From contig NC_014151.1 of assembly GCF_000092865.1 (NCBI RefSeq), positions 558,001-622,000 of the forward strand: 64,000 nucleotides of DNA. Direction: 5' to 3'. Origin of the DNA: Cellulomonas flavigena DSM 20109 (GTDB taxonomy: Bacteria; Actinomycetota; Actinomycetes; Actinomycetales; Cellulomonadaceae). Below, piece after piece: positions 1 to 64,000 of this stretch. Position numbers and translations under genes: made by a program. Each line of letters opens with the position of its first letter. Within the stretch, counting starts at the first letter, position 1. A model generated the notes under the pieces. The model saw nothing but the letters and a program-made list of their open reading frames with translations, was not told the DNA's origin and did no database searches.

Positions 1-2
1 AC

Positions 3-2411
3 GCGAAGGTCGCGGACGTCCCGAGCCCGACGGCGCTGGCGTTCACCGCCGACGGGCGCATGCTCGTCGCGACGCAGGGCGGCAGGCTCCTCGTGCGGAC
101 GGCGGCGGGCACGCTGCTGTCGACGCCCGCGCTGGACCTGTCGAGCCGGCTGTGCACCAACGCCGAGCGCGGTCTGCTGGGCGTGGCGGTCGACCCGGAC
201 CCGTCGACGCGCGCGATCTACCTCTTCTACACGGCACGCGGCACGAGCTCGTCGTGCCCCACGAGCCAGCGCTCCAACCCGTCGGGCGCCCCGACCAACC
301 GCGTCTCGCGGTTCGTGCTGCGTGACGACAACACGGTCGACCCGTCGAGCGAGACGATCCTGCTCGACGGCATCTACACGGTCGACGGCAACCACAACGC
401 CGGTGACCTGCACGTCGGCAAGGACGGCTACCTGTACGTCAGCACGGGTGACGCGAGCTGCGACTACGCGGGGGACAGCGGCTGCGCCGGCCGCAACGAC
501 GCCGCGCGGGACCGCAACATCCTCAACGGGAAGATCCTGCGCGTGGTGCGGACCACGGGCGCGCCCGCGCCCGGCAACCCGTTCACCGGCACGGGGACCG
601 CGACCTGCCGGCTCGCCCCGGCGCCCGCGGGGACGATCTGCCAGGAGACGTTCGCTTGGGGCCTGCGCAACCCGTTCCGATTCGCGTTCGACCCGAACGC
701 CTCCGGCACGGTCTTCCACGTCAACGACGTCGGGCAGAACGTCTGGGAGGAGATCGACCTCGGCACGTCGGGCGCCGACTACGGGTGGCCGGCGCGCGAG
801 GGCCACTGCGCGCAGACGGGCTCGGCGTCGAGCTGCGGCGCCGCGACGCCCGCGGGCATGACCGACCCCGTCCACGACTACAGCCACTCGACCGGGTGCG
901 GCTCCATCACCGGCGGCGCGTTCGTGCCGAACGGCGCCTGGCCCGCGACGTACGACCGCGCGTACCTGTTCGCCGACTACGTGTGCGGCCGGATCATGAT
1001 GCTCAAGGACGGCGTGCGGACGAACCTCGCGACGGGGCTGGGTGGCGCGGTCCACCTGGAGTTCGGGCCGCACGCCGGGGGCCAGGCGCTCTACTACACG
1101 ACGTACACGAACGGGGGCGAGGTCCGGCGGATCGCGTACACGGGCACCGCGAACCGCGTGCCGACGGCCGCGGTCACCGCGAGCCCCGCGACGGGCCCGG
1201 CGCCGCTGACGACGACGCTCGACGGCTCACCCAGCAGCGACCCGGACGGCGACGCGCTCACCTACCTGTGGAGCTTCGGCGACGGGTCGGCGAGCGCGAC
1301 CACGACGACCCCGACCGTGCGCCACACGTACGCCGCGGGGAGCTGGACCGCGACCCTGCGCGTCCGTGACGCCGCGGGTGCGACGTCCCAACCCGTGACC
1401 GTCGCCATCAGCTCGGGCAACACCGCGCCCGCCGTGACGATGTCCTCGCCTGCCGCGGGCGCGACGTTCACGGTCGGCGACACGATCCGTCTGACGGGCT
1501 CGGCGACGGACGCGCAGGACGGCACGCTCGCGGGCTCGCGCCTGAGCTGGACCGTCATCCGCGTCCACGACGCGCACACGCACCCGTTCCTCGGGCCCGT
1601 GACCGGCACGAGCACGTCGTTCACCGCGCCCGGCCCGGAGGACCTGCTGGCCGCCGGCAACAGCTACCTGCGCGTCAGCCTCACGGCCACCGACTCCCAG
1701 GGCGTCTCGACGACGGTCACGCGTGACCTGCAGCCCCGCAAGGTCGACGTCACCCTCGCCACCTCACCGGCCGGCCGCACGCTCACGGTCAACGGCGAGA
1801 CGATCACCGGCCCGACCACCCTCACGTCGTGGGCGGGCTACGACCTGCAGCTCGGCGTGCCGGCGCAGACCGACGCCCAGGGTGTGCCGTACGTCCTGTC
1901 GCGGTGGTCCGACGGGTCGACGTCCGCGACGCGCACGTGGCGGACGCCGTCGAGCGCGGCGACCCTCACCGCGACGCTCGCCGCCCAGAGCGGCGGTCTG
2001 CTCGGCACGTACTTCGACGACGCGGACCTCACGGGCGCGAGCGTCACGCGCGTCGACCCCACGATCAGCTTCCGCTGGGGCACCGGCGCGCCGGTCTCCG
2101 GCATCGGGGCCGACACGTTCTCGGTGCGGTGGACCGGCACGATCGTGCCGCGCTACTCCGAGCTCTACCGGTTCGCGACCACGAGCGACGAGGGCGTGCG
2201 CCTGTGGGTCGACGGCCGGCAGGTCGTCAACAAGTGGGCCGCGCACACCGAGCAGGTCCACACCGGGACCGTCACGCTCGCGGCCGGCCGGGCGACGCCG
2301 ATCCGCATCGAGTACTACGACAGCACCGGCGACGCGACGATGCAGCTGCGCTGGTGGAGCGCGTCGCAGCCGTGGCAGATCGTCCCGGCGGACCGGCTGC
2401 GACCGAGCTGA
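3..2411 (+). CDS. Secreted glucose/sorbosone dehydrogenase-like protein with PKD and PA14 modules (5' partial)
   Basis: The frame is already open at the window edge (VPSPTALAFTADGRMLVATQ), so the true start and any signal peptide lie to the left. About the first 380 residues form a six-bladed propeller of the GSDH/sorbosone dehydrogenase family (GLLGVAVDPD, GNHNAGDLHVGKDGYLYVS, LRNPFRFAFDPN, VNDVGQNVWEEID). A PKD domain follows (SSDPDGDALTYLWSFGDG), then an Ig-like/cadherin-like stretch, then a C-terminal PA14 domain (GLLGTYFDDADL to WQIVPADRL) that usually binds carbohydrate. The family oxidises sugars with PQQ; here the substrate is unknown. The added modules suggest an extracellular enzyme bound to polysaccharide or cell wall. 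It is convergent with the next gene. Confidence 0.85.
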   Translation, partial: AKVADVPSPTALAFTADGRMLVATQGGRLLVRTAAGTLLSTPALDLSSRLCTNAERGLLGVAVDPDPSTRAIYLFYTARGTSSSCPTSQRSNPSGAPTNRVSRFVLRDDNTVDPSSETILLDGIYTVDGNHNAGDLHVGKDGYLYVSTGDASCDYAGDSGCAGRNDAARDRNILNGKILRVVRTTGAPAPGNPFTGTGTATCRLAPAPAGTICQETFAWGLRNPFRFAFDPNASGTVFHVNDVGQNVWEEIDLGTSGADYGWPAREGHCAQTGSASSCGAATPAGMTDPVHDYSHSTGCGSITGGAFVPNGAWPATYDRAYLFADYVCGRIMMLKDGVRTNLATGLGGAVHLEFGPHAGGQALYYTTYTNGGEVRRIAYTGTANRVPTAAVTASPATGPAPLTTTLDGSPSSDPDGDALTYLWSFGDGSASATTTTPTVRHTYAAGSWTATLRVRDAAGATSQPVTVAISSGNTAPAVTMSSPAAGATFTVGDTIRLTGSATDAQDGTLAGSRLSWTVIRVHDAHTHPFLGPVTGTSTSFTAPGPEDLLAAGNSYLRVSLTATDSQGVSTTVTRDLQPRKVDVTLATSPAGRTLTVNGETITGPTTLTSWAGYDLQLGVPAQTDAQGVPYVLSRWSDGSTSATRTWRTPSSAATLTATLAAQSGGLLGTYFDDADLTGASVTRVDPTISFRWGTGAPVSGIGADTFSVRWTGTIVPRYSELYRFATTSDEGVRLWVDGRQVVNKWAAHTEQVHTGTVTLAAGRATPIRIEYYDSTGDATMQLRWWSASQPWQIVPADRLRPS

Positions 2412-2441
2412 GACGCCGACGCGCGGCTCTCGGCCGGGCGG

Positions 2442-3029
2442 TCAGGTCACGTCCGTCCGCGCCTGGTGCGGGACCTCGGTGAGGTGGGAAAGGTCCACGT
2501 CCCACGTCCCGTCGGGGGCGATGCGCCACGTGCCGGTGTCGAGCATGTCGTGCCAGCGCGCGATGCGCTGGGGGAGGGTCGAGCGCGCGACGACGAGCGG
2601 GTCGGCCTGCGCGTCGTGCCGGAACGTCTCCGGGCCGGGTCGTGACCCGTCGAGGACCAGCGGGTTCGCGTGCCCGTGCACGGCGACCACCCAGTGCGGC
2701 TGCCACGGCGTGCCGGCGGTGCCGGCGCGCTCCTCGGCCCGGGACGCCGCCAGGTACTCCCGCGAGCGGCGCAGGCTCTCGTCGAGGGTGGCGAAGTCCT
2801 GGCCGGGTGCGAGGTGTGCGGGCGCGCGCCCTGGTCTCGCTCCCACCCCGTCCCGCCATGTCCACAGCGCGGCGACCTCCTCCGTCAGGTCGTAGCCGTG
2901 CAGCCCGCCGACCTCCCGCGCCTCGGCCCACGTCAGGCCTGGCCGGAGCCGGGTGACGACGACCGCGCCCAGCGACACCAGCCGGGCCGCCCACCCGTGC
3001 AGCGCGTCGTGCACCTCCCGCGCGCTCAT
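2442..3029 (-). CDS. SMI1/KNR4 family protein
   Basis: 195 residues from the ATG at 3029; the open frame extends further upstream, but that extension is Arg/Pro-rich and looks non-coding. The sequence matches the SMI1/KNR4 (SUKH-like) fold: a GLTWAEAREVGGLHGYDLTE segment near residue 30, followed by LWTWRDGV. A C-terminal LPQRIARWHDMLDTGTW precedes the late strand in which such proteins describe their content. Family members act as immunity proteins against contact-dependent toxins or as signalling adaptors. No toxin gene is adjacent, so no role can be assigned. No convincing ribosome-binding site precedes the start. Confidence 0.7.
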   Translation of the reverse strand: MSAREVHDALHGWAARLVSLGAVVVTRLRPGLTWAEAREVGGLHGYDLTEEVAALWTWRDGVGARPGRAPAHLAPGQDFATLDESLRRSREYLAASRAEERAGTAGTPWQPHWVVAVHGHANPLVLDGSRPGPETFRHDAQADPLVVARSTLPQRIARWHDMLDTGTWRIAPDGTWDVDLSHLTEVPHQARTDVT

Positions 3030-3327
3030 GTCACAGCCCCGGGGTCGGCGTGCCCCCGTGCGGGGGTGCCGTGGCGCTCGTGACGGCCGGTCAACCGTGC
3101 CTCCTGATGCTCGTGACGTGCGGGGACGCCGTCGGACCCCGTCGCGGGCGTCACCGTGACACACCGGAGCACTGCATGGTCGACCCGCCGTGACATGCCA
3201 CCCGGACGGCCGAGCGTGCACGGGTGACGCGCGCCCCGAACGGCGGCTTACCTGTCGGTACGCCGCGGCCGCCGGGGGCTGGGGGTGCTCGCGTCACGAG
3301 GTGTGGCGGACGACGCACCTATCGGGT
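3030..3327. other. Intergenic region left of tRNA-Arg
   Basis: No supportable gene. It holds a short CCCCC-GTGC-GGGGG hairpin near 3053-3067, in the upstream region of the leftward SMI1-like gene. The tRNA promoter follows on the right. Confidence 0.5.
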
Positions 3328-3356
3328 TTGGGGTCCGGGCGTCGGACCTGTATCGT
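3328..3356 (+). promoter_or_regulatory. Promoter of tRNA-Arg
   Basis: TTGGGG (3328-3333), 17-bp spacer, TATCGT (3351-3356). The predicted start is about 16 nt before the mature tRNA. Confidence 0.5.
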
Positions 3357-3379
3357 TCTGGACGGCCCGCGAGGGCCGT

Positions 3380-3452
3380 GCGCCCGTAGCTCAATGGATA
3401 GAGCATCTGACTACGGATCAGAAGGTTGGGGGTTCGAGTCCCTTCGGGCGCG
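3380..3452 (+). tRNA. tRNA-Arg (anticodon ACG)
   Basis: A 73-nt cloverleaf. Acceptor GCGCCCG (3380-3386) pairs with CGGGCGC (3445-3451), discriminator G3452. The anticodon loop CTACGGA lies within the TCTGA/TCAGA stem, giving anticodon ACG, read as ICG for CGU/CGC/CGA. The T-loop is TTCGAGT. CCA is not encoded. Confidence 0.97.
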
Positions 3453-3458
3453 CAGATC

Positions 3459-3491
3459 GAGGGCCCGGCACCGCGAAGGTGCCGGGCCCTC
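3459..3491 (+). terminator. Terminator after tRNA-Arg
   Basis: A perfect 14-bp stem (3459-3472 with 3478-3491) around the loop GCGAA, with no U-tract, as is usual in this group. Confidence 0.8.
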
Positions 3492-3543
3492 GTCGTCCCG
3501 TGGTGAGATCGTGGCGGCCGTGACGACGACGCGGGACGCACCG

Positions 3544-3891
3544 ATGGCGGACGACCTGGCAGCCCGTCTGCGCGCGCACGCCACGTGGCTGGCCAACCAG
3601 GGCGCGGACGGCACCCGTCTCGACCTGGCCGACGCACCCCCGGGCGCGCGGGACCTGCGCGACGCCGACCTGCGCGGTGCGGACCTGACCGAGGCCGACC
3701 TCACGGACGTCGACCCGCGCGACGCCGACCTGCGCGACGCGGACCTGCACGGGGCGGTGCTCGCGGGCGCCGACCTGCGCGGGGCCGAGCTCGCCGGTGC
3801 CGACCTGCGCGGGGCCGAGCTCGCCGGTGCCGACCTGCGCGGGGCCGAGCTCGCCGGTGCCGACCTGGCGAAGGCGGGTCAGGGCCGGTGA
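3544..3891 (+). CDS. Pentapeptide-repeat protein
   Basis: 115 residues from ATG 3544 (GTG 3520 is an in-frame alternative). A short helical N-terminus (MADDLAARLRAHATWLANQG) is followed by about 15 A(D/E)LXX pentapeptides that should form a right-handed quadrilateral beta-helix. Such proteins can mimic DNA or act as scaffolds; no specific partner is evident. The last part is encoded by a perfect 30-bp repeat. After the TGA, another frame (about 3905-4015) continues with a protein-like stretch (VSELVAALADAGSHLAVADD), so a frameshifted C-terminus is possible. It is convergent with the tetR gene. Confidence 0.75.
   Translation: MADDLAARLRAHATWLANQGADGTRLDLADAPPGARDLRDADLRGADLTEADLTDVDPRDADLRDADLHGAVLAGADLRGAELAGADLRGAELAGADLRGAELAGADLAKAGQGR
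3769..3867 (+). repeat. Perfect 30-bp tandem repeat (3.3 copies)
   Basis: Units at 3769-3798, 3799-3828 and 3829-3858 are identical, with a partial fourth to 3867. Each encodes two pentapeptides (ADLRG, AELAG). Identity at silent positions points to recent duplication. Confidence 0.95.
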
Positions 3892-4055
3892 CGACGGCCG
3901 GCGGCCCGTCTCAGAGCTCGTCGCCGCCCTGGCCGACGCGGGCTCCCACCTGGCTGTCGCCGACGACGCCACCGCGAGCACCCCGCTGCCGGACCGGCGC
4001 CGGCACGACGGCTGACGGCGGGCCGGCCGCAGGCCGCGGAGGTCCCTGCCTCCCG

Positions 4056-4748
4056 CTACCGGTTCGCCGCCTCGACCAGATGCTCGATCTCCGTTGCGAC
4101 GAGAGTGCCCGCGTCGAGCCCCATGCCGTCGAGGGCGCCGGTGATCTCGAGGGACACGAGGCCGTGGACGCGGGACCAGGCGAGGACGGCGAGCCGGAGC
4201 GTCGCCGGCGACAGGTCGGCGGGTCCGCCGATCGCCTCGGCCCAGCGCCGCAGACCCTCGCCGAGAGGTGAGGCGTCGTCCGGGGCGCCGGGTGCGATCT
4301 CGCCCAGTGTGACGAGCAGCGGCAGCATGCCGACGTTGACGGCGGCGACCCCGTCGGGGGAGTCGGGGACGTCGCGCGTCCGGTCGGAGAACAGCAGGGT
4401 GTAGCGGCGGGGGTGCGCGAGCGCCCAGTCGCGGTACGTGCCGAGCATGCGGCGCACGCGCTCGGCGGCGCCCTGGTCGGCGGCGTCCTGCGCGGCCCGC
4501 GCGACGGTCGCGCCCAGGTCGGCGTACGCGTCCACGACGAGTGCCGCAACCAGCGCCTCGCGCGACGCGAAGTAGCGGTAGAGCGCCGGCGGGGTCAGGC
4601 CCATGGCCTTGCCGACCGACGCGATCGTGACCTCCTGCGCGCCGCCCGCGTCGACCAGGGCGAACGCGTGCGCCTTGATCTCGTCGACGGTCTGCTGCCG
4701 CAGTCGTTCGCGACGGGCGACGGGGGTGGCCGGGGCGTGCGCAGGCAT
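4056..4748 (-). CDS. TetR/AcrR family transcriptional repressor
   Basis: 230 residues. An N-terminal helix-turn-helix (about 17-63: TIASVGKAMGLTPPALYRYFASREAL) binds DNA. The C-terminal half carries the TetR WHG-type ligand domain (WSRVHGLVSLEITGAL near 187-202). The gene is divergent from the membrane-protein gene at 4844 and most likely represses it and itself. A TACACT box six bases before the ATG, with no Shine-Dalgarno, indicates a leaderless mRNA. Its effector is unknown. Confidence 0.92.
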   Translation of the reverse strand: MPAHAPATPVARRERLRQQTVDEIKAHAFALVDAGGAQEVTIASVGKAMGLTPPALYRYFASREALVAALVVDAYADLGATVARAAQDAADQGAAERVRRMLGTYRDWALAHPRRYTLLFSDRTRDVPDSPDGVAAVNVGMLPLLVTLGEIAPGAPDDASPLGEGLRRWAEAIGGPADLSPATLRLAVLAWSRVHGLVSLEITGALDGMGLDAGTLVATEIEHLVEAANR

Positions 4749-4754
4749 GGGGGG

Positions 4755-4795
4755 AGTGTAGTCCCGTTGCCAAACTGACGTCCCGCGACTACAGT
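4755..4795. promoter_or_regulatory. Divergent promoters with candidate TetR operator
   Basis: Rightward promoter: TTGCCA (4767-4772), 17 bp, TACAGT (4790-4795). The leftward -10 is TACACT (complement of 4755-4760). An inverted repeat TGTAGTC (4757-4763) / GACTACA (4787-4793) has one arm over each -10 box, so a bound regulator could shut both promoters. Confidence 0.6.
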
Positions 4796-4843
4796 GATGG
4801 GCCGTAACAGACGGTATTGCGTATCACTGGAAGGCGCGCCGAC

Positions 4844-5264
4844 ATGACCACCACCCTCCCCGCCCCCGCCCGCGCCACCCCCCCGCGCCGACCGCATCGG
4901 CCGGGTCGTCATGGCCGCCAACGCCGTCGCGGCCGTCCTCGCCTTCGCCAGCGGCGTGGTCGTCACCGCGGGCGTGAGCGACGACCGCCTCATCAGCGAG
5001 ACGTGGCGCACGCTCGCCTACCTCGTCTTCGCCGGCATCTGGACGGTCCTCGCGGTCGCGCCACGCCGCCACCCCGGCCTGTGGGAGCTCCTGCTGTTCC
5101 ACAAGGCGGCGATCACGGTCTTCTGCCTCGTGCGGTGGGACCTCACCGACGCGCCGACGACGGCGCTCGTCGACCTGACCGTGACCGTGTCGACGGCCGC
5201 CGCCTACGTCCTGTGCCGCGGCTGGCTCGCCTGGCGCCAGGGCGGACCGGGACGGAACGGGTGA
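4844..5264 (+). pseudogene. Small four-helix membrane protein, frameshifted in a C7 tract
   Basis: ATG 4844 has a good ribosome-binding site (GGAAGG, 9-nt spacing) and reads MTTTLPAPARATPP, then loses the frame. The next frame continues as RADRIGRVVMAANAVAAV to TGA 5262-5264. Removing one C from the C7 run at 4878-4884 restores a protein of about 139 residues with four hydrophobic helices. The in-frame ATG 4911 is an alternative start but has no ribosome-binding site. The gene is under the promoter next to the TetR gene. Function is unknown. The break may be a sequencing error. Confidence 0.65.
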
Positions 5265-5323
5265 CACCGACCCCGACCGGGCGCAGACTGTGGCCGTCGC
5301 GATCGCCGAGCACGGAGGTCCGT

Positions 5324-6485
5324 GTGGCACCTGACGCAGCAGCCCGCCCCGCCCTCGTCACCGTCGACGACGACCCCGCCGTGTCGCGTGCCGTCGCGCG
5401 TGACCTGCGCCGCCGCTACGGCGACGCCTACCGCGTGGTGCGGGCCGAGTCCGGGCCCGACGCGCTCGACGCGTGCCGCGAGCTCAAGCTGCGGGGCGAG
5501 CAGGTGGCGCTCCTGCTCGCCGACCACCGCGGCCAACCGCGCGACCGCCGCGCTCCGCGAGCGCGTCGCCGGCATGCGGCACAAGCTCGCGATGATCGCG
5601 AGCGGCCCGTACGACGCGACGACGCTCGGCACCCTCGTCGACCTGCAGGAGCAGGCCGTCGAGGCGCTGGCCAAGTCCCGCGCGCCCGGCGCGCCGCCGC
5701 CGCCGACCGCGCTGGGGCGCGCCGACGCGGAGGACGCGGTGACCGACTGGCTCGACGCGCACGGCATCGCCGGCGGCTGGGACCTCGCACCGACCTTCGT
5801 CACGGCACGTCTGGACCCCGAGTGGCTCGACCGCGTCGCCGACGCCGTCGCGCCCGGGATCCTCGAGGACGCCGTGCGCTGGCTCGGGTACGCGCTGGAG
5901 ACCGAGCAGCTGATGAACGACGTCGAGGACGCGACGTCACGCATCTCGTCGCTCGTCGGCGCCGCCAAGCAGTACTCGCAGATCGGCCGCGCACCGGACC
6001 AGACCCTCGACGTGCACGACCTCCTCGACTCGACACTGACGATGCTCGACCGGCGCCTCGACGGCATCGACGTCGTCACGCACTACGACCGCACGCTGCC
6101 TCCCGTGCACGTCTACGGTGCCGAGCTCAACCAGGTGTGGACCAACCTGGTCGACAACGCCGCGCAGGCCATGGACGGCCACGGCACGCTGACGCTCACC
6201 ACGCGCCGCGTCGACGACCGCCTCGAGGTCGAGATCGCCGACACGGGCCCGGGCATCCCACCCGAGATCGTCGACCGGGTGTTCGAGCCGTTCTTCACCA
6301 CCAAGCCCGTGGGCTCCGGCACCGGCCTGGGCCTGGACATCGCGTGGCGCATCGTCGTCACCAAGCACCACGGCGACCTGTCCGTGCGCTCGGTGCCGGG
6401 GGACACGCGGTTCCTCGTCCGGCTGCCGCTGGCCGGTGACGTCTCCGCCACCCCACCCGCGCCCGACCCGGAGGTGCCCGCATGA
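5324..6485 (+). pseudogene. Response-regulator start joined out of frame to histidine-kinase C-terminus
   Basis: GTG 5324 (GGAGG, 5-nt spacing) opens a receiver domain (ALVTVDDDPAVSRAVARDLR, then VALLLADHR) that stops at about 5520, just past the phospho-Asp. From about 5525 another frame encodes the end of a sensor kinase: RATAALRERVAGMRHKL, then N-box ELNQVWTNLVDNAAQAM, G1 ADTGPGIP, F-box EPFFTTK and G2 GTGLGLDIA. The phospho-accepting His box is absent. I recall the receiver as the N-terminus of actinobacterial response-regulator/thioredoxin-reductase fusions and the kinase as their usual neighbour, so the pair looks like the scar of a deletion. The stop overlaps the next ATG (ATGA). Confidence 0.7.
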
Positions 6486-6830
6486 CCACGCCCGCGATCG
6501 ACCCGACCGTCCCGCCCAGCGGCCCCGGCTGCCTCGACTGCGAGGCCGCCGGCGGCTGGTGGGTGCACCTGCGTCGCTGCGCCGCGGGCGGGCACGTCGG
6601 CTGCTGCGACTCCTCGCCCTCGCAGCACGCGACGGCCCACTGGCGCGCGACGGGCCACCCGCTGGTCCGCTCCTACGAGCCCGGCGAGGACTGGTGGTGG
6701 GACTACGCCGCGGGGGGCGTACGGGGAGGGCCCGGAGCTCGCCCCACCCGTCGCGCACCCCGCCGACCAGCCGGCGCCCGGTCCCGCGGGGCGGGTCCCG
6801 GCGGACTGGTGGGACCGCATCCACCGCTGA
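6482..6830 (+). pseudogene. UBP-type zinc-finger protein, frameshifted in a G6 tract
   Basis: ATG 6482 overlaps the kinase stop. The first 75 residues are a ZnF-UBP domain (CLDCEAAGGWWVHLRRCAAG, HVGCCDSSPSQHATAHW, HPLVRSYEPGEDWWWDYA). The typical end (GEGPELAPPVAHPAD to ADWWDRIHR) is present but in the next frame, ending at TGA 6828-6830. Removing one G from the run at 6712-6717 joins them perfectly. Without the repair, the frame runs on in low-complexity sequence to 6997. In actinobacteria such small UBP proteins sit beside redox/two-component genes. The role is unknown. Confidence 0.75.
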
Positions 6831-6849
6831 CCACCGCCGAGGTGGTGCT

Positions 6850-6885
6850 CCCGGCCGGCCCCGCCCCTCCTCGGGGCCGGCCGGG
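6850..6885 (+). terminator. Terminator of the 4.8-6.8 kb operon
   Basis: A 14-bp perfect stem (6850-6863 with 6872-6885) and an 8-nt loop. Its position just after the repaired zinc-finger stop at 6830 supports that stop as the true gene end. Confidence 0.75.
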
Positions 6886-7097
6886 GCGTCGTCACCTCAC
6901 GACCCACGCGGCGCAGACGTTCGGCGCGCTCGCGCCGAGCGGTGCCGGCAGCGGGACGAAGGCGCTACCGGGGCGTGCACCGATGTCGTCCTCATGACCA
7001 CCTCACGGCCGGGACCTGCCGACGACCCTCGTCCGCCCACGCCTCCATGAGGGCGACCCGCGCCCCCGTGATACGGCGGGAGCGGGTGGCTCGTGGG

Positions 7098-7598
7098 TCA
7101 GGGCACGACGGTCGTCCCCGTGCGGAGGTCGACCGTGAGCCCGGACGCGTCCGGGGCGTCGTCGGGCAGCTCGACGACGCTGGTGGTGGGGACGAGGTCC
7201 ATCGTGCAGGGGCGGGTGTACTCGTCGGTGCCGCTCAGGGTGATGCGCAGGACGTCCGCACCTGCGTCCCACGTGACGTCGGTCGGGACGACGGGGCACG
7301 TGCTGCTGCCGAACGTGACGACCTGCAGCTCCCGCGGGTCGTCGCCCGCGACGGCTGCGACGTCCTCGCCCGTGACGCCGTCCGGTGCGCCGGGCCGGAC
7401 GGTCGCGACGGCCGGGGCCGGGGTCGGTGCGCTGTCGGGCTCGGCGTCGGGCTGGTCCTCGGGCGCCGTGCTCGTGGACGGGCCGGTGGCGGGTGGGGTG
7501 GGCGTGTCCTGCGCGCCGGGGTCGGCGCTGCCCGCGCACCCCGCGACGGCCAGGGCGAGGGCCGCGGCCGTGAGGATCGTGCCGCGTCGCGTCGTCAT
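7098..7598 (-). CDS. Lipoprotein of unknown function
   Basis: 166 residues. A basic N-terminus, a hydrophobic segment and lipobox LAVAGC (Cys21) mark a lipoprotein anchored to the outer face of the membrane. A Pro/Thr/Asp-rich linker follows to about residue 65, then a small globular domain with two cysteines (STCPVVP, YTRPCTM) that could form a disulfide. ATG 7598 lies three bases after the stop of the acyltransferase gene, behind a GAGGGGG ribosome-binding site, so it is probably the last gene of that operon. No family was recognised. Confidence 0.8.
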   Translation of the reverse strand: MTTRRGTILTAAALALAVAGCAGSADPGAQDTPTPPATGPSTSTAPEDQPDAEPDSAPTPAPAVATVRPGAPDGVTGEDVAAVAGDDPRELQVVTFGSSTCPVVPTDVTWDAGADVLRITLSGTDEYTRPCTMDLVPTTSVVELPDDAPDASGLTVDLRTGTTVVP

Positions 7599-7601
7599 GA
7601 C

Positions 7602-8705
7602 CTACCCCCTCGCTGCAGGCGCCCCCTGACGCCCTGCACCCAGCATGACGCGGCGGGGTCGGTGTGACGAGCCTCCGCGTCGTCTCTGCAGCGGCCGCTC
7701 CACCAGCCACCAGCTCGCGGTCGCCGCGAGCACGGTCGCGGGCAGCGCCACCAGGCCCGTCGCGTCACCGAGAGACGGCCGCAGCCACAGCGTCAGCGGG
7801 TAGTTCCACAGGTAGGCGGCGTAGGAGACGACACCGAGCGCGACGAGCGGGCGCCACCCGGCCCGCACGGTGACGTGCCGCCGCCCGGCCAGCACGAGCG
7901 CGCACGTCGCGACGGCGACGGCCGGGGCTGCGAGCAGGTACGTCGCGGCGTGCCCGCGCAGGCCGGTGACCACGAGCGCGGCGAGCAGGGTGACGGCGGC
8001 GACCACCGCGTGCCGCCCGGCGACGGCGGCGGGCAGCCGGTCCTGCGCGACGCGGCACGCCGCGCCGACGACGAAGCACAGCAGCCACGACGTCGCGAGC
8101 GGGTACGCCGCGTCGGGGTCGGCGCGGAACCACCAGGCCGTCGCCACGCACAGCCCCGCCGTGACGACCGCCGCCAGCACGAGCCCGGCGCGCAGGCGTC
8201 GCGCCCGCACGGCCAGCAGCACCACCAGGGGCCACACGACGTAGAACTGCTCCTCGGTGGCCAGCGTCCACAGGTGGTAGACCGCCGGGCTCACGCCGAC
8301 GAGCCCGACGTGCGGCACGTTCGCGGTGTACGTGAGCGACACCGCGACCGTCCGACCGAGCGTCGCGGCGTCGTCGAGCGGGTCGAGCGTCAGCGTGACG
8401 ACGACGAACCCCGCCACGAGCACCACCAGCGCCGGCACGAGCCGCCGCGCGCGGCGCCACCAGAACCGGCGCAGGTCGACGCGGCCCGTCGCCGACGCCT
8501 CGTCGACGAGCAGGCCCGTGATGAGGTGCCCGGACAGCGCGAAGAACATGACCACGCCCACGACGCCCGCGCCGGGGAAGACGTCGGGCCACGCGTGGCG
8601 CAGCATGACGAGGCCCACGGCGACCCCGCGTAACGCGTCCCACGCCGCCACGCGGGTCCGGGCCGTGGTCGGCGCCCGCGTCGCCCGGACGCCCGGCGCC
8701 GTCAC
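7602..8705 (-). CDS. Acyltransferase-3 family membrane protein
   Basis: 367 residues, about ten transmembrane helices. Features of the OafA/OatA-type acyltransferase-3 family: RGVAVGLVMLRHAWPD with the conserved His near residue 36, FFALSGHLITGLL, FWWRRARRLVPAL and HLWTLATEEQFYVVWP. The family moves acyl groups onto envelope polymers. The membrane half of the VanT serine racemase is an acyltransferase-3 relative too. GTG 8705 overlaps the ligase stop by four bases, so it is translationally coupled to the D-Ala-D-X ligase. Either an O-acetyltransferase of wall polymers or a VanTm-like partner is possible. Confidence 0.85.
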   Translation of the reverse strand: MTAPGVRATRAPTTARTRVAAWDALRGVAVGLVMLRHAWPDVFPGAGVVGVVMFFALSGHLITGLLVDEASATGRVDLRRFWWRRARRLVPALVVLVAGFVVVTLTLDPLDDAATLGRTVAVSLTYTANVPHVGLVGVSPAVYHLWTLATEEQFYVVWPLVVLLAVRARRLRAGLVLAAVVTAGLCVATAWWFRADPDAAYPLATSWLLCFVVGAACRVAQDRLPAAVAGRHAVVAAVTLLAALVVTGLRGHAATYLLAAPAVAVATCALVLAGRRHVTVRAGWRPLVALGVVSYAAYLWNYPLTLWLRPSLGDATGLVALPATVLAATASWWLVERPLQRRRGGSSHRPRRVMLGAGRQGAPAARG

Positions 8706-9703
8706 GACGCGCGGGCCGCGTGCCGCGCGCGCGCCTGTGCGACCAGTTCCGCGACCAGCTCGGCGTACGTCAGCCCGGCCGCGGCGAGCATCACCGGGAC
8801 CTGCGAGTGCGCGGTCATGCCCGGCATCGTGTTGACCTCGTTGAGGACCGGGCCGCGCGCGGTGAGGAAGAAGTCGGCACGTGCGACGCCGTCGCAGCCC
8901 AGGGCGTCGACCACGGACAGCGCGGCGGCGGCCAGGGCCTCGGCGTCCGCGGGCTCCAGCGGTGCGGGGACGACGAACCGTGCGCTGCCGTCGTACTTGG
9001 TCGCGGTGTCGAAGACGGCCCCCGCGTGCCCGATCTCGAGCGCCGGGGACACCAGGGTGGTGCCGTCCGCGCGGCGCAGCACGGCGACGTCGATCTCGCG
9101 TCCGGTGACGACCTCCTCCACGAGCACGCGGTCGTCGAGCTCGAGGGCCGCCGCGACCGCGTCGGCGAGGTCCTCGACGGTGTCCACGCGGCGCACCCCG
9201 TGGCTCGAGCCGCTGGACACGGGCTTGACCACCGCCGGCAGCCGCGGGTCGGCGCACGCCTCGGCGACGCCGCGCACGAGCCGCCCGTCGGCGACGGCGA
9301 CCCCCACCGCGGCCGCGACCAGCTTGGTCACCCACTTGTCCATGCCGACCGCGCCCGCCCGCACCCCCGACCCGACGCACGCGACGCCGGCGAGGTCGGC
9401 CAGCGCCGCGAGCGTCCCGTCCTCGCCGCGCGGGCCGTGCACGGCGGGCAGCAGCACGTCGCACGCCGCGACGAGGCCCACCGCCTGGGCGAACGTCAGC
9501 GCGTCGCCCCCGCTCCACCAGGACCCGTCGCGCGCGACGGTCAGCTCGACGACGTCGTGCGACGGTGTCAGCGCGGCGCGGACGGCCGCGGCGGACGCGA
9601 GCGACACGTCGTGCTCGGCGTTCGCGCCGCCGCCGACGACCGCGACCCGGCACACGGGCACGGTCGGGGAGGTGCGGGGGTCGTGCAGCAGGTCGGTGGT
9701 CAC
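8702..9703 (-). CDS. ddl: D-alanine-D-X ligase (Ddl/VanC/VanG-like ATP-grasp ligase)
   Basis: 333 residues. Ddl signatures: N-terminal VAVVGGGANAEHDVSLAS, central PAVVKPVSSGSSHGV (ATP-binding Lys), EEVVTGREIDVAVL, ALEIGHAG, and C-terminal ARADFFLT, VLNEVNTMPGMTAHS with the Mg ligands. The omega-loop reads FDTATKYDG; the Lys-Tyr pair fits D-Ala-D-Ala or D-Ala-D-Ser ligases rather than D-lactate ligases. It overlaps the racemase stop (GTGA) and sits with a D,D-peptidase. That context suggests a specialised second ligase rather than the housekeeping one, but specificity cannot be read reliably from sequence. Confidence 0.88.
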   Translation of the reverse strand: MTTDLLHDPRTSPTVPVCRVAVVGGGANAEHDVSLASAAAVRAALTPSHDVVELTVARDGSWWSGGDALTFAQAVGLVAACDVLLPAVHGPRGEDGTLAALADLAGVACVGSGVRAGAVGMDKWVTKLVAAAVGVAVADGRLVRGVAEACADPRLPAVVKPVSSGSSHGVRRVDTVEDLADAVAAALELDDRVLVEEVVTGREIDVAVLRRADGTTLVSPALEIGHAGAVFDTATKYDGSARFVVPAPLEPADAEALAAAALSVVDALGCDGVARADFFLTARGPVLNEVNTMPGMTAHSQVPVMLAAAGLTYAELVAELVAQARARHAARAS

Positions 9704-10884
9704 GCGGGCTCCTCGCAGGGGGTGGACGGGGGTGCGGGCACGACGTGCCGCACGAGACGGCGGCCCAGCCCGGTGAGCAGCTCGTGCGGGAGGGTGCCCG
9801 CCCAGCCGGCCCACTCGGTGAGGGTGGGTGCGAGATCCTCGCCCGTGCCGATGACCGTGACGACGTCGCCGGTGCGCACGGCAAGGTCACCCACGTCGAC
9901 CACGACCTGGTCCATCGACACGCGCCCCGCGAGCGGCCGTCGCCGGCCGTGGACGAGCACCTCGGCGCGCCCCGACGCGGTCACGGGCAGGCCGTCGGCG
10001 TAGCCGAGCGGCAGCAGGGCCAGCCGCGTCGGGGCGGACGTGCGGTACGTGTGGTCGTACCCGACGCCCACGTCCGCGCCCACGTCGCGGACCTGCACGA
10101 CCGGGGCCGTGACCTGTGCGGCGGCGCGCAGCACGGGGTACCGGCCGGTCGGGTCGATGCCCACCAGTCCCGCACCGACGCGGCTCAGGTCGAACCGGGT
10201 CGTCGGGAGACCGAGCACCGCGGCCGTCGCGCCCAGGTGCCGGACCCGCGGGCGCAGACCGGCGGCGCGCGCCCGCGCGACACCGTGCGCGAAGCGTGCC
10301 GTGGCGTCCGTGTTGGCCTCCGGGTCGAGGCTCGCGGCGCACGCCAGGTGACCCATGACGCCGACGACGCGTACCGCCCCGGCGAGCTCGGCGCGCCACG
10401 CCGCGGCGCACAGCGCCGGCCACGTCTCGGGTGGGCAGCCGTCGCGCGCCGTCCCGCAGTCGAGGTACAGGTGGACGTCGACGCCGCGGCCCGTGCGCCG
10501 CCCGGCGGACACCGCGGCCTCGAGGTGCGCGAGGCTCGGCACCGCGACGTCGATGCCGTGCAGCACGGCGTCGGACAGGTCGGCTCCGGGGGCGTCGAGC
10601 CAGCTCAGCAGGGGTGCGCCGATCCGGGCGGTGCGCAGCTCGACGGCCTCGGCGAGCGTCGCCACGCCCAGCGCGTCGGCACCGTGCGCGAGCGCCGTGC
10701 GCGCGACGTCGGCGGCCCCCAGCCCGAACCCGTCGGCCTTGACGACGGCCATGAGCCGCCGCGCCGAGGCCGCAAGGACGCGCGCGTTGTGCGCGACCGC
10801 GTCGAGCCGCACGGTCAGGACCGGCCGCGTCGCCGCGAGCATCGCGACGGGCCCGGTCCGCGGCTCGCAGAGCGTCGCGCTCAT
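9700..10884 (-). CDS. Alanine racemase-type PLP enzyme (alanine or serine racemase)
   Basis: 394 residues. N-terminal PLP barrel with the Schiff-base Lys in LMAVVKADGFGLG (near residue 42). Also GVMGHLACA, RFDLSRVGAGLVGIDP, the second-half catalytic Tyr in VGYDHTY, and the C-terminal beta domain (PLGYADGLP, GRVSMDQVVVDVGD). It makes D-Ala or, by context, possibly D-Ser for the adjacent ligase. ATG 10884 overlaps the peptidase stop (ATGA). A VanT racemase would carry a fused membrane domain; here that function would have to come from the separate acyltransferase-3 gene downstream. Confidence 0.9.
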   Translation of the reverse strand: MSATLCEPRTGPVAMLAATRPVLTVRLDAVAHNARVLAASARRLMAVVKADGFGLGAADVARTALAHGADALGVATLAEAVELRTARIGAPLLSWLDAPGADLSDAVLHGIDVAVPSLAHLEAAVSAGRRTGRGVDVHLYLDCGTARDGCPPETWPALCAAAWRAELAGAVRVVGVMGHLACAASLDPEANTDATARFAHGVARARAAGLRPRVRHLGATAAVLGLPTTRFDLSRVGAGLVGIDPTGRYPVLRAAAQVTAPVVQVRDVGADVGVGYDHTYRTSAPTRLALLPLGYADGLPVTASGRAEVLVHGRRRPLAGRVSMDQVVVDVGDLAVRTGDVVTVIGTGEDLAPTLTEWAGWAGTLPHELLTGLGRRLVRHVVPAPPSTPCEEPA

Positions 10885-11519
10885 GCCGCCACCGGCCCGT
10901 ACACCGCCGCGCGCTGCGAGGTGGTCAGCGCCCAGTAGCGGTCGCCGTGGCTCCAGTGCCACCACTCGGTGGGGTAGTTGACGAATCCTGCGCCCGCCAT
11001 CGCCTCGGCCAGCGCGGTCCGCAGCACGCGTGCGGTCGGCGGCACGGGAGCGTCGGTGAAGCAGCGCCCTTCGCTCTCCTCGGGCGTCGCGTCGAGCGGG
11101 CACCCGAGGTCGAGCTCGCGGCCCGCGTCGTCGACGAGGGTGACGTCGACCGCCGCACCTGCGACGTGCGGCGCGACGGCAACGGGGGACACGTACCGGC
11201 TCGTGAGGCGCTCGACCTCGTGGTCGTCGGCGTCCGCGTGGCCCGCGCGCACGGTCGCCCGGTAGCGCGTGACGATCTCCGCCTGCGCGGCCGGGCTGCG
11301 CCAGCCCTCCGCGAGCACGAGGTGGACGCCGGGTGGCAGGGCGGCCGCCGCGCCCGCGAGGCGCCGCGCGACACCGGCCCGCACCAGCGCACCGGGGGTG
11401 TGCGTCGGGCGCAGCAACGGCACGGGGGCGACGACGAGCGGTTCGCCGCAGTCGGCGACGGGCACGGCCGTCACGCGCGGGTCGCTCAGGAGGACGGCGT
11501 CGATGCAGGTCAGGGGCAC
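10881..11519 (-). CDS. D,D-peptidase of the VanX/VanY (M15) type
   Basis: 212 residues from GTG 11519. Zinc-peptidase features: GWRSPAAQAEI (substrate Arg), the HxxGxAxD motif in PHVAGAAVDVTL, and EWWHWSHGD with the catalytic Glu and zinc His. No signal peptide or transmembrane helix is visible, as expected for a cytoplasmic VanX or VanXY that hydrolyses D-Ala-D-Ala so a modified dipeptide can be used. First gene of the operon. TAGCGT seven bases before the GTG, with no ribosome-binding site, suggests a leaderless transcript. It could also be a general M15 carboxypeptidase. Confidence 0.82.
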   Translation of the reverse strand: MPLTCIDAVLLSDPRVTAVPVADCGEPLVVAPVPLLRPTHTPGALVRAGVARRLAGAAAALPPGVHLVLAEGWRSPAAQAEIVTRYRATVRAGHADADDHEVERLTSRYVSPVAVAPHVAGAAVDVTLVDDAGRELDLGCPLDATPEESEGRCFTDAPVPPTARVLRTALAEAMAGAGFVNYPTEWWHWSHGDRYWALTTSQRAAVYGPVAA

Positions 11520-11526
11520 GCCGACG

Positions 11527-11532
11527 ACGCTA
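11527..11532 (-). promoter_or_regulatory. -10 box of the van-like operon (leaderless)
   Basis: Complement reads TAGCGT, seven bases upstream of GTG 11519. No clear -35 was found. Confidence 0.45.
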
Positions 11533-11734
11533 GCCGCGGCTGTGTGGTCCGCGGTTCCCCCCGCGGTCTCGACCTGCGACGACCTGGGACGCACACGCGC
11601 GGGCGGCGTCTCCCCGCACGGGTGGACGCGCCCGTCCCGTCCTCCCCCCGCGGTACGACCCACCCACCCCGCCCGCACACCCACCGGGGCTCGGAGGTGG
11701 GGGTGGGGCCGGAGGTGGGGGATAGCCTCGGGGG

Positions 11735-12871
11735 GTGGGGAGTGGACGGACGGGGAGCGAGTTCGTCACCGCCGGGCGGGTCGTGCTGGGGGCCGGGACC
11801 GCGGCGGACGTGCCCGGGCTGGTCGCGGGCCTCGGGGAGCGGGTGCTCGTGGTCGCCGGACGGTCCGCGGACGTGTCCGCACTGACCGGGGCGACGGTCC
11901 ACCGGCACCGCGGGGAGCCCGACGTCGAGTCGGTGCGCGCGGCCGTCGCCGTCGCGCGCGACGTGCGGCCCGACGTCGTCGTCGGGTGGGGCGGCGGGTC
12001 GGTGCTCGACCTCGCCAAGTGCGTGGCCGTGCTCGCGCCGGGGACGTCCGACGTGCTCGACCACCTCGAGGTCGTCGGCCGCGGACTCCCGCTGCCGGAC
12101 GCGGCGCTGCCGGTGGTCGCCGTCCCGACCACCGCCGGCACGGGCGCCGAGGTCACCGCGAACGCTCCCGTCCGGGTGCCGCAGCGCGGCGTCAAGGCCA
12201 GTCTGCGGGGCCGCGGGATGCTGCCGGCCGTGGCCGTGGTGGACCCGCTGCTCACGCTCGCGTGCCCGCCGGCGCTGACCGCGGCGTCGGGCGTCGACGC
12301 GCTCACGCAGTGCCTCGAGGCGTTCACCACGCCGTTCGCGACGCCGCTGACGGACCCGCTCGCGCGCGACGGTCTCGTGCGGGCGGGGCGCAGCCTGCGG
12401 CGCGTCGTCGAGCACGGGGACGACGTCGACGCGCGGACGGACCTGAGCGTCGCGGCGCTGCTGTCGGGCATGGCGTTGGCGAACGCGAAGCTGGGCGCCG
12501 TGCACGGCCTCGCCGCCGCGCTCGGCGGGCGGCTCGGGGCGCCGCACGGGCAGGTGTGCGCGGCGGTCCTGGCCCCGACCACGGCCGCCAACGTCGCCGC
12601 CCTGCGCCGCACGGGCGCCCCCGGCCTGGGCCGGTACGACGCCGCGGCCGTCGCGCTGACGGGCCGGACGGGAGCGCGGGCCGACGACGCCGTCGCGTGG
12701 CTCGAGGACCTCGTCACGGCGCTCGGGGTGCCGGGGCTGGGGGACCTGGGCCTCGCGCGGGCCGACGTGCCGGACGTCGTCGCCGACGCGCTGGCGGCGT
12801 CGAGCACGCGCGGCAACCCCGTCGCGCTCACGGCCGAGGAGCTCACCGAGGTCGTCGCCGCGTCGTGGTGA
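11735..12871 (+). CDS. Iron-containing alcohol dehydrogenase family protein
   Basis: 378 residues. Fe-ADH/DhaT fold: nucleotide site VVGWGGGSVLDLAK (near 86-99), AVPTTAGTGAEVTANA, ASGVDALTQCLEAF, and KLGAVHGLAAALGG followed by GAPHGQVCA, which give two metal His. In FucO-type enzymes the third His sits in DALTH; here it is Gln (DALTQ), as in some subfamilies, so metal use is uncertain. TAGCCT (11723-11728) six bases before the GTG suggests leaderless transcription. Substrate unknown; divergent from the van-like operon. Confidence 0.85.
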   Translation: MGSGRTGSEFVTAGRVVLGAGTAADVPGLVAGLGERVLVVAGRSADVSALTGATVHRHRGEPDVESVRAAVAVARDVRPDVVVGWGGGSVLDLAKCVAVLAPGTSDVLDHLEVVGRGLPLPDAALPVVAVPTTAGTGAEVTANAPVRVPQRGVKASLRGRGMLPAVAVVDPLLTLACPPALTAASGVDALTQCLEAFTTPFATPLTDPLARDGLVRAGRSLRRVVEHGDDVDARTDLSVAALLSGMALANAKLGAVHGLAAALGGRLGAPHGQVCAAVLAPTTAANVAALRRTGAPGLGRYDAAAVALTGRTGARADDAVAWLEDLVTALGVPGLGDLGLARADVPDVVADALAASSTRGNPVALTAEELTEVVAASW

Positions 12872-12923
12872 CGGCCCGGGAAACAGGGCGCGCGGGCCCG
12901 GGGCGACCGGGGAGGATGGGCGC

Positions 12924-13376
12924 ATGAGCACCCTCGACCGCCTGACCGCCGACCTCACCACCGCCCTCAAGGCCCGTGACACCCTGCGCACGAGCACGCT
13001 GCGCCAGCTCATCGGGGCCGTCCGCCACGAGGAGAAGGCCGGCACGGTCGCGCGCGAGCTCACCGAGGACGAGGTGCTGAAGGTGCTGGCGCGCGAGGCG
13101 AAGAAGCGCCGCGAGTCCGCGCAGATCTACACCGACGCGGGTGCGGCCGACCGTGCCGCGACGGAGACCGCCGAGGCGGACGTCGTCGACGAGTACCTGC
13201 CGACGCGGCTGAGCGACGACGAGCTCGCCGCGCTCGTGGACGCCGTCGTCGCCGACACCGGCGCGTCGACCCTCAAGGAGATGGGCGCCGTGATGAAGGA
13301 GGCCACGGCCCGCGCGGCCGGGCGCGCCGACGGCAAGGCCCTCTCGGCGCTGGTCCGCGCGCGCCTCGCCGGCTGA
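12924..13376 (+). CDS. GatB/YqeY domain-containing protein
   Basis: 150 residues, the full length of the family. Signatures: LKARDTLRTSTLRQLIGAVR near the start, EVLKVLAREAKKRRESAQIY and YLPTRLSDDEL, then the helical YqeY tail DMGxVMK-like LKEMGAVMKEATARAAGRAD. The family resembles the tRNA-binding end of the GatB amidotransferase subunit; its own function is unclear. The ribosome-binding site GGGGAGG is 7-8 bases upstream of ATG 12924. A strong hairpin terminator follows the stop. Confidence 0.93.
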   Translation: MSTLDRLTADLTTALKARDTLRTSTLRQLIGAVRHEEKAGTVARELTEDEVLKVLAREAKKRRESAQIYTDAGAADRAATETAEADVVDEYLPTRLSDDELAALVDAVVADTGASTLKEMGAVMKEATARAAGRADGKALSALVRARLAG

Positions 13377-13388
13377 CCCTCGCACCCG

Positions 13389-13435
13389 GGGTGTGCAGGG
13401 TTCGTCACGCTCGGCGTGACGAGCCCTGCACACCC
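13389..13435. terminator. Bidirectional terminator inside the 3' end of the MFS gene
   Basis: A 22-bp stem (13389-13410 with 13414-13435, one G-U pair) with the loop TCG. The left arm covers the MFS stop codon at 13405-13407, so the last codons of that gene build the hairpin shared by the two convergent genes. Confidence 0.85.
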
Positions 13436-14703
13436 GAGTCGGTGTCCGCGGGTGCCGGTTCCTCGCGCGGGGCGTCCGCCTGCGCCATGGCGCGACGGCC
13501 CGACGGCAGCGCCACGGCGGCGACGACGACGAGCAGGAGCGCGACGCCCGCGGCCACGAGCAGCGACTCGACGCTGTACCGGTCGGCCAGCGGCCCGAAC
13601 GCCGACATGCCGAGCGGCATCGCGACGGCCATGACGATGCCGACGAACCCGAACACGCGGCCCTGCCGCTCGGGCTCCACACGCTCCTGCAGCACGGTCA
13701 TCGTCGGCGTGGAGAAGAACGGCACACCGAGACCGACGAGGAACATGAAGCCGAAGAACACCCACATGCTCGTCGACAGCCCCAACCCGACGTTGAGCAC
13801 CCCGAACAGCGCGGTGACCAGCACGACCATGTGCACCCGGTTCCGCAGGCCACCCCACCACGCGACGGCCACGCCGCCCAGGGTCATCCCGATGCTGAAC
13901 GCGAGCTCGTTGACGGTCAGCTTCCACACCTCGTCGCCGAACGACCGCACCACCATGAGCGGCGTGAGGAACGACGGCGCGACGATGAGCACGAACACGA
14001 CGCCCCACATGGCCAGCACCCAGCGGACGAACGGCGAGCGCGCGACGTACCGCACGCCGTCGGCGAGGTCGTGGACGTAGCCGCGTACGCCGGCGACCTG
14101 GTCGGTGCGCGCGATGCGGGGCACGGGGACGAGCAGCAGCAGCCCGATGCCGATCATCGCCGTGACGACGTCGACGAAGAAGATGGTCTCGATCGACGCC
14201 CACGCGTACAGCCCGGCGGCCACCGCCGGGGTGACGAGCATCATCGCGGACTGGATGGTGGCGTTGATGCCGTTGACGCGCATGAGCTTGTCGGTGGGGA
14301 CGATCTGGGGGAGGAGCGCCCCGACGGCGGGTGTCTGGATGCCCGCACCGGCGGACCGGATCGCCGCGGTGACGTAGAGCAGCCACAGGTCGTCGTACCC
14401 GGACAGCATGAGGACCGCCAGGGCGAGCGTGGTCGCCGCGATCGTCGCGTCGGCGCCGATGATGAGCGCGCGCCGGTCGAGCCGGTCGGCCCACACCCCG
14501 CCGAACACCGACACGACGGCCTGCGGCAGGAACCCGACCACGGCGTACACGGCCATGACGGAGCCGGATCGCGTCTCGAGCGTGAGGTGCCACATGATCG
14601 CGTACTGCACGAGCATCGAGCCGAGCAGCGAGAACGTCTGACCCGTGAGGAAGACGGTGACGTCGCGTCGCCAGCGGGGGAGCTCGGTGGGGGGCGAGGT
14701 CAT
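13405..14703 (-). CDS. MFS transporter (drug-efflux type)
   Basis: 432 residues, about twelve transmembrane helices. The first loop GVWADRLDRRALIIGAD is the MFS motif A of the MdtG/EmrB-like DHA1-12 exporters, and LLPQIVPTDKLMRVNGI is the typical loop of the macrolide/enterobactin exporter-like MFS_3 family. Probable proton-coupled efflux of an unknown compound. Divergent from the ABC exporter genes at 14900. The end contains the shared terminator hairpin. Confidence 0.9.
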   Translation of the reverse strand: MTSPPTELPRWRRDVTVFLTGQTFSLLGSMLVQYAIMWHLTLETRSGSVMAVYAVVGFLPQAVVSVFGGVWADRLDRRALIIGADATIAATTLALAVLMLSGYDDLWLLYVTAAIRSAGAGIQTPAVGALLPQIVPTDKLMRVNGINATIQSAMMLVTPAVAAGLYAWASIETIFFVDVVTAMIGIGLLLLVPVPRIARTDQVAGVRGYVHDLADGVRYVARSPFVRWVLAMWGVVFVLIVAPSFLTPLMVVRSFGDEVWKLTVNELAFSIGMTLGGVAVAWWGGLRNRVHMVVLVTALFGVLNVGLGLSTSMWVFFGFMFLVGLGVPFFSTPTMTVLQERVEPERQGRVFGFVGIVMAVAMPLGMSAFGPLADRYSVESLLVAAGVALLLVVVAAVALPSGRRAMAQADAPREEPAPADTDSGVQGSSRRA

Positions 14704-14899
14704 CGGTCCTCAGCAGTGGTCGGGGGCGGGGCGTAATGGGGGTGGACCCTGCACGCGGGCAGGACTCATCGGGGGCCCGCCATGCTCACCCGGCGGGTCC
14801 GGCGTGTCACCGGAGATCGCCGGATGTCGGTGGGCGGGTGCACCATCGTCGGACGCGGGAGGACCGACGACGCGTGGCGCACCGACGACGGGGAGCTCG

Positions 14900-15865
14900 A
14901 TGACGGCGACGATCACGGCCACGGGGCTGGCGAAACGGTACGGCCAGGTCGAGGCCCTGCGAGGGCTCGACCTGGAGGTTCCGCAGGGTACCGTCCTGGG
15001 CCTGCTGGGACCGAACGGCGCGGGCAAGACGACCGCGGTGCGCATCCTCACGACGCTGCTGCGCCCCGACGGGGGCACGGCGCAGGTCGCGGGTGCCGAC
15101 GTGCTGCGTGAGCCCGACCGGGTGCGACGGCGCATCGGCCTGTCGGGGCAGAACGCCGCGGTCGACGAGAACCTCACGGGTGCCGAGAACCTGCAGATGA
15201 TCGGGCGGCTCTACGGCTTCCCGCGGCGCCGCGCGCGGGCCCGGGCCGACGCGCTGCTGGGGGCGTTCGACCTGGCCGACGCGGGTGGGCGGCCCGCCAC
15301 GACGTACTCCGGCGGCATGCGGCGGCGCCTGGACCTCGCGTGCGCGCTGGTCGCCGAGCCGCCCGTGGTGGTGCTCGACGAGCCGACCACGGGGCTGGAC
15401 CCGCGCAGTCGGCTGCAGATGTGGGACGTCGTGACGGACCTGGTGCGCAGCGGCACGACGATCCTGCTCACCACGCAGTACCTCGAGGAGGCGGACCGGC
15501 TGGCGGACGCGATCGTCGTCATCGACCACGGCCGGGCGATCGCGCGCGGCACGGCCGACGAGCTCAAGGCGCAGGTCGGCGGCGAGCGCGTGGAGGTGCT
15601 GGTGGCCGACGCCGCGGACGCGGAGACCGCGCGGGCGGCGCTCGCGGCGCAGTCGTCGGGTGACGAGGTGCACGCGGACGGTGACGGGCGCGCGCTGTCG
15701 GTCGCCGTCGCGGACGGCACCCGCGCGCTGCGCACCGTGCTGGAGCGGCTCGACGCGGACGGGGTCGCGGTGCTCGAGGCCGGGCTGCGTCGACCGACCC
15801 TCGACGACGTGTTCCTCACGCTGACGGGCCGCACTGCCGAGGACGTCGAGGAGGGGATCCGGTGA
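14900..15865 (+). CDS. DrrA-type ABC exporter ATP-binding protein
   Basis: 321 residues from ATG 14900 with GGGAG four bases upstream. Walker A GPNGAGKTT (near 41), signature YSGGMRRRLDLA, Walker B VVVLDEPTTGLD, H-loop replaced by LLTTQYLEEADRLAD, and a C-terminal DrrA extension ending in RRPTLDDVFLTLTGRTAED. The family powers export of drugs or polymers with a DrrB permease, encoded just downstream with a four-base overlap (GTGA). Confidence 0.95.
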   Translation: MTATITATGLAKRYGQVEALRGLDLEVPQGTVLGLLGPNGAGKTTAVRILTTLLRPDGGTAQVAGADVLREPDRVRRRIGLSGQNAAVDENLTGAENLQMIGRLYGFPRRRARARADALLGAFDLADAGGRPATTYSGGMRRRLDLACALVAEPPVVVLDEPTTGLDPRSRLQMWDVVTDLVRSGTTILLTTQYLEEADRLADAIVVIDHGRAIARGTADELKAQVGGERVEVLVADAADAETARAALAAQSSGDEVHADGDGRALSVAVADGTRALRTVLERLDADGVAVLEAGLRRPTLDDVFLTLTGRTAEDVEEGIR

Positions 15866-16665
15866 GCACGCTGACGAGGGCGCTGGTCGACACGCACGTC
15901 GTCGCCAAGCGCAACCTGCTGAAGATCCTGCGCGTGCCCGAGATCCTCGTGGCGGTGCTCATCTCGCCCATCATGTTCGTCGTCCTGTTCGCCTACGTGT
16001 TCGGCGGGGCGATCGACCCGGGCGACGGCGTGAGCTACCGCGAGTTCCTCATCCCGGGGATCTTCGCGCAGACCGTGGTGTTCGGGGCGACCTTCACGGG
16101 TGCGGGCATCGCGGAGGACATGCAGAAGGGCATCATCGACCGGTTCCGGTCGCTGCCGATGTCGCAGTCGGCGGTGCTCGCCGGGCGCACGGCGTCGGAC
16201 GTGGTCTACAACGTGCTCTCGCTCGTCATCATGTCGCTCACCGGGCTGCTGGTGGGGTGGCGGGTGCACGGCACGCTGCTCGAGGCCGCCGCGGCGTTCG
16301 GGCTGCTCGTCGTCTTCGCCTACGCCGTCAGCTGGATCATGGCGCTCGTCGGCGTGCTGGTGCCGAGCGTCGAGGTCATCAACAACGCGTCGTTCATCGT
16401 CATCATGCCGCTGACGTTCGTGTCCAACGCGTTCGTGCCGCTCGACTCGTTCCCGGAGCCGCTGCGCCGGGTCGTGGAGTGGAACCCCGTGTCGACGCTC
16501 ACGCAGGCGTGCCGGGAGCTGTTCGGCAACACCAACCCGGCGGCGCCGGTGCCGGACGCGTGGTCGATGCAGCACCCGGCGCTGTACACGCTGCTGTGCG
16601 TCGGTGTGATCCTCGTGGTCTTCGCGCCGCTGGCGATCGCGCGGTTCCGGAGCACGTCGAGGTGA
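15862..16665 (+). CDS. DrrB-type ABC-2 permease
   Basis: 267 residues, six transmembrane helices. ABC-2 family features: KRNLLKILRVPEILVAVLIS at the N-terminus, the re-entrant/cytosolic EDMQKGIIDRFRSLPMSQ loop, and a conserved late VEWNPVSTLTQACRELF. Coupled by GTGA overlap to the ATPase gene, so both form one exporter. The substrate is not evident. Confidence 0.94.
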   Translation: MSTLTRALVDTHVVAKRNLLKILRVPEILVAVLISPIMFVVLFAYVFGGAIDPGDGVSYREFLIPGIFAQTVVFGATFTGAGIAEDMQKGIIDRFRSLPMSQSAVLAGRTASDVVYNVLSLVIMSLTGLLVGWRVHGTLLEAAAAFGLLVVFAYAVSWIMALVGVLVPSVEVINNASFIVIMPLTFVSNAFVPLDSFPEPLRRVVEWNPVSTLTQACRELFGNTNPAAPVPDAWSMQHPALYTLLCVGVILVVFAPLAIARFRSTSR

Positions 16666-16798
16666 GGTCCGGAGAGTGAGAGCCGGGTGAGAGGTGTCGC
16701 ACGACACGCCGCACGGACGCGCGGTCTGGGCGGTTCGCGCCGTCTGACCGGGCCGTGCGCCCTGGTCTCGTCGGCACGAGCCAACTACCGTTGCGCAA

Positions 16799-19279
16799 GT
16801 GACTGAGAACCGTGCCAACAGCACCGCGCCGGTGACCGCCCCGCAGCACTCGGTGGAGGGCTTCGTCAAGGAGTTCCTCCGCGAGCTGCACTTCGGGCAG
16901 GGCGTGACGATGGAACGCGCCAGCGTCAACGACCAGTACCTCGCCCTGGCGCGCACCGTGCGCCAGTACCTCATGGCACGGTGGCTCGAGACCGCCCGTC
17001 GCCAGCGCGAGGCGCAGGCCAAGTCCGTCGCGTACCTGTCGGCCGAGTACCTGCTCGGGCGCCAGCTCGACAACGCGCTGCTCGCCACGGACCTCTCCGA
17101 GATCGTCGAGGAGGGCCTGGCGTCGCTCGGCATCGACCTCGCGACGCTGCGGGACCAGGAGGTCGAGCCCGGACTCGGCAACGGCGGCCTCGGGCGGCTC
17201 GCCGCGTGCTTCATCGACTCCCTCGCGACGATGAGCGTGCCCTGCATCGGCTACGGCATCCGCTACGAGTACGGCATCTTCCGCCAGACGTTCGTCGACG
17301 GCTTCCAGGTCGAGCAGGCCGACTCCTGGCTCTCGCTCGGATCCCCGTGGGAGTTCCCGCACCCCGAGGCCGCGGTGACCGTGCACTTCGGCGGGCGGAC
17401 CGAGAAGTACGACGACGAGGGCGTCGAGCGCACCCGCTGGGTGCCCGCGTGGGACGTCCTCGGCGTGCCGTACAACTACATGGTCCCCGGCTACCGGAAC
17501 GGCCGCGTCAACACGCTGCGCCTGTGGAGCGCGCAGGCCACCAACGCGTTCGACCTCGCGATCTTCAACTCCGGCGAGTACGTCGACGCCGTGCGCGCGC
17601 AGACGTTCGCGGAGAACATCTCGAAGGTCCTGTACCCCGAGGACTCGACGCCGCAGGGCAAGGAGCTGCGCCTGCAGCAGCAGTACTTCTTCGTCGCCTG
17701 CTCGATCCGCGACTTCGTCGACAACGTGCTGCCCGCCGACTTCGACCTGCACGACCTGCCGTCGCGCATCATCTTCCAGCTCAACGACACCCACCCGGTG
17801 ATCGCCGTGCCGGAGCTCATGCGCGTGCTCGTCGACGAGAAGAAGTGGGACTGGGACGAGGCATGGGCCGTCACGCAGCGCTGCTTCGCCTACACCTGCC
17901 ACACGCTGCTGCCCGAGGCGCTCGAGGTGTGGCCCGTCGAGCTGCTCGGCCGCCTGCTGCCGCGGCACCTGGAGATCATCTACCGCATCAACGACGACTT
18001 CCTCGCGCAGGTCGCGCAGCGCTACCCGGGCGACGAGCTGCGGCTGCGGCGCATGTCGATCATCGCCGAGCACCCCGAGCGCTCGGTCCGCATGGCGTTC
18101 CTCGCGACCGTCGCCGGTGCCAAGGTCAACGGCGTCGCCGCGCTGCACTCGCAGCTCCTGCGGGACAAGGTGCTGCCGGACTTCTCGGAGTTCTGGCCCG
18201 ACAAGTTCACCAACGTCACCAACGGCGTCACGCCGCGGCGCTTCGTGCGGCTCGCCAACCCCGCGCTGTCCGAGCTCATCACCGACGCCATCGGCCCCGG
18301 CTGGCTCACCGACCTCGCGCGGCTGCGGGAGATGGAGCCGCTCGCCGACGACGCCGACTTCCGCGAGAAGTTCCGCGCCGTCAAGGCGCACAACAAGCAG
18401 CGGCTCAACGACCTGCTGCAGCGCCGTGACGGCATCACGCTGCCCGGCGACGCGATGCTCGACGTGATGGTCAAGCGCCTGCACGAGTACAAGCGTCAGA
18501 CGCTCAAGGTGCTGCACATCGTGTCGCTCTACGAGCGGATCGTCAGCGGCGAGCTCGACCCCACGTCGATCCCGCCGCGCGTCTTCGCGTTCGGCGCCAA
18601 GGCCGCTCCCGGCTACAAGATGGCCAAGCAGACCATCGCGCTCATCAACCACGTAGGCCGCACGGTCAACCAGGACCCACGCGTCAAGGGGGCGCTCACG
18701 GTCGTCTTCCCGCCCAACTACAACGTCACGCTCGCCGAGACGCTCATCCCGGCCGCCGACCTGTCGGAGCAGATCTCGCTCGCCGGCAAGGAGGCGTCCG
18801 GCACGGGCAACATGAAGTTCGCGCTCAACGGCGCCCTGACGATCGGCACGGACGACGGTGCGAACGTCGAGATCCGCGAGCTCGTCGGCGACGAGAACTT
18901 CTTCCTCTTCGGTCTCGTCGAGCCGGAGGTCGACGCGCTCGTCACCGCCGGGTACCGGCCGGCGGCCTACTACGAGGAGAACCCGACCCTGCGCCGCGCG
19001 ATCGACCTGATCGCGTCCGGGGCGTTCGCGGACGGCGACCGCACGGTCTTCGAGCCGATCGTCTCCAACCTGCTGCACGAGGACCGCTTCCTCGTGCTCG
19101 CGGACTTCCAGGCGTACGTCGACGCGCAGGACCGGGTCGACACGGCCTACCAGGACACCGAGGCGTGGACCCGGTCCGCGATCCTCAACGTCGCCCGCAC
19201 CGGGTTCTTCTCGTCCGACCGCGCGATGTGGGACTACATCGACCGCATCTGGCAGACCCAGCCGGTCGTCGCGCGCTGA
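16799..19279 (+). CDS. glgP: Glycogen phosphorylase
   Basis: 826 residues, full length for the GT35 phosphorylases. It releases glucose-1-phosphate from alpha-1,4-glucan. Visible landmarks: EYLLGRQLDNALLATDL, GLGNGGLGRLAACFIDS, NDTHPVIAVPELMR, TNVTNGVTPRRF, VKRLHEYKRQ and the PLP site EASGTGNMKFALNGA with Lys673. GTG 16799 has TACCGT seven bases upstream and no ribosome-binding site, so it is probably leaderless. It stands alone and is followed by a strong terminator. Confidence 0.97.
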   Translation: MTENRANSTAPVTAPQHSVEGFVKEFLRELHFGQGVTMERASVNDQYLALARTVRQYLMARWLETARRQREAQAKSVAYLSAEYLLGRQLDNALLATDLSEIVEEGLASLGIDLATLRDQEVEPGLGNGGLGRLAACFIDSLATMSVPCIGYGIRYEYGIFRQTFVDGFQVEQADSWLSLGSPWEFPHPEAAVTVHFGGRTEKYDDEGVERTRWVPAWDVLGVPYNYMVPGYRNGRVNTLRLWSAQATNAFDLAIFNSGEYVDAVRAQTFAENISKVLYPEDSTPQGKELRLQQQYFFVACSIRDFVDNVLPADFDLHDLPSRIIFQLNDTHPVIAVPELMRVLVDEKKWDWDEAWAVTQRCFAYTCHTLLPEALEVWPVELLGRLLPRHLEIIYRINDDFLAQVAQRYPGDELRLRRMSIIAEHPERSVRMAFLATVAGAKVNGVAALHSQLLRDKVLPDFSEFWPDKFTNVTNGVTPRRFVRLANPALSELITDAIGPGWLTDLARLREMEPLADDADFREKFRAVKAHNKQRLNDLLQRRDGITLPGDAMLDVMVKRLHEYKRQTLKVLHIVSLYERIVSGELDPTSIPPRVFAFGAKAAPGYKMAKQTIALINHVGRTVNQDPRVKGALTVVFPPNYNVTLAETLIPAADLSEQISLAGKEASGTGNMKFALNGALTIGTDDGANVEIRELVGDENFFLFGLVEPEVDALVTAGYRPAAYYEENPTLRRAIDLIASGAFADGDRTVFEPIVSNLLHEDRFLVLADFQAYVDAQDRVDTAYQDTEAWTRSAILNVARTGFFSSDRAMWDYIDRIWQTQPVVAR

Positions 19280-19317
19280 CGTCCGCCCGTCCGGCGCACC
19301 GCCGTCGGACGCGCCCC

Positions 19318-19360
19318 ACGGCCCCGCTCCCCGCGACCTCGTCGCAGGCGGCGGGGCCGT
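19318..19360 (+). terminator. Terminator of glgP
   Basis: Outer 10-bp stem (19318-19327 with 19351-19360) with an inner GCGAC/GTCGC hairpin. Confidence 0.7.
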
Positions 19361-19556
19361 CGCGCGTCCGCCCACAGCGTGTTGCGCCGCGGCGCCCGCA
19401 AGTTCACTCGTCTGCTGCGTCCGATACCTCCCGGAGCGGGCGGTGCAGGCGATTTCTGGCGGATGACCTGCGACGACGCGCGGCTCTAGCCTGCGACGAG
19501 CAGTTGTGCAGCACGCCACGGTCCGCGAGTCCCGCGGACGACGAAGGAGCAGCCTC

Positions 19557-20579
19557 GTGACTCGTCATCTCGCCCGCCGCAGCGCCGCGATCGTCGCGCT
19601 GTGCGCCCTCGCTCTGGGGGGCAGCGCCGTCGCCGCCCAGGCCGAGAACCCCACGCCGACCCCGTCCGCGACGGCCGAGGTGACCCCGACGCCCACGGTG
19701 ACGCCGACGCCCGGGCCGACGTCGACGCCCGAGCCGACGGTCACGCCCTCGCCGACGGCCACCCCCGAGCCGACGGTCACGCCGTCGCCGTCGCCGTCCG
19801 CCACGCCCACGCCCGAGCCGACGCAGGACCCGTTGCCCGTCGTCGACGCGCCGGTCGTCGAGGTCGTCCAGCCCGCGTGCGTCGGGACGACCCCGGTGAC
19901 CAAGGGCCGGATCGTCGTCAAGCCCGCCGCGTCGGTCGTGTGGGCGGTCGTCGTCGCCGGCAGCGACGGCGGCGCCGACGAGGACTTCATCGCCGAGGCC
20001 GAGGAGCCCGGCGAGAAGGGTGACGTCGAGGTCGCGCCCGGGGCCTACGAGGTCTGGGCGCTGGCGCTCGAGAGCGAGTTCGCCGAGGACCTGGGCGACT
20101 GGCGCGTCAAGGAGTACTTCATCGCGCGCGACGTCACGGTCAAGGCGCTGGCCACCGCGTGCCCGACGGCCGCCGGTTGGGCGCCGGCCGCCGACCAGCT
20201 GACGCCCGCCAAGCAGGGCGGCTTCACGACGGCCGCGCGCGTCAACCAGGGCGGCTCGCTCACCCTGAGCGGCCTGCCCGCCGGCGCCCGGGTCCGCCCG
20301 TTCCTGTTCTCGGTGCCGACCGACCTGGGCGCCGCGACCGTGGCCGCCGACGGCCGGCTGCAGGTGACGGTGCCCGCCGCCACGACCACGGGCACCCACC
20401 GCGTCGCGGTGTACCTGGCGGACGGCACGCTCGTCGGCTGGCAGTACGTGGAGGTCCTGGCCGCCGGGCAGTCGCTGGCGGCGACGGGTGCCGACGCGCG
20501 GGCAGGGCTGCTCGCCGGCGCCGTGCTCGTCGCGGCGGGTGGTGCGCTCGTCCTGGCCCGTCGCCGGATGACCGCCTGA
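19557..20579 (+). CDS. Sortase-anchored surface protein with LAATG motif
   Basis: 340 residues from GTG 19557 (AAGGAG, 7-nt spacing). Signal peptide to about residue 30 ([13 protein letters not shown]). A Thr-Pro repeat linker runs to about 100. An ectodomain follows, with cysteines at QPACVGTTP and ATACPTAA. The C-terminal sorting signal LAATGAD, a hydrophobic helix and an RRRMTA tail complete it. LAXTG is the motif known for class E sortases of high-GC Gram-positives, so covalent wall anchoring is expected. The sortase is not in this window. A TAGCCT box at 19487-19492 may be its -10. Ectodomain function unknown. Confidence 0.88.
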
Positions 20580-20641
20580 CCGTCCGGGTCCTGCACCCGG
20601 CCCGGGGACGCTGACACCCCGGGCGCGAGAGAGCGGAGGGC

Positions 20642-21352
20642 TCAGCGGCGCTTGCGCGGGGGTGTGCGGCGGCCGTCGGGACGCGGGGTGCGGGGTGCGC
20701 GGGTGGCCCGCGGCGCCGCCTCGGGCGTCCCGCGCCCGCGGGAGCTGCCGGCGGTGCGGCCGCGGACGATGCCGACGAGCTCCTGCACGTGCGGGTGCTC
20801 ACCGTCCGTGCGCCACACGAGGACCACGGGCGAGCCCGGCGCGTCGGGGACCACGCGCACAGCGGTGCCGCGGCGGTCGTGCAGGCGCGCGAGGGAGTGC
20901 GGCACGAGCAGGACACCCGTGCCCTGGGCGACGAGGTCCGCGGCAGTCGGCACGTCGGGGACCTCCAGCGGCTCGACCCCCGGCGGTGCCCAGCCCAGCA
21001 CGTCGTCCCCGGGCACCAGGAGAGCCTCGCCCGCGAGGTCGGGCACGTCGACCTCCGGCACCACGGTGAGCACGTGGTCCTTGCGCACGACGACGACGGT
21101 CCGCTCGGTCCACAGCGGCACCACGGCCCAGCCGGTGGTGGTGCTCGGCACCGTCGCCGACAGGCCCGCCGCCCGCTCGACGCCGTCCGGCGGCAGCCGC
21201 AGCACGGCCGCGTCGACGTCGCCGCGGAGCACCGCGTCGACCGCGCCGGCGGCGTCGGCGTGCACGACCTCGAGCGGGTCGTGCGGCAGGCGCTCGCGCC
21301 ACACCCGCGCCCAGCGGTCGGGGCTGGTGCCGGGTACCAGGAGCAGCCTCAT
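20642..21352 (-). CDS. LysR-type substrate-binding domain protein without HTH
   Basis: 236 residues. The first about 190 residues resemble the effector-binding half of LysR regulators (MRLLLVPGTSPDRWARVW, VDAAVLRLPPDG, VVPLWTERTVVVVRKDHVL, GVLLVPHSLARL). No DNA-binding helix-turn-helix is present. The tail is Arg/Pro-rich. ATG 21352 overlaps the trmB stop (ATGA), so they are co-translated. Probable cytoplasmic ligand-binding protein; ligand unknown. Confidence 0.75.
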   Translation of the reverse strand: MRLLLVPGTSPDRWARVWRERLPHDPLEVVHADAAGAVDAVLRGDVDAAVLRLPPDGVERAAGLSATVPSTTTGWAVVPLWTERTVVVVRKDHVLTVVPEVDVPDLAGEALLVPGDDVLGWAPPGVEPLEVPDVPTAADLVAQGTGVLLVPHSLARLHDRRGTAVRVVPDAPGSPVVLVWRTDGEHPHVQELVGIVRGRTAGSSRGRGTPEAAPRATRAPRTPRPDGRRTPPRKRR

Positions 21353-22098
21353 CGCACACGCCGCACGACGAGGTCCGTCACGGCGTGCCCCAGGTCGAGG
21401 CCGCGCTGCTCGAACCGTGTGACGGGTCGGTGCGCCGGCCGCTCCACGACCCCGCCGTCGAGGTCCGGCTCGGCACCCAGCACGTCGCGCATCTGCCCGG
21501 CGTAGTCGGCCCAGTCGGTCGCGACGTGCAGCGTGCCGCCGATGCGCAACCGGTCGCGCAGCAGGTCGACGTGCGCGGCTTGCACGAGGCGGCGTTTGTG
21601 GTGCCGGGCCTTGGGCCACGGGTCGGGGAAGAACGCGTGCACCGCGTCCAGGCTGCCCGGGGCGACGTCGCGGCGCAGCAGCCGCAGCGCGTCGCCGTGC
21701 GCGACGCGCACGTTCGTCAGTCCCAGGCGCTCGACGAGCAGCAGCAGCGCCGCGACGCCGGGCAGGTGCGCCTCGACCGCCAGCCAGTCCCGGTCCGGGT
21801 CGGCGGCAGCCATCGCGGCCGTCGCGTCGCCCATGCCGGAGCCGATCTCGACGACCACGGGCGCGTGCCGCCCGAACAGCGTCACCGTGTCGAGCCGCCC
21901 GCCGGGCGTGCGCGGCGGGGCGGCGCGCGGGTCGTCGACCGAGAACCCCCAGCGGGGGAAGAGCCGGTCCAGCGCGTCGGCACGGTCCACGCCGAGCGCG
22001 GCGCGGCGCGGGTGGAACGTGCGCAGCGGCTCGTGCGGGCGCGACGCCCGGTGGGTGAACACGTCCTCGGCGGGCTGCACGTGGCCCACCCTACGCAC
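21349..22098 (-). CDS. trmB: tRNA (guanine-N7)-methyltransferase
   Basis: 249 residues. SAM-dependent enzyme that makes m7G46 in tRNA. VVVEIGSGMGDATAAMA is the SAM loop; FFPDPWPKARHHKRRLV is the family hallmark for tRNA binding and catalysis. GTG 22098 adjoins the preceding stop, and in-frame GTGs at 22089 and 22080 are equally possible starts. The N-terminal THRASRPHEPLRTFHPRR is typical of actinobacterial TrmB. Confidence 0.93.
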   Translation of the reverse strand: MRRVGHVQPAEDVFTHRASRPHEPLRTFHPRRAALGVDRADALDRLFPRWGFSVDDPRAAPPRTPGGRLDTVTLFGRHAPVVVEIGSGMGDATAAMAAADPDRDWLAVEAHLPGVAALLLLVERLGLTNVRVAHGDALRLLRRDVAPGSLDAVHAFFPDPWPKARHHKRRLVQAAHVDLLRDRLRIGGTLHVATDWADYAGQMRDVLGAEPDLDGGVVERPAHRPVTRFEQRGLDLGHAVTDLVVRRVR

Positions 22099-22878
22099 TC
22101 ACGCGACGACGTCCTCCGGCGGCGGCTGGAGCAGCGCCACGACCTCGCCCGCCGGGCCGCGCACCAGCAGCATCCGGCCGTACGGGGTGTCCTCCGGGCC
22201 GCTGACGACCTCGCCGCCCAGCTCGGCGACGCGCGGGGCGATCGCGTCGGCGTCCTCGACGGCGACGTACCAGGTCCATGCCGCCGGGACGTCACCCGCC
22301 CGGCGCCCGTACCCGCCGACGCCCGCCGCCGGCGTGCCGCCGACCGCCAGCGACGTGTACGTGAAGTCCGGCGCGCTCATGTCCTGCTGTGCGTACCCGA
22401 ACAGCGCGACGTAGAAGCGCCGCGCCGCGTCGGGGTCCTTCGACATCTGCTCGGCCCACACGAACGCGCCCGGCGCGTCCGTGAGCTCCCAGCCGACGTG
22501 CGTCCCCGCCTCCCACAGGCCCACCACCGCGCCGGTCGGGTCCGCGAGCACGGCCACGCGGCCCAGGTCCAGCATCGTCACGGGTCCGGTGAGCACCGTC
22601 GCGTCCGCCTCGACGGCCCGTGCGACGCTCGCGGCGACGTCGTCCGTCGCCAGGTACACGCACCAGCCCGCCGGCCGGGGGGTGTCGGCCAGGCGGATGC
22701 CCGCGACGACCTGCCCGTCGACCTCCGCCATGACGTACCCGTCGGTCTCCGGCCCGCCGATGCTCAGCTGCCACCCGAGCAGACCGCCGTAGAAGCGCTG
22801 CGTCGGCCCGAGGTCCGTCACCGTGATGTCCACCCAGGCGGGGACGCCCGCAGGCCACGGGGTCGGGATGGCGGTCAT
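22099..22878 (-). CDS. Two-domain VOC/glyoxalase family protein
   Basis: 259 residues from ATG 22878 (GGAGG, 8-nt spacing). Two tandem vicinal-oxygen-chelate modules: residues about 12-125 (VDITVTDLGPTQRFYGGLLGW to GAVVGLWEAG) and about 135-255 (FVWAEQMSKDPDAARRFYVALFGY to GEVVALLQPP). Such 27 kDa antigen-like proteins occur widely in actinobacteria. No substrate can be assigned. Its stop abuts trmB, so the genes may be one operon. Confidence 0.88.
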   Translation of the reverse strand: MTAIPTPWPAGVPAWVDITVTDLGPTQRFYGGLLGWQLSIGGPETDGYVMAEVDGQVVAGIRLADTPRPAGWCVYLATDDVAASVARAVEADATVLTGPVTMLDLGRVAVLADPTGAVVGLWEAGTHVGWELTDAPGAFVWAEQMSKDPDAARRFYVALFGYAQQDMSAPDFTYTSLAVGGTPAAGVGGYGRRAGDVPAAWTWYVAVEDADAIAPRVAELGGEVVSGPEDTPYGRMLLVRGPAGEVVALLQPPPEDVVA

Positions 22879-22980
22879 GAACGGGTCCTCCGGGGGTCGG
22901 GGTGCGGACGGGGGTCCGCGGCAGGGCGTGCACAGCCAACCACTGCCGCACGGGTGGCGCACGACGCGACCACGGGGGCG

Positions 22981-23994
22981 TCAGCCCGCCGGCAGGCGGG
23001 CCGCGAGGAAGTCGGTCACCTCGCGCAGGTACCGCGCGCGCACCGGCGGGGCCGACAGCGCCAGGTCGTGCGCGCCGCCGGGCACCTCGACGAACGTGAC
23101 GTCCGGGCCGAGGAGCGGTGCGCGCTCGCGCATGTGCGCGGGGTCCAGCACGGAGTCCGTGCCCAGCAGCGCGTCGTGGTGCCGCTTGTGGTCGCCGGCC
23201 GCGTCGGACGCGAGCACCAGGACGGGCACGTCGACGCCCAGCCCGCGGGCGACGCGCGCCTGCCCGCGCCGCACGGTGCGCACGAACCCCGCGCGCACCG
23301 GGAAGCCCTCGTGCGGCTTCCACGCGAGGTCGAAGTCCCACTCGCCGCCGGTGGCGCGGTGCAGCGCCCGGCCGTAGTGCGGCGCGATGCGGCGCACCGG
23401 CACGCGCGGTGCCGGGCGCCCGAGCACGTGGACGGCCGGTGCCAGCAGCTGCCGCTCGAACCGCGAGCCGCGCACGTCCAGCCACGGGGAGTTCAGCACG
23501 AGCGCGTCGACGAGTCCCAGACCGCGGCGCGCGTCCGCCCACAGCGCGGCGACCAGGCCGCCCGTGGAGTGGCCGAGGAGCACGACGACGTCGTGGTCCT
23601 GGCGCAGGAGCCGGACGGCGGCGTCGACCTCCTCGGCGTACACGCCCAGGTCGGCGGTGTCGTTCGGCGGGCGTCCCGGGCGGATCGAGCGGCCGTGGTC
23701 GCGCAGCTCGAGCGCGTACGTGTCGTAGCCCGCGGCGGCCAGCGCGTCACCGACGTGCGGGTGGAAGAAGTAGTCGACGAACCCGTGCAGGTACAGCACG
23801 GCGCGGCGGGTGGGCGGCGCGTCCGGGTCGGGGACGCGCCGCACGAGCGTGGCCTGAGGGGCGACGCGGGTCCGGCGCGTCACCGCGTCGGGCCGCAGGT
23901 GCAGGGTGCGTGCGCGCCAGCGCTCGCCCAGCACGTCATCGCGCTCGTCGTCCCACCGGTCGCGGGCCGGGCGGGCGTCCTCGTCGTCGACCAC
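22981..23994 (-). CDS. Alpha/beta hydrolase, serine lipase/esterase type
   Basis: 337 residues from GTG 23994 (GAGG eight bases upstream). Oxyanion loop LYLHGFVDYFF, nucleophile elbow GHSTGG (Ser near residue 143), an acid in VLVLASDAAGDHK, and the final His in VPGGAHDLALS complete the triad. It resembles monoglyceride-lipase-like hydrolases. No signal peptide, so it is cytoplasmic. It lies in a leftward series after a terminator and may have its own promoter. Confidence 0.9.
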   Translation of the reverse strand: MVDDEDARPARDRWDDERDDVLGERWRARTLHLRPDAVTRRTRVAPQATLVRRVPDPDAPPTRRAVLYLHGFVDYFFHPHVGDALAAAGYDTYALELRDHGRSIRPGRPPNDTADLGVYAEEVDAAVRLLRQDHDVVVLLGHSTGGLVAALWADARRGLGLVDALVLNSPWLDVRGSRFERQLLAPAVHVLGRPAPRVPVRRIAPHYGRALHRATGGEWDFDLAWKPHEGFPVRAGFVRTVRRGQARVARGLGVDVPVLVLASDAAGDHKRHHDALLGTDSVLDPAHMRERAPLLGPDVTFVEVPGGAHDLALSAPPVRARYLREVTDFLAARLPAG

Positions 23995-24058
23995 GCGCCG
24001 ATCCTCGCACGGGTGCGCCGGGACCCGGGGCCGGCGCGACCGGGCGCAGGTCAGCTCC

Positions 24059-24093
24059 CGGCGGCCCCGCCGTCGTGCCAGGCGGGGCCGCCG
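24059..24093 (-). terminator. Terminator of the histidine-phosphatase gene
   Basis: A 13-bp perfect stem (24059-24071 with 24081-24093) with a 9-nt loop, 26 bases after the stop of the upstream leftward gene. Confidence 0.75.
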
Positions 24094-24119
24094 GCCCGTG
24101 GCGCAGCGCGCCGGGGCGC

Positions 24120-24776
24120 TCAGGCCACCGATGCCGCGGGCGTGGGTGTGCGCATCGGGCGCGCCGCGACGTGGCCCTGGCCGGCGACGTCGAGCGCGAG
24201 GGCGGTGATGCGGGCGGTGCCGTCGTCCTCGACCTCCACGGTGGAGACCGACGCGTTCGGCAGCGGCACCAGGCCGACCTCGTCGACCGTCGCGAGGTAC
24301 GCGCCGAGCGCGAGGCCGTGGCCGACGACGAGGACGTGCCCGTCGCGGTGCGTGGCGGCGATGCGTGCGAAGACGTCGCGGGTGCGGGCCATGAAGTCGG
24401 CGCCGGACTCGCCGCCGGGCAGGCCGGGGTGCGTGCCCGCGAGCACGTCGGTGACGAGGTCCGGCCACGCGACGACGTCGTCGAGGACACGCTCGGGGCG
24501 ACGCTCGTAGATGCCGAAGGCGTACTCCAGCAGCCCGGGATCGGTGCGCAGCGGCACGTCCTCGTGGTGGCGCAGCAGCTCGACCGCGGTCGCGACGGCC
24601 CGGCCCGACGGCGACGACCACGCCGCGGTGAACGAGGTGCCCGCGAGGTGCCGGGCGGTGGCGCGGACCCCTGCGCGGCCGTCGCGCGTGAGGGGGGAGT
24701 CGCAGCGCCCCTGCAGGACGCGGCGCGCGTTGAAGTGGGTGCGGCCGTGGCGGACGAGCGTCATGGTGAGGGTCAT
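24120..24776 (-). CDS. Histidine phosphatase superfamily protein
   Basis: 218 residues. The RHG catalytic motif LVRHGRTHFNARRVLQG is at the N-terminus, the second His in VLVVGHGLALGAYL, and the acid in LLEYAFGIYERR. The branch resembles phosphoglycerate-mutase-like phosphatases. ATG 24776 is preferred over ATG 24764. It is divergent from clpB, and its upstream region is shared with the HAIR element. Substrate unknown. Confidence 0.9.
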   Translation of the reverse strand: MTLTMTLVRHGRTHFNARRVLQGRCDSPLTRDGRAGVRATARHLAGTSFTAAWSSPSGRAVATAVELLRHHEDVPLRTDPGLLEYAFGIYERRPERVLDDVVAWPDLVTDVLAGTHPGLPGGESGADFMARTRDVFARIAATHRDGHVLVVGHGLALGAYLATVDEVGLVPLPNASVSTVEVEDDGTARITALALDVAGQGHVAARPMRTPTPAASVA

Positions 24777-24880
24777 CGATGCCCTGCTTTCGTCGAAGGT
24801 GGTGCCGACGTTAGGGGCGCGGCGTGACGCGACGACGACGGCGGTGTGACGCGTGCGTGACGACCTGGCGACTGTGCATC

Positions 24881-24922
24881 CCAGAGTTGAGCGGAATAGA
24901 CTCAACTCTGGCGACCGTTGAG
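24881..24922 (+). promoter_or_regulatory. HspR-type HAIR operator overlapping a sigma-R/H-like promoter of clpB
   Basis: Perfect 11-bp inverted repeat 24881-24891 / 24901-24911; its core TTGAG-N9-CTCAA matches the HAIR consensus CTTGAGT-N7-ACTCAAG. Inside it, GGAAT (24893-24897) is followed after 18 bases by CGTT (24916-24919), as in sigma-R/sigma-H promoters. A further GTTGAGT half-site lies at 24918-24924. Confidence 0.75.
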
Positions 24923-24970
24923 TCGAGCAGACCACGACCATGACGTGCGAGACCGCACAGGGAGGCATCT

Positions 24971-27568
<2,598 letters not shown>

Positions 27569-27616
27569 CCCACGCGGCGAGGGTGTGAAGCGGACGGGAC
27601 GCCATGGGGGCGGGGA

Positions 27617-28210
27617 TCAGGACGCGGGGGTCGCCGTGCCGTCGACGAACGAGCCCGTGACGGGCGCGGCCGGCACCGCCACGCACAGGCCCGTCCGGTC
27701 CCCGTCCGACCAGCTCGCGGCGGTGGGCGCCCACGTCACCAGGTCGACCCCGGCGGCGACCTCCTCGTCGCTGAGCACGCAGGCCTGCGCGACGCGGGCG
27801 TGCGCGGCGTCCTGTCCCGGCCACACGGCTGCGGCGTCGAACGCGTACTGCCCGACCACCTGTGCGCCGTGCGGGTCGGCGCACGGCACGACGTCCACCC
27901 GGTCCACCTCGCCGTCGGCGGGCAGCGCCGCCAGGCACGAGCCCGTCACGAGCTGCACCGCGAACGCCGTCGTGGGCGCCGCGACGTCGGACGGGAGCGG
28001 GCGGCTGCGCGCCGCGGTGACGGCCCGTGTGCCCAGCACGGCGCCGACGGCCAGCACGACGACGGCACCGGCCACGGCCGAGCCGACGACCAGGCGTCGC
28101 CGCGACCGGGCCCGCGCGGCCGCGGCCTGCTGCCAGCCGGGCGCGTAGTACGTCGGCGGGTTCGGGTCCTCGGGGACGTCGTGAGCGCCCGGCTGCGGCT
28201 CGGCGCTCAG
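27617..28210 (-). CDS. Septum-formation-family membrane protein (CTG start)
   Basis: 197 residues. A short cytoplasmic part (PPTYYAPGWQQAAAARARSRRR), one transmembrane helix (about 42-65), then an extracytoplasmic domain with four cysteines (TGSCLAALP, VVPCADPHGAQVV, AQACVLSDEE, TGLCVAVP). The pattern matches the actinobacterial Septum_form family. No ATG, GTG or TTG is available in frame; CTG 28210 overlaps the previous stop as CTGA, matching the coupled overlaps used elsewhere in the window. Confidence 0.75.
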   Translation of the reverse strand: MSAEPQPGAHDVPEDPNPPTYYAPGWQQAAAARARSRRRLVVGSAVAGAVVVLAVGAVLGTRAVTAARSRPLPSDVAAPTTAFAVQLVTGSCLAALPADGEVDRVDVVPCADPHGAQVVGQYAFDAAAVWPGQDAAHARVAQACVLSDEEVAAGVDLVTWAPTAASWSDGDRTGLCVAVPAAPVTGSFVDGTATPAS

Positions 28211-29772
28211 GACGACGTCCCTGCCGGGGCGACGAGGGAGTCGGTGGTGCCGAGCACGTCCTCGTACACGCAGTAGCCGGCGAGCTGACCGGCGGCCACC
28301 TGGTCGGGGTGCGGCAGCCACACGTCGGTGTAGCCCCAGTCCAGGAGCTCGGGGTCGAGCGCCGCGACCGCTGCGTCGCACTGCTCGAGCGCCGCCGTCA
28401 GCACGGGGTCGTCGACGGTGAGGTCCGTCGCGGGTGCGCCGGTCGCGGTCAGCAGCGCGACCACCTCGGCGTCGTGGTCCTGCGAGCAGGGCACGACCTC
28501 GGCGTCACGCAGGTCGTAGTACTCCGGCATCGCGACCCAGCAGGTCCCGAGCGCGACGTCCTGCGGCAGCGCGTACGACGGCAGGACGTCGAGCGACCCG
28601 TCGCTCGGCTCCCCGAGCTCGCTCAGCAGGTCGTCGAGCGACCCGCCACCCGAGCTCCCGAGCTCCTCGTCGAGCTGACCGAGGAGCTCGTCGAGGTCCT
28701 GGGACGACGACCCTCCGCTGCCGCTCTCGAGGTCCTCGAGGAGCTGGTCGAGCGATGACCCGCCGCCCAGGAGCTCCTCGGTCTGGCTGATCGTCGACGA
28801 GGTCACCTGTGCGGCCCAGACGAAGAACCAGACGAGGAGCCCGATGACGATCGTGCCGACGGCCCCGAGGGCGATGCCGGCGATCGCCAGGCCACGCCCA
28901 CGCCTGCCGTTGCGCTTCAGGCGGACGAGCGCACCGATGCCCAGCCCGATGCCGATCGGCCCCGGGGCGCCCGCCATGAGCAGGAGCCCGGCTCCCGACG
29001 TGACGAGCGAGGCGACGGCGAGCCCGTCGGTCGGGACCTGAGGGGCGTACCCGTAGGGCTGCCCGGACACCCCGGGGGCCGGCGCGCCATATGGCGGGGC
29101 ACCGTACGGCGGCTGCCCCCCGTACGGGGCCTGCCCGCCGTACGCAGGTGCACCGTACGGGGCCTGCCCGCCGTACGCAGGTGCACCGTCAGACGCCTGC
29201 CCGCCGTACGGCGCCGCCCCGCCACCGGGTCCCGGCGGCGCGCCGACCGGTGCCTGCCCGAGCGCCGGTGAGCCGGGCGCGGGCGTGCCGTACGGGGGCG
29301 CGGTCGCGCCGCCGGCAGGCCCGTACCCGGGCGGGGCCTGCGGGACGGGGGGCGCCACCGGCGGCCGGGGCGCCGCGTCGGGGCGCACGGCCCAGGGGTC
29401 GTGCGGTGCCGGAGCGCCGGCGCCGCCGGTCGCCGGGGCGGTCGGTGCGGCGGTGCCCGGGACGAGTGCGGGCGCCGCGGGTGACGCCCAGGTCAGCGGC
29501 TGGGTGTCACGCAGGGTCGTCGTGATCGGCTGGGTGTCCCCGACGGCGGGCACGGGCGGCTCGGGTGCGGCCGGCTCGGGTGCGGCCGGCTGCGCGTAGA
29601 CGGGTGACGACGGGGTGCCCCAGGCCGCGGAGTCGGGGGCAGCCGGCGGCTCGGGCGTCGCGGGGGCCGCGGGTTCCGGTGCAGCGGGCGGCTCCGGCGT
29701 CGCGGGCGGCTCCGGTGCGGGGGGCGGGGTCGCAGCGCGCTCGGGGCTGCGGTCGTCGGTGGGCGACGTCAT
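28207..29772 (-). CDS. DUF4190/septum-formation membrane protein with Pro/Ala/Gly-rich N-terminus
   Basis: 521 residues from ATG 29772. About 265 residues of Pro/Ala/Glu and then PYGGQAP-type repeats form a disordered cytoplasmic region. Two transmembrane helices follow in a DUF4190 unit (VASLVTSGAGLLLMAGAPGP to IVIGLLVWFF). A Ser/Glu/Leu-rich acidic linker of EELL/DLL repeats leads to a C-terminal septum-formation domain with cysteines (GTCWVAMPEYYD, VVPCSQDHDAEVV, GYCVYEDV). It is probably a divisome- or envelope-associated protein, coupled to the paralogue downstream. Confidence 0.82.
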   Translation of the reverse strand: MTSPTDDRSPERAATPPPAPEPPATPEPPAAPEPAAPATPEPPAAPDSAAWGTPSSPVYAQPAAPEPAAPEPPVPAVGDTQPITTTLRDTQPLTWASPAAPALVPGTAAPTAPATGGAGAPAPHDPWAVRPDAAPRPPVAPPVPQAPPGYGPAGGATAPPYGTPAPGSPALGQAPVGAPPGPGGGAAPYGGQASDGAPAYGGQAPYGAPAYGGQAPYGGQPPYGAPPYGAPAPGVSGQPYGYAPQVPTDGLAVASLVTSGAGLLLMAGAPGPIGIGLGIGALVRLKRNGRRGRGLAIAGIALGAVGTIVIGLLVWFFVWAAQVTSSTISQTEELLGGGSSLDQLLEDLESGSGGSSSQDLDELLGQLDEELGSSGGGSLDDLLSELGEPSDGSLDVLPSYALPQDVALGTCWVAMPEYYDLRDAEVVPCSQDHDAEVVALLTATGAPATDLTVDDPVLTAALEQCDAAVAALDPELLDWGYTDVWLPHPDQVAAGQLAGYCVYEDVLGTTDSLVAPAGTSS

Positions 29773-29847
29773 GGACGGCAACCTAGCCGAGTGTGGGCCT
29801 GCTGACGTGCCTGCGCGCACAGTCCACCCGGTGGGGTGGTGCCCGGA

Positions 29848-30642
29848 TCAGGGCTCCGCGATCTCGAGCACGACCGGCACGTGGTCCGACGGCTGCTTGC
29901 CCTTGCGCTCGTCGCGCTCGATCCGCACGCCGGTGACGCGTGCCGCCAGCGTGGGGCTGGCGTACGTGAGGTCGATGCGCATGCCCTCGTTCCGCGGGAA
30001 GCGCAGCTGCTGGTAGTCCCAGTACGTGTAGGTGTGCTCGGCGGGCACGTGCACGCGCGACACCTCGCTGTAGCCCGCGTGGGCGAGGGCCTCGAAGGCC
30101 TGCCGCTCGGCGGGCGTGACGTGCGTGCGGCCGGCGAACCGGGCGATGTCCCACACGTCGGTGTCGAGCGGGGCGATGTTCCAGTCGCCGACGAGCGCGA
30201 CCTGCGCTCGCGGGTCCGCGGTCAGCCAGCCCTCCGCGGCGTCGCGCAGCGCACCGAGCCAGTCGAGCTTGTACGTGTAGTGCGGGTCCTCGATCTCGCG
30301 ACCGTTCGGCACGTACAGGCTCCACACGCGCACGCCGCCGCACGTCGCGCCGAGCGCGCGGGCCTCGGCGACGCCCGGGTCGCCCCACGTCGGCTGCCCC
30401 GGGAAGCCGCGCTCGACGTCCGTCAGGCCCACGCGCGAAACGATCGCGACGCCGTTCCACTGCGAGTACCCGTGCGTGGCGACCTCGTACCCGAGCGCCT
30501 CGAACGGCTCGCGCGGGAACGCCTCGTCCTTGACCTTCGTCTCCTGCAGCGCGAGCACGTCGACGCCTGTGCGCTCGAGGAACGCGACCGCCCGGTCCAC
30601 GCGCGCCCGGATCGAGTTGATGTTCCACGTCGCCAGCAGCAT
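29848..30642 (-). CDS. xth: Exodeoxyribonuclease III
   Basis: 264 residues. AP endonuclease/3'-5' exonuclease of the ExoIII family. Motifs: MLLATWNINSIRAR, LALQETKVKDE (Mg-binding Glu), YVPNGR, LVGDWNIAPLDTDVWD, MRIDLTYAS and the C-terminal PSDHVPVVLEI with the catalytic His. TAGCCT lies eight bases before ATG 30642 and no ribosome-binding site is seen, consistent with a leaderless mRNA. Confidence 0.96.
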   Translation of the reverse strand: MLLATWNINSIRARVDRAVAFLERTGVDVLALQETKVKDEAFPREPFEALGYEVATHGYSQWNGVAIVSRVGLTDVERGFPGQPTWGDPGVAEARALGATCGGVRVWSLYVPNGREIEDPHYTYKLDWLGALRDAAEGWLTADPRAQVALVGDWNIAPLDTDVWDIARFAGRTHVTPAERQAFEALAHAGYSEVSRVHVPAEHTYTYWDYQQLRFPRNEGMRIDLTYASPTLAARVTGVRIERDERKGKQPSDHVPVVLEIAEP

Positions 30643-30656
30643 GGGGCGAGAGGCTA

Positions 30657-30989
30657 CCGGCCGGGTCGGACAGGGCCGTCGCAGCTCAGGTGGGGCGACG
30701 CCCGCGGCCGCGGACGAGCGCGTCGCAGTCCCGCGGAGCACCGTGACGGCGTGCGTCGAGCTGCGGTCCGAGCGCCGCCACCGCCCGACTGCACCACCGA
30801 CGTCACCGCATGCAGACCGCGTGGTCCCGTCGCCCGCGCGCTGCCGCTGTTCCCCGTTCGTCCGGCCAGGTGACATCTCCCGCAGCGCTGGTCACCACCG
30901 GCCACTGCCGGTTACCGTGCCCCACCTGGACGTACAGGACGTACCGGGCGAACCGCCCGCCCACCGTCGCCGCGACTCACGGAGGACAG
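30657..30989. other. Intergenic region between divergent xth and SDR genes
   Basis: No supportable gene in 333 bases. TACCGT at 30915-30920 is a possible -10 for the SDR gene. Otherwise nothing recognised. Confidence 0.5.
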
Positions 30990-31742
30990 ATGACGGCCGA
31001 CCTCGCCGGGCGTCGCGCGCTCGTGACGGGCGGGGCGAGCGGCATCGGGCGCGCGGTCGCGGTGGCGCTGGCCGCGGCCGGCGCGGACGTCGCCCTGACG
31101 TACCTCACGCACGACCCGGCACCCGTGGTGGCCGAGATCGAGTCGATGCGACGTCTGGCGTTCGCGGTGCAGCTCGACGCGCGGCACAGCTTCGACGTCG
31201 ACGCGGCGGTGTCGAGGGCGGCGAAGGCGCTCGGTGGGATCGACATCCTCGTCAACAACGTCGGCGGGCTCGTCGACCGGCGTCCGTTGGCGATCACGGA
31301 CGACGCGCACTGGCACCACGTCATGGACCTCAACCTGTCCTCGGTGTTCTACACGACGCGTGCGACGCTGCCGCTGCTGCCCCGCGGCGGCCGGATCGTG
31401 ACGGTCGGTGCGCAGGCGGCGCTCAGCGGCGGGGGCACGGGTGGCGTGCCGTACGCGACGGCGAAGGCCGCGGTCGAGGGCTTCACGCGCGCGCTCGCGC
31501 GTGAGCTCGGGCCGCGGGAGATCACGGTGAACGCGGTGGCGCCGGGTTTCGTCCGCGACACGCCGTTCCACGCCGTGCACACGCCCGAGCCGGCGCAGCG
31601 GGCCGCGGTCGCGGCGACACCGCTGCGGCGCGCGGGGGAGCCGGCGGACGTGGCGGCGGCGGTGCTCCACCTGGTGTCGGACGCGGCGTCGTTCGTCACG
31701 GGGTCGGTGCTCGACGTCAACGGCGGGGCGTGGTTCCGGTGA
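30990..31742 (+). CDS. Short-chain dehydrogenase/reductase
   Basis: 250 residues from ATG 30990 (GGAGG, 4-nt spacing). Cofactor motif TGGASGIGRAVA, NNVGG, catalytic YATAK (Tyr/Lys near residues 155-159), and the ending TGSVLDVNGGAWFR of classical FabG-like enzymes. Cofactor preference and substrate are not resolved. It lies upstream of the GH43 gene, so a sugar or sugar-acid oxidation role is possible but only an inference. Confidence 0.93.
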   Translation: MTADLAGRRALVTGGASGIGRAVAVALAAAGADVALTYLTHDPAPVVAEIESMRRLAFAVQLDARHSFDVDAAVSRAAKALGGIDILVNNVGGLVDRRPLAITDDAHWHHVMDLNLSSVFYTTRATLPLLPRGGRIVTVGAQAALSGGGTGGVPYATAKAAVEGFTRALARELGPREITVNAVAPGFVRDTPFHAVHTPEPAQRAAVAATPLRRAGEPADVAAAVLHLVSDAASFVTGSVLDVNGGAWFR

Positions 31743-31867
31743 GGCGTCGTCGACGTGGTGTCGGAACTTTCGTCCGGACGGACGCAACCTGGGGCGCTCC
31801 CGGGCGGTAAGGTGCGGTCGCGACGAGGTACGGCAGGGGCACGACCAGGAGAGATGGGCGGGATCCG

Positions 31868-32875
31868 GTGAGCGCAACGGGGACGGGCGTCGACGACGTC
31901 GCGGTCGGCACGGCCGTCGAGGCAGGGCCGTTCGACGGTCCCCTCGTCGAGGGCGTGTTCACCGCGGACCCGTCCGGTCACGTGTGGGACGGCGTGCTGT
32001 ACGTGTACGCGTCGCACGACGAGGAGACCGGCGCGCAGCACGACGACGACGGCAGCCACTTCGACATGCGCGACTACCGCGTGCTCGAGCTGCGCGACCT
32101 CGCGGGCCCGGTGATCGAGCACGCCGTGCTGCACGTCGACGACGTGCCGTGGGCGGACCGGCAGATGTGGGCGCCCGACGCCGCGCGCCGCGGCGACACG
32201 TTCTACCTGTTCTTCCCCGCCAAGGACGCCGAGGGCGTCTTCCGCATCGGCGTGGCGACGTCCTCGTCGCCGACCGGCCCGTTCATCGCCGAGTGCGCGC
32301 CCCTCGACGGCGTCGGCAGCATCGACCCCGCAGTCCTCACGGACGACGACGCGGCGTACCTGTACGTCGGCGGCATCATGGGCGGCCAGCTGCAGCGCTG
32401 GGACGGCGGCACCTACACCGGCGTCGACCGCTACCCCGCACCGCACGAGCCCGCGCTCGGCCCGCTCGTCGCGCGCCTCACCGACGACCTGCTCGCGCTC
32501 GCGGAGCCGACGCGCGAGGTCGTCGTCACCGACCCCGACGGCGTGCCGCTCACCCAGGGTGATCCGCGCCGGTTCTTCGAGGGCCCGTGGGTCTCGAAGA
32601 TCGACGGCGTCTACCACCTGCTGTACTCCACGGGCGGCGCGCACACGCTCGTCCACGCGACGTCCGACTCGCCGTACGGCCCGTTCACGTACCGCGGCAC
32701 GGTGCTCGAGCCCGTCGCCGGGTGGACCACGCAGGGCTCGATCGTGCAGCTCGACGGCGCGTGGTACCTGCTGTACCACGACGCCCGCTCGTCGGGCCGC
32801 GACCACCTGCGCAACGTGCGCATCGCGCCGCTGACCGTGCACCCCGACGGACGGCTGACGGCCGACCCGCGCTGA
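31868..32875 (+). CDS. Glycoside hydrolase family 43 protein
   Basis: 335 residues, no signal peptide. Five-bladed propeller features: general base Asp in VFTADPSGHVWDGVLYVY, MWAPDAARRGDTFYLFFPAK, pKa-modulating Asp in GSIDPAVL and acid Glu in FFEGPWVSKIDGVYHLLYS, then YGPFTYRG and QGSIVQLDGAWYLLYHD. Probably an intracellular beta-xylosidase or alpha-arabinofuranosidase acting on imported oligosaccharides. A perfect 10-bp palindrome at 31771-31780 upstream could be an operator, and TAAGGT at 31809 a -10 box; both are weak. Confidence 0.88.
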   Translation: MSATGTGVDDVAVGTAVEAGPFDGPLVEGVFTADPSGHVWDGVLYVYASHDEETGAQHDDDGSHFDMRDYRVLELRDLAGPVIEHAVLHVDDVPWADRQMWAPDAARRGDTFYLFFPAKDAEGVFRIGVATSSSPTGPFIAECAPLDGVGSIDPAVLTDDDAAYLYVGGIMGGQLQRWDGGTYTGVDRYPAPHEPALGPLVARLTDDLLALAEPTREVVVTDPDGVPLTQGDPRRFFEGPWVSKIDGVYHLLYSTGGAHTLVHATSDSPYGPFTYRGTVLEPVAGWTTQGSIVQLDGAWYLLYHDARSSGRDHLRNVRIAPLTVHPDGRLTADPR

Positions 32876-32879
32876 GGCG

Positions 32880-33437
32880 TCAGCGCCGGCGCAAGGCCCG
32901 CAGGGCCTCGACGAGCACGACGGCGCCGAGCACCCACGGACCCGCGACGATCACCGGGTCGAGGACCTGGTGCCGCACGTCGGGCCGGCCGCGCCGCGAC
33001 GCGACGGGGTGCCGGCGCGGCTCGGCGAGCACGCCGGTCTCGGTGAGCGGGTTGTCGGGGCGCAACGTGACCAGCGAGCGCAGGTGCGCCTCGGCGGCGT
33101 CGACGCGGTCGCCGGCGATGAGCAGCAGCCAGTGCGCGAGCCGGCCCTCGCTGTAGCGCTCGTACGCGAACCGGCGGATCGCACCCGACAGCCCGTGCAG
33201 GGGCTGCGCGGTGCCGAACACGGGCGGCAGCTGCTCGTGCTCGATCGACCGCTCGCGCGGGTACGTCTCCTCCTGACGGTCCGGGACGTCCCAGTGGGCC
33301 CCCGTCTCCAGGTCGGTGCGCTCGCGCGGCACCTGCGGCCGCACGGCGGGGTCGAGGTCGGCACCCCAGCCGGGGATGCGGGCGCGCAGCTCGTCGGGGG
33401 TCTCGGGCAGCGGGGGCTTGCGGGCGGTGTAGGGCAT
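32880..33437 (-). CDS. Conserved protein with a C-terminal membrane anchor, unknown function
   Basis: 185 residues. Pro/Arg-rich N-terminus (MPYTARKPPLPETPDELRAR), a central helical segment (GLSGAIRRFAYERYSEGRLA, HWLLLIAGDRVDAAEAHL), and a single hydrophobic helix near 163-179 (VIVAGPWVLGAVVLVEAL) with a basic end. No family recognised. It starts ten bases after the alcohol-dehydrogenase stop and is probably co-transcribed with it. Confidence 0.75.
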   Translation of the reverse strand: MPYTARKPPLPETPDELRARIPGWGADLDPAVRPQVPRERTDLETGAHWDVPDRQEETYPRERSIEHEQLPPVFGTAQPLHGLSGAIRRFAYERYSEGRLAHWLLLIAGDRVDAAEAHLRSLVTLRPDNPLTETGVLAEPRRHPVASRRGRPDVRHQVLDPVIVAGPWVLGAVVLVEALRALRRR

Positions 33438-33447
33438 CGCGGTCCTC

Positions 33448-34596
33448 TCAGGCGGCCGACGGGACGATGAGCGGCTTGATGCAGCCGTCGAGCTTGGACG
33501 ACATGACGTGGTACGCCTCGGCGATGTCCTCCAGCTCGAACCGGTGCGTGACGACGTCGCTCGGCTTCAGGTAGCCCGCCTGGATGTGCTCCAGCAAGCG
33601 CGGCCACTGCCGGGCCGCCGGTGCCTGGTTCATGCGCAGCGTCAGGCCCTTGTTCATCGCGTCACCGAACTTCACGGCCGAGAAGATCGGCCCGTACGCA
33701 CCGAGGACGGAGACGGTGCCGCCCTTGCGGACGGCGTCGATCGCCCAGTTCAGCGCGACCGGCGAGCCCCCCTGCAACTTGAGCTTGGCGGCCGTGACGT
33801 GCTGGATGAGGTTGCCGTCCGCCTCGGCGCCGACGGCCTCGATCACGCGGTCCGCACCCAGCCCGTCGGTCGCCTTCTTCAGCGCGACGACGACGTCGTC
33901 GTGCTCGGCAAAGTTCACGGTCTCGGCGTACGCGAACTCGCGCGCCTTCTCCAGCCGGTACTCGAGCTGGTCGACGACGATCACGCGCCCGGCGCCCATG
34001 AGCCACGCGGACCGTGCCGCGAACAGCCCGACCGGCCCGGCGCCCAGCACCACGACCGTGTCGCCCTCGACGACGTCCGCGAGCTGCGCACCGAAGTACC
34101 CGGTGGCCAGGGCGTCCGTCATGAGCACGGCGTCGTCGTCGGACAGCCACTCGGGGATCCTCGACGGCCCCACGTCGGCGAACGGCACGCGCACGTACTC
34201 CGCCTGCCCGCCGTCGTAGCCGCCGGTGGAGTGCGAGTAGCCGTAGATCCCGCCGATCGCCGTCGCGTTCGGGTTGACGTTGTGGCAGTTGGAGTACAGG
34301 CCGCGGGCGCAGAAGAAGCACGTGCCGCAGTAGACGTTGAACGGGACCATCACGCGGTCGCCGACCTGCAGGTTCTGCACGGACGACCCGACCTTCTCGA
34401 CGATGCCCACGAACTCGTGGCCGAACGTGTGGCCGACGCGCGTGTCCGGCATCATGCCGTGGTAAAGGTGCAGGTCGGAGCCGCAGATGGCGGCCCGCAC
34501 GACCCGCACGACCGCGTCGTTGGGGTGCTCGATCCTCGGGACGTCCTTCTCCTCGACCCGGACCTTGTACGGCCCGCGGTAGACCATCGCTCGCAT
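33448..34596 (-). CDS. Zinc-dependent alcohol dehydrogenase, formaldehyde-dehydrogenase-like
   Basis: 382 residues from ATG 34596 with a GGAGGAG ribosome-binding site. Medium-chain fold: catalytic zinc ligands in ICGSDLH and GHTFGHEFVGIVEKVG, a four-Cys structural zinc lobe CGTCFFCARGLYSNC, the Rossmann motif VLGAGPVGLFAARSAW, and VIEAVGAEADGN. The length and GGYDGGQAEYVRVPFADVGP segment are typical of glutathione-independent formaldehyde dehydrogenase relatives. Likely NAD(P)-dependent; substrate uncertain. Upstream gene of a two-gene leftward unit. Confidence 0.9.
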   Translation of the reverse strand: MRAMVYRGPYKVRVEEKDVPRIEHPNDAVVRVVRAAICGSDLHLYHGMMPDTRVGHTFGHEFVGIVEKVGSSVQNLQVGDRVMVPFNVYCGTCFFCARGLYSNCHNVNPNATAIGGIYGYSHSTGGYDGGQAEYVRVPFADVGPSRIPEWLSDDDAVLMTDALATGYFGAQLADVVEGDTVVVLGAGPVGLFAARSAWLMGAGRVIVVDQLEYRLEKAREFAYAETVNFAEHDDVVVALKKATDGLGADRVIEAVGAEADGNLIQHVTAAKLKLQGGSPVALNWAIDAVRKGGTVSVLGAYGPIFSAVKFGDAMNKGLTLRMNQAPAARQWPRLLEHIQAGYLKPSDVVTHRFELEDIAEAYHVMSSKLDGCIKPLIVPSAA

Positions 34597-34902
34597 CGGA
34601 CTCCTCCACGTCGGGTGGCCTCCAGGGTGCGCAGGTCTGCGCCGGACCGCACCTCGGGGAGTGACTCCGGTCTCAGCGCGCGCTCTCGGCGCCGGGCGCT
34701 TACGGTCGAGAGGACGAGCCGCGGCGGAGAGTCGCGAACCCCGCCGCCCGTCCGCACCCCGCACCCGACCGCACCGGTGGCACCGCCACCGGCGCTACTC
34801 GGCCGCGCCCCGGCCTGCACCGACGACGCCGAGGCCCGGCGTCGTCGAGAAGGTCACCGGAGAGCTCAAGGACACCCTCAGGAGCGAGTGAAGGAGAGCG
34901 CG
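34597..34902. other. Divergent intergenic region
   Basis: 306 bases. The last about 50 bases before 34891 read GVVEKVTGELKDTLRSE in one frame and look protein-like, but no start codon is available in that frame, so no gene is called. No clear promoter was identified. Confidence 0.4.
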
Positions 34903-35723
34903 ATGAGCACGAACGACACCGGCGGTACCGCCGCGCACGTGGCGGGCACCGCCAAGGACGAGGCTGCAGGGCTGGCGCACGCCGCCGCCGACAGTGGACA
35001 GAGCCTGCTGCAGGAGGCCCGCCACGAGGCGGCGGACGTCGCCGCGACGGCCGCGGGCCAGGCCCGCGACCTCCTCGGCGAGGCACGGACGGGCCTGGCC
35101 TCGCAGGCCGCCGAGCAGCAGGGCAAGGCCGCGGCGAGCCTGCGGACGCTCGGGGACGAGCTGGGCCGCATGGCCGACTCCTCCGACGGGGGCCTGGCGA
35201 CCGACCTCGTCCGGCAGGTCGCCCAGCGCACCGACGGCGTGGCGACGTGGCTGGAGGACCGGCAGCCCGGGGACGTCCTCGACGAGGTGACGCACTTCGC
35301 GCGGCAGCGGCCCGGCCTCTTCCTCGCCCTCGCGGCCGGTGCGGGCGTCCTCGCCGGGCGGCTCACGCGCGGCCTGAAGGACGCGCCGTCGCCGCAGCAC
35401 CGGGCCCCGGCGCGGTGCGCACGGAGCCGGCGGCCGCCACGACGCCGCCCGCTCCGGCGGCCGCTCCGGCGGCCGCGCCGGTGCGGACCACCGCGTACGA
35501 CCGTCCTGCCACGACGGGCCCGGCCGCGGGCACGTCCTCGCCGGGCTACGGCCCGACCACGTCGTGGCCTCCGGGTGCCGCAGGCACCACTGCCACGAGC
35601 GGGCCGGGCGTCGGTGGGCCCGCGCCGGTCGTACCCACCTCGGGCCACGTGCCGGCGGCCGACGACGCCGGGACGGCCGGGGGTGACCCGCTGGCCGGTC
35701 TCACCCGTGAGGACCGGCCGTGA
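34903..35723 (+). pseudogene. Helical envelope-stress protein with C-terminal linker, frameshifted near 35395
   Basis: ATG 34903 (AAGGAG, 6-nt spacing) encodes an Ala-rich amphipathic N-terminus (AKDEAAGLAHAAADSGQSL, EARHEAADVAATAAGQARDL) typical of YtxH/late-embryogenesis-like proteins. A GDVLDEVTHFARQRPGLFLA segment and a short hydrophobic helix follow. After about RGLKDAPSPQ the coding pattern moves to another frame (GPGAVRTEPAAATTPPAPAA to GDPLAGLTREDRP) that ends at TGA 35721-35723, overlapping the next GTG. One base missing in the GGG/CCCC run near 35393-35400 would explain it. First gene of a three-gene cluster. Confidence 0.65.
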
Positions 35724-36262
35724 CCGGGCCGGGCGACCCGACGGTCGCCGCGGGAGCGCGCACGTCCGCGCCACAGCCGCCGCCGGGCGCCGTCCCGCCG
35801 GCCGGTGCGGTGCCCCCGCCCGGAGCGTCCTGGCCCGCCGCAGATGCGTCGGGGGCCGGGCCCGCGGCCCGGGGGGACGACGAGCGGCCGTCCCTCGGGG
35901 AGCTCATCGGCAACGTGACGCAGGACCTGTCGCTGCTCGTGCGGCAGGAGGTCGAGCTCGCGAAGGCGGAGCTCGCGCAGACCGCCAAGCGCGCCGGGAC
36001 GGGCAGCGGGCTGCTGGCGGGCGCGGGGGTCTCCGGGCACTTCGTCCTGCTGTTCCTCTCGCTCGCGCTGTGGTGGGGCCTGCCGATCGGCCGGGCCTGG
36101 GCCGCGTTCGTCGTGGCCGTGATCTGGGCGATCATCGCCGCCGTCCTGGCCGTGCGCGGCCGCGGCGAGCTCAAGCGTGTCAAAGGCATGCCCCGCACCG
36201 CGGAGACCGTGAAGAAGATCCCGAACGCCCTCAAGGGGCACGAGGAGGCGAACCATGAGTGA
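35720..36262 (+). CDS. Phage-holin-III-like membrane protein
   Basis: 180 residues. A Pro-rich N-terminus, then SLGELIGNVTQDLSLLVRQE, ELAKAELAQTAKRAGTGSGL and two transmembrane helices (about 95-145) match the actinobacterial phage-holin superfamily III proteins. These are chromosomal, not prophage; nothing else viral is nearby. The start overlaps the preceding gene (GTGA) and the end overlaps the DUF3618 gene by eight bases. Probably an envelope protein of the general stress response. Confidence 0.85.
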   Translation: MTGPGDPTVAAGARTSAPQPPPGAVPPAGAVPPPGASWPAADASGAGPAARGDDERPSLGELIGNVTQDLSLLVRQEVELAKAELAQTAKRAGTGSGLLAGAGVSGHFVLLFLSLALWWGLPIGRAWAAFVVAVIWAIIAAVLAVRGRGELKRVKGMPRTAETVKKIPNALKGHEEANHE

Positions 36263-36938
36263 GAGCCCGGAGGAGATCCGGCGTCGCATCGAGGCGACCC
36301 GTGCCGACCTGTCGGCCAACGTCGACGCGGTCGGCGACACGCTCGACCCCCGGCAGATCGCGCACCGGCAGGCCGACAAGGTGCGCGGACGCGCGACTGC
36401 GCTGCGAGAGCGCGTGATGGGCTCGGCACACGACGCGAAGGAGCACGTCATGGGAAGCATGCACGACACCGGCGACTCGGTCGGGTCGGTGGCCGGCGGC
36501 GCGGCGGACGCTGCGCGGTCCGCCGCAGGATCGGTGGCCGAGGGGCTCCGGGGCGCGCCGTCGGCGGTCGCGCACCAGACGCAGGGCAACCCGCTCGCGG
36601 CGGGCCTCATCGCCTTCGGCGTCGGCTGGCTCGCGTCGTCGCTGGTCCCGGCCTCGCGTCCGGAGCAGCGCGCCGCGCAGGCCGTCAAGGAGGGCGCGCA
36701 GTCCGTCGTCCCGCAGGTCAAGGAGGCGGCGCAGCACGTCGCGGACGATCTGCGCGGGCCGGCGCAGGACGCGCTGCAGGCCGTTCAGGACCGGGCCGCC
36801 GAGGCGGCCGCGGGAGTCAAGGAGCACGGTGCCGAGGCGGCGTCCGACCTCCGCGACCAGGCGCAGCACTCCGCCCAGGAGGTGCGTCATGCTCCTCAGC
36901 AGGGTGGCTCCGGCGCCCCGCAGGGCGGTCCGTACTAG
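36255..36938 (+). CDS. DUF3618 family protein
   Basis: 227 residues. N-terminal EEIRRRIEATRADLSANVDA and VGDTLDPRQIAHRQADKVRG define DUF3618. An Ala/Gly-rich middle, one hydrophobic segment (GNPLAAGLIAFGVGWLASSL) and a long helical, amphipathic C-terminus (VKEAAQHVADDLRGPAQDAL) follow. Member of the three-gene cluster with the holin-like protein. No biochemical function is known. Confidence 0.88.
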   Translation: MSESPEEIRRRIEATRADLSANVDAVGDTLDPRQIAHRQADKVRGRATALRERVMGSAHDAKEHVMGSMHDTGDSVGSVAGGAADAARSAAGSVAEGLRGAPSAVAHQTQGNPLAAGLIAFGVGWLASSLVPASRPEQRAAQAVKEGAQSVVPQVKEAAQHVADDLRGPAQDALQAVQDRAAEAAAGVKEHGAEAASDLRDQAQHSAQEVRHAPQQGGSGAPQGGPY

Positions 36939-36961
36939 GACGTCGACCGCGGGTTGGTGCG

Positions 36962-37002
36962 CGACCCCGCCCCGGACGCCGAGCGCGTCCGGGGCGGGGT
37001 CG
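36962..37002 (+). terminator. Terminator of the holin/DUF3618 cluster
   Basis: A perfect 18-bp stem (36962-36979 with 36985-37002), loop CGAGC. Confidence 0.88.
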
Positions 37003-37235
37003 TGGCGGCCACGTCGACGCGACCACCGCCCACGACCGGAGGGTCGCCCCATGGCCGGCGCGCGCGTCGTGCTGCCCGGCCACGGCGAGCCGTGGACCGG
37101 GCGGTATGCCATTCCCCTGCACGGTGCGATAGTGGACGGGTGCGGGGCGTCGCCGCGCGAGACACGGGTACCACCCATGGCGCGCCCGGCCGCCCAGGCG
37201 TTGGGCGGCGAGAGTACCCCTCGGAAGTGGTCGAC

Positions 37236-37574
37236 ATGCAGCAGCCCGTCTCCGGCACCATCACCGTCGAGCAGCGCGTCGAGTCCGTCGTCCTGCGGTT
37301 GCAGGGCGAGATCGACGTGACCCTGCGCGACGCCGCGGACCGCGCCCTCGACGAGGCCCTCGCGGCCCGGCTGCCGGTCGTGCTCGACCTGTCCGAGGTG
37401 ACCCTCATCGGCGCCACGGGCCTGGGGCTGCTCCTGCAGTGCGCCCGCGCGTGCGAGCAGGCCGGGCAGCCGTGCTCGGTCAGCGACATGCCGCCGGCCG
37501 TGGTCCGCGTGCTCGTCGCACTCGGCCTGGACGCGCTCGTCGCCGGCCACGGCGGGAGCCGGCTGCCCGCATGA
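37236..37574 (+). CDS. STAS-domain anti-anti-sigma factor
   Basis: 112 residues from ATG 37236. Single STAS domain: ITVEQRVESVVLRLQGEIDV and VVLDLSEVTLIGATGLGLLL. In SpoIIAA-type proteins the loop reads DSSG with a phosphorylated Ser; here it is GATG, with Thr in that place, so control by phosphorylation is possible but atypical. Such proteins release sigma factors from RsbW-type kinases. No partner kinase or sigma is adjacent; the stress-type cluster just upstream may be a target. Confidence 0.88.
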   Translation: MQQPVSGTITVEQRVESVVLRLQGEIDVTLRDAADRALDEALAARLPVVLDLSEVTLIGATGLGLLLQCARACEQAGQPCSVSDMPPAVVRVLVALGLDALVAGHGGSRLPA

Positions 37575-37577
37575 CGA

Positions 37578-37605
37578 GGGCCCGGGACGTCGTCGCCCCG
37601 GGCCC
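37578..37605. terminator. Bidirectional terminator between STAS gene and glpK
   Basis: 9-bp stem GGGCCCGGG (37578-37586) / CCCGGGCCC (37597-37605) between convergent genes. Confidence 0.65.
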
Positions 37606-37619
37606 CGTGCCACCCGTCG

Positions 37620-39140
37620 TCACTGCACGTCGTCGTCCACCCAGTCGAACGACTTGGTGACGGCCTTCTTCCACAGCCGGTACTGCCGGTCGCGCTCGTC
37701 GGCGTCCATCGCCGGCTCCCAGCGCTTGTCCTCCGCCCAGTTGTCGATGACGTCCTGCTCGCCGGACCAGTAGCCGACCGCGATGCCCGCGGCGTACGCG
37801 GCACCCAGCGCGGTGGTCTCGGCGACCTGGGGCCGCACGACCGGCACGCCGAGGATGTCGGCCTGGAACTGCATGAGCGCGTCGTTGGCGACCATGCCGC
37901 CGTCCACCTTGAGCTCGGTGAGGTCGACGCCCGAGTCGGCGTTCATGGCGTCGAGCACCTCGCGCGTCTGGAACGCCGTGGCCTCCAGCGCGGCACGCGC
38001 GATGTGCTCCTTGGTGACGTACCGCGTGAGGCCCACGATCGCGCCGCGCGCGTCGGAGCGCCAGTACGGTGCGAACAGGCCCGAGAACGCGGGGACGAAG
38101 TACACACCGCCGTTGTCGTCGACCGCCGCGGCGAGCCGCTCGACCTCCGGCGCCGACGAGATGATGCCGAGGTTGTCGCGCAGCCACTGCACGAGCGAGC
38201 CGGTCACCGCGATCGAGCCCTCGAGCGCGTACACCGTGTCGCGGTCGCCGATCTTGTAGGCCACCGTCGTCAGCAGGCCGTTCTCCGACGCGACCGGCTC
38301 GGTGCCCGTGTTGATGAGCATGAAGTTGCCGGTGCCGTACGTGTTCTTCGCCTGCCCGACCTCGAAGCACGCCTGACCGAACGTCGCGGCCTGCTGGTCG
38401 CCGAGGATGCCGGCGATCTTCACGCCCGGCAGGAGCCCGCCCTTGCGGTCCTCGCCGTACACCTCGGACGACGAGCGGATCTCCGGCAGCATCGAGACGG
38501 GGATGCCCATCTCCCCGGCGATCTCCTCGTTCCACGTGAGGTCGTCGATGTTCATCAGCATCGTGCGCGACGCGTTGGTCGGGTCGGTGACGTGGATGCC
38601 GCCGTTGGTGCCGCCCGTCATGTTCCACAGCACCCACGAGTCGGTGTTGCCGAACGCGAGCCTCCCCGCCTCGGCCTTCTCGCGGGCGCCGTCGACGTTG
38701 TCGAGGATCCAGCGGATCTTCGGCCCGGAGAAGTAGGTCGCCAGCGGCAGGCCCACCCGGTCCTTGTAGCGCTCGGCACCGCCCCCGAGCGCCGCGAGCT
38801 CGTCGCAGATCTTCTGCGTGCGCGTGTCCTGCCAGACGATCGCGTTGTACACCGGGTCACCGGTCTCGCGGTCCCACACCACCGCGGTCTCGCGCTGGTT
38901 GGTGATGCCGACGGCTGCGATGTCCTCGTGCGTGAGGCTCGCACGCCCCAGCGCCATGCCGACGACCTCGCGGGTGTTGACCCAGATCTCCTGCGCGTCG
39001 TGCTCGACCCACCCGGCCCTCGGGAAGATCTGCTCGTGCTCCTTCTGCCCCACGGAGACCACCTGGCCCGCGTGGTCGAAGATCATCGCGCGCGTCGAGG
39101 TGGTGCCCTGGTCGATGGCCATCACGTACGTCTCGGTCAT
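37620..39140 (-). CDS. glpK: Glycerol kinase
   Basis: 506 residues, full length. FGGY kinase that phosphorylates glycerol to glycerol-3-phosphate. Motifs: [67 protein letters not shown] and the FGGY signature region [24 protein letters not shown]. Last gene of the glpD-glpF-glpK unit; ATG 39140 lies 46 bases after glpF. Confidence 0.98.
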
Positions 39141-39186
39141 GCGTCTGCCTCTCTCGGGAGAACGGGGTGGGACGCCGGGTGCCGGG

Positions 39187-39924
39187 TCAGGAGATGTAGG
39201 CGCCCGCGGCGAGACCGGCGAGCGCGCCGCCGACCAGCGGGCCGACGATCGGCACCCAGGCGTAGCCCCAGTCGGACGAGCCCTTGCCCCTGATGGGCAG
39301 CAGGGCGTGGGCGATGCGGGGGCCCAGGTCGCGGGCCGGGTTGATGGCGTACCCCGTCGGGCCGCCGAGGCTCGCGCCGATGCCGACGACGAGCAGCGCG
39401 ACGGCCAGCGGGCCGATGTCCGCCGGTGTCTTGGCGAACGCGAGGACGATGAACACCAGGACGAACGTCGCCACGGCCTCGGTGAGGACGTTCCACACCG
39501 GGGAGCGCAGCTCGGGGCCCGTCGAGAACACCGCGAGCTTGGTGGCCGGCTCCGCGTCCTCGTCGAAGTGCTTCTTGTACGCCAGGTACGCCAGCGCCGC
39601 ACCGACCGCCGCGCCCAGCATCTGCGCGGTCACGTACAGCACGCCGTTGAGCGCGGTCACCGGGATGCCCTCGGCGAACTCGTCGGCGCCCGACGCCCAG
39701 ATGCCGAGCGTCACGGCGGGGTTGATGTGCGCGCCCGACTTGTAGGACGCGTAGACGCCGGCGAAGACCGCGAGGCCCCAGCCGAAGTTGATGAGCAGCC
39801 AGCCGCCGCCGAACCCCTTGGTCCGCGGCAGGATCGCGTTGGCCACGACCCCGGCACCCAGCAGGATGAGGGTGCCGGTCCCGATCGCCTCGGACCAGAA
39901 CGCGTCACCGATGGTGTAGTCCAC
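39187..39924 (-). CDS. glpF: Glycerol uptake facilitator (aquaglyceroporin)
   Basis: 245 residues, six transmembrane helices. The two NPA boxes are HINPAVTLG and AINPARDLG; Asp after the second NPAR is the mark of glycerol-conducting GlpF rather than water-only aquaporins. GTG 39924 follows AGAGAGG by six bases. Forms one leftward unit with glpK and lies after glpD. Confidence 0.95.
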
Positions 39925-39989
39925 GTCAAACCTCTCTCGTCGACGTCGTTGTCTCGCGAGTCACGTGCACCGCCGCACGCGGCGGCATG

Positions 39990-40018
39990 CGCCGGGGCGA
40001 CGGTGCGCCGCCCCGGCG
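39990..40018 (-). terminator. Hairpin between glpD and glpF
   Basis: 9-bp stem (39990-39998 with 40010-40018) with an 11-nt loop six bases past the glpD stop; it may lower read-through into glpF. Confidence 0.5.
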
Positions 40019-40023
40019 TCCGG

Positions 40024-41835
40024 TCAGGTGCCGACCGGGCCCGACGAGCCGCGGCCCGCGGGGGAGCCGGGCTTGCTGCCCGGGTCGGCGTCGTCGCCCA
40101 GCGGCAGCAGGGGCGCGAGGTCGGGGGCCTGCAGCCGTGCGCGCTCGGCGGTCTCGTCGTCCGGCGCGGCCGCCGCGGCCTCCTCGGCTGCGGCCCGCGC
40201 GCGGTACGCCCCGATCTCCCGTGCGCGCGTCGCGTCGTCCCAGCCCAGGACGGGTGCGACCAGGTCCGCGATCTCGTCGAGAGCGCCCGTGCCCTTGTCG
40301 GCCTGCTCGTAGTTCAGCCGGGTGCGGTGCATGAGGACGTCGTCGAGGTGGAGCGCGCCCTCGTGGCTCACGGCGTACACGATCTCGGCGCCGATGTAGG
40401 CCGGGGCGTGCTCGAGCGGGCGCGCGAGCTCCGGGCGCTCGTCGCACAGGTCCGTCAGCTCCTGCAGCAGCGAGCCGTACCGGTGCAGCAGGTGGTCCAT
40501 GCGCGGGCGGTCCCAGCCGTAGCGGGCCGCGATCGCGCGGGACTGGCGCTGCACGACCTTCAGGCCCTCGGCGCCGACGAGCGGCACCTCGTGCGTGATC
40601 GACGGCAATGTCGTCGCCCGCGAGCCGAGCGCGAAGTCGACCGCGTCCTTCGCCATGACGCGGTACGTCGTGAGCTTGCCGCCCGCGACGACCGTCAGGC
40701 CCGGGGTGGGCGAGGCCACGGTGTGCTCGCGCGACACCTTCGCGGACGACGTGCCCTCCTTGGTGCCCGGCTGCAGCAGCGGCCGCAGGCCGGCCCACGT
40801 GCCGATGACGTCCTCGCGGGTCAGCGGGCGGGACAGCACCTGGTTGGCGTGGTCGATGACGTAGTCGATGTCGGCACTGGTGGCGACGGGGTGCGTGAGC
40901 TCCTGCTCGTACGGGGTGTCGGTGGTGCCGATGACCCAGTAGCGGGACCACGGGATGATGAACAGCACCGACTTCTCGGTCTGCAGGATCAGACCCGTGC
41001 TGCCCTCGATCCGCTTGCGCGGCACGACGATGTGGATGCCCTTGGACGCGAGCACGCGCAGGCCGCCGTCGCTGCCGGCGAGAGCCTCGGTCTCCTCGGT
41101 CCACACGCCGGTCGCGTTGATGACGTGCCGGGCGCGCACGTCGATGCGCTCTCCCGTCTCGAGGTCGACGACCTCGGCGCCGCTGACCGCACCGCCCGTC
41201 GTCGTCTGCAGGCCGACGACCTGCGTGCGCGACGCCGCGTGCGCGCCGTAGCTCACGGCGGTGCGGACCAGGGTCTCGACGAGGCGTGCGTCGTCGACGC
41301 TCGCGTCCCAGTAGCGCACGGCCCCGATCGCGGCGTCGTGCCGCAGGTCGGGGAACATGCGTTCCATGCCCTTGCGCGTCAGGTGCCGGTGGATCGGCAT
41401 CGCGCGCCGCGTGCCGGACACCGACGCGAGCGTGTCGTACAGCGCGACGCCCGCGCCCACGTACGCCCGCTCCCACACGCGGTTCTCCAGCGGGTACAGG
41501 AAGCTCACGGGCTTGACGAGGTGCGGCGCGAGCCGCGTGATGAGCAGGTCACGCTCCGTGAGGGCCTCGCGCACCAGGTGGAAGTCGAGCATCTGCAGGT
41601 AGCGCAGGCCGCCGTGCACGAGCTTGCTCGACCGGCTCGACGTACCCGACGCCCAGTCCTGCCCCTCGACGACGGCGGTGGACAGGCCGCGCGTGACGGC
41701 GTCGAGCGCGATGCCCGCACCGGTGACGCCGCCGCCGATCACCAGCACGTCGAGCTCGCGTCCGCGCTCCGAGCTGGCGCGCAGCCCGTCGAGCGCGTCC
41801 TGCCGGGCCTGCGCCGTCAGCGGTGCGGTCCTCAT
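40024..41835 (-). CDS. glpD: Aerobic glycerol-3-phosphate dehydrogenase
   Basis: 603 residues. FAD enzyme of the inner membrane face that oxidises glycerol-3-phosphate to DHAP. FAD site LVIGGGVTGAGIALDAVTRG, SSRSSKLVHGGLRYL, VINATGVWTEE, GTTDTPYE and the C-terminal DAO_C domain (LLHRYGSLLQEL to DLVAPVLGWD). The last about 40 residues are a disordered Gly/Ser/Pro tail. ATG 41835 follows GGGAGGG. First gene of the glycerol operon. Confidence 0.97.
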   Translation of the reverse strand: MRTAPLTAQARQDALDGLRASSERGRELDVLVIGGGVTGAGIALDAVTRGLSTAVVEGQDWASGTSSRSSKLVHGGLRYLQMLDFHLVREALTERDLLITRLAPHLVKPVSFLYPLENRVWERAYVGAGVALYDTLASVSGTRRAMPIHRHLTRKGMERMFPDLRHDAAIGAVRYWDASVDDARLVETLVRTAVSYGAHAASRTQVVGLQTTTGGAVSGAEVVDLETGERIDVRARHVINATGVWTEETEALAGSDGGLRVLASKGIHIVVPRKRIEGSTGLILQTEKSVLFIIPWSRYWVIGTTDTPYEQELTHPVATSADIDYVIDHANQVLSRPLTREDVIGTWAGLRPLLQPGTKEGTSSAKVSREHTVASPTPGLTVVAGGKLTTYRVMAKDAVDFALGSRATTLPSITHEVPLVGAEGLKVVQRQSRAIAARYGWDRPRMDHLLHRYGSLLQELTDLCDERPELARPLEHAPAYIGAEIVYAVSHEGALHLDDVLMHRTRLNYEQADKGTGALDEIADLVAPVLGWDDATRAREIGAYRARAAAEEAAAAAPDDETAERARLQAPDLAPLLPLGDDADPGSKPGSPAGRGSSGPVGT

Positions 41836-42007
41836 GTGGCGGTCCCTCCCCGGGTGGCTGGCCTCGTACGACGTCCGGTGCGCGAGTGCCTCGCGCCGCC
41901 GGGTGCGCCGCCGCTATCGTCATCACGTCCAGAACGGACGCGCAACCTGTGTGAACGAACGTGCACGCGGTTGGCGATGCCATGACGTTCTCAGGAGGTG
42001 CGGACGG
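41836..42007. promoter_or_regulatory. Divergent control region of the glycerol operon
   Basis: 172 bases between glpD and the SorC-type regulator. CAACC (41943-41947) and GGTTG (41969-41973) form outer arms of an imperfect dyad with a central GTGTGAACGAACGTGCAC stretch that could bind the regulator. AGGAGG (41993-41998) serves the regulator's GTG 42008. Confidence 0.4.
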
Positions 42008-42976
42008 GTGTTCGTGGAGCGGGAGCAGGACGTCATGCGCGCCGCGACCATGTACTACCTGCAGGACCTCAAGATGGAGGTCATCGCGCGGCACCTCGGC
42101 ACGTCGCGGTCGACGGTGTCGCGCCTGCTGCGGCGGGCGCGCGAGACCGGGCTCGTCGAGATCACGCTGCGCCCGTCGAGCACACGCGCCCCGGGCCTCG
42201 GGCGCACGATCTCCTCGACGTTCGGCATCGACACCTATGTCGTGCCCGTGCCCGACTCCGCGACCTCGGCGGAGCGGCTCGACCAGGTCGCCATGACGGC
42301 CGCGCGGCTGCTCGGGTCCTGGGTCGACTCCGACATGGTCCTGGGCGTCGCGTGGGGGGCGACGATCGCCACCGTCTCGCGGTACCTGGCACCCAAGCCG
42401 ACGCGCGGGTGCGCCGTGGTGCAGCTCAACGGCGCGGCGAGCATGCGCACGTCCGGCGTCGAGTACGCGTCCGACCTCATCTCCTCGTTCGGCACGGCGT
42501 TCGGCGCCGCCGTGCACCACTTCGCCGTCCCCGCGTTCTTCGACTACCCCGAGACCAAGGCCGCGATGTGGCGCGAACGGTCCGTGCGCCGCGTGCTCGA
42601 CATGCAGCGGCGCGCCGACGTCGCGGTGTTCTCCGTCGGTGCCGTCGCCGGGGCCGTGCCTTCGTACGTGTACTCCGCCGGTTACCTCGACGAGTCCGAC
42701 GTGCGCTGCCTGCACGCCGACGGTGTCGTCGGCGACGTGTGCACCGTCTTCCTGCGCGGCGACGGCTCGTGGGCGGACGTCGCCCTCAACAGCCGCGCGA
42801 CGGGCCCGACCCCCGACGAGCTGGCGCGTCTCACCCGGCGGGTGTGCGTCGTCGCGGGCGACAACAAGGTCGCTCCGCTGCTCGCGGCCCTGCGCGCGAG
42901 GGTCGTCACCGACCTCGTCGTCGACGAGCGCACGGCCCACGCCCTGCTCGGCGCCACCGGCACCCGCCCCCGCTGA
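42008..42976 (+). CDS. SorC-family (DeoR-like) sugar-binding transcriptional regulator
   Basis: 322 residues. N-terminal helix-turn-helix (about 8-52: MRAATMYYLQDLKMEVIARH, SRSTVSRLLRRARETGLV) and a large C-terminal sugar-phosphate-binding domain of the SorC/CggR type (LGVAWGATIATVSRYL, FSVGAVAGAVPSYVYS, VVGDVCTVFLRGDGSW). Divergent from glpD, so control of glycerol genes by a phosphorylated ligand such as glycerol-3-phosphate is the likely role (inference from position). Confidence 0.88.
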   Translation: MFVEREQDVMRAATMYYLQDLKMEVIARHLGTSRSTVSRLLRRARETGLVEITLRPSSTRAPGLGRTISSTFGIDTYVVPVPDSATSAERLDQVAMTAARLLGSWVDSDMVLGVAWGATIATVSRYLAPKPTRGCAVVQLNGAASMRTSGVEYASDLISSFGTAFGAAVHHFAVPAFFDYPETKAAMWRERSVRRVLDMQRRADVAVFSVGAVAGAVPSYVYSAGYLDESDVRCLHADGVVGDVCTVFLRGDGSWADVALNSRATGPTPDELARLTRRVCVVAGDNKVAPLLAALRARVVTDLVVDERTAHALLGATGTRPR

Positions 42977-42988
42977 CCCATCGTCCCC

Positions 42989-43199
42989 GCCGAGCGGAAC
43001 GTGGGTCACCGACAGGTGGTGCTGTGGGGGAGTCAGGTTCCGGTGGGCGGGGTGCCCTTCGCCGAGCGGAACGTGGGTCACCGACAGGTGGTGCTGTGGG
43101 GGAGTCAGGTTCCGGTCGGCGGGCTGCCCTTCGCCGAGCGGAACGTGGGTCACCGACAGGTGGTGCTGTCGAGGAGTCAGGTTCCGGTCGGTGGGGTGA
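42989..43199. repeat. 72-bp tandem repeat, three copies
   Basis: Units begin at 42989, 43061 and 43133, with the first two nearly identical and the third diverging at its right end. Each carries CGGAAC and GTTCCG as inverted arms about 36 bases apart and a CACC-GACA-GGTG hairpin. The argA frame is open through all copies, so a 24-residue repeat extension is formally possible, but the argA domain starts after them. Confidence 0.9.
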
Positions 43200-43219
43200 A
43201 GGCGCGTAGTTTGAGAGGC

Positions 43220-43729
43220 GTGAGCCCCGCGCCCGTCGACGTCACACCCGCCCTGCCCGCCGACGTCCGCGCGATCCGACGCCTCGTCGAGCCGTACGCG
43301 AACGAGCGGATCCTCATCGCCAAGGAGTGGGTCGCGTACTACGAGGCCGTGCAGGAGTTCCTCGTCGCCCGGCTGGCCGGCGGCGACGTGGTCGGGTGCG
43401 GCGCGCTGCACGTCATGTGGGAGGACCTCGCCGAGATCCGCACGCTCGCGGTGGCGCCCGACCACCGTGGGCACGGCGTGGGCCACCTCATCGTCGACGC
43501 GCTGCTGGCGCGCGCGCGGCGGCTGGGACTGCGGCGCGTGTTCTGCCTGACCTTCGAGGTCGAGTTCTTCGCGCGGCACGGCTTCCGCGAGATCGACGGC
43601 ACACCCGTCTCCGCCGAGGTCTACGCCGAGCTCCTGCGCTCGCACGACGACGGCGTGGCCGAGTTCCTCGACCTCGCACGCGTGAAGCCGAACACGCTGG
43701 GCAACACGCGGATGCTCCTGGAGCTCTGA
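43220..43729 (+). CDS. argA: Amino-acid N-acetyltransferase (N-acetylglutamate synthase type)
   Basis: 169 residues from GTG 43220. Single GNAT domain: VTPALPADVRAIRRLVEPYA, VVGCGALHVMWEDLAEIRTL, acetyl-CoA loop APDHRGHGVGHLIVD, FCLTFEVEFFARHGF and the ending FLDLARVKPNTLGNTRML, which closely matches the short actinobacterial ArgA (Rv2747-like). It starts arginine synthesis by acetylating glutamate. TAGTTT (43207-43212) seven bases upstream, no ribosome-binding site, suggests leaderless transcription. The 72-bp repeats lie immediately upstream. Confidence 0.93.
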   Translation: MSPAPVDVTPALPADVRAIRRLVEPYANERILIAKEWVAYYEAVQEFLVARLAGGDVVGCGALHVMWEDLAEIRTLAVAPDHRGHGVGHLIVDALLARARRLGLRRVFCLTFEVEFFARHGFREIDGTPVSAEVYAELLRSHDDGVAEFLDLARVKPNTLGNTRMLLEL

Positions 43730-43834
43730 CTCCGCCGGATCGTGCGAGCACCCCACGCTCGGCGGGCAGCGCGTCCACCGTGCGGGCGGGCCGATCGGGC
43801 CGGCCGGTCGGGTCCGCCGGGGGCGACGGCGAGG

Positions 43835-44806
43835 TCAGCGCGGGAGACCGTACGTCGCCACGGCCGGGTCCGGGTCGTCCCCCGGGGCGTCGTGACGGAC
43901 GACGAGGCCGTCGGCCACCAGTGCGTCGAGGCAACGGGCGAGCTGGGCCGCGTCCGACCACGTCGCCGCGACCGCGTCGTGCGGGACGGGGGTGAGCGCC
44001 TCGCGCAGCAGCGCCATGACGCGACCGCGGGCCTGCCGGTCGGTGCCGGCCCACGCCTGGGTGCGGCGCCGGTGCGCGTGCACGTCCGCGGGACGGCCGG
44101 CAGCGAGCCAGCGGCACCGCTCGGCGACCGGGCACGCGTCGCAGCGCGGGGCGCGGGCGGTGCACACCAGCGCGCCCAGCTCCATCGCCGCCGCCGACCA
44201 GCGTGCCGCCCCGGCGTCGTCGTCCGGCACCCAGGCCGCGGCGAGCCGGGTCTCGGCAGCGCTCTGCGTCGGCGCCGGCAGGGCGACGCCCGCGGCGACG
44301 CGTGCCAGCACCCGCCGGACGTTGGTGTCGAGCACCACCGAGCGTCGGCCGAACGCGAACGCCCGGACGGCCGCCGCGGTGTACGGGCCGACGCCCGGCA
44401 GCGCGAGCAGCGCCTCCTCGTCCTCGGGCAGCACGCCGCCGTGCCGCTCGACCACCGTGCGCGCACACTCCTGCAGCCACAGCGCGCGCCGCGGGTAGCC
44501 GAGGCGGTCCCACGCGCGCAGCACGTCGGCGGTGGGCGCTGCCGCGAGGTCGGCCGGGCCCGGCCACCGCGCCATCCACGCGCGCCACGCGGGCTCGACC
44601 CGCACGACGGGCGTCTGCTGCAGCATCACCTCGCTGACCAGGACGCCCCACGGGGTGCGGTCCGGTGCGCGCCAGGGCAGGTCGCGCGCGTGCGCGTCGA
44701 ACCACGTGACGACGTCGGCACGTACCGCAGCAGCCGGGTCGTCGGGCCCGGGGGCGGCGCGGACGGTCGGGTCGACCGTCACGCGGGTGGCGGGTCGGGC
44801 GGGCAC
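43835..44806 (-). CDS. mutY: A/G-specific adenine glycosylase
   Basis: 323 residues. Removes A opposite 8-oxoG. Catalytic Glu in SEVMLQQTPVVRVEPAW, the helix-hairpin-helix LPGVGPYTAAAVRAFAFG with Tyr in place of the lyase Lys, the Asp in VLDTNVRRVL, and the 4Fe-4S ligands CTARAPRCDACPVAERC. The MutT-like C-terminal domain of longer MutYs is not recognisable; the C-terminal about 70 residues are a short winged-helix-like tail. GTG 44806 is the only sensible start. Confidence 0.93.
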   Translation of the reverse strand: MPARPATRVTVDPTVRAAPGPDDPAAAVRADVVTWFDAHARDLPWRAPDRTPWGVLVSEVMLQQTPVVRVEPAWRAWMARWPGPADLAAAPTADVLRAWDRLGYPRRALWLQECARTVVERHGGVLPEDEEALLALPGVGPYTAAAVRAFAFGRRSVVLDTNVRRVLARVAAGVALPAPTQSAAETRLAAAWVPDDDAGAARWSAAAMELGALVCTARAPRCDACPVAERCRWLAAGRPADVHAHRRRTQAWAGTDRQARGRVMALLREALTPVPHDAVAATWSDAAQLARCLDALVADGLVVRHDAPGDDPDPAVATYGLPR

Positions 44807-44971
44807 GCCTCATGGTGCCGTCACCCTCGCCCGTGACCAAGCCGACCGGCCGTGACCCGTGTCATGCCCACCGGGTGACAGCGGTGTGGCGCGTCGTGCG
44901 CGGGCCTGCGACGTCCGCCTCGTACCGTGGACGCGGCCGCACCGACCCGCAATCCCCCCGGAGGTCCCGCA

Positions 44972-45601
44972 GTGAACGACCGGACGCCCCCGCGGGCCCG
45001 AGCGGCCCGTCCCGTGCGTCCGGCGCCGCGTCCGCCCGCGCGCGTCTTCTGGATCCGGCGGTTCGTGGTCCTCGGGCTGCCGCTGCTCCTGGTGGTCGCG
45101 CTGGTCGTGTGGTGGACGGGCCGCGGCCAGGACGCCGCCGCACAGGGCGACCCCTCACCGACGGCCGAGCAGGCGGCGCCGACCCCCACGCCCACCTCGC
45201 AGGTCGGCGTCGCGGACTGCGTCCCGTCCCAGCTCGCGCTCGCGGTCGTGCCCGACGGCGAGTCGTTCGCCGACGGCGTCGCGCCGACCTTCGAGATCTC
45301 GTTGACGAACTCCGGGTCCGAGCCGTGCCTGGTCGAGGCGGGGGACGCCGCTCGCGAGGTCGTCGTGACGTCCGGCGACGACCGGGTGTGGTCGAGCCGC
45401 GACTGCGTCCCCGAGGACGCCGACGCGCGCACGCTGCTGCTCGCGGGCGGGCAGTCGGACGTCACGCAGCTCGCGTGGCCCCGCGAGCGCTCGGCTGCCG
45501 GGTGCCCCGGCGACCTGCCCGCACCCGGCGACGGCACGTACTCGGTGACGGTGTCGGCCGGGGGTGCGACGTCACCCGCGGCGGTCTTCGGTCTCGGCTA
45601 G
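44972..45601 (+). CDS. Membrane-anchored protein of unknown function
   Basis: 209 residues from GTG 44972 (GGAGG, 7-nt spacing). A basic, Pro-rich cytoplasmic start, one transmembrane helix (about 26-48: FVVLGLPLLLVVALVVWW), a Thr/Pro linker, and an extracytoplasmic beta-rich domain with four cysteines (GVADCVPSQ, SEPCLVEAG, SRDCVPEDA, AAGCPGDLP). It may be an Ig-like DUF4232-type domain. TACCGT at 44923-44928 is a likely -10 box. Function unknown. Confidence 0.8.
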   Translation: MNDRTPPRARAARPVRPAPRPPARVFWIRRFVVLGLPLLLVVALVVWWTGRGQDAAAQGDPSPTAEQAAPTPTPTSQVGVADCVPSQLALAVVPDGESFADGVAPTFEISLTNSGSEPCLVEAGDAAREVVVTSGDDRVWSSRDCVPEDADARTLLLAGGQSDVTQLAWPRERSAAGCPGDLPAPGDGTYSVTVSAGGATSPAAVFGLG

Positions 45602-45626
45602 ACCCCGCAGCGGACGGCGCGCCCCG

Positions 45627-46703
45627 TCAGACGTAGCGCTCGAGGATGCTCGACTCCGCGAGTCGCGACAGCCCCTCACGGACCGAGCGTGCGCGCTGCT
45701 CGCCGACGCCCTCGACCGCCATGAGGTCGTCGATGGTCGCCGCCAGCAGCTTCTGCAGCCCGCCGAAGTGCCCGACGAGGCGGTCCACCACCGGGCCCGG
45801 CAGGCGCGGCACCTTCGACAGCAGGCGGTAGCCGCGCGGACCGACCGCGGCGTCGAGCGCCTCGCCGCCGCCGGGCAGGCCGAGCACGCGGGCGATGTGC
45901 ACGATGTCGAGCAGCTGGGTGGAGTCGAGCTCGCCCAGCGCGTCCGGCACGGTCTCGACCGTGCGGCGTGACGTGTCGACGTAGTCGCGGATGACGAGCT
46001 CGCGCTCGGTGCCGACACCGCCGACGAGCTCGTCGAGCTGGAGCGTGAGCAGCCGCCCGTCGGTGCCGAGCTCGACGACGTACCCGGCGATCTCGTCGGA
46101 GATCCGGCGCACCATCTCGAGGCGCTGCACGACGGCGGACACGTCGCGGACCGTCACGAGGTCCTCGATCTCCAGCGCGGACAGCGTGCCGCTGACCTCG
46201 TCGAGGCGGGCCTTGTAGCGCTCGAGCGTCGCGAGGGCCTGGTTGGCGCGCGACAGGATCGTCGTGGAGTCCTCGAGGACGTACCGCTGGTCGCCGACGT
46301 AGAGCGCGACGATCCGCATCGACGCGGACACCGAGATCACCGGCAGGCCGGTCTGCTTGGCGACGCGCTCGGCGGTGCGGTGCCGTGTCCCGGACTCGGA
46401 CGTCTGGATCGACGGGTCGGGCAGCAGCTGCACGGCGGCACGGACGATCCGGCCGCGGACGGGGTCGATCACGACCGCACCGTCCATCTTGGCGAGCTCC
46501 CGCAGACGGGTCGCCGAGAACTCCACGTCGAGCACGAAGCCACCGGAGCACAGCGACTCGACCGTCGCGTCCATGCCGAGCACCACGAGCGCCCCCGTGC
46601 GCCCGCGCAGGATCCGCTCCAGGCCGTCGCGCAGCTCGGTCCCGGGCGCGACGGCGAAGAGCGTCGACCTCAGCAGGTCGTCGTGGGGGTGCGGATGTGG
46701 CAC
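45627..46703 (-). CDS. disA: DNA integrity scanning protein, diadenylate cyclase
   Basis: 358 residues. Makes c-di-AMP while scanning DNA for lesions. The DAC domain holds MDGAVVIDP (DGA) and [14 protein letters not shown] (RHR), a central helical linker follows, and the C-terminal helix-hairpin-helix ([18 protein letters not shown]) binds branched DNA. GTG 46703 has TACGAT six bases upstream and no ribosome-binding site. It follows radA in the same direction, the conserved actinobacterial pairing with a DisA-interacting repair factor. Confidence 0.97.
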
Positions 46704-46709
46704 GGTCGA

Positions 46710-46715
46710 ATCGTA
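46710..46715 (-). promoter_or_regulatory. -10 box of disA (leaderless)
   Basis: Complement reads TACGAT, six bases before GTG 46703; no clear -35. Confidence 0.5.
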
Positions 46716-46747
46716 TCGGTGGCGTGACGAGTTGTCCGGGAGGCGGC

Positions 46748-48169
46748 TCAGTCGGAGCTCGCCGGGGCCAGGCCCGCGAGGACGGCGGCCGCCAGGTCGG
46801 CGGCCTCGACGACGCGCAGCCCCTCGGGCACGGTCACCTCCGCGAGGGTGCCGGACGGGACGACGGCCCGCGTGCAGCCGAGCCGTGCGGCCTCCGCGAG
46901 GCGGCGTCCGACTCCCGGCACGGGCCGGATCTCCCCGGCGAGCCCGACCTCGCCGACGGCGACGAGCCCGGTGTGCACCGCGACGTTCTCGCGGCCGCTG
47001 ACGGCGGCGAGCGCGAGCGCGAGGTCGGCGGCCGGCTCGACCACGCGCGCGCCGCCGACGGTCGACACGTACACGTCCTGGTCGGCGAGCCGTGCGCCCA
47101 GGCGTCGCTGCAGCACGGCGAGCACCATCGCGAGCCGGCTGCCGTCGACGCCGCTGGTGGTGCGGCGCGGGTTCGGCACGACGCTGGGCGCGACGAGGGC
47201 CTGCACCTCCGCGGCGAGCGGGCGTCGGCCTTCGAGCGTCACCGTGAGGCACGTGCCGGGCACGTCGTTGACCAGGCGGGACGTGAAGAGCCCCGACGGG
47301 TCGGCGAGGCCCACGATGCCGTGCTCCGAGAGGTCGAAGCACCCCACCTCGTCCGTGGGGCCGTACCGGTTCTTGGTGGCGCGCAGCAGCCGCAGCCGCG
47401 AGTGCCGCTCACCCTCGAACTGGCACACCACGTCGACGAGGTGCTCGAGCGTGCGCGGGCCCGCGACCGACCCGTCCTTCGTGACGTGCCCGACGAGCAC
47501 GACGGGCAGCGCGCGGGACTTCGCGGCCGTGATGAGCGCGGCCGTGACCTCGCGCACCTGCGCGACCCCACCGGGCGAGCCCTCGACCTGCGCCGAGGTG
47601 AAGGTCTGCACCGAGTCGAGCACGAGCAGGTCGGGGTCGACGCTCTCGATGTGCCCGAGCACGATGCCGAGGTCCGTCTCCGACGCGAGCAGCAGCGACG
47701 GGGCGAGCGCGTGGATGCGTCCGGCGCGCAGCCGGACCTGGGCGGCCGACTCCTCGCCCGTGACGTAGAGGACCTTCCGGCCCGTGCGGGCGGCGCGCGC
47801 CGCCACGTCCAGCAGCAGCGTCGACTTGCCCACGCCCGGCTCGCCCGCGAGCAGCACGACGGCACCGGGGACGAGACCGCCGCCGAGCACGCGGTCCAGC
47901 TCGTCGACGCCCGTCGGCCGCGCGGTCGCGGACTCGACGTCGATCTCCTCGATCGGCCGCGCCGGGTTGCGGGTGGGGGCGACGGCCACGGTCCGCGGCC
48001 CGCCGGAGCCCGGCCCGGCGTCCTCGACGACCGACCCCCACTCCTGGCACTCGCCGCACCGCCCGACCCACTTGGCCGCGGTCCACCCGCACTCGGTGCA
48101 GCGGAACCCGGGGCGCTCGGAGGGGCGGTCGGCCCCGGCGCGGGGGCGTCGCGTCGTCGTCTGGCTCAC
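46748..48169 (-). CDS. radA: DNA repair protein RadA
   Basis: 473 residues. Branch-migration ATPase. N-terminal four-Cys zinc finger ([21 protein letters not shown]), Walker [16 protein letters not shown], Walker B LLVLDSV, the RadA-specific [11 protein letters not shown] (KNRFG motif) and a C-terminal Lon-like domain ([20 protein letters not shown]). GTG 48169 with TAGGTT six bases upstream suggests a leaderless mRNA. disA lies 44 bases downstream. Confidence 0.97.
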
Positions 48170-48175
48170 GTCCGC

Positions 48176-48181
48176 AACCTA
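48176..48181 (-). promoter_or_regulatory. -10 box of radA (leaderless)
   Basis: Complement reads TAGGTT, six bases before GTG 48169. Confidence 0.5.
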
Positions 48182-48248
48182 TGTCCCCCCACCGACAACC
48201 CCCCGGCGCTGCGCCGCGCGGCGCCGGATCGACGGCTCGCGGCCGCCT

Positions 48249-48286
48249 GAGCGAGACGGGGGAGCGAGACGGGGGAGCGAGGCGGG
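48249..48286. repeat. 13-bp tandem repeat
   Basis: GAGCGAGACGGGG at 48249-48261 and 48262-48274, with a degenerate third copy to 48286. It sits at the broken left end of the permease remnant. Confidence 0.85.
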
Positions 48287-48806
48287 CGCCTACGCCGGCA
48301 CCGCCGTCGCCGCCGCCCGGTCCGACGAGCGCTCCGGCCGCGCCGCCGCCCTGCTCACCCTGCCGGTCGCGCGGGTGCGGTGGCTGGGGGCGCAGGTCGC
48401 GCTCGCGGGCGCCGCGGCGGCGGCGATGCTCGTCGTCGCGGGCCTGGTCATGGGTGCCGGCGCCGCGACGACGCTCGACGACCCGGCGCAGCTCGGGCGC
48501 CTGGTCGGCGCGGCCGTGGTGACGGTGCCGGGGGTCCTCGTCGTCCGCGGCGTCGCGACCGCCGTGCTGGGTCTGGCACCGCGCGCGGCGCCCCTGGTCT
48601 GGGTCTACGTGGCGTACGTCGGCACCGTCGGCATGTTCGGCGCGCTGCTGCCCGCCGGCACCGACGTGCTGTCGCCCTTCACGCACCTGCCGACGCTCCC
48701 CGCCGAGCCGATGGCGTGGCCGCCCGTCCTCGCCGTGACGGGCGTCGCGGTGCTGCTCGTGGTCGCGGGGCTCGCGGGGGTGCGTCGCCGCGACCTCGAG
48801 GGCTGA
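48287..48806 (+). pseudogene. C-terminal remnant of an ABC-2-type exporter permease
   Basis: About 172 residues with several transmembrane helices. It begins abruptly at AYAGTAVAAARSDERSGRAA, a cytoplasmic loop that in intact exporters of this type lies mid-protein, then LPVARVRWLGAQVALAGAAA and the final RRRDLEG. No ATG or GTG with a ribosome-binding site precedes it and no N-terminal half exists to the left, where the tandem repeat and radA start lie. A deletion reaching the radA promoter would explain this. No ATPase gene is adjacent. Confidence 0.65.
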
Positions 48807-48872
48807 CTCGCTCGGTAGGCTGCGCGGTGGCCCGGCAGCCGCCGACCGCACCACACGAGGGGGATGCCCGAG

Positions 48873-49700
48873 ATGAGCGACACGGGACGACCCGGGGGGC
48901 CCGAGCAGTCCCCGGGGTCCACGGGACCGACGCACCGGCCGGCGGCGACGCCGCAGGGCGCACCCCCGCTCGGCACCGGCGGCTGGGCGGCTCACGGTGA
49001 GGGCACGCCACCCGGCGCCGCGCCGGAGACCTCCGGACCCGACGGCGACGCCACGCACGGCGGTCGGCCGCGCTGGCTGCTGCCGGCGGCGGTCGGCGCG
49101 GGTGTGGTCGTCGTCGTGGCGGTGGTCGCGGTCGTGCTCGGGTCGCGTGGCGGTGACGCCGAGAGCCCGGCGCCCGCCGCGTCGACCGTGCTGCTGCCCG
49201 TGCCGACGCCGGCCGTCGCACCCGCCGAGCGTGCTGCGACCACGGCGTTCGCCTCCGCCCTGCCGACGGCCGTGCTGCAGTACGCCCTCGAGTCGTCGCA
49301 GGAGGACACGGAGTGGACCGGCGCGGGTGCGCTCGAGGCCTGGGCCGAGACGTTCACGGACGGGGAGGGCGGCACGCTCACCGTGCGGGCCGCGCAGCAC
49401 GAGTCCGTGCAGGACGCGACGGCCTTCCTGCAGCGCGCCGGCGAGGGCCTGCCCGCGCCGGCGCCCGCCGACGACGCGGCGGCGGACGAGGCGACGCAGG
49501 ACGAGTCGCCGGACACCGACGCCGTCGCCTTCCCGCAGTCCGGGGAGGTCCTGGTCGGGGGCGAGCCGGTCGGCACGTACACGGTGGTCGACGCGGGTGA
49601 CGGCACGGGCGTCGCGCTCTGGCAGAACGGCACGGCCGTGTTCCGACTCACGGCGCCGATCGCGGACGTGCTGGACGCCTACACGGCGTACGGGCTGTAG
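48873..49700 (+). CDS. Membrane-anchored protein of unknown function
   Basis: 275 residues from ATG 48873 (GAGGGGG nine bases upstream; ATG 48864 is too close to it). A Gly/Pro-rich cytoplasmic region of about 65 residues, one transmembrane helix (about 70-90: LLPAAVGAGVVVVVAVVAVV), then an extracytoplasmic domain (TAVLQYALESSQEDTEW, AAQHESVQDATAFLQRAG, VGTYTVVDAGDGTGVALWQN). TAGGCT (48816-48821) is a likely -10. No family was recognised. Confidence 0.8.
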   Translation: MSDTGRPGGPEQSPGSTGPTHRPAATPQGAPPLGTGGWAAHGEGTPPGAAPETSGPDGDATHGGRPRWLLPAAVGAGVVVVVAVVAVVLGSRGGDAESPAPAASTVLLPVPTPAVAPAERAATTAFASALPTAVLQYALESSQEDTEWTGAGALEAWAETFTDGEGGTLTVRAAQHESVQDATAFLQRAGEGLPAPAPADDAAADEATQDESPDTDAVAFPQSGEVLVGGEPVGTYTVVDAGDGTGVALWQNGTAVFRLTAPIADVLDAYTAYGL

Positions 49701-49731
49701 CCGCGCCCATCAGGAGACGGGCGCTCTGGCG

Positions 49732-50478
49732 TCAGACCGCCGGACGCAGGACGTACCCGACGCCGCGCAGGGTGTGCAGCATCGGCGCGCGGCCCTTGTC
49801 GATCTTGCGGCGCAGGTAGGACACGTACAGCTCGACGATGTTCGCCTGCCCGCCGAAGTCGTACTGCCACACGCGGTCGAGGATCTGCGCCTTGCTCAGC
49901 GCGCGCCGGGGGTTGCGCATGAAGTAGCGCAGCAGCTCGAACTCGGTGGCGGTGAGCCGGATCGCGTCGTCGCCGCGCCACACCTCGTGGCTGTCCTCGT
50001 CCAGCCGCAGGTCCCCGACGACCAGCGTCGAGTCCGAGGTCTGCGTGACGGCACCGGCGCGGCGCAGCAGGCCGCGCAGCCGGGCGACGACCTCCTCGAC
50101 GCCGAACGGCTTGGTGACGTAGTCGTCGTCCGCGGTGAGGCTCGCGGCCTGTGCGTCCGGGGCGTCCCGGCCCGCGAGCAGCAGCACCGACACGGCCGGC
50201 CGGGCACGGCGCAGCCGGGGCAGGAGGTCCGTGTGCTCGGCCAGCGCGGCGTCGGCCAGCACGACGTCCGGGTCGAACACGGCCGCGCGCTCGACGGCGT
50301 CCAGCGCGGACGGTGCGAGCTCGGCCCGCCAGCCCTCGTAGCGCAGGGCGGTGCACAGCAGCTCGGCGAGCGCCTGCTCGTCGTCGACGACGAGCGCGCG
50401 CACCGGTGATCCGTCCGGGCGGGTCAGGGCGCCGGGTCGACGCACGTGGGTCGGGGCGGGTGCTGTCGTCGTCGTCAT
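49732..50478 (-). CDS. OmpR/PhoB-type response regulator
   Basis: 248 residues. Receiver domain about 25-145 with acidic pocket VVDDEQAL, the phospho-Asp in VVLADAALAE and the Lys in DYVTKPFG. The switch Ser/Thr position is Ala (VLLLAGRDA). The C-terminal winged helix is intact (LTATEFELLRYFMRNPRRAL, YVSYLRRKID, TLRGVGYVLRP). No sensor kinase is next to it, so it is an orphan. The N-terminal 25 residues are an unstructured extension. The degenerate switch residue hints at atypical activation. Confidence 0.9.
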   Translation of the reverse strand: MTTTTAPAPTHVRRPGALTRPDGSPVRALVVDDEQALAELLCTALRYEGWRAELAPSALDAVERAAVFDPDVVLADAALAEHTDLLPRLRRARPAVSVLLLAGRDAPDAQAASLTADDDYVTKPFGVEEVVARLRGLLRRAGAVTQTSDSTLVVGDLRLDEDSHEVWRGDDAIRLTATEFELLRYFMRNPRRALSKAQILDRVWQYDFGGQANIVELYVSYLRRKIDKGRAPMLHTLRGVGYVLRPAV

Positions 50479-50603
50479 GGGGAGAGCCTGTTCGCCCGCC
50501 CTGTGCTGCGGCTGGAGCGTTCCTGTGAGTTCGCTGAGGCGGGACGGACCACGGCCGGGGTCGCCGTCCCGTGCGAGAGCGCGGTGTGCCCTACCGTGTG
50601 ACG

Positions 50604-51566
50604 GTGCACGAGGGCCTCTCCGTCCCGGTCGACCCGGACCCGTCGTCGCCGGCGCGTCGTCGTGCGCGCGGCGCGGTCGTCGCCGCCTGCGCCGGCGTGG
50701 TCGTGACCTGCGCGCTCGGCGTGTGGCTGCTCTGGCGCGTGTTCGTCGACACGTGGGCCGGGCAGCGCGTGGAGGACGCGGCGCTGGACGGTGCCGCGAT
50801 CGGGCAGGGGCACCTGTGGCGGCTCGCCGAGCCGGTGCTGGACGTGGTGTCCGTCGGGTTCGTCGCCGGCGGGCTGCTGGGCGCCGCGGCGCTCGCGCTG
50901 GCGCGCCGTCGGCTGTCGCTCGCGGTGCAGGTCGCGGTCCTCGTCGCGGGTGCCAACCTCACGACCCGGATCGTCAAGGCGTACGTGCTCGACCGACCCG
51001 TGCTGGGCGTCGGCTCCGACTACGGCAACACGCTGCCGAGCGGTCACACGACCGCCGCCGGGTCCATCGCCGCGGGGCTGCTCCTGGTCGTCCCGCCGCG
51101 TGCGCGTCCGCTCGTGGCCGTGCTCGGCGGCGGCTACACGGCCCTGACGGGCATCTCGACGCTCGTCGGCCAGTGGCACCGGCCGTCGGACGTCGTGGCG
51201 GGTGCGCTCGTCGTGCTCGGCTGGACGGCGCTCGTGTGCGGGGCCATGGCGGCCCGCGGCGCGCCGGCGGGGACCGCGACGGCCGCTCTGCGGCGCGTGG
51301 ACGCGGGCGACCGGTGGTGGCGGCGCACACGGCGCACGGCGGGCGGCCTCGTCGTCCTCGGCGTCGCGTCGGGCGCGGCGGCCGTGGTGACGCTCACACG
51401 CACCTGGGCCTACCGGGCCGGGACAGCGGGTCGCGGCGACGAGCTCCTGGCCTACGGTGGGGGGGTCGCCGGGGTCGTCGCGGCGTGCAGCCTCACGTTC
51501 GCGGTCATGCTGCTGCTGCGTCATGCGGCGGGATCACGGGACGAGACGCCCGCCGCGTCCGGTTGA
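50604..51566 (+). CDS. PAP2-family phosphatase
   Basis: 320 residues from GTG 50604, six or more transmembrane helices. The phosphatase motifs are in order: KAYVLDRP (KxxxxxxRP), LPSGHTTAAG (PSGH) and GQWHRPSDV (SRxxxxxHxxxD-like, with His and Asp). Likely acts on lipid or undecaprenyl pyrophosphates at the outer face. TACCGT (50592-50597) six bases before the GTG, with no ribosome-binding site, supports this start and leaderless transcription. Confidence 0.88.
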   Translation: MHEGLSVPVDPDPSSPARRRARGAVVAACAGVVVTCALGVWLLWRVFVDTWAGQRVEDAALDGAAIGQGHLWRLAEPVLDVVSVGFVAGGLLGAAALALARRRLSLAVQVAVLVAGANLTTRIVKAYVLDRPVLGVGSDYGNTLPSGHTTAAGSIAAGLLLVVPPRARPLVAVLGGGYTALTGISTLVGQWHRPSDVVAGALVVLGWTALVCGAMAARGAPAGTATAALRRVDAGDRWWRRTRRTAGGLVVLGVASGAAAVVTLTRTWAYRAGTAGRGDELLAYGGGVAGVVAACSLTFAVMLLLRHAAGSRDETPAASG

Positions 51567-51672
51567 CGCCAGGACGTAGAGTCCCTCGAAAGTGCGGGAC
51601 GACGCGTCGCGGCGCGCCCCGGCCCGCCACGAGATCGACCCCACCCAGTCCACGGCACGGAAGGCCGCTCAG

Positions 51673-54396
51673 ATGTCCGCAGGTCGCAAGCTCGTCATCG
51701 TGGAGTCCCCGGCGAAGGCACGCACCATCGCCGGGTACCTCGGTGACGGGTTCGACGTGGAGGCGTCGGTCGGGCACATCCGTGACCTGCCGCAGCCCTC
51801 GGAGCTGCCCGCGGACATGAAGAAGGGCCCGTACGGCAAGTTCGCCGTGGACGTCGAGAACGGGTTCACGCCGTACTACGTGGTCGACGCGGACAAGAAG
51901 AAGAAGGTCGCCGAGCTCAAGAAGCTCCTCAAGGAGTCGGACGAGCTGTACCTCGCCACCGACGAGGACCGCGAGGGCGAGGCCATCGCGTGGCACCTGC
52001 TGGCCGAGCTGAAGCCGAAGATCCCCGTCAAGCGCATGGTGTTCCACGAGATCACTCGCGAGGCGATCACGCGGGCGCTGGAGAACACGCGCGAGCTCGA
52101 CGAGCGCCTCGTCGACGCGCAGGAGACCCGGCGCATCCTCGACCGGCTGTACGGCTACGAGGTCAGCCCCGTGCTGTGGCGCAAGGTCCGCCAGGGCCTG
52201 TCCGCGGGCCGGGTGCAGTCCGTCGCGACGCGGCTCGTGGTCGAGCGCGAGCGGGAGCGCATGGCGTTCGTCGCGGCCGACTACTGGGACGTCACGGGCA
52301 CCTTCGCCGTCGCGGACGACTCGGAGCCGACGTTCTCCGCGCGCCTGACGGGCGTCGGTGGGGCGCGCGTCGCGTCGGGCCGTGACTTCGACGACCGCGG
52401 GGCGCTGAAGACCCGCGACACCGTGGTCCTCGACGAGACGCGCGCGCACGCGCTGGTCGCCGGGCTCGACGGCGCCGCGTTCACGGTGCAGTCGCTGGAG
52501 ACCAAGCCGTACACGCGCCGCCCCGCCGCGCCGTTCACGACGTCGACGCTGCAGCAGGAGGCGTCGCGCAAGCTGCGCATGAGCTCGCGGCAGGCGATGC
52601 GCACCGCGCAGACGCTGTACGAGAACGGCTACATCACCTACATGCGCACCGACTCGCCCGCGCTGTCGACGCAGGCGGTCGACGCCGCGCGCCGCCAGGT
52701 CGCCGAGCTGTACGGCGCGGACCACGTGCCCGACAAGCCGCGCGTCTACACGTCGAAGGCGAAGGGCGCGCAGGAGGCGCACGAGGCGATCCGGCCCGCG
52801 GGTGACCACTTCCGCACACCGGCGCAGGTGGCGCGCGAGCTGTCCGGCGACCAGTTCAAGCTCTACGAGCTCATCTGGAAGCGCACGGTCGCCTCGCAGA
52901 TGGCCGACGCGCGCGGGCAGACGGCGTCCGTGAGGCTGGCGGCGACCGCGCGGACCGCCGACGGGCCGGTCGAGACCGTGTTCTCCGCGTCCGGCACGGT
53001 CATCACGTTCCGCGGGTTCCTCGCCGCGTACGAGGAGGGCCGCGACCGTGGTCGCTACGACGAGGCGGAGGGCGGGGCGTCCGGCAGCGACGACGCGCGC
53101 CTGCCGCAGATGGCGCAGGGCGACCCGGTCACGGGCAGCGACCTGACGGCCGACGGGCACCGCACGTCCCCGCCGCCGCGCTACACCGAGGCGTCGCTCG
53201 TCAAGGCGCTCGAGGAGCGCGGCATCGGCCGCCCGTCCACGTACGCCGCGACGATCGGCGTCATCCAGGACCGCGGGTACGTCACCAACCGTGGCCAGGC
53301 GCTCGTGCCGACGTGGCTCGCGTTCGCCGTCACGCGGCTGCTCGAGGAGAACTTCGACCGCCTCGTCGACTACAACTTCACGGCCGGCATGGAGGAGAGC
53401 CTCGACGCGATCGCCGCGGGTCAGAAGGGGCGCGTCGACTGGCTGACGGAGTTCTACTTCGGCGACCGCTCGGACTCCGTGGCCAGCGGCGGTCTGCGCG
53501 GGCTCGTCGACAACCTCGGTGAGATCGACGCGCGCGAGGTCAACTCCATCGAGATCGGCGACGGCATCACGCTGCGCGTCGGCCGGTACGGCCCGTACCT
53601 CGAGGCGCCCGGGGAGGGTCCCGACGACGAGCCGCGCCGCTCGTCCGTCCCCGACGACCTCGCGCCGGACGAGCTGACGGTCGCCAAGGCGCGCGAGCTG
53701 CTCGAGACCATGCCCGACGGCGACAAGGTGCTCGGCACGGACCCGGGGTCGGGCCACCAGATCGTCGCGCGCAACGGCCGCTACGGCCCGTACGTCACCG
53801 AGGTGCTGCCGGAGCCGGAGCTCGACCCGGGCCTGTCCGCCGCCGCCCGCAAGAAGGCGCTGGCCGCGGCGCCCAAGCCGCGCACCGGCTCGTTGTTCAA
53901 GTCGATGTCGCTGGCCACGGTCACGCTCGACGACGCGCTGCGTCTGCTGTCGCTGCCGCGCGTGGTGGGCGCCGACCCGGAGACGGGCGCCGAGATCACC
54001 GCGCAGAACGGCCGGTACGGGCCGTACCTGAAGAAGGGGACGGACTCGCGCACGCTCGCGTCGGAGGAGCAGCTGCTCACGATCACGCTCGAGGAGGCGC
54101 TGGCGATCTACGCGCAGCCCAAGCGCGGCCGCGGGCAGACCGCCGCCGCCCCGTTGCGCGAGCTCGGCACCGACCCGACGAGCGGCAGGCCGATCGTCGT
54201 CAAGGACGGCCGCTTCGGCGCGTACGTCACCGACGGCGAGACCAACCGCACGCTGCCGCGGGACGTGACGCCCGAGTCGATCACCCCCGAGCAGGCCGTC
54301 GAGCTCCTCGCGGAGAAGCGCGCCGCCGGCCCGGCCAAGAAGAAGACGACGACGCGCAAGACGACGACACGTCAGAAGTCCGCGGCCAAGAGCTGA
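51673..54396 (+). CDS. topA: DNA topoisomerase I
   Basis: 907 residues from ATG 51673 (GGAAGG, 8-nt spacing; GTG 51592 is open in frame but adds an Arg-rich extension). Toprim domain KLVIVESPAKARTIAGYLG with DEDREGEAIAWH, active Tyr323 in YITYMRTDS, and RPSTYAATI. Instead of zinc fingers, the C-terminus has Topo_C_Rpt repeats (GRYGPYV at several places) and a Lys/Thr-rich tail, as in actinobacterial TopoI. TAGAGT at 51577-51582 is a likely -10. Followed by a hairpin terminator. Confidence 0.98.
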   Translation: MSAGRKLVIVESPAKARTIAGYLGDGFDVEASVGHIRDLPQPSELPADMKKGPYGKFAVDVENGFTPYYVVDADKKKKVAELKKLLKESDELYLATDEDREGEAIAWHLLAELKPKIPVKRMVFHEITREAITRALENTRELDERLVDAQETRRILDRLYGYEVSPVLWRKVRQGLSAGRVQSVATRLVVERERERMAFVAADYWDVTGTFAVADDSEPTFSARLTGVGGARVASGRDFDDRGALKTRDTVVLDETRAHALVAGLDGAAFTVQSLETKPYTRRPAAPFTTSTLQQEASRKLRMSSRQAMRTAQTLYENGYITYMRTDSPALSTQAVDAARRQVAELYGADHVPDKPRVYTSKAKGAQEAHEAIRPAGDHFRTPAQVARELSGDQFKLYELIWKRTVASQMADARGQTASVRLAATARTADGPVETVFSASGTVITFRGFLAAYEEGRDRGRYDEAEGGASGSDDARLPQMAQGDPVTGSDLTADGHRTSPPPRYTEASLVKALEERGIGRPSTYAATIGVIQDRGYVTNRGQALVPTWLAFAVTRLLEENFDRLVDYNFTAGMEESLDAIAAGQKGRVDWLTEFYFGDRSDSVASGGLRGLVDNLGEIDAREVNSIEIGDGITLRVGRYGPYLEAPGEGPDDEPRRSSVPDDLAPDELTVAKARELLETMPDGDKVLGTDPGSGHQIVARNGRYGPYVTEVLPEPELDPGLSAAARKKALAAAPKPRTGSLFKSMSLATVTLDDALRLLSLPRVVGADPETGAEITAQNGRYGPYLKKGTDSRTLASEEQLLTITLEEALAIYAQPKRGRGQTAAAPLRELGTDPTSGRPIVVKDGRFGAYVTDGETNRTLPRDVTPESITPEQAVELLAEKRAAGPAKKKTTTRKTTTRQKSAAKS

Positions 54397-54403
54397 CGCC
54401 CTG

Positions 54404-54434
54404 CGCCGGACGAGACACCACCCCTCGTCCGGCG
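54404..54434 (+). terminator. Terminator of topA
   Basis: 11-bp stem (54404-54414 with 54424-54434), 9-nt loop. Confidence 0.75.
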
Positions 54435-54472
54435 GTCGAGGCAGGTCCCGGTCGAGCGGTGACGCCGGGCGG

Positions 54473-54580
54473 CCGGTCTCGCGACCGCCTCGTCCCGGCC
54501 CCTGAGACGGCGCTCCCGCGAGACCGGTCGCAGGTGGCTCATCAGCCCGGACGAGCCGACGCAGCCCGGTCTCGCGACCG
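54473..54580. repeat. Palindromic repeat cluster in the topA downstream region
   Basis: CCGGTCTCGCGACCG occurs directly at 54473-54487 and 54566-54580. The 11-base core is inverted at 54517-54527. Each 15-mer can itself fold (CGGTC/GACCG around TCGC). The rest of 54397-54717 holds no gene that I can support. Confidence 0.7.
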
Positions 54581-54717
54581 CGGTGTTTCGCGTCGTGGGA
54601 TCGCCGCCGGGTGTCGAGCTCGTGGCCCGGCCGACCACAGCCCCGCGTCGGGAGTCCTGCTCCACAGATCCTCGCGGGGAGAGCCGTCCCACGGTCCGGC
54701 GGTGGTCGGGTGGGCCC

Positions 54718-55736
54718 GTGCGACGACCTGCCCCGGTACCCGACCGCCTGCTCGCGCACGCCGAGCTCCAGGAGGCGCTGCTCGACGCGCAGCAGTGTGA
54801 CGCGGCCGGCGTCGGCCCGGCGCGTCGGGCGGCGCTGCGCCGCGCCGGGCTGCTCGCCACCGTCGTGCGCGGGGTCCACGACGCCGCACCGGCGCTCGAC
54901 GCCGCCGCGTGCGGACGCGCACCGTGGGCCGGTCACGACCCGGACGACCACCGGCGCCGCCGAGCCGCCTGGATCGCGCTCCTCGCGCTCGGCCGTGAGC
55001 ACGCCGTCGCCACCGGCGCGTGCGCGCTCGCGCTCCTCGGCGTCCAGGGGCTGCCGCGGTCGATCCGGCCGGAGGGCGCACTCCGCGACGGGTCGCACCG
55101 CACTCCCGGTGGCGGGGTGCGGGTGCGGTGCGTCGTACCCGACCGCGTGGAGCGGGTCGGACGGGCGCGGGTCGTCGACCCCGTGACCGCGCTGGCGCAG
55201 GCGGTCGTGGAGCTGGGGCGCGACCACGCGGTGGCCGTCCTCGACTCGGCCGTCCAGCGGCACGTGATCGGCCCCGACGGTGTCGACGACGTCGCGCGCC
55301 TGCTGCACGGCCGTCGCGGGAGCCGCCGCGTCGCCGAGTGGTGGGACCTCGTCGACGGTCGTGCACAGTCGCCCCTGGAGACGCGCGCCCGGCTCCAGTG
55401 CAGGGACGCGGGCCTGGCACCCCATGACCTGCAGGTGCCGGTGAAGGACGCCGACGGTCGCGTCCTCGCCCGCGGGGACCTCGGATGGTGGCTGGCGGAC
55501 GGCAGGCTGCTCGTGGCGGAGATCGACGGGTCGGCCCGCACGGCACGCCCGACGCGCTGCACCACGACCGCGCGCGCCAGAACCAGATCGTGGCCACCGG
55601 TGCGATCCTCCTCCGCTTCACGGCCGCCGACCTCCGCGCCGGCCGCCTCCCGGCCACCATCGCCCGCCACGTCCACCGTCCCGGATGCGGGGATGCAGCG
55701 CAGGCGGGTGGACTCCGGTGGGTCGGCGGCCGGTGA
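54718..55736 (+). pseudogene. AbiEi/DUF559-like protein, frameshifted near 55540
   Basis: GTG 54718 opens about 270 residues: a helical N-terminus (LAHAELQEALLDAQQCDAAG, RRAALRRAGLLATVVRGVHD) like winged-helix AbiEi-antitoxin starts, then DPVTALAQAVVELGRDHAVA, and WLADGRLLVAEIDG. At about 55540 the frame changes; the continuation HGTPDALHHDRARQNQIVAT, GAILLRFTAADLRAG is the end of a Vsr/DUF559-type nuclease-like domain and closes at TGA 55734-55736. One added G in TCGGCCC restores it. Family members are common in actinobacteria and mostly uncharacterised. Confidence 0.65.
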
Positions 55737-55762
55737 TGCCCCCCGTCCGGCACGATGGGCGG

Positions 55763-56572
55763 GTGCGACGTGACGTGGTCCGGCCCCCGTGGGGAGCGGC
55801 CTGCGCCCTCGTCGCGTCGGCACTGCTGCTCACCGGCTGCACGAGCGGACCGGAACCCGTCCAACCGGTGCCCACGGCCGCGCCGGCACCGTCGGCCACC
55901 GGCGGGACGACGTTCACGCAGGCCGTCGCCGCGCTCACGCCGGACCTCGTCCCTGCCGGGCAGGTGACGCCCTGCGAGGAGCTCGAGCCCGGGTCGCCGG
56001 AGGCGCGGGAGCACCTCGAGCGGGCGACGGCCGCCGCGACCGCCGAGCCCGCGCCCACCCCGACGCTGCCGTCCTGCGGGCTCGCCGCCGTCGAGGCGCT
56101 GCGGGCCGCGAGCATCGCGGGCCTCGCGTTCGCGGCCGGCGTGGAGCTCGAGCTGCCCGTCGCCGGCGGTGCCGCGCGCGCCGTCGAGGTCTACCAGCTC
56201 CAGGACGCCGCGGCGGCGGCCGTGAGCTACGCGGAGCAGGTCACCGACGAGGAGGGCTGGGCGCAGGACCAGGAGGTGCCGGCCCAGGACCTCGGCGACG
56301 GGACGGTGCAGCCGCGCACGGTGGTCAGCGGTGCGCGCACGGAGGTCGTCGAGGTACCGGGCTGGACGGCCACGGTGTTCGCCCGCGACGAGGTGAGCTA
56401 CGCGAGCGACGGGGAGCAGGTCGCGGACCCGGTGTCGTACGCGTACCTCTGGGCCGTGCGCGACGACGTCCTGGTGCGTGTCCACGTCGCGGGCGACGTG
56501 CCGGGGGCGGCGGCTGCCACGGCCGTGGAGACCGCGCGCACGTTCGCCGCCGGGGTCGCCGCCGCGGGCTGA
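55763..56572 (+). CDS. Lipoprotein of unknown function
   Basis: 269 residues from GTG 55763. Signal sequence and lipobox LLLTGC (Cys near residue 27), a Thr/Pro/Ala linker, then a domain with two cysteines (VTPCEELEP, LPSCGLAAV) and the segments VEVYQLQDAAAAAVSYAEQV and WTATVFARDEVSYASDG. CACGAT six bases before the GTG may be its -10 (leaderless). Lies just after the frameshifted gene. No family recognised. Confidence 0.8.
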   Translation: MRRDVVRPPWGAACALVASALLLTGCTSGPEPVQPVPTAAPAPSATGGTTFTQAVAALTPDLVPAGQVTPCEELEPGSPEAREHLERATAAATAEPAPTPTLPSCGLAAVEALRAASIAGLAFAAGVELELPVAGGAARAVEVYQLQDAAAAAVSYAEQVTDEEGWAQDQEVPAQDLGDGTVQPRTVVSGARTEVVEVPGWTATVFARDEVSYASDGEQVADPVSYAYLWAVRDDVLVRVHVAGDVPGAAAATAVETARTFAAGVAAAG

Positions 56573-56640
56573 CGTCCCGTGCGGTGCGACCTGCGCCGCA
56601 CGGGCTGCCGGGCGCGCCCGGCGGGCGCTAGGTTGGCGCC

Positions 56641-57645
56641 ATGGCTCGCACCGAGGACCCCCGCACCGCCCCGCCGATCCGCTGGGGCATCATCGGCGCC
56701 GGCGGCATCGCCAGCCAGTTCGCGCACTCGGTGCGCGAGTTCACGCGCGCGCAGCTCGTGGCCGTCGGGTCGCGCCACCGCGACCGCGCCGAGCGGTTCG
56801 CCACCGCGCACGGCATCCCGACGACGCACGTCGGCTACCGCGACCTCGTCGAGGACACGCAGGTCGACGCGGTGTACGTCGCGACGCCGCACTCCGAGCA
56901 CCGGGAGCACGCGCTCCTGGCGATCAAGGCGGGCAAGCACGTGCTCGTCGAGAAGTCGTTCACACGCAACGCCGCGGAGGCGCGGGAGGTGCTCGACGCC
57001 GCGCGCGCCGCGGGCGTGTTCGTCATGGAGGCGATGTGGACGCGGTTCCTGCCACACGTCGCCGCGCTGCACCAGGTGATCGACGCGGGCGAGATCGGTG
57101 ACATCGTCAACATCCGCGCCGACCACGGCCAGCACTTCGCGTTCGACCCCGCCAGCCGCCTGTACGACCCGGCGCTCGCGGGTGGTGCGCTGCTCGACCT
57201 CGGTGTGTACCCCGTGTCGTGGACGCACGACTTCCTCGGGGTGCCGCAGGGCGTGCACGCGTTCGGCCAGCTCACCGAGACGGGCGTCGACGGGCAGGTC
57301 TCGATGGTCCTCGACTACCCGAACGGCACCCAGGCCACCCTCAACACGACGCTGTGGTCGAAGACGCCGACGACGTCCTCGATCTCCGGCACCGAGGGGT
57401 ACATCCGTGTCGCGGGCTCGTTCTACGCACCGACGTCATTCCGTGTGACGCGCCGCGACGGGCGCGTGTGGACGTTCGACCTCCCTGCGGCGCGCGGCCT
57501 GCAGTACGAGGCCGCGGAGGTCGCGCGGTGCGTGGCCGCCGGCGAGACCGAGAGCCCGCTGATGACGTGGCAGGGCACGCTCGACGTCATGACGACGATG
57601 GACGAGATCCGCCGTCAGATCGGCGTGGCGTACCCCGGCGAGTGA
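56641..57645 (+). CDS. Gfo/Idh/MocA family oxidoreductase
   Basis: 334 residues. N-terminal Rossmann domain [20 protein letters not shown], then the catalytic-site motif [15 protein letters not shown] with the EK(P/S) signature, [17 protein letters not shown], and a C-terminal dimer sheet ([20 protein letters not shown]). An NAD(P)-dependent sugar or diol dehydrogenase; substrate unknown. ATG 56641 has TAGGTT six bases upstream and no ribosome-binding site, so it is probably leaderless. Confidence 0.93.
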
Positions 57646-57716
57646 CGCCGCGGGCGGTGCTCGACGGGCCGCGAGCGGGGCGGGGACGTGTGGGTCGCGG
57701 GGGATACCCTGACGCC

Positions 57717-58391
57717 GTGACGCCTCCGCACGCCCCTGTCCCGTCCGAGGACGCGCCCGCCGGGGTGTTCGTGTCGTTCGAGGGCGGCGACGGCGTCGGC
57801 AAGTCGACGCAGGTCGCGCTGCTCGGGCACCACCTGGCGGCGCTGGGTCGTGAGGTCGTCGTGACGCGCGAGCCCGGCGGCACGCCCCTGGGGATCGAGC
57901 TGCGACGGGCCGTGCTGCACGGTGACGAGCTGGACCCGCGCACCGAGGCGCTGCTGTACGCGGCCGATCGCGCGCACCACGTCGCGTCGCTCGTGCGGCC
58001 GGCGTTGGCCCGCGGTGCCGTGGTGCTCACGGACCGCTACCTGGACTCCTCCGTGGCCTACCAGGGCAGCGGACGCGGGCTGGGTGCCGACGAGGTCGAG
58101 CGGTTGTCGCTGTGGGCCGTCGACGAGCTGCTGCCGCACCTGACCGTGCTGCTGGACCTCGACCCCGTCGTGGGGCTGGCACGGCTCACGGGTGACCCGG
58201 ACCGGCTGGAGTCCGCGGGGGACGAGTTCCACCGCCGGACGCGTGAGGCGTTCCTCGCCCGCGCTGCAGCGGACCCGGCACGCTGGCTCGTCCTCGACGC
58301 GTCGCAGCCTGCCGAGGACGTCGCCGCGCAGGTGCGGGAGCGGCTCGCGCCGCTGCTCGGCCCGGTGCCCGTCGTCGGGGGTGCGGCGTGA
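57717..58391 (+). CDS. tmk: Thymidylate kinase
   Basis: 224 residues from GTG 57717. P-loop [19 protein letters not shown](Y/S) motif [23 protein letters not shown] in [10 protein letters not shown], and a lid region near [12 protein letters not shown]. It makes dTDP from dTMP. TACCCT (57705-57710) six bases before the start indicates leaderless transcription. The stop overlaps holB (GTGA), the conserved tmk-holB pair. Confidence 0.97.
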
Positions 58392-59524
58392 GCGTCTGGG
58401 ACGACCTCGTCGGGCAGGAGCCGGCGGTCGCGGTGCTGCGACGGGCCGTCGAGGACCCGTCGGCGATGACGCACGCGTGGCTGCTCACCGGGCCTCCCGG
58501 ATCGGGGCGGTCGAACGCCGCGCGGGCGTTCGCCGCCGCGCTGCAGTGCGAGGCCGGCGGCTGCGGTACGTGCCACGCGTGCAGCACCACGCTGTCCGGC
58601 GCGCACCCGGACGTCACGTTCGTCGCGACGGAGGGCGTGTTCATCCGTGTCGACACCACGCGCCCGCTCGTCGAGCTCGCGCAGCGCTCGCCCTCGCAGG
58701 GCCGCTGGCGCGTCATCGTCGTCGAGGACGCCGACCGGTTCAACGACCAGAGCGCGAACGTCCTGCTCAAGGCGGTCGAGGAGCCGCCCCCGCGCACGGT
58801 GTGGCTGCTGTGCGCGCCCAGCCCCGAGGACGTCCTGGTGACGATCCGCTCCCGCAGCCGCTCCGTGGGGCTGCGCGTGCCACCTGTCGACGCGGTCGCC
58901 GAGCTGCTCGTGCGGCGCGACGGCGCCGACCCGCGGACCGCGCAGGTCGCCGCCCGCGCCGCCCAGAGCCACATCGGGATCGCCCGGCGGCTCGCACGGG
59001 ACCCGCAGGCCCGCGAGCGGCGGGCCGCGGTGCTGTCGCTCGCGTCGCGCGTGCGTGGGGTCGGGGACGCCGTGCTGGCCGCGGGCGAGCTCGTCGAGAC
59101 CGCGCAGGCGGACGCGAGGGCCGCGACGGAGGAGCGCGACGCCGCCGAGCGCAACGAGCTGCTGCGCGGCATGGGTGCCGAGGGGGCGAACACCCTGCCA
59201 CCCGCGCTGCGCGCGCAGGTGCGCCAGCTCGAGGAGGAGCAGAAGCGCCGGGCGACGCGGGCCCAGCGCGACGTCCTCGACCGCGCCATGGTGGACCTGC
59301 TGTCGCTGTACCGCGACGTGCTCGTCGTGCAGCTGGGGGCGGACGTCGAGCTCGTGAACGTCGAGCAGGAGGACGCCGTGCGCACGCTCGCGGCGGACAG
59401 CACCCCGGAGCAGACGCTGCGTCGGATGGACGCCGTCGGCCAGGCCCGCACGCGGCTCGCCGGCAACGTCGCGCCCCTGCTCGCGGTCGAGGCGATGGCG
59501 GTCGCGCTGCGACCCCAGGGCTGA
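58388..59524 (+). CDS. holB: DNA polymerase III subunit delta'
   Basis: 378 residues. Clamp-loader subunit. N-terminal AAA+ with a degenerate P-loop [17 protein letters not shown], a zinc module ([12 protein letters not shown]), [31 protein letters not shown] and the sensor-1-like TIRSRSRSV, in which Cys of the usual SRC is Ser. Loss of Lys in the P-loop (GSGR) matches delta' not hydrolysing ATP. Translationally coupled to tmk. Confidence 0.95.
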
Positions 59525-59612
59525 CGCGCGCCGGTCCGCGAGCCCGTCGCCCCGTCACCCCTTCGCGCCGTCGTGCCCCGGACCGGGCCCGCGGGGCGAC
59601 TACCGTAGGTGC

Positions 59613-61139
59613 ATGCCGCCGCGCCCTGCCCTGCTCCGGTGCGCCCTCGTCGCGCTCGTCGTCGCGCTCGGGCTGACGGGCTGCGTCTCGCCCAAGCACC
59701 AGGCGTCGGCGCCCACCGCGGGCGCCTCCTCGTCGTCGACGGGCGACGCGGCGCTCGCGCCGTTCTACGACCAGGTCCTCGAGTGGACGACGTGCGGCAG
59801 CGAGCAGTGCGCCGAGGCGACGGTCCCGCTGGACTGGGCCGACCCCGGCGGCGACACGATCACCCTCGCGCTGCGGCGCATCCCCGCGTCGGGCGGCTCG
59901 CCGGTGGGGTCGCTGCTCGTCAACCCCGGCGGGCCCGGCCGCTCCGCGATCGACTCGATCGGCTACTTCCGGCAGGTCGTCTCGCGCGAGGTGCTCGCGG
60001 CGTACGACCTGGTCGCGTTCGACCCGCGCGGCGTCCAGCACTCGTCGCCCGTGACGTGCGTGGACCCCGCCGAGCTCGACGAGATGGCGGCCTGGGTCCC
60101 CGACTGGTCGACGGACGCGGGCATGGCCGAGGCGATCGAGCGCAACGGCGACTTCGGCCGCGCGTGCCTGGAGCGCAGCGGCGAGCTGCTCGGCCACGTC
60201 GACACGCCCAGCGCCGCGCGGGACATGGACGTGCTGCGCGCGGTCCTCGGCGACGAGGCCCTGACGTACCTCGGGTTCTCGTACGGCACCGAGCTGGGCG
60301 CGACGTACGCGGCGCTGTTCCCCGAGCGCGTGGGTCGACTCGTCCTCGACGGTGCCCTCGACCCCACGCTCGACTCCGGCGAGGTCGCCGCGGGGCAGGC
60401 CGCGGGCTTCGAGAGCGCCCTGCGCGCCTACGTCGCGGACTGCCAGGCCGGTGCGTCGTGCCCGCTCGACGGTGACGTCGACGCCGGTCTCACGCAGATC
60501 GCGCGCCTGTTCGACCGGACGCGCGCGAACCCGCTGCCCACGGGCACGGACCGGGAGCTCACGTCGTCGCTCGCCTTCTCCGGCGTGGCCGCCGCCCTGT
60601 ACGCGCAGACCAGCTGGCCGCTGCTCACGCAGGCGCTGACCAAGGCCATCGACGCCGCGGACGGCTCGGTGCTGCTGCAGCTCGCCGACAGCTACTACGG
60701 GCGCGGTCCCGACGGCACCTACGCGACGAACCAGAACGAGGCGTTCTCGGCGATCCTGTGCCTCGACGACCGGCCGTCGGCCGAGCCGGAGGACATGCGT
60801 GCCGACGCGGCGGAGGTGCAGGCCGTCGCCCCGACGGTCGGGCACTTCTTCTCCTACGGCGGCGCGTCCTGCGCGCAGTGGCCCGTGCCGGCCGTCGGGT
60901 CCCTCGAGTCGTACGAGGCGCCGGGCGCGGCGCCGATCGTCGTCGTCGGCACCACGAACGACCCGGCGACGCCGTACGCGTGGGCGCAGTCGTTGGCGAA
61001 GCTGCTCTCGTCGGCCGTGCTGCTGACGTTCGAGGGCGAGGGGCACACGGCGTACGGCCGGTCGAACGAGTGCGTCAAGGACGCGGTGGACACCTACCTG
61101 CTCACGGGCGTGGCACCCGCGGACGGCACGACCTGCTGA
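59613..61139 (+). CDS. Secreted alpha/beta hydrolase, tripeptidyl aminopeptidase-like
   Basis: 508 residues. Lipoprotein signal with lipobox LGLTGC (Cys24), then an alpha/beta hydrolase fold. LLVNPGGPGRSAID is the oxyanion loop of the SlpD/SlpE (Tap) family; YLGFSYGTELGATYA holds the nucleophile Ser, TTNDPATPY the Asp and FEGEGHTAYG the His. About 100 residues form a lid. Likely anchored outside the cell, cleaving peptides; specificity unknown. ATG 59613 with TACCGT six bases upstream suggests a leaderless mRNA. Confidence 0.92.
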   Translation: MPPRPALLRCALVALVVALGLTGCVSPKHQASAPTAGASSSSTGDAALAPFYDQVLEWTTCGSEQCAEATVPLDWADPGGDTITLALRRIPASGGSPVGSLLVNPGGPGRSAIDSIGYFRQVVSREVLAAYDLVAFDPRGVQHSSPVTCVDPAELDEMAAWVPDWSTDAGMAEAIERNGDFGRACLERSGELLGHVDTPSAARDMDVLRAVLGDEALTYLGFSYGTELGATYAALFPERVGRLVLDGALDPTLDSGEVAAGQAAGFESALRAYVADCQAGASCPLDGDVDAGLTQIARLFDRTRANPLPTGTDRELTSSLAFSGVAAALYAQTSWPLLTQALTKAIDAADGSVLLQLADSYYGRGPDGTYATNQNEAFSAILCLDDRPSAEPEDMRADAAEVQAVAPTVGHFFSYGGASCAQWPVPAVGSLESYEAPGAAPIVVVGTTNDPATPYAWAQSLAKLLSSAVLLTFEGEGHTAYGRSNECVKDAVDTYLLTGVAPADGTTC

Positions 61140-61141
61140 CT

Positions 61142-61170
61142 TTGGACTCGGGGCGCGCGCCAGGTACAGT
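61142..61170 (+). promoter_or_regulatory. Promoter of tRNA-Thr
   Basis: TTGGAC (61142-61147), exactly 17 bp, TACAGT (61165-61170). The best sigma-70-type promoter of the window, about 47 bases before the tRNA. Confidence 0.75.
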
Positions 61171-61217
61171 GGGCGCGCTCGCCGATCGAACGCGGTCCTC
61201 CGCGCCCCGACGGCGAT

Positions 61218-61290
61218 GCCGCCTTAGCTCAGTCGGCAGAGCGTCTCACTCGTAATGAGAAGGTCTGGGGTTCGATTCCCCAAGGCGGCT
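61218..61290 (+). tRNA. tRNA-Thr (anticodon CGT)
   Basis: A 73-nt cloverleaf. Acceptor GCCGCCT (61218-61224) pairs with AGGCGGC (61283-61289), discriminator T61290. The anticodon loop CTCGTAA in the TCTCA/TGAGA stem gives CGT, which reads ACG. T-loop TTCGATT. CCA not encoded. Confidence 0.96.
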
Positions 61291-61297
61291 CGTCCAC

Positions 61298-61337
61298 GAC
61301 GGCCCCGCACCAGCGACATCGCTGCTGCGGGGCCGTC
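61298..61337 (+). terminator. Terminator after tRNA-Thr
   Basis: 12-bp outer stem (61298-61309 with 61326-61337) continued, after a C-C mismatch, by an inner CAGCG/CGCTG stem with the loop ACAT. Confidence 0.8.
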
Positions 61338-61503
61338 GTCGTCGTGCGCCCGGCCGTCGGGGCGCATCGCACGCCCCCGCACCTGGGGCCGAGGTCCGTT
61401 GCATCCGTCGGTGACACGTGGCAATGTGAGGTCGCGCCCTGCCGCACCGACGCGGCTCACGCCCTGGGACGGGCGGGCGCCGTCGATCACGAAGGACACG
61501 GCC

Positions 61504-64000
61504 ATGGCGTCGCAGACCTCCACGCTCGCACCGACCGACGGGACGGAGACCGCCGGCGGCGGTCCCGACGTCTCCGGCCTCGTCGACCTCGACGGGCGCC
61601 GCTTCTACCGGATCGCGTCCTACGACGACCTGCCGCCGTTCTTCATGACCCTGGTCGGTGCGAGCGACCTGTGGCTGTTCATCTCCAGCACGGGCGGCGT
61701 CACGGCCGGTCGCGAGCAGGCCGACCGGGCGCTGTTCACCTACACCACCGAGGACAAGGTCGCCGCCGGTGCGGGGCGCACCGGTGGGCTCACCCTGCTG
61801 CGCGTCGCCACCGCACACGGCACCGTGTTCTGGCAGCCGTTCGCGCCGCGCCGGCCCGGCGACCCGAACGCCGTGCGCCACCTGTACAAGGACCCGCTCG
61901 GCACGACCCTCGTGTTCGAGGAGACCCGCCCCGACCTCGGCCTGCGCGTCCGTGTCACGTGGCGGACGGCCGCTCGGTTCGGCGTCGTCCGCGAGGTCGG
62001 CGTGGCCGCGATCGACCGTCACGCCGACGCCGAGGTCCTCGACGGCCTCGTCGACCTGCTGCCCGCGGGCGTCACGGTGCAGACGCAGGGCGAGCTCAGC
62101 TGCCTGCTCGACGCGTACAAGCGCGCCGAGCTCGACGACGCGACGGGCCTCGGCCTGGTGTACCTGAACTCGACGCTGACCGACAAGGCCGACCCGAGCG
62201 AGTCGCTCGCCACGACCGTCGCCTGGCAGGTGGGCCTCGCCGACGTCGAGCACCTGCTGTCGACCCGTCACGTCGAGGCGTTCGCGGCCGGGCGGCCCGT
62301 CGTCGCCGAGCGCGAGGTCCGCGGCGAGAAGGGTGCCTACCTCGTCCGCGCCCGGCTGGCCCTGGCGCCAGGGCAGGAGCGCCGCTGGAGCGTCGTCGCC
62401 GACATCGACCAGAGTGCCGCCGACGTCGTGCGTCTGCAGGAGCTGCTGGCGGACCCGTCCGCGGCCGCGGACGCCCTCGCGGCGGACGTCGCGAGGACAC
62501 GCACCCACCTCGACCTGCTCGTCGGCACGGCCGACGGCGCCCAGGTGACCGGCGACGAGCTCGCGGCCGCCCACCACCGTGCGAACGTGCTGTTCAACAT
62601 CATGCGCGGCGGTGTCCCCGCCGACGGTTACACGGTCAGCACGGCGGACCTGCGGGCGTTCGTCGCGCAGCGCAGCCCACGGACCCTGACGCGCAGCGCG
62701 CCGTGGTTCGACGCCCTCGGTGCGTCGGAGCAGGTCGACGACCTCGTCGAACGTGCCGACGCCTCCGGTGACCCGGACCTGCTGCGGCTCGTGCGGGAGT
62801 ACCTGCCGCTGACGTTCAGCCGCCGGCACGGCGACCCGAGCCGGCCGTGGAACCGGTTCGCCATCGCCCTGACGGACGAGCACGGCCGCACGCGCGTCGA
62901 CTTCCAGGGCAACTGGCGCGACATCTTCCAGAACTGGGAGGCCCTGGCCTGGTCGTTCCCCGAGTACGTCGAGTCGATGGTGGCGGTGTTCCTGGACGCG
63001 ACGACCGCCGACGGCTACAACCCGTACCGCATCTCGCGCTCCGGCATCGACTGGGAGGTGCCCGAGCCCGACAACCCGTGGGCGAACATCGGCTACTGGA
63101 GCGACCACCAGGTGATCTACCTGGTCAAGCTGCTCGAGGCGTCACGGCGTTTCCACCCCGGACGCCTGGAGTCGATGGTCGATCGCGCGGTCTTCACGCA
63201 CGCGGACGTGCCGTACCGCATCGCGACCTACGACCAGACGCTCCGTGAGCCCATCGCCACGATCACGTTCGACACGACGGCCGAGGAGCGCGTGGCCCGC
63301 CGGGTGCAGGCCGAGGGCGCCGACGGCCGGCTCGTGCACGGCCCCGACGGTGACCTGGTGCGCGTCTCGCTCGGTGAGAAGCTGCTGCTGATCGTCCTGG
63401 CGAAGCTCGTCAACCTGGTGCCCGACGGCGGCATCTGGATGAACACGCAGCGCCCCGAGTGGAACGACGCGAACAACGCGCTCGTCGGCAAGGGCCTGTC
63501 GGTCGTCACGCTGGCCTACCTGCGGCGCGCCCTGACGTTCGCGCGCGACCTGCTCACCGACGACCTCACGACGACGAGCGAGCTCGCGGACCTGCTGTCC
63601 GACGTGCGCGGTGCCCTGGCCGCGCACGCCGACCAGGCGTGGGCCGGGTTCGACGACCGGGGGCGGCGGGTCGTCATGGACGCCCTCGGTGCCGCAGGGA
63701 CCGCGTACCGCACCCGGGTGTACGCCGGTTTCAGCGGCACGCGCACGCGCGTGCCCGCGCACGCTGTGCAGGCGTTCCTCGCCGACGCCCTGACGTACGT
63801 CGACGCGGCGCTGCGCGCCAACCGCCGCGACGACGGCCTCTACCACGCGTACAACCTGCTCGACCTGCGCGACGGCGCCCGGGTGGGTCACCTGCAGGAG
63901 ATGCTCGAGGGGCAGGTCGCCGTGCTGTCGTCCGGACTGCTGACGCCCGCGGAGGCGCTCGACCTCGTCCGGGCGCTGCGCGGCAGCGCGCTGTACCGGC
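61504..64000 (+). CDS. Large protein of unrecognised family, at least 832 residues (3' partial)
   Basis: ATG 61504 (GAAGGA eight bases upstream) opens a frame that runs to the window end without a stop. Residues about 28-280 are beta-rich (RRFYRIASYDDLPPFFMTLV, VFWQPFAPRRPGDPN). A helical catalytic-looking half follows, with strongly conserved-type motifs: FQGNWRDIFQNWEALA, NPYRISRSGIDWEVPEP, ANIGYWSDHQVIYLVKLLEA and WMNTQRPEWNDANNALVG. The layout resembles large glycoside-phosphorylase-type proteins, but I do not recognise the family and assign no reaction. No signal peptide. TTGCAT-N17-CAATGT (61399-61427) may be its promoter. Confidence 0.85.
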   Translation, partial: MASQTSTLAPTDGTETAGGGPDVSGLVDLDGRRFYRIASYDDLPPFFMTLVGASDLWLFISSTGGVTAGREQADRALFTYTTEDKVAAGAGRTGGLTLLRVATAHGTVFWQPFAPRRPGDPNAVRHLYKDPLGTTLVFEETRPDLGLRVRVTWRTAARFGVVREVGVAAIDRHADAEVLDGLVDLLPAGVTVQTQGELSCLLDAYKRAELDDATGLGLVYLNSTLTDKADPSESLATTVAWQVGLADVEHLLSTRHVEAFAAGRPVVAEREVRGEKGAYLVRARLALAPGQERRWSVVADIDQSAADVVRLQELLADPSAAADALAADVARTRTHLDLLVGTADGAQVTGDELAAAHHRANVLFNIMRGGVPADGYTVSTADLRAFVAQRSPRTLTRSAPWFDALGASEQVDDLVERADASGDPDLLRLVREYLPLTFSRRHGDPSRPWNRFAIALTDEHGRTRVDFQGNWRDIFQNWEALAWSFPEYVESMVAVFLDATTADGYNPYRISRSGIDWEVPEPDNPWANIGYWSDHQVIYLVKLLEASRRFHPGRLESMVDRAVFTHADVPYRIATYDQTLREPIATITFDTTAEERVARRVQAEGADGRLVHGPDGDLVRVSLGEKLLLIVLAKLVNLVPDGGIWMNTQRPEWNDANNALVGKGLSVVTLAYLRRALTFARDLLTDDLTTTSELADLLSDVRGALAAHADQAWAGFDDRGRRVVMDALGAAGTAYRTRVYAGFSGTRTRVPAHAVQAFLADALTYVDAALRANRRDDGLYHAYNLLDLRDGARVGHLQEMLEGQVAVLSSGLLTPAEALDLVRALRGSALYR

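Follow-up and report, generated by a model that had tools for sequence, protein, structure and literature searches.

A van-like operon of Cellulomonas flavigena may switch the cell wall precursor

What does a VanX-like peptidase do in Cellulomonas flavigena when it is encoded in one unit with a racemase, a ligase and an acyltransferase-3 membrane protein? The unit lies in the stretch of 64,000 nucleotides analyzed here (the window). Our results suggest, without proof, that the operon could change the wall building block bound by vancomycin. We think it fairly likely that the operon is an accessory one that switches the wall precursor in the manner of the D-Ala-D-Ser (VanC/E/G/L/N) glycopeptide-resistance sets. 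We observed the gene order, the extra enzyme copies and their co-inheritance, active-site motifs that are conserved, substitutions at specificity positions, and two-component systems in relatives.

Organization of the operon

Positions 11519-7602 (minus strand) hold four genes in the order peptidase, racemase, ligase and acyltransferase-3. They overlap by 4 bases at each of the three junctions (10881-10884, 9700-9703 and 8702-8705), and the Pfam families of all four exceed their own cut-offs in a Pfam profile search. These coordinates and matches confirm the sequence-only reading of four genes that run in one direction with exact 4-base overlaps. The features are as follows.

10881 to 11519, minus strand: predicted VanX-like M15 D,D-dipeptidase (212 aa; GTG start; PF01427)
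9700 to 10884, minus strand: Alr-fold racemase (394 aa; ATG start; PF01168 and PF00842)
8702 to 9703, minus strand: predicted Ddl-fold D-Ala-D-X ligase (333 aa; GTG start; PF01820 and PF07478)
7602 to 8705, minus strand: acyltransferase-3 membrane protein (367 aa; GTG start; PF01757)
7098 to 7598, minus strand: lipoprotein-like gene (166 aa), after a 3-base gap behind the acyltransferase

The divergent neighbor at 11735-12871 is an iron-type alcohol dehydrogenase by Pfam, which rules it out as a VanH, and no VanH dehydrogenase is found in the operon or adjoining it. The sequence-only reading had noted that no vanRS pair is adjacent, and inspection of the genes around the operon bore this out: no VanRS-type regulator pair lies beside it, and the best vanR-O match genome-wide scores 147 bits (cut-off 505). 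A histidine-kinase-like gene at 5322-6485 is convergent to the unit, beyond a zf-UBP gene. HATPase_c is its sole domain, and none of the best 25 of its 71 NCBIfam matches is above the cut-off. The C. flavigena genome has a single MurF match above the cut-off. The one MurF, and the lack of an adjoining two-component pair or VanH, are points against a precursor switch.

The lipoprotein-like gene carries a lipobox-like LAVAGCAG, by reading, and has no match in Pfam or NCBIfam at E 0.001. It had been taken as the end of the unit, and it does adjoin it. However, it is not a conserved neighbor: in two relatives (L171 and L180) the homologue is found at a distance of about 4 kb, which rules it out as a conserved part of the system. 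The gene probably just adjoins the unit.

The peptidase and the acyltransferase

The peptidase matches PF01427 with 62 bits (cut-off 27). The M15-type D,D-peptidase motifs proposed earlier, PHVAGAAVD and EWWHW, are present, and together with the upstream EGWRS they align with SHSRGSAID, EWWHY and DGYRP in the VanX of a vanA cluster. The alignment thus matches the Arg, His-Asp and Glu-His active-site motifs of VanX. By reading, no signal peptide is apparent. The AlphaFold model is of moderate confidence (mean pLDDT of 72), and its best PDB fold match is VanX 1r44 (E 3.7e-6, TM 0.46). The curated NCBIfam models score lower than their cut-offs, with 28.7 for dipept_VanX (cut-off 320) and 60 for the DdpX-like PRK10178 (cut-off 176).

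The acyltransferase matches PF01757 with 106 bits (cut-off 31), and the motif His and Glu are retained in 28/28 rows (its own and those of 27 loci). In the window it is a separate gene after the ligase. The idea that it is the membrane half of a split VanT is plausible but unproven. Precedents exist, because a Micromonospora protein has an acyltransferase-3 domain fused to a related racemase, and the racemase and membrane part of VanL are two genes according to the available part of PMC9404765. On the other side, no VanT model matched the window protein, whose sole NCBIfam match is SucT (57, cut-off 1275); it has no BLASTP match to the Micromonospora fusion protein at 1e-8; and an acyltransferase-3 gene was detected at only 27 of the 80 relatives' loci described below.

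The ligase and racemase are second copies

The C. flavigena genome contains a further full Ddl and a further full Alr outside the operon, the two second copies that the sequence-only reading had proposed to look for. They rule out the operon ligase and racemase as the housekeeping copies. In trees, the operon ligase and racemase clades are separate from the housekeeping rows. The branch of the operon-type clade has an SH-aLRT of 100 for the racemase and 99 for the ligase, and the housekeeping groups have 99 and 94. The racemase tree holds 123 related rows, 117 of them different. The housekeeping sets comprise the own copy plus 28 loci (L095-L122) for the ligase and 29 of 30 loci for the racemase (L154 is without a row). 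Because the operon copies are second ones and group apart from the housekeeping enzymes, copy number and grouping leave a van-like reading standing. The suggested phylogeny thus set both enzymes apart, but a quick tree did not place the operon ligase clade as sister to VanA/VanG.

Specificity positions of the racemase and the ligase

Residue 367 of the racemase is a His at the position of BsAlr Tyr354. This His is found in 91/92 rows of the racemase clade, the remaining row being a gap (L091), whereas 29/30 housekeeping rows have Tyr and the remaining one His. The available part of PMC3485190 gives Asn for VanT at this site and links the site to racemase specificity; that Asn is not present in the operon racemase. 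The housekeeping-type Alr with His belongs to L165, where it is the sole PF00842 match of the genome and has, by reading, an nnrD-alr-tsaE-like neighborhood. Therefore, His at the Tyr354 site does not exclude alanine as a substrate. The racemase passes the general alr model TIGR00492 (215, cut-off 168) and falls below the curated NCBIfam cut-offs for VanT (vanT-G-Cterm, 184.9/460; vanT-CELN, 89.4/900; vanT-L-cat, 65.5/750). The housekeeping Alr outscores it on the VanT-G model (223.3 versus 184.9).

Gln301 of the ligase sits where VanA and VanG have Arg in our alignment. We take this position to contact the second substrate and to be Arg in VanC too. Gln occupies it in 95/95 rows of the ligase clade; in the housekeeping set (29 rows) the residue is Met in 17, Val in 9 and Ala in 3. 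The Ddl-type fold and omega-loop KY of the sequence-only reading are both present. However, KY is likewise found in the housekeeping ligases, and the D-Ala-D-Ser ligase VanG (4fu0) reads EKY, so this loop does not discriminate and says nothing about the substrate either way. It is ruled out as an argument for D-Ala. The ligase passes the general Ddl model TIGR01205 (259, cut-off 246) and is below the NCBIfam cut-offs for D-Ala-D-Ser ligases (NF000207, 190.7/520; VanG, 210.2/495; VanC, 158.9/650; VanN, 164.1/700; VanL, 149.2/750; VanE, 138.2/700) and for D-Ala-D-Lac ligases (177.7 bits, cut-off 550). On the VanG model the housekeeping Ddl outscores it (293.5 versus 210.2).

Racemase-ligase fusion proteins also exist. 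Residues were read from an alignment, and 56 of 57 rows were scored, one gapped row being dropped for the Fisher test. Among the matches listed (120 of 2546), 26/27 Gln ligases are joined to His racemases, and 11/37 scored His racemases are paired with Leu, Ile or Pro ligases. Fused ligases among these matches carry Gln, Leu, Ala, Ile or Ser at the key position, and the related accessory racemases listed carry His, Leu, Asn, Gln, Tyr and others at the Tyr354 site.

Some of these results speak against precursor switching. Neither His nor Gln is the residue of known D-Ser enzymes (Asn and Arg), the general alr and Ddl models are passed, and the housekeeping copies score higher on VanG and VanT-G. 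The L165 His and the 11/37 His racemases fused to non-Gln ligases point the same way.

Distribution in the genus and in other actinobacteria

The racemase and ligase co-occur in the same 15/81 genomes of the genus. The peptidase is found in 14 of these 15 and in 0/66 others (Fisher p 8e-15, kinship ignored); the three genes thus co-occur more than by chance. One genome, G474, keeps the racemase, ligase and acyltransferase without the peptidase. Neighborhoods were fetched for 12 of the 14 other carriers (all except G420 and G439), and the genus holds two versions of the operon with different neighbors.

We see the operon type in Cellulomonas, Nocardioides, Lentzea, Kineosporia, Actinomadura and others; the C. 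gelida ligase shares 90% identity with the one in the window. We compared 80 actinobacterial ligase loci, the best 80 among 367 relatives that two peptide patterns picked out, and therefore not an even sample. They share genomes with the genus set (six identical pairs). Neighbor genes were scored from tblastn tables, and racemase rows came from 77/80 loci (L042 and L064 gave none, L022 a cut one). The upstream peptidase is VanX-like at 47 loci and VanYn-like at 22, and no locus has both. Where the upstream side is complete, 68/76 loci have one of the two and 8/76 have neither. The VanYn-like matches vary in strength, and 8/22 are below 80 bits; against VanY-N (cut-off 250), the L049 peptidase scores 246.5 and that of L052 scores 67.

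A two-component system is present at 48/80 loci. VanX-type loci have a NarL-type kinase or regulator in 27/47 cases, and VanYn-type loci have an OmpR-type regulator or kinase in 14/22 at the thresholds used. In the one VanYn-type pair examined, at L041, the two proteins resemble VanR-O (447 bits, cut-off 505) and VanS-O (417, cut-off 720). The genome without a peptidase (G474), the 8/76 loci with neither peptidase and the weak VanYn-like matches weigh against a switching role.

Discussion

The D-Ser-type (or otherwise altered) precursor pathway proposed from the sequence gains from the second copies, from their separate grouping, and from what adjoins the genes in relatives, namely peptidases (VanX- or VanYn-like) and two-component systems; membership in the known families was not supported. 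Because the ligase lies beside an enzyme expected to destroy D-Ala-D-Ala, that dipeptide would make little sense as its product. The racemase may instead supply another D-amino acid, in place of D-Ala or in addition to it; D-Ser formed from L-Ser is the most likely one. The ligase would couple D-Ala to this amino acid, most likely giving D-Ala-D-Ser. The VanX-like dipeptidase would break down D-Ala-D-Ala from the housekeeping ligase, so that MurF receives the altered dipeptide. The wall stem would then carry a terminal residue to which glycopeptides bind only weakly, presumably with resistance as the outcome. The VanT membrane domain functions in substrate entry. The acyltransferase-3 protein may similarly serve the racemase, or it may modify the wall.

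An unlikely alternative is developmental or general wall remodeling, or control of the D-Ala-D-Ala pool, with no antibiotic link and with an acyltransferase that decorates the wall. The window's copy has no regulator pair, its acyltransferase retains the motif His and Glu and matches SucT, and the authors of PMC8698665, in the part available, raise remodeling for VanY-like and pdx genes. However, a set present in just 15/81 genus genomes, in two versions with different neighbors, and adjoined in a relative by a VanR-O/VanS-O-like pair fits this explanation poorly.

It is also improbable that the same switching uses a second residue other than D-Ser, for example D-Asn, D-Thr or D-Lys, a terminus undescribed for Van systems. 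To our knowledge, D-Ser is the sole amino acid in the altered-terminus role of glycopeptide-resistance sets. In favor of another residue, His and Gln both differ from the Asn of VanT and the Arg of VanA/VanG, and the site residues of accessory racemases and fused ligases vary as if substrates had diversified.

We give little weight to D-cycloserine insensitivity, in which a spare Alr and Ddl would still make D-Ala-D-Ala and escape a drug that hits both enzymes. It would leave unexplained both the VanX- or VanYn-like peptidase, a destroyer of the supposed product, and the VanR-O/VanS-O-like pair. Ddl variants on gene cassettes reportedly give D-cycloserine resistance, and the Alr of L165, of housekeeping type, has His at the Tyr354 site. 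In M. tuberculosis, Alr substitution or overexpression leads to resistance (PMC6744398, in the part available). An ordinary second Alr and Ddl of unaltered specificity plus a scavenging dipeptidase is very improbable: the alr and Ddl cut-offs (TIGR00492 and TIGR01205) are exceeded and the omega-loop KY is that of housekeeping ligases, but KY is also in VanG, the clades are separate in trees, and the specificity sites carry clade-specific substitutions.

Returning to precursor switching, we are evenly divided on a broader proposal: that this is a widespread actinobacterial switch, described only in part so far, which reached a non-D-Ala terminus independently of VanC/G. It would be marked by a distinct signature, His in the racemase and Gln in the ligase, come in VanX- and VanYn-type versions, be patchy in the one genus tested, and form an environmental counterpart of D-Ala-D-Ser glycopeptide resistance. 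If so, switching to D-Ala-D-Ser or another D-Ala-D-X had its own origin in actinobacteria, a group in which glycopeptides are produced. The two families would gain new substrate-choice residues, and van-like sets would form a reservoir that can be missed in screens with vanHAX, vanRS and vanY queries. Mass spectrometry could directly test for such walls in soil actinobacteria.

Comparison with known systems

The enterococcal VanC, VanG and VanL operons hold a racemase, a D-Ala-D-X ligase, a D,D-dipeptidase and an acyltransferase-3 protein in one unit, and the operon described here encodes a similar set, in which the ligase and dipeptidase are predicted ones. Unlike them, it carries His where they have Asn and Gln where they have Arg, a VanX-type peptidase rather than VanXY, and no adjoining vanRS, and its ligase, racemase and peptidase are far below the NCBIfam cut-offs among the matches listed. 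Because those cut-offs are missed, the operon would work like VanC/G/L without being a member. It shares with vanHAX (D-Ala-D-Lac) a VanX-type dipeptidase beside the ligase, but has no VanH, and its ligase reaches 177.7 of 550 on the D-Ala-D-Lac model.

In the open-access literature searched, as far as it was available (subscription papers, preprints and supplements lay outside), we found no description of the VanX-racemase-ligase-acyltransferase set. A VanY-type form was already described in 2021. The available part of PMC8698665 describes loci with vanRSY, an alanine/aspartate racemase and Ddl in Allonocardiopsis, Murinocardiopsis and Geodermatophilales, calls them rare, and suggests D-Ala-D-Ser. 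By this description, they are probably the VanYn-type branch that we see in Actinomadura and others. The abstract and sections 2.1.5, 2.3 and 4.2 contain no description of a VanX-racemase-ligase(-acyltransferase) form, of a NarL-type pair or of the residue signatures, and Cellulomonas, Nocardioides and vanT do not occur in the main text. The same source, in the part available, reports a "pdx" operon of Micromonospora with a VanRS-like pair and a suggested altered precursor. Like the operon described here, pdx has a Ddl-like ligase and a VanX-like dipeptidase, whereas a serine-threonine dehydratase-like gene replaces the racemase.

Genomic context and copy number

The window spans positions 558001-622000 of one contig, 4.12 Mb in length. 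The sequence-only reading described four Van-like genes that run in one direction and overlap by four bases each, and the gene coordinates bear this out.

11519-7602, minus: four-gene operon, in the order M15 peptidase, Alr-fold racemase, Ddl-fold ligase and acyltransferase-3 protein; three junctions, each with a four-base overlap
7598-7098: lipoprotein-like gene, three bases after the operon
11735-12871: iron-type alcohol dehydrogenase, upstream of the operon, divergent
5322-6485: histidine-kinase-like gene (HATPase_c), beyond the lipoprotein gene, convergent with the operon
6482-6997: zf-UBP gene, after the histidine-kinase-like gene, convergent with the operon

As that reading also held, no vanRS pair is adjacent: we found no regulator pair adjoining the window's copy. 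Homologues of the 5322-6997 pair occur near the operon in several relatives.

The proposed search for a second ddl and alr found both, so the operon copies are not the only ones. Another full Ddl scored 218 bits with PF07478 (169 for the operon ligase), and another full Alr scored 223 bits (185 for the operon racemase). Five further PF07478 matches were all at or below 30.5 bits, and two further PF01168 matches reached 66 and 46 bits. The single PF01427 peptidase in the genome is that of the operon. Therefore, the operon doubles both enzymes that make D-Ala-D-Ala and adds a relative of those that destroy it. One MurF in the genome exceeds its cut-off, and six matches to PF02557 (VanY family) outside the operon exceed theirs.

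Phylogeny and specificity positions

The operon racemase and ligase passed the general alr and Ddl models; with the VanT-G and VanG models, the housekeeping copies outscored them. In the trees, the grouping check separated the operon copies from housekeeping enzymes. Their clade branches had SH-aLRT values of 100 (racemase) and 99 (ligase), and the housekeeping groups had values of 99 and 94. VanA and VanG, together, and a Streptomyces racemase-ligase fusion fell on the housekeeping side, but their places are unsure because the trees were quick and midpoint rooted and these branches are long.

At the ligase specificity position, which presumably contacts the second substrate (from work on Ddl and VanC), VanA and VanG both have S-R-Y-P. 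The operon-clade ligases have S-Q in place of S-R in 95/95 rows, and the 29 housekeeping ligases have S-M (17), S-V (9) or S-A (3). An omega-loop Tyr is common to VanG and the operon ligase. In the racemases, the position compared is that of BsAlr Tyr354. Passages of PMC3485190 describe this Tyr as strictly conserved in Alr, give Asn for VanT, and consider the residue probably critical to specificity. In the operon clade, 91 of 92 rows carry His and the remaining one is a gap; among housekeeping racemases, 29/30 carry Tyr. The other housekeeping-type row (L165, L169:5807-7507) has His; its genome, G521, has no other PF00842 match. By reading, the neighbors of this gene resemble nnrD and tsaE/tsaB, the usual surroundings of alr. 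Therefore, His alone is no proof of a changed substrate.

Relatives in other species

Scanning a single genome for each species gave 367 ligase relatives, of which the best 80 loci were analyzed; neighbor-gene counts rest on thresholds set in this analysis. The nearest named relatives of the operon ligase are Cellulomonas. The racemase was present in 78/80 loci. Upstream, 47/80 loci had a VanX-like peptidase, 22/80 a VanYn-like one, and none had both; one or the other was present in 68 of the 76 loci with a complete upstream side. The acyltransferase occurred in 27/80 loci, 25 with a VanX-like and 0 with a VanYn-like peptidase. OmpR-type regulators or kinases adjoined 14/80 loci, all VanYn-type, and NarL-type ones adjoined 34/80 (27 VanX-type, 0 VanYn-type).

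Eight of the 22 VanYn-like matches were below 80 bits, and the L052 peptidase scored 67 bits to VanY-N (cut-off 250). In single Actinomadura examples, the L049 peptidase scored 246.5 bits against that cut-off, and at L041 the regulator scored 447 bits to VanR-O (cut-off 505) and the kinase 417 bits to VanS-O (cut-off 720).

Distribution within the genus

The ligase clade, called at E <= 1e-95, and the racemase were found in the same 15 of 81 genus genomes. The peptidase was present in 14/15 ligase carriers and 0/66 other genomes. G474 (locus L170), a close relative of the operon, kept the racemase, ligase and acyltransferase; no peptidase gene was found there. In a phylum sample of 396 genomes, 2 matches exceeded 450 bits, and the next among the matches listed was 298.

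Besides the window's genome, the genus has 14 carriers, and surroundings were compared for 12 of these. Alcohol dehydrogenase and YqeY neighbors are common to five (L170, L171, L172, L179 and L180). Neither lies within the stretch compared at L173, L178 and L181, whose operon genes are ~75-90% identical to the window's. L174, L175 and L176 (G410, G423 and G427) carry a second version that is ~55-63% identical and is followed downstream by a NarL-type kinase and regulator; their racemases (tree rows L135, L124 and L123) sit among rows from other genera. The L177 operon is more distant (46-52% identical). It looks like the genus operons stem from more than one acquisition.

Natural fusions

The racemase and ligase are naturally fused on Streptomyces plasmid NZ_CP045548 (L138:4612-6813) and elsewhere. 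Among 120 matches listed, 57 fusions with both parts (within P0246-P0309) were scored by alignment. The racemase/ligase pairs were His/Gln (26), Leu/Leu (11), His/Leu (8), Asn/Leu (3), Gln/Ala (2), His/Ile (2), and one each of Pro/Gln, Gln/Leu, His/gap, Gln/Ser and His/Pro. Thus, 26/27 Gln ligases were fused to His racemases (Fisher p 2.6e-6, 56 rows, relatedness not corrected), and 11/37 scored His racemases were paired with Leu, Ile or Pro ligases. Judged from these residues, both specificity positions vary as if substrates had diversified.

In Micromonospora sp. URMC 103, a single protein of 748 residues (P0353) carries an acyltransferase-3 domain fused to a related Alr-fold racemase, which has Asn at the Tyr354 site. 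The domain plan of this protein is like that of VanT, here in an actinobacterium. At 1e-8, BLASTP did not match the operon acyltransferase to this protein.

Proposed mechanism and comparison with known systems

We suggest that the racemase most likely makes D-Ser or another D-X, that the ligase would then make D-Ala-D-X, and that the VanX-like peptidase would clear D-Ala-D-Ala, the most likely outcome being a changed wall terminus. Against this proposal are the absence of a regulator pair beside the window's copy, the general-model and housekeeping scores above, the His of L165, and the His racemases fused to Leu, Ile or Pro ligases. The active-site motifs of VanX are conserved in the peptidase, and the closest solved structure to its predicted model is VanX (E 3.7e-6, TM 0.46). 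The acyltransferase motif His and Glu, which are catalytic in relatives, are kept in 28/28 rows. This protein may act as the membrane part of a VanT split into two genes, or may act in wall acylation; a passage of PMC9404765 describes a split VanT with a separate membrane half in VanL.

A 2021 study found vanRSY accompanied by racemase and Ddl genes in a small number of actinobacteria and suggested D-Ala-D-Ser; its screen began from vanSRHAX and vanSRY queries (PMC8698665). Its abstract and sections 2.1.5, 2.3 and 4.2 hold no description of the VanX-type form, and our searches of open-access papers listed no other account that we recognized. The operon falls outside the D-Ala-D-Ser sets by their own membership tests, yet it is predicted to work as they do.
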